DNA of 13,514 bases from Pseudomonadota bacterium. Lineage in GTDB: Bacteria; Pseudomonadota; Gammaproteobacteria; Competibacterales; Competibacteraceae. Location: assembly GCA_018262135.1 (NCBI GenBank), contig JAGTSD010000064.1, positions 1-13,514 of the forward strand, written 5' to 3'. Shown one piece after another: positions 1-13,514 of the stretch. The first letter of the stretch is position 1. Each line of letters starts with the position of its first letter. The notes under the pieces were generated by a model, which did no database searches, had not been told where the DNA came from, and saw only the letters and a list, made by a program, of their open reading frames with translations. A program made the position numbers and the translations under genes.

Positions 1-1
1 G

Positions 2-535
2 TGGGAAGACGCCTACATTCTGGAGATCATCGATCCTCACACCCTGCAACCACGACCCGAGGGCGAGACCGGCGAAATCGTCATGACCACCTTGCAGCGG
101 CAGGCCACGCCACTGCTGCGCTATCGTACCCGGGATTTGTCGCATCTGGTCGGCGGTAACTGTCCCTGCGGGCGCGGCCACCGCCGGCTGGCGCGGCTCA
201 AGGGCCGCAGCGACGACATGTTGATCGTCAACGGGGTCAACGTGTTCCCGTCCCAGATCGAGGACGTGCTGATGAAGACGCCGGAAGTCGGCACCAACTA
301 TCTGATCCAGTTGGAAAAGCGGGGTTCGCTCGACCGGCTGGTGGTCAGGACCGAGATCTACGCCAAGCTGTTTACCGGCGATCCACAAACGCTGGACGAT
401 CTGCGCGAGCGCATCGGCGAGGCGCTGCGCTCGGCCATTCTGGTCAAGCCGGTGGTCGAACTGCACGAGCCGGGCAGTTTGCCGGTGTCCGAGGGCAAGG
501 CCAAACGGGTGGTGGATTTACGGCCCGTGTTCTGA
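2..535 (+). CDS. paaK: Phenylacetate-CoA ligase family protein, C-terminal part (5' end outside window)
   Basis: This is the last 177 codons of an ATP-dependent acyl-CoA ligase of the PaaK type, which adenylates an aryl acid such as phenylacetate and transfers it to CoA in the cytoplasm. The reading frame is open from base 2, before the first internal ATG at 83, so the gene enters from the left. Visible family motifs are RYRTRDL (residues about 40-46 of the fragment), a Cys-containing segment CPCGRGHRR (from about 54), and SDDMLIVNGVNVFPSQIE (about 70-87), the conserved hinge and C-terminal subdomain of PaaK enzymes. The C-terminus ends with the typical GKAKRVVD region. The next gene, a tandem-ACT protein, starts 20 bp downstream, a pairing often seen with PaaK homologues. 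The exact acid substrate cannot be told from this fragment; an archaeal-style or indolepyruvate-linked paralogue is possible. Confidence 0.9.
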   Translation, partial: WEDAYILEIIDPHTLQPRPEGETGEIVMTTLQRQATPLLRYRTRDLSHLVGGNCPCGRGHRRLARLKGRSDDMLIVNGVNVFPSQIEDVLMKTPEVGTNYLIQLEKRGSLDRLVVRTEIYAKLFTGDPQTLDDLRERIGEALRSAILVKPVVELHEPGSLPVSEGKAKRVVDLRPVF

Positions 536-555
536 GCGGGCAAGGGGAACGAGTC

Positions 556-984
556 GTGGCGGAACAATTGAGTGTGTTCGTGGATAACCGGCCGGGGCGG
601 CTGAACGCCATCACCGGCATCCTGCGCGATTCCCGGATCAACATCCGGGCGATGACCATCGCCGATCACCGCAATTACGGGGTGACGAAACTGCTGGTTG
701 ACGATCCACGCCTGGCCCATCGGGCGTTGGTGGAACAGGGTTTCGCCGCCGCGCTCAAACCGGTGCTGGCCATTGCCATCGAGGATCGGCCGGGTGGCCT
801 GCACGAGTTGCTGGAGATCCTGGCGGCGCGCCAGATCAACGTGCTGGACGCCTACGGCTTCGTCATCACGCCCGGCCAGCGGGCAGTGTGGTGCATGGAG
901 GTTGATGACCCGGTCGAGGCCACGCGCCTGCTTGCCGCGCACGGCCTGCACGTGCTGGCGGATGGTGAACTGTATCATCTGTAG
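556..984 (+). CDS. Tandem ACT-domain protein
   Basis: A 142-residue protein made of two ACT domains, the small ligand-binding fold that usually senses amino acids. The first covers about residues 4-65 (LSVFVDNRPGRLNAIT, with the usual RPG turn). The second covers about 70-140 (AIAIEDRPGGLHELLEIL, again with RPG). No catalytic domain is attached, so it is a stand-alone sensor, probably cytoplasmic and dimeric. The start is a GTG preceded by an AAGGGGAACGAG stretch that can serve as ribosome binding site. It lies 20 bp after the PaaK-type ligase and is almost certainly co-transcribed with it. Stand-alone double-ACT proteins commonly sit beside paaK, so an allosteric or accessory role for the ligase is a reasonable inference, but the ligand is unknown. 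Confidence 0.88.
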   Translation: MAEQLSVFVDNRPGRLNAITGILRDSRINIRAMTIADHRNYGVTKLLVDDPRLAHRALVEQGFAAALKPVLAIAIEDRPGGLHELLEILAARQINVLDAYGFVITPGQRAVWCMEVDDPVEATRLLAAHGLHVLADGELYHL

Positions 985-994
985 GGAGCATGAG

Positions 995-1026
995 GGGCTT
1001 TACGAGCTTCAACCCTGGTAAAGCCT
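995..1026. terminator. Inverted repeat at convergent gene ends, probable bidirectional terminator
   Basis: A perfect 8 bp inverted repeat, GGCTTTAC (996-1003) and GTAAAGCC (1018-1025), with a 14-base loop and a possible extra G-T pair. It lies just after the ACT gene stop, and one arm covers the last codons of the minus-strand permease. No clear run of T follows, so termination is inferred from position and symmetry only. Confidence 0.45.
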
Positions 1027-2064
1027 GCTGTTGAGATATTCATCGTGGGCGTGGCGCAGCACCACGGCGATGACCGCCGCCACCGGCAACGCCAGCAGGA
1101 TGCCGAAAAAGCCAAACAGGTGGCCGCCAGCTAACACCGCGAACATCACCGCCACCGGGTGCAGGCCGATGCGGTCGCCGACCAGCGCCGGCGTCAGGAA
1201 GAAATCGCTGATGAACTGACCGACGCCGAACACGATCAGGACTGGAATCAGGCTCAGAAAGCTGTGGAATTGCAGCAGGGCGGCGATGCTGGCGGCGAGA
1301 ATGCCGACGATCAGGCCCAGGTAGGGCACGAAGCTGACCAGACCGGCCAGCATTCCGATCAGCAGCGAAAACTCCAGTCCGATGATGGCCAGACCCACGG
1401 AATACATGATGCCCAGGGCCGCCATCACGATGAACTGGCCGCGCAGGAATGCCCCGATTACCCCGTCTGATTCCCGCGCCAGCTCACTCACGGTCGGTTC
1501 GATGCTGCGCGGCAGCAGTTCGCGAATCCAGGTAACCAGCTCGTCCCAGTCGCGCAACAGGTAGAAGGTCACCACGGGCACCAGCACCAGATTGGCGATC
1601 CAGGCGAAGACCACGGTGGACGAAGCCCGCAACGATTCCAGCAGGCCGGTGGCCAGATCGCCGATCTCCCGTGCGTACGCCAGCAGTCTGTCTCGCAAAC
1701 GGTTTAGTTCGAACAGCGTCGGATCGAGCCCCAGAGCGTCGCTCAGCCAGGGGACGACGCTGGTCTGAAACCAGTCCAGATAAGCGGGCAGTTTGTGCAC
1801 GAGCGCCTTGAACTGATGCGCCGACAGGGGGATCAGCAACAGCAACAGCAACAACAACCCCAGGAGGATCGCGCCGAACACCAGCGTTACCGCCCAGGAC
1901 CGCGAGATCTTGCGTGCCTCCAGTCGGTCAATCAATGGATCGCCCAGATAAGCCAGCAGAGCGGCGGCCAGAAAGGGGGTCAGCACCGGCGCCAGCAGGT
2001 ACAGCAGGCCGACGAGGACCGCCGTGAAGATCAGCCAGAAACGGGTGTGGAATGCGCGTTCCAT
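1009..2064 (-). CDS. AI-2E family (PerM-type) membrane transporter
   Basis: A 351-residue polytopic inner-membrane protein of the AI-2E exporter superfamily (PerM/YdiK/TqsA relatives). Hydrophobic segments lie at about residues 8-40, 57-80 and 150-172, and nearly continuously from 205 to 337. Family features include a long extra-membrane stretch (about 85-145) between the N- and C-terminal membrane bundles, SFVPYLG (244-250), TPALVGDRIGLHPVAV (291-306) and GFFGILLALPVAA (318-330). The reading frame stays open back to 2226, but that extension overlaps the upstream phosphatidyltransferase gene and its residues look like non-coding translation. The ATG at 2064, 23 bp after the upstream stop, begins right before the first membrane helix and is preferred. 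Substrates in this family range from autoinducer-2 to Na+/H+ exchange, so no solute should be assumed. It is probably co-transcribed with the phosphatidyltransferase. Confidence 0.9.
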   Translation of the reverse strand: MERAFHTRFWLIFTAVLVGLLYLLAPVLTPFLAAALLAYLGDPLIDRLEARKISRSWAVTLVFGAILLGLLLLLLLLIPLSAHQFKALVHKLPAYLDWFQTSVVPWLSDALGLDPTLFELNRLRDRLLAYAREIGDLATGLLESLRASSTVVFAWIANLVLVPVVTFYLLRDWDELVTWIRELLPRSIEPTVSELARESDGVIGAFLRGQFIVMAALGIMYSVGLAIIGLEFSLLIGMLAGLVSFVPYLGLIVGILAASIAALLQFHSFLSLIPVLIVFGVGQFISDFFLTPALVGDRIGLHPVAVMFAVLAGGHLFGFFGILLALPVAAVIAVVLRHAHDEYLNSRLYQG

Positions 2065-2087
2065 GGAAAGGCCTTCGGCTCGGAAGC

Positions 2088-2684
2088 TCAGGGGACATCG
2101 TCGAGGGAGGAGCGGGTCGGGGTTTGGGTCCAACGTCGGGCCAGACGCCCCCAGTGCCAGACGTAGGCCGCACCGCTCCAGACAGTGGTCAGGGCAGTCA
2201 GACCGATGGCGCCGGTCAGCAGCCATCCCGGCAGCGGAGTCAGGCCATAGTGGACGATCACCGCGCAGACCAGCGCCAGTTGCACCAGCGTGTTCAGCTT
2301 GCTGATCATCAGCGGCGCGGCGTGGAAGCGCTCGACCCGCAGGTGATAGGCGACTGCGCCGCCGACGATGACCAGATCGCGCCCGATCACCAGCGCCACC
2401 AGCCAGCCCGGCAGCTCGCGCAGCCAGCCCAGCGCTAGAATTGCCCCGATCAGCAGCAACTTGTCGGCGATCGGGTCGAGCAGGCCGCCCAGTTCGCTGG
2501 TCCAGCCGTAGTACTTGGCCAGGAAGCCATCCAGGGCGTCAGATACGCCAGCGATGACGAACAGCGCCAGCGCCGCTCCGTAGCACTCCTCCAGCAGCAG
2601 CCACAGGAAGGGCGCCACCAGCAGGATACGCAGGCCCGTGATCAGATTGGGGATGTCGCGGGGCTTGAAAATTAGTGAGGCCAC
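2088..2684 (-). CDS. CDP-alcohol phosphatidyltransferase family protein (PgsA/cardiolipin-synthase-like)
   Basis: A 198-residue integral membrane enzyme that transfers a phosphatidyl group from a CDP-alcohol to an acceptor alcohol in phospholipid synthesis. The signature is present: D49-x2-D52-G53, then A56-K57, G66-x3-D70-x3-D74. Thus all four metal-binding aspartates are in place, while the Arg of the usual DG-x2-AR reads Lys. About five to six hydrophobic helices can be drawn. The length fits PgsA (about 180-200 residues), but homologues of this type include both phosphatidylglycerophosphate synthases and cardiolipin or other headgroup enzymes, so I leave the symbol blank. The start is a GTG at 2684 with only a weak ribosome binding site; no better in-frame start is visible. 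The C-terminal tail after about residue 180 is polar. It is the first gene of a two-gene unit with the downstream permease. Confidence 0.85.
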   Translation of the reverse strand: MASLIFKPRDIPNLITGLRILLVAPFLWLLLEECYGAALALFVIAGVSDALDGFLAKYYGWTSELGGLLDPIADKLLLIGAILALGWLRELPGWLVALVIGRDLVIVGGAVAYHLRVERFHAAPLMISKLNTLVQLALVCAVIVHYGLTPLPGWLLTGAIGLTALTTVWSGAAYVWHWGRLARRWTQTPTRSSLDDVP

Positions 2685-2810
2685 GACGCCACTGTCCGGT
2701 TCATAGAGGAATTTTTTGTGGGTGCCGGTAAGACTGGGACACCATTAAATCATAATTAACCGGGAATTTACTCGCGCGCAGATCCGAAGACGGGGGGATT
2801 TAAAAGTGAA

Positions 2811-2849
2811 ACCCTTGATAAGGGTCTCCTGCCTCCGCGCCTCGGCGCG
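2811..2849. other. Two adjacent small hairpins in the divergent intergenic region
   Basis: The 264 bp between the phosphatidyltransferase and the Sel1 gene contains two short perfect stem-loops. The first is ACCCTT-GAT-AAGGGT (2811-2825) and the second CGCGC-CTCG-GCGCG (2836-2849). They could be operator sites, a leader structure or chance; no poly-T tract follows. The rest of the spacer is noticeably more AT-rich than the surrounding genes, as expected for back-to-back promoters. Confidence 0.4.
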
Positions 2850-2871
2850 AGATGGGTTAATTGTTAAGTTT

Positions 2872-2902
2872 AAGACAGCAGCCGGCAGCGGAATGCTAAA
2901 CT
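2872..2902 (+). promoter_or_regulatory. Possible promoter of the Sel1-repeat gene
   Basis: An extended -10-like element, TGC followed by TAAACT (2897-2902), lies 46 bp before the ATG at 2949. The upstream AAGACA (2872-2877) is a poor -35 at a long 19 bp spacing. The extended -10 could compensate. This is a weak, consensus-only prediction. Confidence 0.3.
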
Positions 2903-2948
2903 GAGCAAATGTTCAACCGGGCAATCCATTTCAACCGAGTATCCAGCT

Positions 2949-3485
2949 ATGAATAAACTGTTTTTCCTGCTGCTGGCGGGCAGCCTGCTGACGACTATCC
3001 CGGCTTGGGCGGCCGATGGCGAGTGGGATCAGGCCAGGACCGCCCACGAGCGCGGCGATTATGCCGCCGAGGTTGCCATCATGCGACCCCTGGCGGAGAA
3101 GGGTTCTCCCGCCGCCCAGTTCAATCTGGGCGTGTTGTACGACCAGGGCAAAGGCGTACCACAGGACAATGCCCTGGCGATGCAGTGGTACCGGAAGGCG
3201 GCGGAGCAGGGGTTGCCGCAAGCCCAGATCAATCTGGGCATCATGTACGAGCAAGGCCAGGGCGTGAAGGCGGATTACGTGCAGGCCTATTTCTGGTATG
3301 CGCTCGCCGATACCCAGGGTGACGGCCAGGCACCGCAGGCCAAGCAGGACATCGCCAAAAAGATGACCCCGGCCCAGATCGAGGATGCGGAACGTCAGGT
3401 CAGGGAATTCAAGGCGGCCCATCCCTTCCGCATCCCGCCGCTGCCCGCCCCCGACGCCGGCGCCCCGCACGGCGGGAATAGTTGA
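2949..3485 (+). CDS. Secreted Sel1-repeat (TPR-like) protein
   Basis: A 178-residue exported protein. Residues 1-21 form a signal peptide (MNK, hydrophobic core, cleavage after A19-W20-A21). Two clear Sel1-like repeats follow at about residues 52-87 (AQFNLGVLYDQGKGV) and 88-123 (AQINLGIMYEQGQGV), preceded by a weaker helical repeat around 24-51. Sel1 repeats form TPR-like alpha solenoids that bind proteins. The C-terminus has a charged helix and a Pro-rich tail (about 160-175). The likely location is the periplasm. There is no attached enzyme domain, so a scaffold or adaptor role is all that can be inferred. It stands alone, divergent from the phosphatidyltransferase and convergent with the lytic transglycosylase gene; the latter also acts in the envelope, but a functional link is not shown. 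Confidence 0.88.
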   Translation: MNKLFFLLLAGSLLTTIPAWAADGEWDQARTAHERGDYAAEVAIMRPLAEKGSPAAQFNLGVLYDQGKGVPQDNALAMQWYRKAAEQGLPQAQINLGIMYEQGQGVKADYVQAYFWYALADTQGDGQAPQAKQDIAKKMTPAQIEDAERQVREFKAAHPFRIPPLPAPDAGAPHGGNS

Positions 3486-3501
3486 ACCGCCGATTCCCGC
3501 C
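3471..3501. terminator. Inverted repeat at convergent gene ends, probable bidirectional terminator
   Basis: A perfect 9 bp inverted repeat, GGCGGGAAT (3471-3479) and ATTCCCGCC (3493-3501), with a 13-base loop. The left arm covers the last codons of the Sel1 gene and the loop holds its stop. It lies between two convergent genes only 27 bp apart. No T-run follows on either strand, so termination efficiency is uncertain. Confidence 0.5.
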
Positions 3502-3512
3502 CGCCATCCGGC

Positions 3513-5045
3513 TTACGAGGAAGGATAGATAACCAACTGTTGGCCGGCCTTCAAACGGCCCTTGCCGCTCAGGCCATTCCACTGCGCCAGTTGCTGGGAA
3601 GGGACGCCGTGACGCTTGGCGATCATGTCCAGGGTTTCACCCTTTTGGACCGTGTGCCTGCTGGGAGCCAGCAGGCGGGCCCCTGGCGCGTTGGCCACCA
3701 GGTTTTGGGCCTGCTCGCGGGGCAGCAACAGCTTGTAGGCGTGGGCCGGCGGCTCGACGCCGGGTTTGAAGCCGGGGTTGAAACGGGAAAAATCCTCGAT
3801 GGGGATGCCGGCAGCGGTGACGCTGTCGAACACCTTGATCTCGGGCGTGAGATCGACCCGGTACAGGTAGGGTTGATTGGCGATGGCCTGAAGTTTGACG
3901 CCATGCGCTCCGGGATTGGCAACGATGCGCGCCAGCGCCGCGATCCGGGGCACGTAGTCCTGCGTCTCCCTGGGCAGCTTCAGGCTCCAGAACAGCGATT
4001 GCGGCTGTGGCGGGGCCGCCGGAACGGCGACCGGACGGGCAAACCCCGCCAGCGCCAGGGCCCGAACGATGGCGGGATGGGTTTCCACAAGAACGGTGGC
4101 TGGCGTTGGAGGCGGCTGGTTGGCATGGGCCTTGATTGCCTCTTGCACGGCGCGCGGCCCGGCGTTGTACGCCGCCAGCGCCAGCAGCCAGTCGCCGCCA
4201 AACAGCTTGTTCAGGTAGCGCAGATAGCGCAGGGCGACATCGGTCGAAGTGTGAATATCGAGGCGGCCATCATAGCCTTCGGCCAGCATCAGCCCCCATT
4301 CCTGTCCCGTGGTCGGGATGATTTGCCAGAGACCGGCAGCGGCCTTGTGGGAAACGGCGGTCGGTTCGAAAGCGCTTTCCACCATCGGCACCAGGGCCAG
4401 ATCCATCGGCAGCCTGTTCCGGTCAATGTGTTCCACGATGTAGTAAAGATAGGGCTGGGCGCGCTGGACGAACAGGTTCACATAACCGGGATTGCGTTTC
4501 AGGTAGTCGATCCGCTCGACGATCCGGGGGTGTTCGATGTCGGCCAGGGCCAGTTGCCCCCGCATCCGGCCCCAAAGATCTTTGCTGATGGGGGCCAGCT
4601 TGCTCTTGTTTTTCTGGCGCGTCGAGGCCGCGGTTCGTTGGGCCTTGGCCGAAGATTTGGATGGGTTGGCTTTTGAAGCGACGACACCTCTGGCTTTCTT
4701 CTCCGAGGCTCCGATTCCAGCAGATTGAGTGGTTGGTTTCCCCTGTACCGGTATGATCGTCACCAGCCGGGCCTCGGCTTTCCTTTTGGCTTTCGTGGGG
4801 GTAGTGGGATGTGGTGCTACCACGACGTCCCGGGATGGCGTCAAGGCTTGCGGTTTCGCGGTGCCATTCGCCTGCGAGCGATACTCGGACGGATCGCGGG
4901 TTTGCCAGTAGTCCACGTAGGTCGTGCTCGGCGTCTCCACGGCAGCGGTGGAGTCATCTGCGCCGTTGGAGGGCAGCCAGGCACAGGCTCCCAGGGTGGA
5001 GGCGAGGACGAGCGCGGTCAGAGTTTCGGGGATCAGTTTTGGCAT
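3513..5045 (-). CDS. Membrane-bound lytic murein transglycosylase, MltD-like lipoprotein with LysM
   Basis: A 510-residue lipoprotein that cleaves peptidoglycan glycan strands to 1,6-anhydromuropeptides. Residues 1-21 form a lipoprotein signal with lipobox LGAC (Cys21). Then comes a low-complexity, Lys/Ala/Ser-rich linker (about 30-150). The SLT catalytic domain spans about 190-300: PMVESAFEP with the expected catalytic Glu223, GLWQIIPTTG (238-247) and AAYNAGP (291-297). The conserved LPRETQDYVP segment follows at 358-367, and an MltD-type region (YLYRVDLTPEI, FNPGFKPG) at about 390-445. One LysM peptidoglycan-binding domain closes the protein (about 463-507). E. coli MltD is shorter (about 450) and has two LysM. 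Between AYNAGP and LPRET there is an extra Pro/Ala-rich insert of some 35-40 residues. The ATG at 5045 directly precedes the signal peptide. The 130 bp upstream contains an AT-rich patch, so the gene probably has its own promoter. Confidence 0.92.
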   Translation of the reverse strand: MPKLIPETLTALVLASTLGACAWLPSNGADDSTAAVETPSTTYVDYWQTRDPSEYRSQANGTAKPQALTPSRDVVVAPHPTTPTKAKRKAEARLVTIIPVQGKPTTQSAGIGASEKKARGVVASKANPSKSSAKAQRTAASTRQKNKSKLAPISKDLWGRMRGQLALADIEHPRIVERIDYLKRNPGYVNLFVQRAQPYLYYIVEHIDRNRLPMDLALVPMVESAFEPTAVSHKAAAGLWQIIPTTGQEWGLMLAEGYDGRLDIHTSTDVALRYLRYLNKLFGGDWLLALAAYNAGPRAVQEAIKAHANQPPPTPATVLVETHPAIVRALALAGFARPVAVPAAPPQPQSLFWSLKLPRETQDYVPRIAALARIVANPGAHGVKLQAIANQPYLYRVDLTPEIKVFDSVTAAGIPIEDFSRFNPGFKPGVEPPAHAYKLLLPREQAQNLVANAPGARLLAPSRHTVQKGETLDMIAKRHGVPSQQLAQWNGLSGKGRLKAGQQLVIYPSS

Positions 5046-5175
5046 TGTTTATTCCCGGTCGTGATGGCTGACTCCAACTATGATGCTATTTTTTTAATCG
5101 CTTATTCAACATGGTTTATCCGCCGTCGCATGTCTTCCCCGGTTTTTGGAGTGCTGGGCATCTGGATATAGGCCG

Positions 5176-5775
5176 TTAGGGTTGAGTGAACCCCACCAGA
5201 TAGTGATCCAGCAACGATCTCGCCACCTCCTGGATCGGTGGTCCGCCCGCCATTTCCAGCTTCTGATCGAAACCCAGGATGCAGATGCCGTGGACGCCGC
5301 TCCACAGGGCTCGGGCGGCCAGGGTGATCTCCCCGGGAGAGCGCCGGGGACAAAGCAGCGCCAGTTGTTGCTGCACCAGTTCAAACATGCCGGTCACCTT
5401 GGCGGTAAAGGATTCAGGCAGCGGCTGACCCTCCGGCATCCGGTGCTGGTAGATGGCCAGCCAGCGGTGGGTTTCGGCAAGGGCAAACGTGATATAGGCC
5501 TGCGCCAGTGCCCGAATCGCAGCAGCCGGCGGCTGGCCGGCGATGGCGGCGATCAGGCGGGCTTGCAGGGCTTCCAGCGTTCGCTCGTTCATTTGGGCGA
5601 TCAGATCGTCCAGATTGCGGAATACCATGTACAGACTGCCGACCGTGTAGCCGATGCGGCCCACCACCTTGCGGGTGCTCAGGCCAGCGAGGCCGTGGTC
5701 GGCGACCAGATGTTCGGCGGCTTGCAACGCGATTTCCCGGAGTTCCTCGCGCGTATGTTCGTTGCGTCTACCCAT
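5176..5775 (-). CDS. TetR family regulator with WHG-type C-terminal domain
   Basis: A 199-residue DNA-binding regulator. Residues about 8-55 form the TetR helix-turn-helix domain (ALQAAEHLVADHGLAGLSTRKVVGRIGYTVGSLYMVF). The end of this stretch, TVGSLYMVFRNLDDLI, matches the recognition helix and following Tyr/Phe segment of the family. The C-terminal half is all-helical and contains ALWSGVHGICILG (about 159-171), the W-x3-HG signature of the WHG ligand-binding domain. It acts in the cytoplasm, normally as a repressor released by a small molecule; the inducer is unknown. The ATG at 5775 has a GGAG ribosome binding site and lies 27 bp after the kinase stop on the same strand. It is therefore probably the last gene of the VWA-phosphatase-kinase operon. 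It may control this operon or the next gene (mltD-like, 130 bp away). Confidence 0.9.
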   Translation of the reverse strand: MGRRNEHTREELREIALQAAEHLVADHGLAGLSTRKVVGRIGYTVGSLYMVFRNLDDLIAQMNERTLEALQARLIAAIAGQPPAAAIRALAQAYITFALAETHRWLAIYQHRMPEGQPLPESFTAKVTGMFELVQQQLALLCPRRSPGEITLAARALWSGVHGICILGFDQKLEMAGGPPIQEVARSLLDHYLVGFTQP

Positions 5776-5802
5776 GGCAATGCTCCGGCTACCGCGGGCC
5801 GC

Positions 5803-7800
5803 CTAACCGCGACGGCGCCGCCAGAGGGCGTCCAGAGCCGGCGGAAATACCCGCAGATCGGCTTGGGCCTGCGCTTCCCGCATCGCCTGATGAATCAGAG
5901 CGACATTGATCTGGGCGCGCTGTTTGAGAACTTCCGTCCTGATTTTAGCCAGTTCGTCGGGTCCCGCCAGCAGTTCCCTTTCGATTCGCGACCGTTCCTG
6001 AGCATATTGCTGGCGCAAGCGGGCAACGGCGGCGGGATCAACCCCCTGGCGGGGATCGTAGCGGAAACGCTGCTCCAGGGCCTGGCGCCAGGCGAGCAGT
6101 GCCGCTACCCGCTGGTGGCCCAACCGTTGGCCGAAGCCGGGTACGACTTTCAGAGCCTCGGCGGTAACGTCGGCGGCGGTTTCGATGCCGTAGGATTCCA
6201 GCGCCATCCGGTCGGTGGTCAGAATGCCGGGAATTTGGACTGCGTCGATGAAATGGCTTTCCAGAAATGCTTGCAATTGAATCCGGCGCTGGTCGGTTTC
6301 GAGCTGCCGCACGTCCCGCTGCAACTCGTCCGCCAGATGACGGTGCCGGTCGCGCAGGGCATTCAGGGCCTGCAACCGGGCTGCGAACGCTTGACCGGTT
6401 GCGCGCTGGTTCCAGGCGGCGCGCAGTTCCAGCAGTTCCTGGCGGGCTGCGAACAGTGCCAGCCGGCGTCGCTGAACCTCGCGATGGACCGCGCCATCCC
6501 GTAGCAGCGACCAGGCCGCGACCGCCAGCGGCAGCCACAACCAACTCAGCGGCCAATGAACCAGAATCGCCGACAGCGCCGCACCGGCGATGGCAGCCGC
6601 TTTGATCGCATTGTGGCGCTGGATCTGCCGCAGCGGGTCCGGGAGCGGTGTCGGGACAATCGGCGTGCGCGGCGTGGGGGCGGGCATCGCTTCGTCGCCG
6701 GGCGGCGCGATGGCCTGAATCCGGCTCCAGACCTGGTCCAGATCGAAGTCGGGCAAGCCCGCGCCGACCAGGTCAGCCAACGCGAAGCGTTCCGGCAGCA
6801 GGAAGAACGCCGTCCCGCTGGCTTGTTCCAGCGCGCACCACGGACAGTCCGGCAAGGCGCGGGGGTATTTATGGACGCTGTTGCGGCCGCAGGCGCGCAG
6901 TTCGGCGCTGAGTTGCTCCAGTGCCCGCAGCCAGTCGTGAGCCCCGGGACGACCCTGCGCCAGTTTGGGCGGGGCAAAGGCCCGCTCGAACAGGTCGGTA
7001 ACGGGGGGCGGCAGGACGGCGAACGGCAAGGTGTGCGGCGGCGGCTCCATCTGCCGGGTGTGGGCATGACGGCCAAAGGCAAAGCGGCATTCCCGGATGG
7101 CCCGCTCGATGGGCATGTCGCCCTTGCCCCGGTAGCGGCCGGCGAAGGGGTGGCGGCCCATGAATAACAAATGGAAACACAGCAGGGCCAGGCCAAAGGC
7201 GTCGTGATCCGGCGTGCGCCGCAGGCCGTGGAACGACTGGCCCTGCAATTCCGGCGCGGTGAACTGCGGCACGCCGACATCGCAGAGAAACAGTTGGCCG
7301 CCGGCGCTGATCTGGAACGAATCGCAATCGATCAGCTTGACCAGCGCCTGGGGCGAGACCACCACGTTGCCGGGGTTGACATCGCCGATGACGTGGCCAC
7401 GGGCGTGAATCGCCTCGAAGGCGCTGGCCAGGTTGCGGGCGGCGTGGACCAGAAACGACCAGTCGGCCTGCGGGAACGCCTTTTTGCGGTGCGAGGGGCC
7501 GTAAAGGCTGTGGATTTCCCGGTAACCGTTGACGCGGGGCATGACGAAGCCCTGTACCCGAGCATCAGGCCGGGGGCGCAGCACGTCCACCGGCCAGGTG
7601 GCGATTTCCAGCAGGCTGGGATGCGCTTGCCGGGCCATGTTGTCCAGCTTGAGCGCCTTGTTGGCGCTGATGGGCTGGTGGTAGACCTTGGCGACGAAGC
7701 CGGGCCGGCCAGTGATTTCGTAGACCACGCCCTCGCCGCCACGCCCCAGTGCCGGCCCCAGCTCGAGCGGGTAGCCCGCGCCGTTATACAGCTTCGTCAC
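5803..7800 (-). CDS. YegI-type protein kinase with zinc-ribbon-like, TM, coiled-coil and HhH regions (TerY-P triad kinase)
   Basis: From the GTG at 7800 the protein has 665 residues. Residues about 10-290 are a Ser/Thr-kinase fold: glycine loop LGRGGEGVVYE (18-28), VAK with Lys38, catalytic loop GDVNPGNVVV (Asp140, Asn145; no HRD Arg), and the metal-binding region LIDCDSFQ (about 156-162), followed by TAPELQG. A possible metal site C-x5-H-x8-C-x2-C (Cys304, His310, CPWC at 319-322) follows. Next come a hydrophobic, probably membrane-spanning segment (about 398-432), a charged coiled coil (about 435-510) and a helix-hairpin-helix-like motif (VPGFGQRLGHQRVAALL, about 553-569), which may bind DNA. 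This is the architecture of E. coli YegI (COG4248). The frame is open to 7923, but that extension overlaps the phosphatase tail and is Pro-rich without domain features. The GTG overlaps the phosphatase stop by 17 bp, suggesting translational coupling. It presumably phosphorylates the VWA partner or another target. Confidence 0.85.
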   Translation of the reverse strand: MTKLYNGAGYPLELGPALGRGGEGVVYEITGRPGFVAKVYHQPISANKALKLDNMARQAHPSLLEIATWPVDVLRPRPDARVQGFVMPRVNGYREIHSLYGPSHRKKAFPQADWSFLVHAARNLASAFEAIHARGHVIGDVNPGNVVVSPQALVKLIDCDSFQISAGGQLFLCDVGVPQFTAPELQGQSFHGLRRTPDHDAFGLALLCFHLLFMGRHPFAGRYRGKGDMPIERAIRECRFAFGRHAHTRQMEPPPHTLPFAVLPPPVTDLFERAFAPPKLAQGRPGAHDWLRALEQLSAELRACGRNSVHKYPRALPDCPWCALEQASGTAFFLLPERFALADLVGAGLPDFDLDQVWSRIQAIAPPGDEAMPAPTPRTPIVPTPLPDPLRQIQRHNAIKAAAIAGAALSAILVHWPLSWLWLPLAVAAWSLLRDGAVHREVQRRRLALFAARQELLELRAAWNQRATGQAFAARLQALNALRDRHRHLADELQRDVRQLETDQRRIQLQAFLESHFIDAVQIPGILTTDRMALESYGIETAADVTAEALKVVPGFGQRLGHQRVAALLAWRQALEQRFRYDPRQGVDPAAVARLRQQYAQERSRIERELLAGPDELAKIRTEVLKQRAQINVALIHQAMREAQAQADLRVFPPALDALWRRRRG

Positions 7801-8691
7801 CGGATTTTTCCCGGATGGCGGGTGGGGAGGGAACGGAATCAGGTTCGGTCGAGGCGGTGACCGGAGCGATAGGGTTACTCTCGGCGGGTTCGGCGGGCGG
7901 GGGAGCAACGACCGGCTCGGCAATCGGGGCGGGAAGCCGGGTCGCCAGGATCAGGGTTTTATCGTCGTGGGTGCGCTGGTTGACGGCCGGCGCGTCCAGA
8001 AAACGCTCCAGCGCGGTCTGCAAGTCGGCCGGACAGCCTGGCGCGGAGGCCGCGCGCAGCCGCAGAAACAGCGGGCGGAAGAACGGGTTTGATAGTGCAG
8101 CGCCAGCCCCTGCAGGCCGTCGGTCAGCAGGGCGATTTCGGCGATCGGTTCGACCGAAGCGGCGAATTCCAGGCGGGCGGCGGCGCTGGCGTCGGTAGCG
8201 AAATAGGTTTCGTTGGCGTATTCACCGGCCTGTGGCCAGAACACCGGCCAATAGTCATCCCCGATTCCGATCACGATGGCGCCGTCGCCGATTTGCAGGA
8301 ACAGCGCATGATCGTCGGCCAGCACCGCGCCGAGCAGGGTGCAGGCGAATTCCCGAACCGGCAAGCCGGTTTCCGCCGCGCGCTGGCTCAGGGCGGTTCG
8401 GACCTGCTCGATCAGCGTTTCGGCGACCGCCCGCGTCCACTCGGCATCGGGCGTTTGCGCCAGCCAGGCCGCGCATTCGGTCAGCAGGGTTTGGCAGGCC
8501 AGTTCCGCGCCGGCGCGTGCCTCGGTGGCGCTGCCTGCGCCATCAGCGACGGCCAGCGCCAGCGCCGGTCGCCCGTCGGAAGCCTCCAGCCGCCGGACCG
8601 CGCAGGCGTCCTGACACTCGGTCCCGCTGGTGCGATGGGCCACGCCGGGGACACTGGCGTACACATAGTGCCAGTCGCCCGTTTCCTTCAT
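7784..8691 (-). CDS. PP2C-type protein phosphatase (YegK-like, TerY-P triad) with an apparent one-base frameshift
   Basis: A PP2C-fold serine/threonine phosphatase, expected to reverse phosphorylation by the neighbouring kinase. Visible PP2C motifs: ECQDACAV (about 25-32), [12 protein letters not shown] (Asp50), QIGDGAIVI (Asp136) and [12 protein letters not shown] (Asp191). After Tyr200 (8094-8092) the frame runs into unlikely residues and stops at 7951. A shift of one frame at about 8088-8091 instead gives [14 protein letters not shown], then [15 protein letters not shown] and [11 protein letters not shown], which carries the last metal-binding Asp, and ends at 7784. Adding one A to the AAA run at 8088-8090 restores a 302-residue protein. 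About 50 Pro/Ala/Glu-rich residues form its tail. The ATG overlaps the VWA stop as ATGA. The reading frame open upstream to 9087 is a shadow of the VWA gene. Sequencing error and real mutation are both possible; no canonical -1 slippery heptamer is seen. Confidence 0.8.
8088..8091 (-). other. Apparent frameshift site in the PP2C gene
   Basis: On the coding strand the sequence reads TAT CAA ACC CGT. Reading AAC CCG TTC TTC instead regains the PP2C C-terminus. One missing A in the A-run explains it exactly. The two frames are reported here as one gene. Confidence 0.7.
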
Positions 8692-9383
8692 ACCGAAGCC
8701 CAGCCGTCGGGACTGGCGGGATTGCTCAGCGGTACTTCCGTGCCCGGCGTCGAGCGCGATACCGAGCGCATCGAGTTCGATAGCCACTGGAACAGCTCGC
8801 GGAAACGCAGCCCTTTCAGTCGCAGCGGCTGGCGCAGGGAAATCCGCTGCAAAATATCCAGGTTGGCGCTCTCCACGCCGACCGCGAAGAAGGCAAAGGC
8901 GCGATTTTCCTCGCCCTTGCGCACCTCGAGTGCGGCGGCCTGCCAGTCGTCGGTGGGACTGCCGTCGGTGATCAGAAACACCCAGGGCCGGAAGAAGGGG
9001 ATGCCATGTTCCCGATAAAGCGCCTTGCGCTGGTCGAGCAGCTCCAACCCCTGGATGATCGCCTGACCCATCGGCGTATCCTTGCATGCGCTCAGGTGAG
9101 GTGGGGTGAAGTGCTCGGCGGTCTGAAACTCGGCGACCACCTCGACCGGACCAAAGCTGACGATGGCGATCTCGACCCGCTTGGCGGCGAGGCTGTCGGC
9201 TAGCAGTTCCTCCTTAAAAGTGGCCAGTCCTTCGTTGAGTTCGGCGATGGGCGCGCCGTTCATGGACCAGGAATTGTCCAGCAACAGCACGCAGGGGCAG
9301 CGCGGTTCGGGATTGTCGGCGAATTCGGCGCCGCTGAAATCCGCGCCGAACGGGGTTTGTCGGGGAAGGTCGAGTTCGTTCAT
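8688..9383 (-). CDS. TerY/YegL-type von Willebrand factor A domain protein
   Basis: A 231-residue cytoplasmic VWA protein. The metal-ion-dependent adhesion site is complete: D36-N-S38-W-S40 (LLLDNSWSM), Thr103 in KDTPMGQAI and Asp140 in [12 protein letters not shown]. The remainder is a Rossmann-like VWA fold (AIVSFG at about 73-78, FFAVGV at 165-170, FRELFQWLS at 194-202), with a short polar tail. Its length and motifs match E. coli YegL and tellurium-resistance TerY (COG4245). It is the first gene of the operon, with an AGAGGA ribosome binding site and an ATG at 9383. Its TGA overlaps the ATG of the phosphatase. In the TerY-P triad the VWA protein is thought to act as a metal-dependent scaffold or target whose phosphorylation is set by the kinase and phosphatase encoded next to it. 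That role comes from comparative genomics rather than from this sequence. Confidence 0.92.
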
Positions 9384-9423
9384 CCTGAGAGTCCTCTGAT
9401 GCAGCGCGGGTGCGAACCAATTG

Positions 9424-9429
9424 ACTATA
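9424..9429 (-). promoter_or_regulatory. Candidate -10 element for the VWA-PP2C-kinase operon
   Basis: On the minus strand 9429-9424 reads TATAGT, one base off the sigma-70 -10 consensus, about 40 bp before the VWA ATG. The hexamer at 17 bp spacing (ATCCGC, 9452-9447) is not a -35 consensus and lies in an inverted repeat, which suggests regulated or activator-dependent use. Confidence 0.4.
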
Positions 9430-9432
9430 ACC

Positions 9433-9453
9433 CATCCGCCACGATTGCGGATG
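9433..9453. promoter_or_regulatory. Candidate operator: perfect 7-7-7 inverted repeat between divergent promoters
   Basis: CATCCGC (9433-9439), seven unpaired bases, then GCGGATG (9447-9453). It sits between the minus-strand TATAGT (9424-9429) and the plus-strand TATAAT (9459-9464), covering the -35 regions of both. That is the placement of a shared operator for a dimeric regulator. A transcribed hairpin is the alternative. Confidence 0.45.
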
Positions 9454-9458
9454 ACCGG

Positions 9459-9464
9459 TATAAT
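9459..9464 (+). promoter_or_regulatory. Candidate -10 element of the coiled-coil envelope protein gene
   Basis: A perfect TATAAT lies 35 bp before the ATG at 9499. No -35 consensus is found at 16-18 bp; that position falls in the left arm of the inverted repeat. TTGACT at 9421 is too far away (32 bp) to be its partner. Confidence 0.45.
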
Positions 9465-9498
9465 GCGCGCCGTTTCGAGCGGGATAGACCAGGAAAAG

Positions 9499-10212
9499 AT
9501 GATGAAGTTGACGCGGGTTTGGATGGGGCTCGTCCTGGGCGTGGCGTTACTGTCAGGTTACGCGGGACCGGCTCCGCCGGTGGAGCCGGTGGCCACGCCG
9601 GACCATGCCGTATTGATGGCCCGGCTGGACGATCTGGACGCGCGGCTGGACGACCTGGAACGGGCGGTCGCTGCCGAGCGGGTGGAGCGGCGGGCGCGGG
9701 CGACGGCGAGCGAACGGGCGGTGGCCGCGCTCAAACGGGAACTCAAGGAGGCGAAAGTGGTTGTAGCCAGCTTGCGGCGCAAGGTCGAGGCGGCGCCACT
9801 CCCGCCCGCGCCACGGGGAGTGGCAACCGCCAGCCGTGATGCGCCGAACGTGACTTACAGTCCGGTTGACGCGGTTCTGGGCGAATTGCCCGGCGGCAAC
9901 GGCGAGCGGACGGCGCGGCCGATTCCGGCTGCGATTCCCAGCACGGCGCGGGAGATTCTGGTATACGCCCAGGTGGCGACGGGGTACGTCAAGGGCGGCC
10001 CGCACCGATTCCGCATTGCGACACGATTGGACGGCGACCGGGAAGCGGCGTTCTATCTGTACGCGGTCGGTCAGCCGCAGCAGAGCTGGGCCTACAATTC
10101 CGACAATGTCTGGCTGCCGATGCCGAAAAACCGGGAACTGATCCTGCAAGCGGACGGTGAACCGTTCTTCGGCGACTGGAACAGTGAGGTCAGGATTGTC
10201 GGCTATCGGTGA
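9499..10212 (+). CDS. Coiled-coil envelope protein of unknown function, former lipoprotein-like signal
   Basis: I do not recognise this 237-residue protein. It starts at ATG 9499 (or the adjacent ATG 9502) after AGGAAA. Residues 1-21 look exactly like a lipoprotein signal (KLTR, hydrophobic core, LLSG), but the position where the lipobox Cys is expected (residue 21) is Tyr (TAC, 9559-9561); TGC would be one base away. It may be retained as a membrane anchor or cleaved differently. A strongly heptad-patterned coiled coil follows (about 38-97, with [12 protein letters not shown]), as in other lipid-anchored coiled-coil proteins, then a Pro-rich linker (about 99-148). A compact, aromatic-rich C-terminal domain (about 149-237) contains [32 protein letters not shown] and [11 protein letters not shown], and probably has a beta fold. 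It is divergent from the VWA operon and 84 bp before the DUF389 gene. Confidence 0.8.
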
Positions 10213-10296
10213 ATGGGCGCGCGTTCTTTACTCTAATCCACGGCCCGTGCTGACTGCCCTACTGTTTTCACCAGACTGGATGGACAATCTGCCATC

Positions 10297-12207
10297 ATGA
10301 ACGACGATTCCACGCCTTCCGCGCCTCCCGATGCCCCGAGCCTCGGCCTGCTGTTCGATTCTGCGGCGGAAGTGATGATGCGGGACCAAATTTTGCCACT
10401 GCTGGAGGATCGACTGGCGCAAGCGCTGCCGTATCGTCCCAGCACCCTGCCGGACTGGCCGGAAGGAATGACGGTCCTGGCCTACCTCGACGACGCGGCG
10501 TTTGGCGAACTGGCGCCGATAGCTGCGGCCCGGCGCTGGCGGCTCGGCCTGCTGCCCCATCCCGGCCTGAACCAGGCCAGGCTGTGCTTCGGCGTGGCCC
10601 AACGCCTGGAACACGCGCTGGACGACGCGTTGAACGGTCAAAAGGACCGGCGCGTCGATCTGCTCTACTGCAATGGCCGGCCGGTCTTCAACTCGGTGGT
10701 CGTCGGCAAGGTCTTCACCCTCGGCGGAAGCGGCCAGGCGCCGAACTGGCGAACCCGGTTTCAGAGCATCCTGCGCATTCTGCGATCCGGCTTTGGTGCC
10801 ATGAAACTCCATCCCTACACCCTGACCACCGGCAAGGACAAGACCCTGGCCACCGCCGCGCTGGGCATGGTGATCGTGGAGGAAGGGGGCAGTTCGCTGC
10901 TGTCGCGGCGGATTCTCGACGACCCGGGCAGCAACGACGGCATGCTTCAAGCCCTGGTGCTGGCGCCGCACAGCCGGATGGAGATGCTGCGCTTTTTGCT
11001 GGCCGCGTTATTCCCGGCCAGCCAGCACAAAAAACCGCTGCGGTTCGTGGGCCACCTCAAGACCGCCACCTTGACCGTGACCAGTCCGCAGCCGCTGGAT
11101 TACCTGCACGACGGGGTCTGGACCAGTGCCCGTCGGCTCGACCTGGAGGTGAAGCCCAAGGCCTTGCGCCTGCTGCCGGGCCGGCACCTGAACCTCGGCG
11201 AGGATGTAGTGCAGACCAAGGAGATTTACAAGGTCCAGGGCCTGCCGGTCGGCGAGGCCAAGGCCGCGCTGATCAGCAAACCCCTGCCCTGGCTGCACCG
11301 GGCCAGTACCGAGGAGTTCAGGGACCTGTACCTTGCGCTGCGGGACAACGCCCGGCCTTCCCCGGCCTATCTCACCCTGATGGTGCTTGCTACCCTGCTG
11401 GCGACCATCGGGCTGTTCGCCAACTCGGCGCCGGTGATTATCGGCGCCATGATTCTGGCCCCGCTGATGGCGCCCATCATCTCCCTGGCGATGGCGGTCG
11501 TCCGGCAGGATGGGGTTTTGCTGGCCGGCAGCCTCAAGACCCTGGGCCTGGGCATCCTGCTGGCCCTGGGTTTCGCGGCGATGATGACTTGGGTGATCCC
11601 ACTGCGTTCCGTGACCGGTGAAATCGCCGCCCGGCTCAGCCCGACCTTGCTGGACCTCGGGGTCGCCATCGTCTCCGGAGTGGCTGGCGCCTACGCCCAT
11701 GCGCGGGAAGAAGTCGCCCGAAGCCTGGCGGGCGTGGCCATCGCTGTGGCGCTGGTGCCGCCGCTGGCGGTATCCGGCATCGGCCTTGGCTGGGGCGAGT
11801 GGACCATTTTCCAGGGTTCCTTCCTGCTGTTTTTGACCAATCTGTTCGGGATCGTGCTGGCTGGCAACCTGACGTTCCTGCTGCTCGGCTTCGGTCCGTT
11901 CGGCCTGGCGCGGCGCGGCCTGTTGGCGTCGCTGGCGCTGGTAGCCGTCGTCAGCGCGCCGCTGGGTGTGGGATTCGCGCGAATGGTCGAGGAAAAAGCG
12001 GTCGTTCAGGCGCTGGAGGGATGGGAGACCGAGGGGGTGGTCCTGCGCGGGACGGCCGTGCAACCGGGTGACCCGCTGCACCTGTCGGTACGGCTGCTGT
12101 CGTCGTCCACCCTGGACGGCGCCGCCGTGGAGCGCGTCAAGCGAGCCATCGAAGCCCGTCTCGACCGCCCGGTGACGTTGGAAGCCACCGTCGCGATCAG
12201 GCGTTGA
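10297..12207 (+). CDS. DUF389 (TIGR00341-type) membrane protein with N-terminal lipid-kinase-like region
   Basis: A 636-residue protein with two parts. The C-terminal part is the DUF389 membrane domain (about 355-560), with hallmark segments NSAPVIIGAMILAPLMAPII (376-395), LSPTLLDLGVAIVSGVAG (447-464), GVAIAVALVPPLAVSG (479-494) and LTNLFGIVLAGNLTF (513-527). It ends in a soluble region (about 565-636). The N-terminal part (about 55-310) resembles the diacylglycerol-kinase/YegS fold: LGLLPHPGLNQAR (83-95) in the place of the usual LP-x-GT-x-ND-x-AR, VDLLYCNGRPVFNSVVVG (120-137) in the place of the VNG/FLN/G segment, and HDGVWTSARRLDLEVKPKALRLLP (271-294) in the place of the DGE strand. Key kinase residues (GGDGT, Asn-Asp, DGE Glu) are altered, so catalysis is doubtful; it may bind nucleotide or lipid. 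Transport substrate unknown. It may be co-transcribed with the upstream envelope gene. Confidence 0.85.
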   Translation: MNDDSTPSAPPDAPSLGLLFDSAAEVMMRDQILPLLEDRLAQALPYRPSTLPDWPEGMTVLAYLDDAAFGELAPIAAARRWRLGLLPHPGLNQARLCFGVAQRLEHALDDALNGQKDRRVDLLYCNGRPVFNSVVVGKVFTLGGSGQAPNWRTRFQSILRILRSGFGAMKLHPYTLTTGKDKTLATAALGMVIVEEGGSSLLSRRILDDPGSNDGMLQALVLAPHSRMEMLRFLLAALFPASQHKKPLRFVGHLKTATLTVTSPQPLDYLHDGVWTSARRLDLEVKPKALRLLPGRHLNLGEDVVQTKEIYKVQGLPVGEAKAALISKPLPWLHRASTEEFRDLYLALRDNARPSPAYLTLMVLATLLATIGLFANSAPVIIGAMILAPLMAPIISLAMAVVRQDGVLLAGSLKTLGLGILLALGFAAMMTWVIPLRSVTGEIAARLSPTLLDLGVAIVSGVAGAYAHAREEVARSLAGVAIAVALVPPLAVSGIGLGWGEWTIFQGSFLLFLTNLFGIVLAGNLTFLLLGFGPFGLARRGLLASLALVAVVSAPLGVGFARMVEEKAVVQALEGWETEGVVLRGTAVQPGDPLHLSVRLLSSSTLDGAAVERVKRAIEARLDRPVTLEATVAIRR

Positions 12208-12312
12208 GGCCCGGGTTTTATGCTTGAGGCGAGAACGTGGCGTGGGCCGCGATTCCGCCGTTCGGCGCCGGTTCGGTCTGATAATTCTCCAACCTGTTCC
12301 CGCAGCGGACAT

Positions 12313-12341
12313 TCGACAGATACCCCGGCGGAAACTATAGT
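12313..12341 (+). promoter_or_regulatory. Probable sigma-70 promoter of pgi
   Basis: TCGACA (12313-12318) and TATAGT (12336-12341), each one base off consensus, are separated by exactly 17 bp. The -10 lies inside the 10 bp palindrome AACTATAGTT (12333-12342). The predicted start, around 12348, leaves a leader of about 95 bases before the pgi ATG. The 236 bp spacer upstream of pgi shows nothing else except a small CGCCG-TT-CGGCG hairpin (12256-12267) after the DUF389 stop. Confidence 0.6.
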
Positions 12342-12443
12342 TGCGCCAGGGCCATGCTCGCGGGCGGCGGCGGGGTGATGCTGGCCGAAAACCCGGCGAA
12401 CCATGGTTCACAGACCTTCAACCCTCTCATAAGGAAGCTGTCC

Positions 12444-13514
12444 ATGTCCGTTCCCAGCGACCTGCCGGTCTGGCAACAACTGAAAGCCCATCATGCCGCC
12501 ATCGCTGACCTGCACCTCCGCGACCTGTTCGCCAACGATCCCGATCGTTTCAACCAGTTTTCCCGGCGATTCGGCGATCTGCTGGTGGATTTTTCCAAGC
12601 ATCGCATCACCGGGGAAACCCTCGGTCTGCTGATCGAACTGGCCCGCCAGGCGCAATTGCCGGCCTGGATCGAGCGGATGTTCGACGGGGAGATGATCAA
12701 CCACACCGAGCGCCGTTCGGTGCTGCATGTCGCGCTGCGCAACCGCAGCGACCGGCCGATCCTCGTTAACGGCGAGAACGTGATGCCGGGCGTGAACGCG
12801 GTGCTGGAGCATATGCGCAAGTTCGCCGACCAGATCCGGCGCGGCAAGTGGCGCGGTTATACCGGCAAGCGCATCCGCGACGTGGTCAACATCGGTATCG
12901 GCGGTTCCGACCTGGGACCGAAAATGATTTGCGAAGCGCTGGAGCCGTATGGCGATCCCACCCTGCGGATGCACTTTGTCTCCAATGTGGACGGCGCCCA
13001 CATCAGCCACGTGCTGGCCGAGTGCGACCCGGAAAGCGCCCTGTTCATTATCGCCTCCAAGACCTTCACCACGCAGGAGACCATGACCAACGCCCACACG
13101 GCCCGGGCTTGGCTGATCAAGGAACTGGGCGACGAGGCAGCGGTGGCCAAGCATTTTGTCGCCGTGTCCACCAACGCCGAGGGCGTCCGCAAGTTCGGCA
13201 TTGACCCGGCCAACATGTTCGAATTCTGGGACTGGGTCGGCGGGCGCTACTCGCTGTGGTCGGCCATCGGCCTGCCCATCGTGGTTTATCTCGGCATGGA
13301 ACATTTCACCGAATTGCTGGACGGCGCGCACGCCATGGACGAGCATTTCCGCACCGCGCCGCTGGAGGAAAACCTGCCGGCGATTCTAGGTCTGCTGGGG
13401 GTCTGGTACATTGATTTCTTCGGCGCCGACAGCCACGTCATGCTGATTTACGATGACTATCTGCGCTCGCTGCCGGATTACCTGCAACAACTGGACATGG
13501 AGAGCAACGGCAAG
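12444..13514 (+). CDS. pgi: Glucose-6-phosphate isomerase (3' end outside window)
   Basis: The first 357 residues of a cytoplasmic enzyme that interconverts glucose 6-phosphate and fructose 6-phosphate, linking glycolysis, gluconeogenesis and hexose supply. The frame is open to the last base of the window. Family motifs visible: GIGGSDLGP (151-159) and SKTFTTQET (205-213), both phosphate-binding, signature 1 in [15 protein letters not shown] (263-277, with the conserved Arg268), and MESNGK at the very end, where Glu353 is the expected catalytic base. Full-length bacterial enzymes have about 550 residues, so the catalytic His, Lys and the second signature lie beyond the edge. The ATG is preceded by AAGGAAG at good spacing. 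It seems to be its own transcription unit, with a near-consensus promoter about 100 bp upstream. Confidence 0.97.

Follow-up and report, generated by a model that had tools for sequence, protein, structure and literature searches.

A Competibacteraceae operon that probably encodes a lineage-specific form of the YegL-PphC-YegI signalling module, with an adjoining TetR-family gene

Which signalling system do four closely packed genes of a Competibacteraceae genome encode, and when would the cell need it? The genes lie in the window, the whole 13,514-nucleotide stretch of DNA that was analyzed, which is contig 444 of a 2.59 Mb genome. Positions 9383-5176 (minus strand) carry an operon whose products would be a VWA protein (its MIDAS complete), a phosphatase of the PP2C family, a membrane kinase with an HhH region, and a TetR-family regulator. 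The VWA and PP2C genes overlap by ATGA, and the PP2C coding frame stops (7784) within the start region of the kinase gene, which starts with GTG at 7800 and stops at 5803. The preliminary description of this locus was right about the operon overall but missed a frameshift in the phosphatase gene. The nearest named relatives were Candidatus Contendobacter and Competibacteraceae records, with 58-86% identity in the kinase. By eye, a probable -10 box of the operon (TATAGT) was placed at 9424-9429 on the minus strand, and many of the 28 operon upstream sequences that were compared have a TATATT-like box in a comparable position.

On the other side of this region, a lipoprotein-like gene without a Pfam family (9421-10212, plus strand) is divergent from the VWA gene and gave matches in 18/30 loci of Competibacteraceae versus 0/50 others. 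Its own probable -10 box (TATAAT, 9459-9464, plus strand, by eye) is close to that of the operon, and many of the 28 upstream regions have it too. The following gene (10297-12207, plus strand) encodes a DUF389 membrane protein, the N-terminal part of which gave weak lipid-kinase-like (YegS) matches.

The three signalling proteins had been assigned to the yegL-yegK-yegI kind of Escherichia coli, and matches to YegL, PphC (yegK), and YegI bore this out. In E. coli, autophosphorylation of the kinase and its dephosphorylation by the phosphatase are reported, and the available text of the same report states that no condition promoting yegI and pphC expression has been defined so far (PMC13232886). 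A list of the S/T- and Y-protein kinases of E. coli has only eight entries, YegI among them (PMC8463566, available part), and pphC appears in the accessible text of another source only within a gene pair of unknown pathway (PMC8022724).

The VWA gene (8688-9383, minus strand) encodes a YegL/TerY-like protein of 231 aa with a Pfam VWA domain (model pLDDT 86.1), which was 62% identical to YegL of E. coli MG1655 over 216 aligned residues, tail included. The MIDAS consists of the D-x-S-x-S core (D36, S38, and S40; 9264-9278) and is completed by T103 (9075-9077) and D140 (8964-8966), all on the minus strand. As had been read from the letters alone, this MIDAS is complete, and every one of its residues was identical in 56/56 aligned sequences, an alignment that kept only six Competibacteraceae. 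After the last VWA helix, the alignment revealed a C-terminal tail, VSxS...GW (8691-8762, minus strand), in which V208, S209, and S211 were kept in 55/56 sequences and G227 and W228 in 56/56; a looser tail pattern within the last 40 residues matched 77/79 VWA copies. Judged from its conservation, the tail could be a site of docking or phosphorylation. A sequence search of solved structures with the VWA protein gave nothing convincing (best E 0.32), and a fold search with its model matched VWA domains of other proteins, with TM scores (by query) mostly of 0.45-0.6, a similarity that is uninformative about function.

The PphC-like phosphatase gene (7784-8691, minus strand) matched Pfam PP2C_2, so that the family assignment stood, but its metal motifs are not complete in frame. 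Three-frame translation showed that the in-frame ORF (8691-7951) ends in a tail unlike that of its relatives and that the rest of the PP2C coding frame, separate from it, extends as far as the stop at 7784. An alignment with five relatives (L026, L002, L003, L005, and L007) showed that the window is 16 nt short at 8084/8083; of its indels relative to L026, this alone is no multiple of three. The last metal-binding motif was thereby lost in frame, whereas it was kept in 28/28 other Competibacteraceae copies; by a simple pattern, it was present in 71/79 PP2C copies overall. If the frameshift is real, the window copy encodes no complete phosphatase. That the frameshift is instead an assembly error, the gene being intact in the living cell, is to us an even call. 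The assembly is a draft of 469 contigs, and kinase genes are broken as well in other assemblies (L026, L028, L029, and L032). Moreover, a database protein of 307 aa, standing for 18 sequences, aligned across 85% of the query with 95% identity, indicating that an intact close relative exists. Against an error, a gap of 16 nt does not look like the usual single-base mistake, and the remaining indels relative to L026 are all multiples of three.

The kinase gene (5803-7800, minus strand, GTG start) encodes a YegI-like membrane protein of 665 aa (model pLDDT 90.8), which shares 38% identity with YegI of E. coli across 654 alignment columns. The altered active site, the C-H-CPWC cluster, and the HhH region of the two proteins all line up. 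The kinase domain (residues 5-322; 6835-7788) contains a GGEG loop, K38, D140-x-N142, and D158-x-D160, and the alignment and model show a predicted active site that is altered but conserved. At the end of this domain, a C-H-C-C cluster (C304, H310, C319, and C322; 6835-6891), a putative metal site, was invariant in 54/54 kinase sequences, in agreement with the Cys/His cluster that had been described. The hydrophobic segment of the preliminary description was also found and could be refined: residues 388-433 (6502-6639) are modeled as two helices (388-414 and 416-433) that form a hydrophobic hairpin and a probable membrane anchor, and both segments were hydrophobic in 49/54 kinases. With such a two-helix hairpin, the kinase and HhH parts should share one side of the membrane. 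In the model, long, coiled-coil-like helices follow (residues 436-514; 6259-6495), and then the helix-hairpin-helix region (residues about 519-578; 6067-6246), all on the minus strand. HHH_5 was matched by 9/54 kinase members at E<=0.01, and the window protein was below Pfam detection; L534, A542, and W571 in this region were invariant in the 54-sequence alignment. Several close relatives are named 'DNA-binding helix-hairpin-helix protein with protein kinase domain' by JGI. A sequence search of solved structures with the kinase retrieved only distant kinases (best E 0.00037), and the fold search with its model was filled by kinase domains; it says little about the part after residue 322.

The trio had been expected to be conserved as a unit. 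Eighty related loci were fetched by the kinase, and VWA, PP2C, and TetR genes were then sought in each. VWA, PP2C, and kinase genes were found together in 75/80 loci, and loci without all three genes together, which were looked for, were few (5/80). In three of the five (L004, L022, and L070), a contig end truncates the locus; L021 was without PP2C, and L072 was without both VWA and PP2C. Elsewhere the trio stood in another gene order (L038) or with 2-4 kb between two of its genes (L005 and L081), and one Competibacteraceae genome (G016) had the VWA gene without a kinase orthologue or TetR gene. The exceptions L021, L072, and G016 indicate that the unit is not strictly indivisible. Within Competibacteraceae, a kinase orthologue was found in 31/39 genomes (in pieces in G002, G004, G014, and G015) and is thus near-core; the other eight gave only weak generic kinase matches (five genomes) or none (three). 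The VWA gene was found in 30/39, and in G019 and G036, which were without it, the kinase is close to a contig end. A kinase match at E<=1e-40 was obtained in 5/396 other genomes sampled from the phylum of the window, one of them partial.

Several single loci of this survey deserve a record of their own. In L021 (3024-5747), the VWA gene is followed directly by the kinase gene, with no PP2C between. Genome G024, whose coordinates agree with those of L021, contains a second kinase paralogue (C176:709-2610) that is 38% identical to the window kinase. L017, which is titled Phycisphaerales bacterium, has a Competibacteraceae-like triad and TetR, 61-89% identical to those of the window, and is probably mislabelled. 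On a Pseudomonas syringae plasmid (L083, 4110-7990), the triad lies directly 3' of genes for an S24 peptidase and a Y-family DNA polymerase.

The regulator gene (5176-5775, minus strand; TetR_N and TetR_C_33) begins about 30 nt 3' of the kinase gene. A TetR gene was found close 3' of the kinase in 30/31 Competibacteraceae genomes with the kinase versus 0/8 without it (Fisher p 1.5e-7, relatedness ignored). In G035, the one exception, 57 nt separate the end of the kinase from that of a contig. The gap between the two genes was 26-68 nt in 29 genomes and 122 nt in one, and the window TetR had no match in the 50 loci outside Competibacteraceae. This strict co-occurrence, together with the absence outside the family, points to TetR as a lineage-specific, co-inherited fourth member. 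No literature report of a TetR-YegI operon was found among the matches listed from literature searches, one of them broad. The regulator could instead be a passenger, unrelated to the trio, placed downstream by chance, and not acting on it, a reading that we consider rather unlikely. TetR regulators are common generally, the lack of a match in loci outside the family would also fit a passenger, and shared descent within one family could likewise give the co-occurrence. A further point in its favor is that no palindrome was shared upstream of the operon in 28 sequences, among the repeats listed, when the last 130 nt were searched with arms of 7, a gap of up to 6, and one mismatch; the window has an imperfect ATCCGCA/GGCGGAT repeat there, which was not seen in the other 27 among the repeats listed. 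However, the 30/31 versus 0/8 distribution, with a gap of 26-122 nt in all 30 genomes, argues against chance placement.

An anti-phage or abortive defense module, in which the trio would sense phage or damaged DNA through the HhH region and serve, like TerY-P, as a defense switch, is an unlikely account, to which we would give about one chance in five. TerY-P protects Pseudomonas aeruginosa PAO1 against phage, according to the available text of PMC10889362. The core of the window kinase resembles PADLOC PD-T4-6 (E 1.7e-8), but the match is confined to residues 119-223, the generic kinase core, and nothing links the other domains. The rare and patchy occurrence of the kinase in the phylum, as counted above, would also fit defense. 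Kinase relatives were found in 100 records of a plasmid collection, 28 of which cover >=80% of the query and some of which are chromosome-sized. Relatives of the VWA protein turned up in 3 phage records, and in 4 loci genes judged by eye, from sequence, to be of type I restriction lay within 10 kb. On the other hand, the kinase is near-core in Competibacteraceae, and the PADLOC TerY models gave no match to the window at E<=10. The latter is weak evidence, because the same models also miss the TerY of ter loci, and they matched E. coli YegL only at E 0.032.

A constant fourth partner across phyla was sought by clustering of flanking ORFs and was rejected. Among the 50 loci outside the family, DUF4236 formed a cluster in 5, and type I restriction genes did so in 4. 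The other recurrent clusters comprised <=5 loci each, except one of 10 loci, which was set aside because its members resemble antisense ORFs that a simple gene caller places across the triad. Pfam tallies of 153/173 neighbor ORFs (71 + 82, with 20 left out) gave <=2 members per family among the best 25 families listed for each; one further TetR-family neighbor could escape such a listing. DUF4236 (PF14020) occurred at 13 places in 10/50 triad genomes outside Competibacteraceae, and 6/13 places were within 5 kb of the kinase versus 0.03 expected at random, under a placement model that ignores shared ancestry, although the six records are named from different groups. One kinase in this distance count was represented by a longer ORF, and one of the six nearby DUF4236 matches (G466) is partial (35/55 positions). 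The neighborhoods concerned are L049, L060, L062, L068, L074, and that in genome G466. DUF4236 was also found in both ter plasmid regions (L114 and L115), and none was found in the 39 Competibacteraceae genomes. These distributions allow a speculative picture, which we hold to be improbable, in which the triad is a plug-in phospho-switch that relays membrane or DNA stress to a partner, and its fourth part is swapped by lineage, with an obligate TetR in Competibacteraceae and DUF4236 in several other bacteria. With its presence in plasmid ter loci as well, DUF4236 would then be the missing link between YegI-type and TerY-type systems.

The preliminary description had called the operon an isolated version without Ter genes, and this was borne out. 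TerD (PF02342) was not found in the genome of the window, which is 75.5% complete, and neither TerD nor a restriction gene was recognized in the window. Among 50 other triad genomes, mostly drafts, TerD was present in 8, at 31 places, with 0/31 near the kinase; it was on other contigs in seven of these genomes and, in G468, on the same contig at a distance of hundreds of kb. That the trio is a component of tellurite or metal stress resistance working with TerC, TerD, or TerZ encoded elsewhere is very improbable: the three protein kinds also occur in ter plasmids, the metal-type cluster aligns (BLASTP) with the Cys cluster of the ter-locus kinase, DUF4236 lies near both kinds of genes, and draft assemblies could hide nearness across contig ends, but the TerD counts and a VWA protein without TerY_C speak against it.

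We consider the trio to be the YegL-PphC-YegI signalling module as it exists in Competibacteraceae, a known kind of system in a new, lineage-specific form, and we put the probability of this reading, jointly with the following mechanism, at about 0.65. The kinase would reside in the inner membrane, and both its kinase part and its HhH part would be cytoplasmic. It would phosphorylate itself, and probably its partners too, and the phosphatase would reset it. Through its metal site and tail, the VWA protein may assemble the complex or present a substrate, and either the HhH/helical part or the membrane hairpin might receive the signal. In Competibacteraceae, a TetR regulator appears to have been added to the operon, where it most likely tunes expression in response to a small molecule. 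The preliminary description is partly supported by these results: its core holds, whereas the phosphatase is broken, the membrane model is better, the TetR link is firmer, and the Ter link is weaker. Its proposals that the operon is under TetR control and may read DNA state through HhH went further than these results, and both should be taken as conjecture.

The near-core trio and its co-inherited TetR in Competibacteraceae offer a handle on when the switch is needed; the ligand and binding place of TetR, once found, would tell this. In the window, the frameshifted phosphatase would bias the switch to the kinase-on state, unless it reflects an assembly error or a shift in a single strain, and a broken copy, if real, would be a natural kinase-on case. 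The DUF4236 link provides a concrete candidate partner.

The operon was also compared with known systems. TerY-P, as described in the available text of PMC11090510, is a triad of a TerY-like VWA protein, a PP2C phosphatase, and a kinase whose C-terminus bears a zinc ribbon (Anantharaman et al. 2012) and a frequent companion of CoCoNuT systems; a TerY-P island is mentioned for Helicobacter pylori (PMC4978471, available text). The window shares with this triad the VWA protein, the PP2C phosphatase, and a kinase in which a metal-type cluster follows the kinase domain, the invariant C-H-C-C residues standing at the place of the zinc ribbon as a putative metal site, but its kinase differs by the added hydrophobic hairpin and HhH region. 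The ter loci of IncHI plasmids (L114 and L115) encode the three protein kinds in the same order as the window. However, the TerY of L114 has a strong TerY_C match and the window VWA protein has none, the two VWA proteins are only 30% identical, and the ter-locus kinase aligned with the window kinase only over residues 124-323 (26%). Because it is without TerY_C and only 30% identical to the ter-locus TerY, the window VWA protein is, by sequence, placed in the YegL branch, distinct from the TerY of tellurite loci. The earlier label 'TerY-P type' thus named the right kind of trio, VWA, PP2C, and kinase, but blurred two branches. With E. coli, the window shares the gene order yegL-pphC-yegI. PphC was compared with the intact phosphatase of the relative L002, because that of the window is broken, and was 39% identical to it; unlike PphC, the window phosphatase is frameshifted. 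In E. coli K-12, yegJ lies between pphC and yegI and no TetR gene adjoins, whereas in the window a TetR gene follows the kinase.
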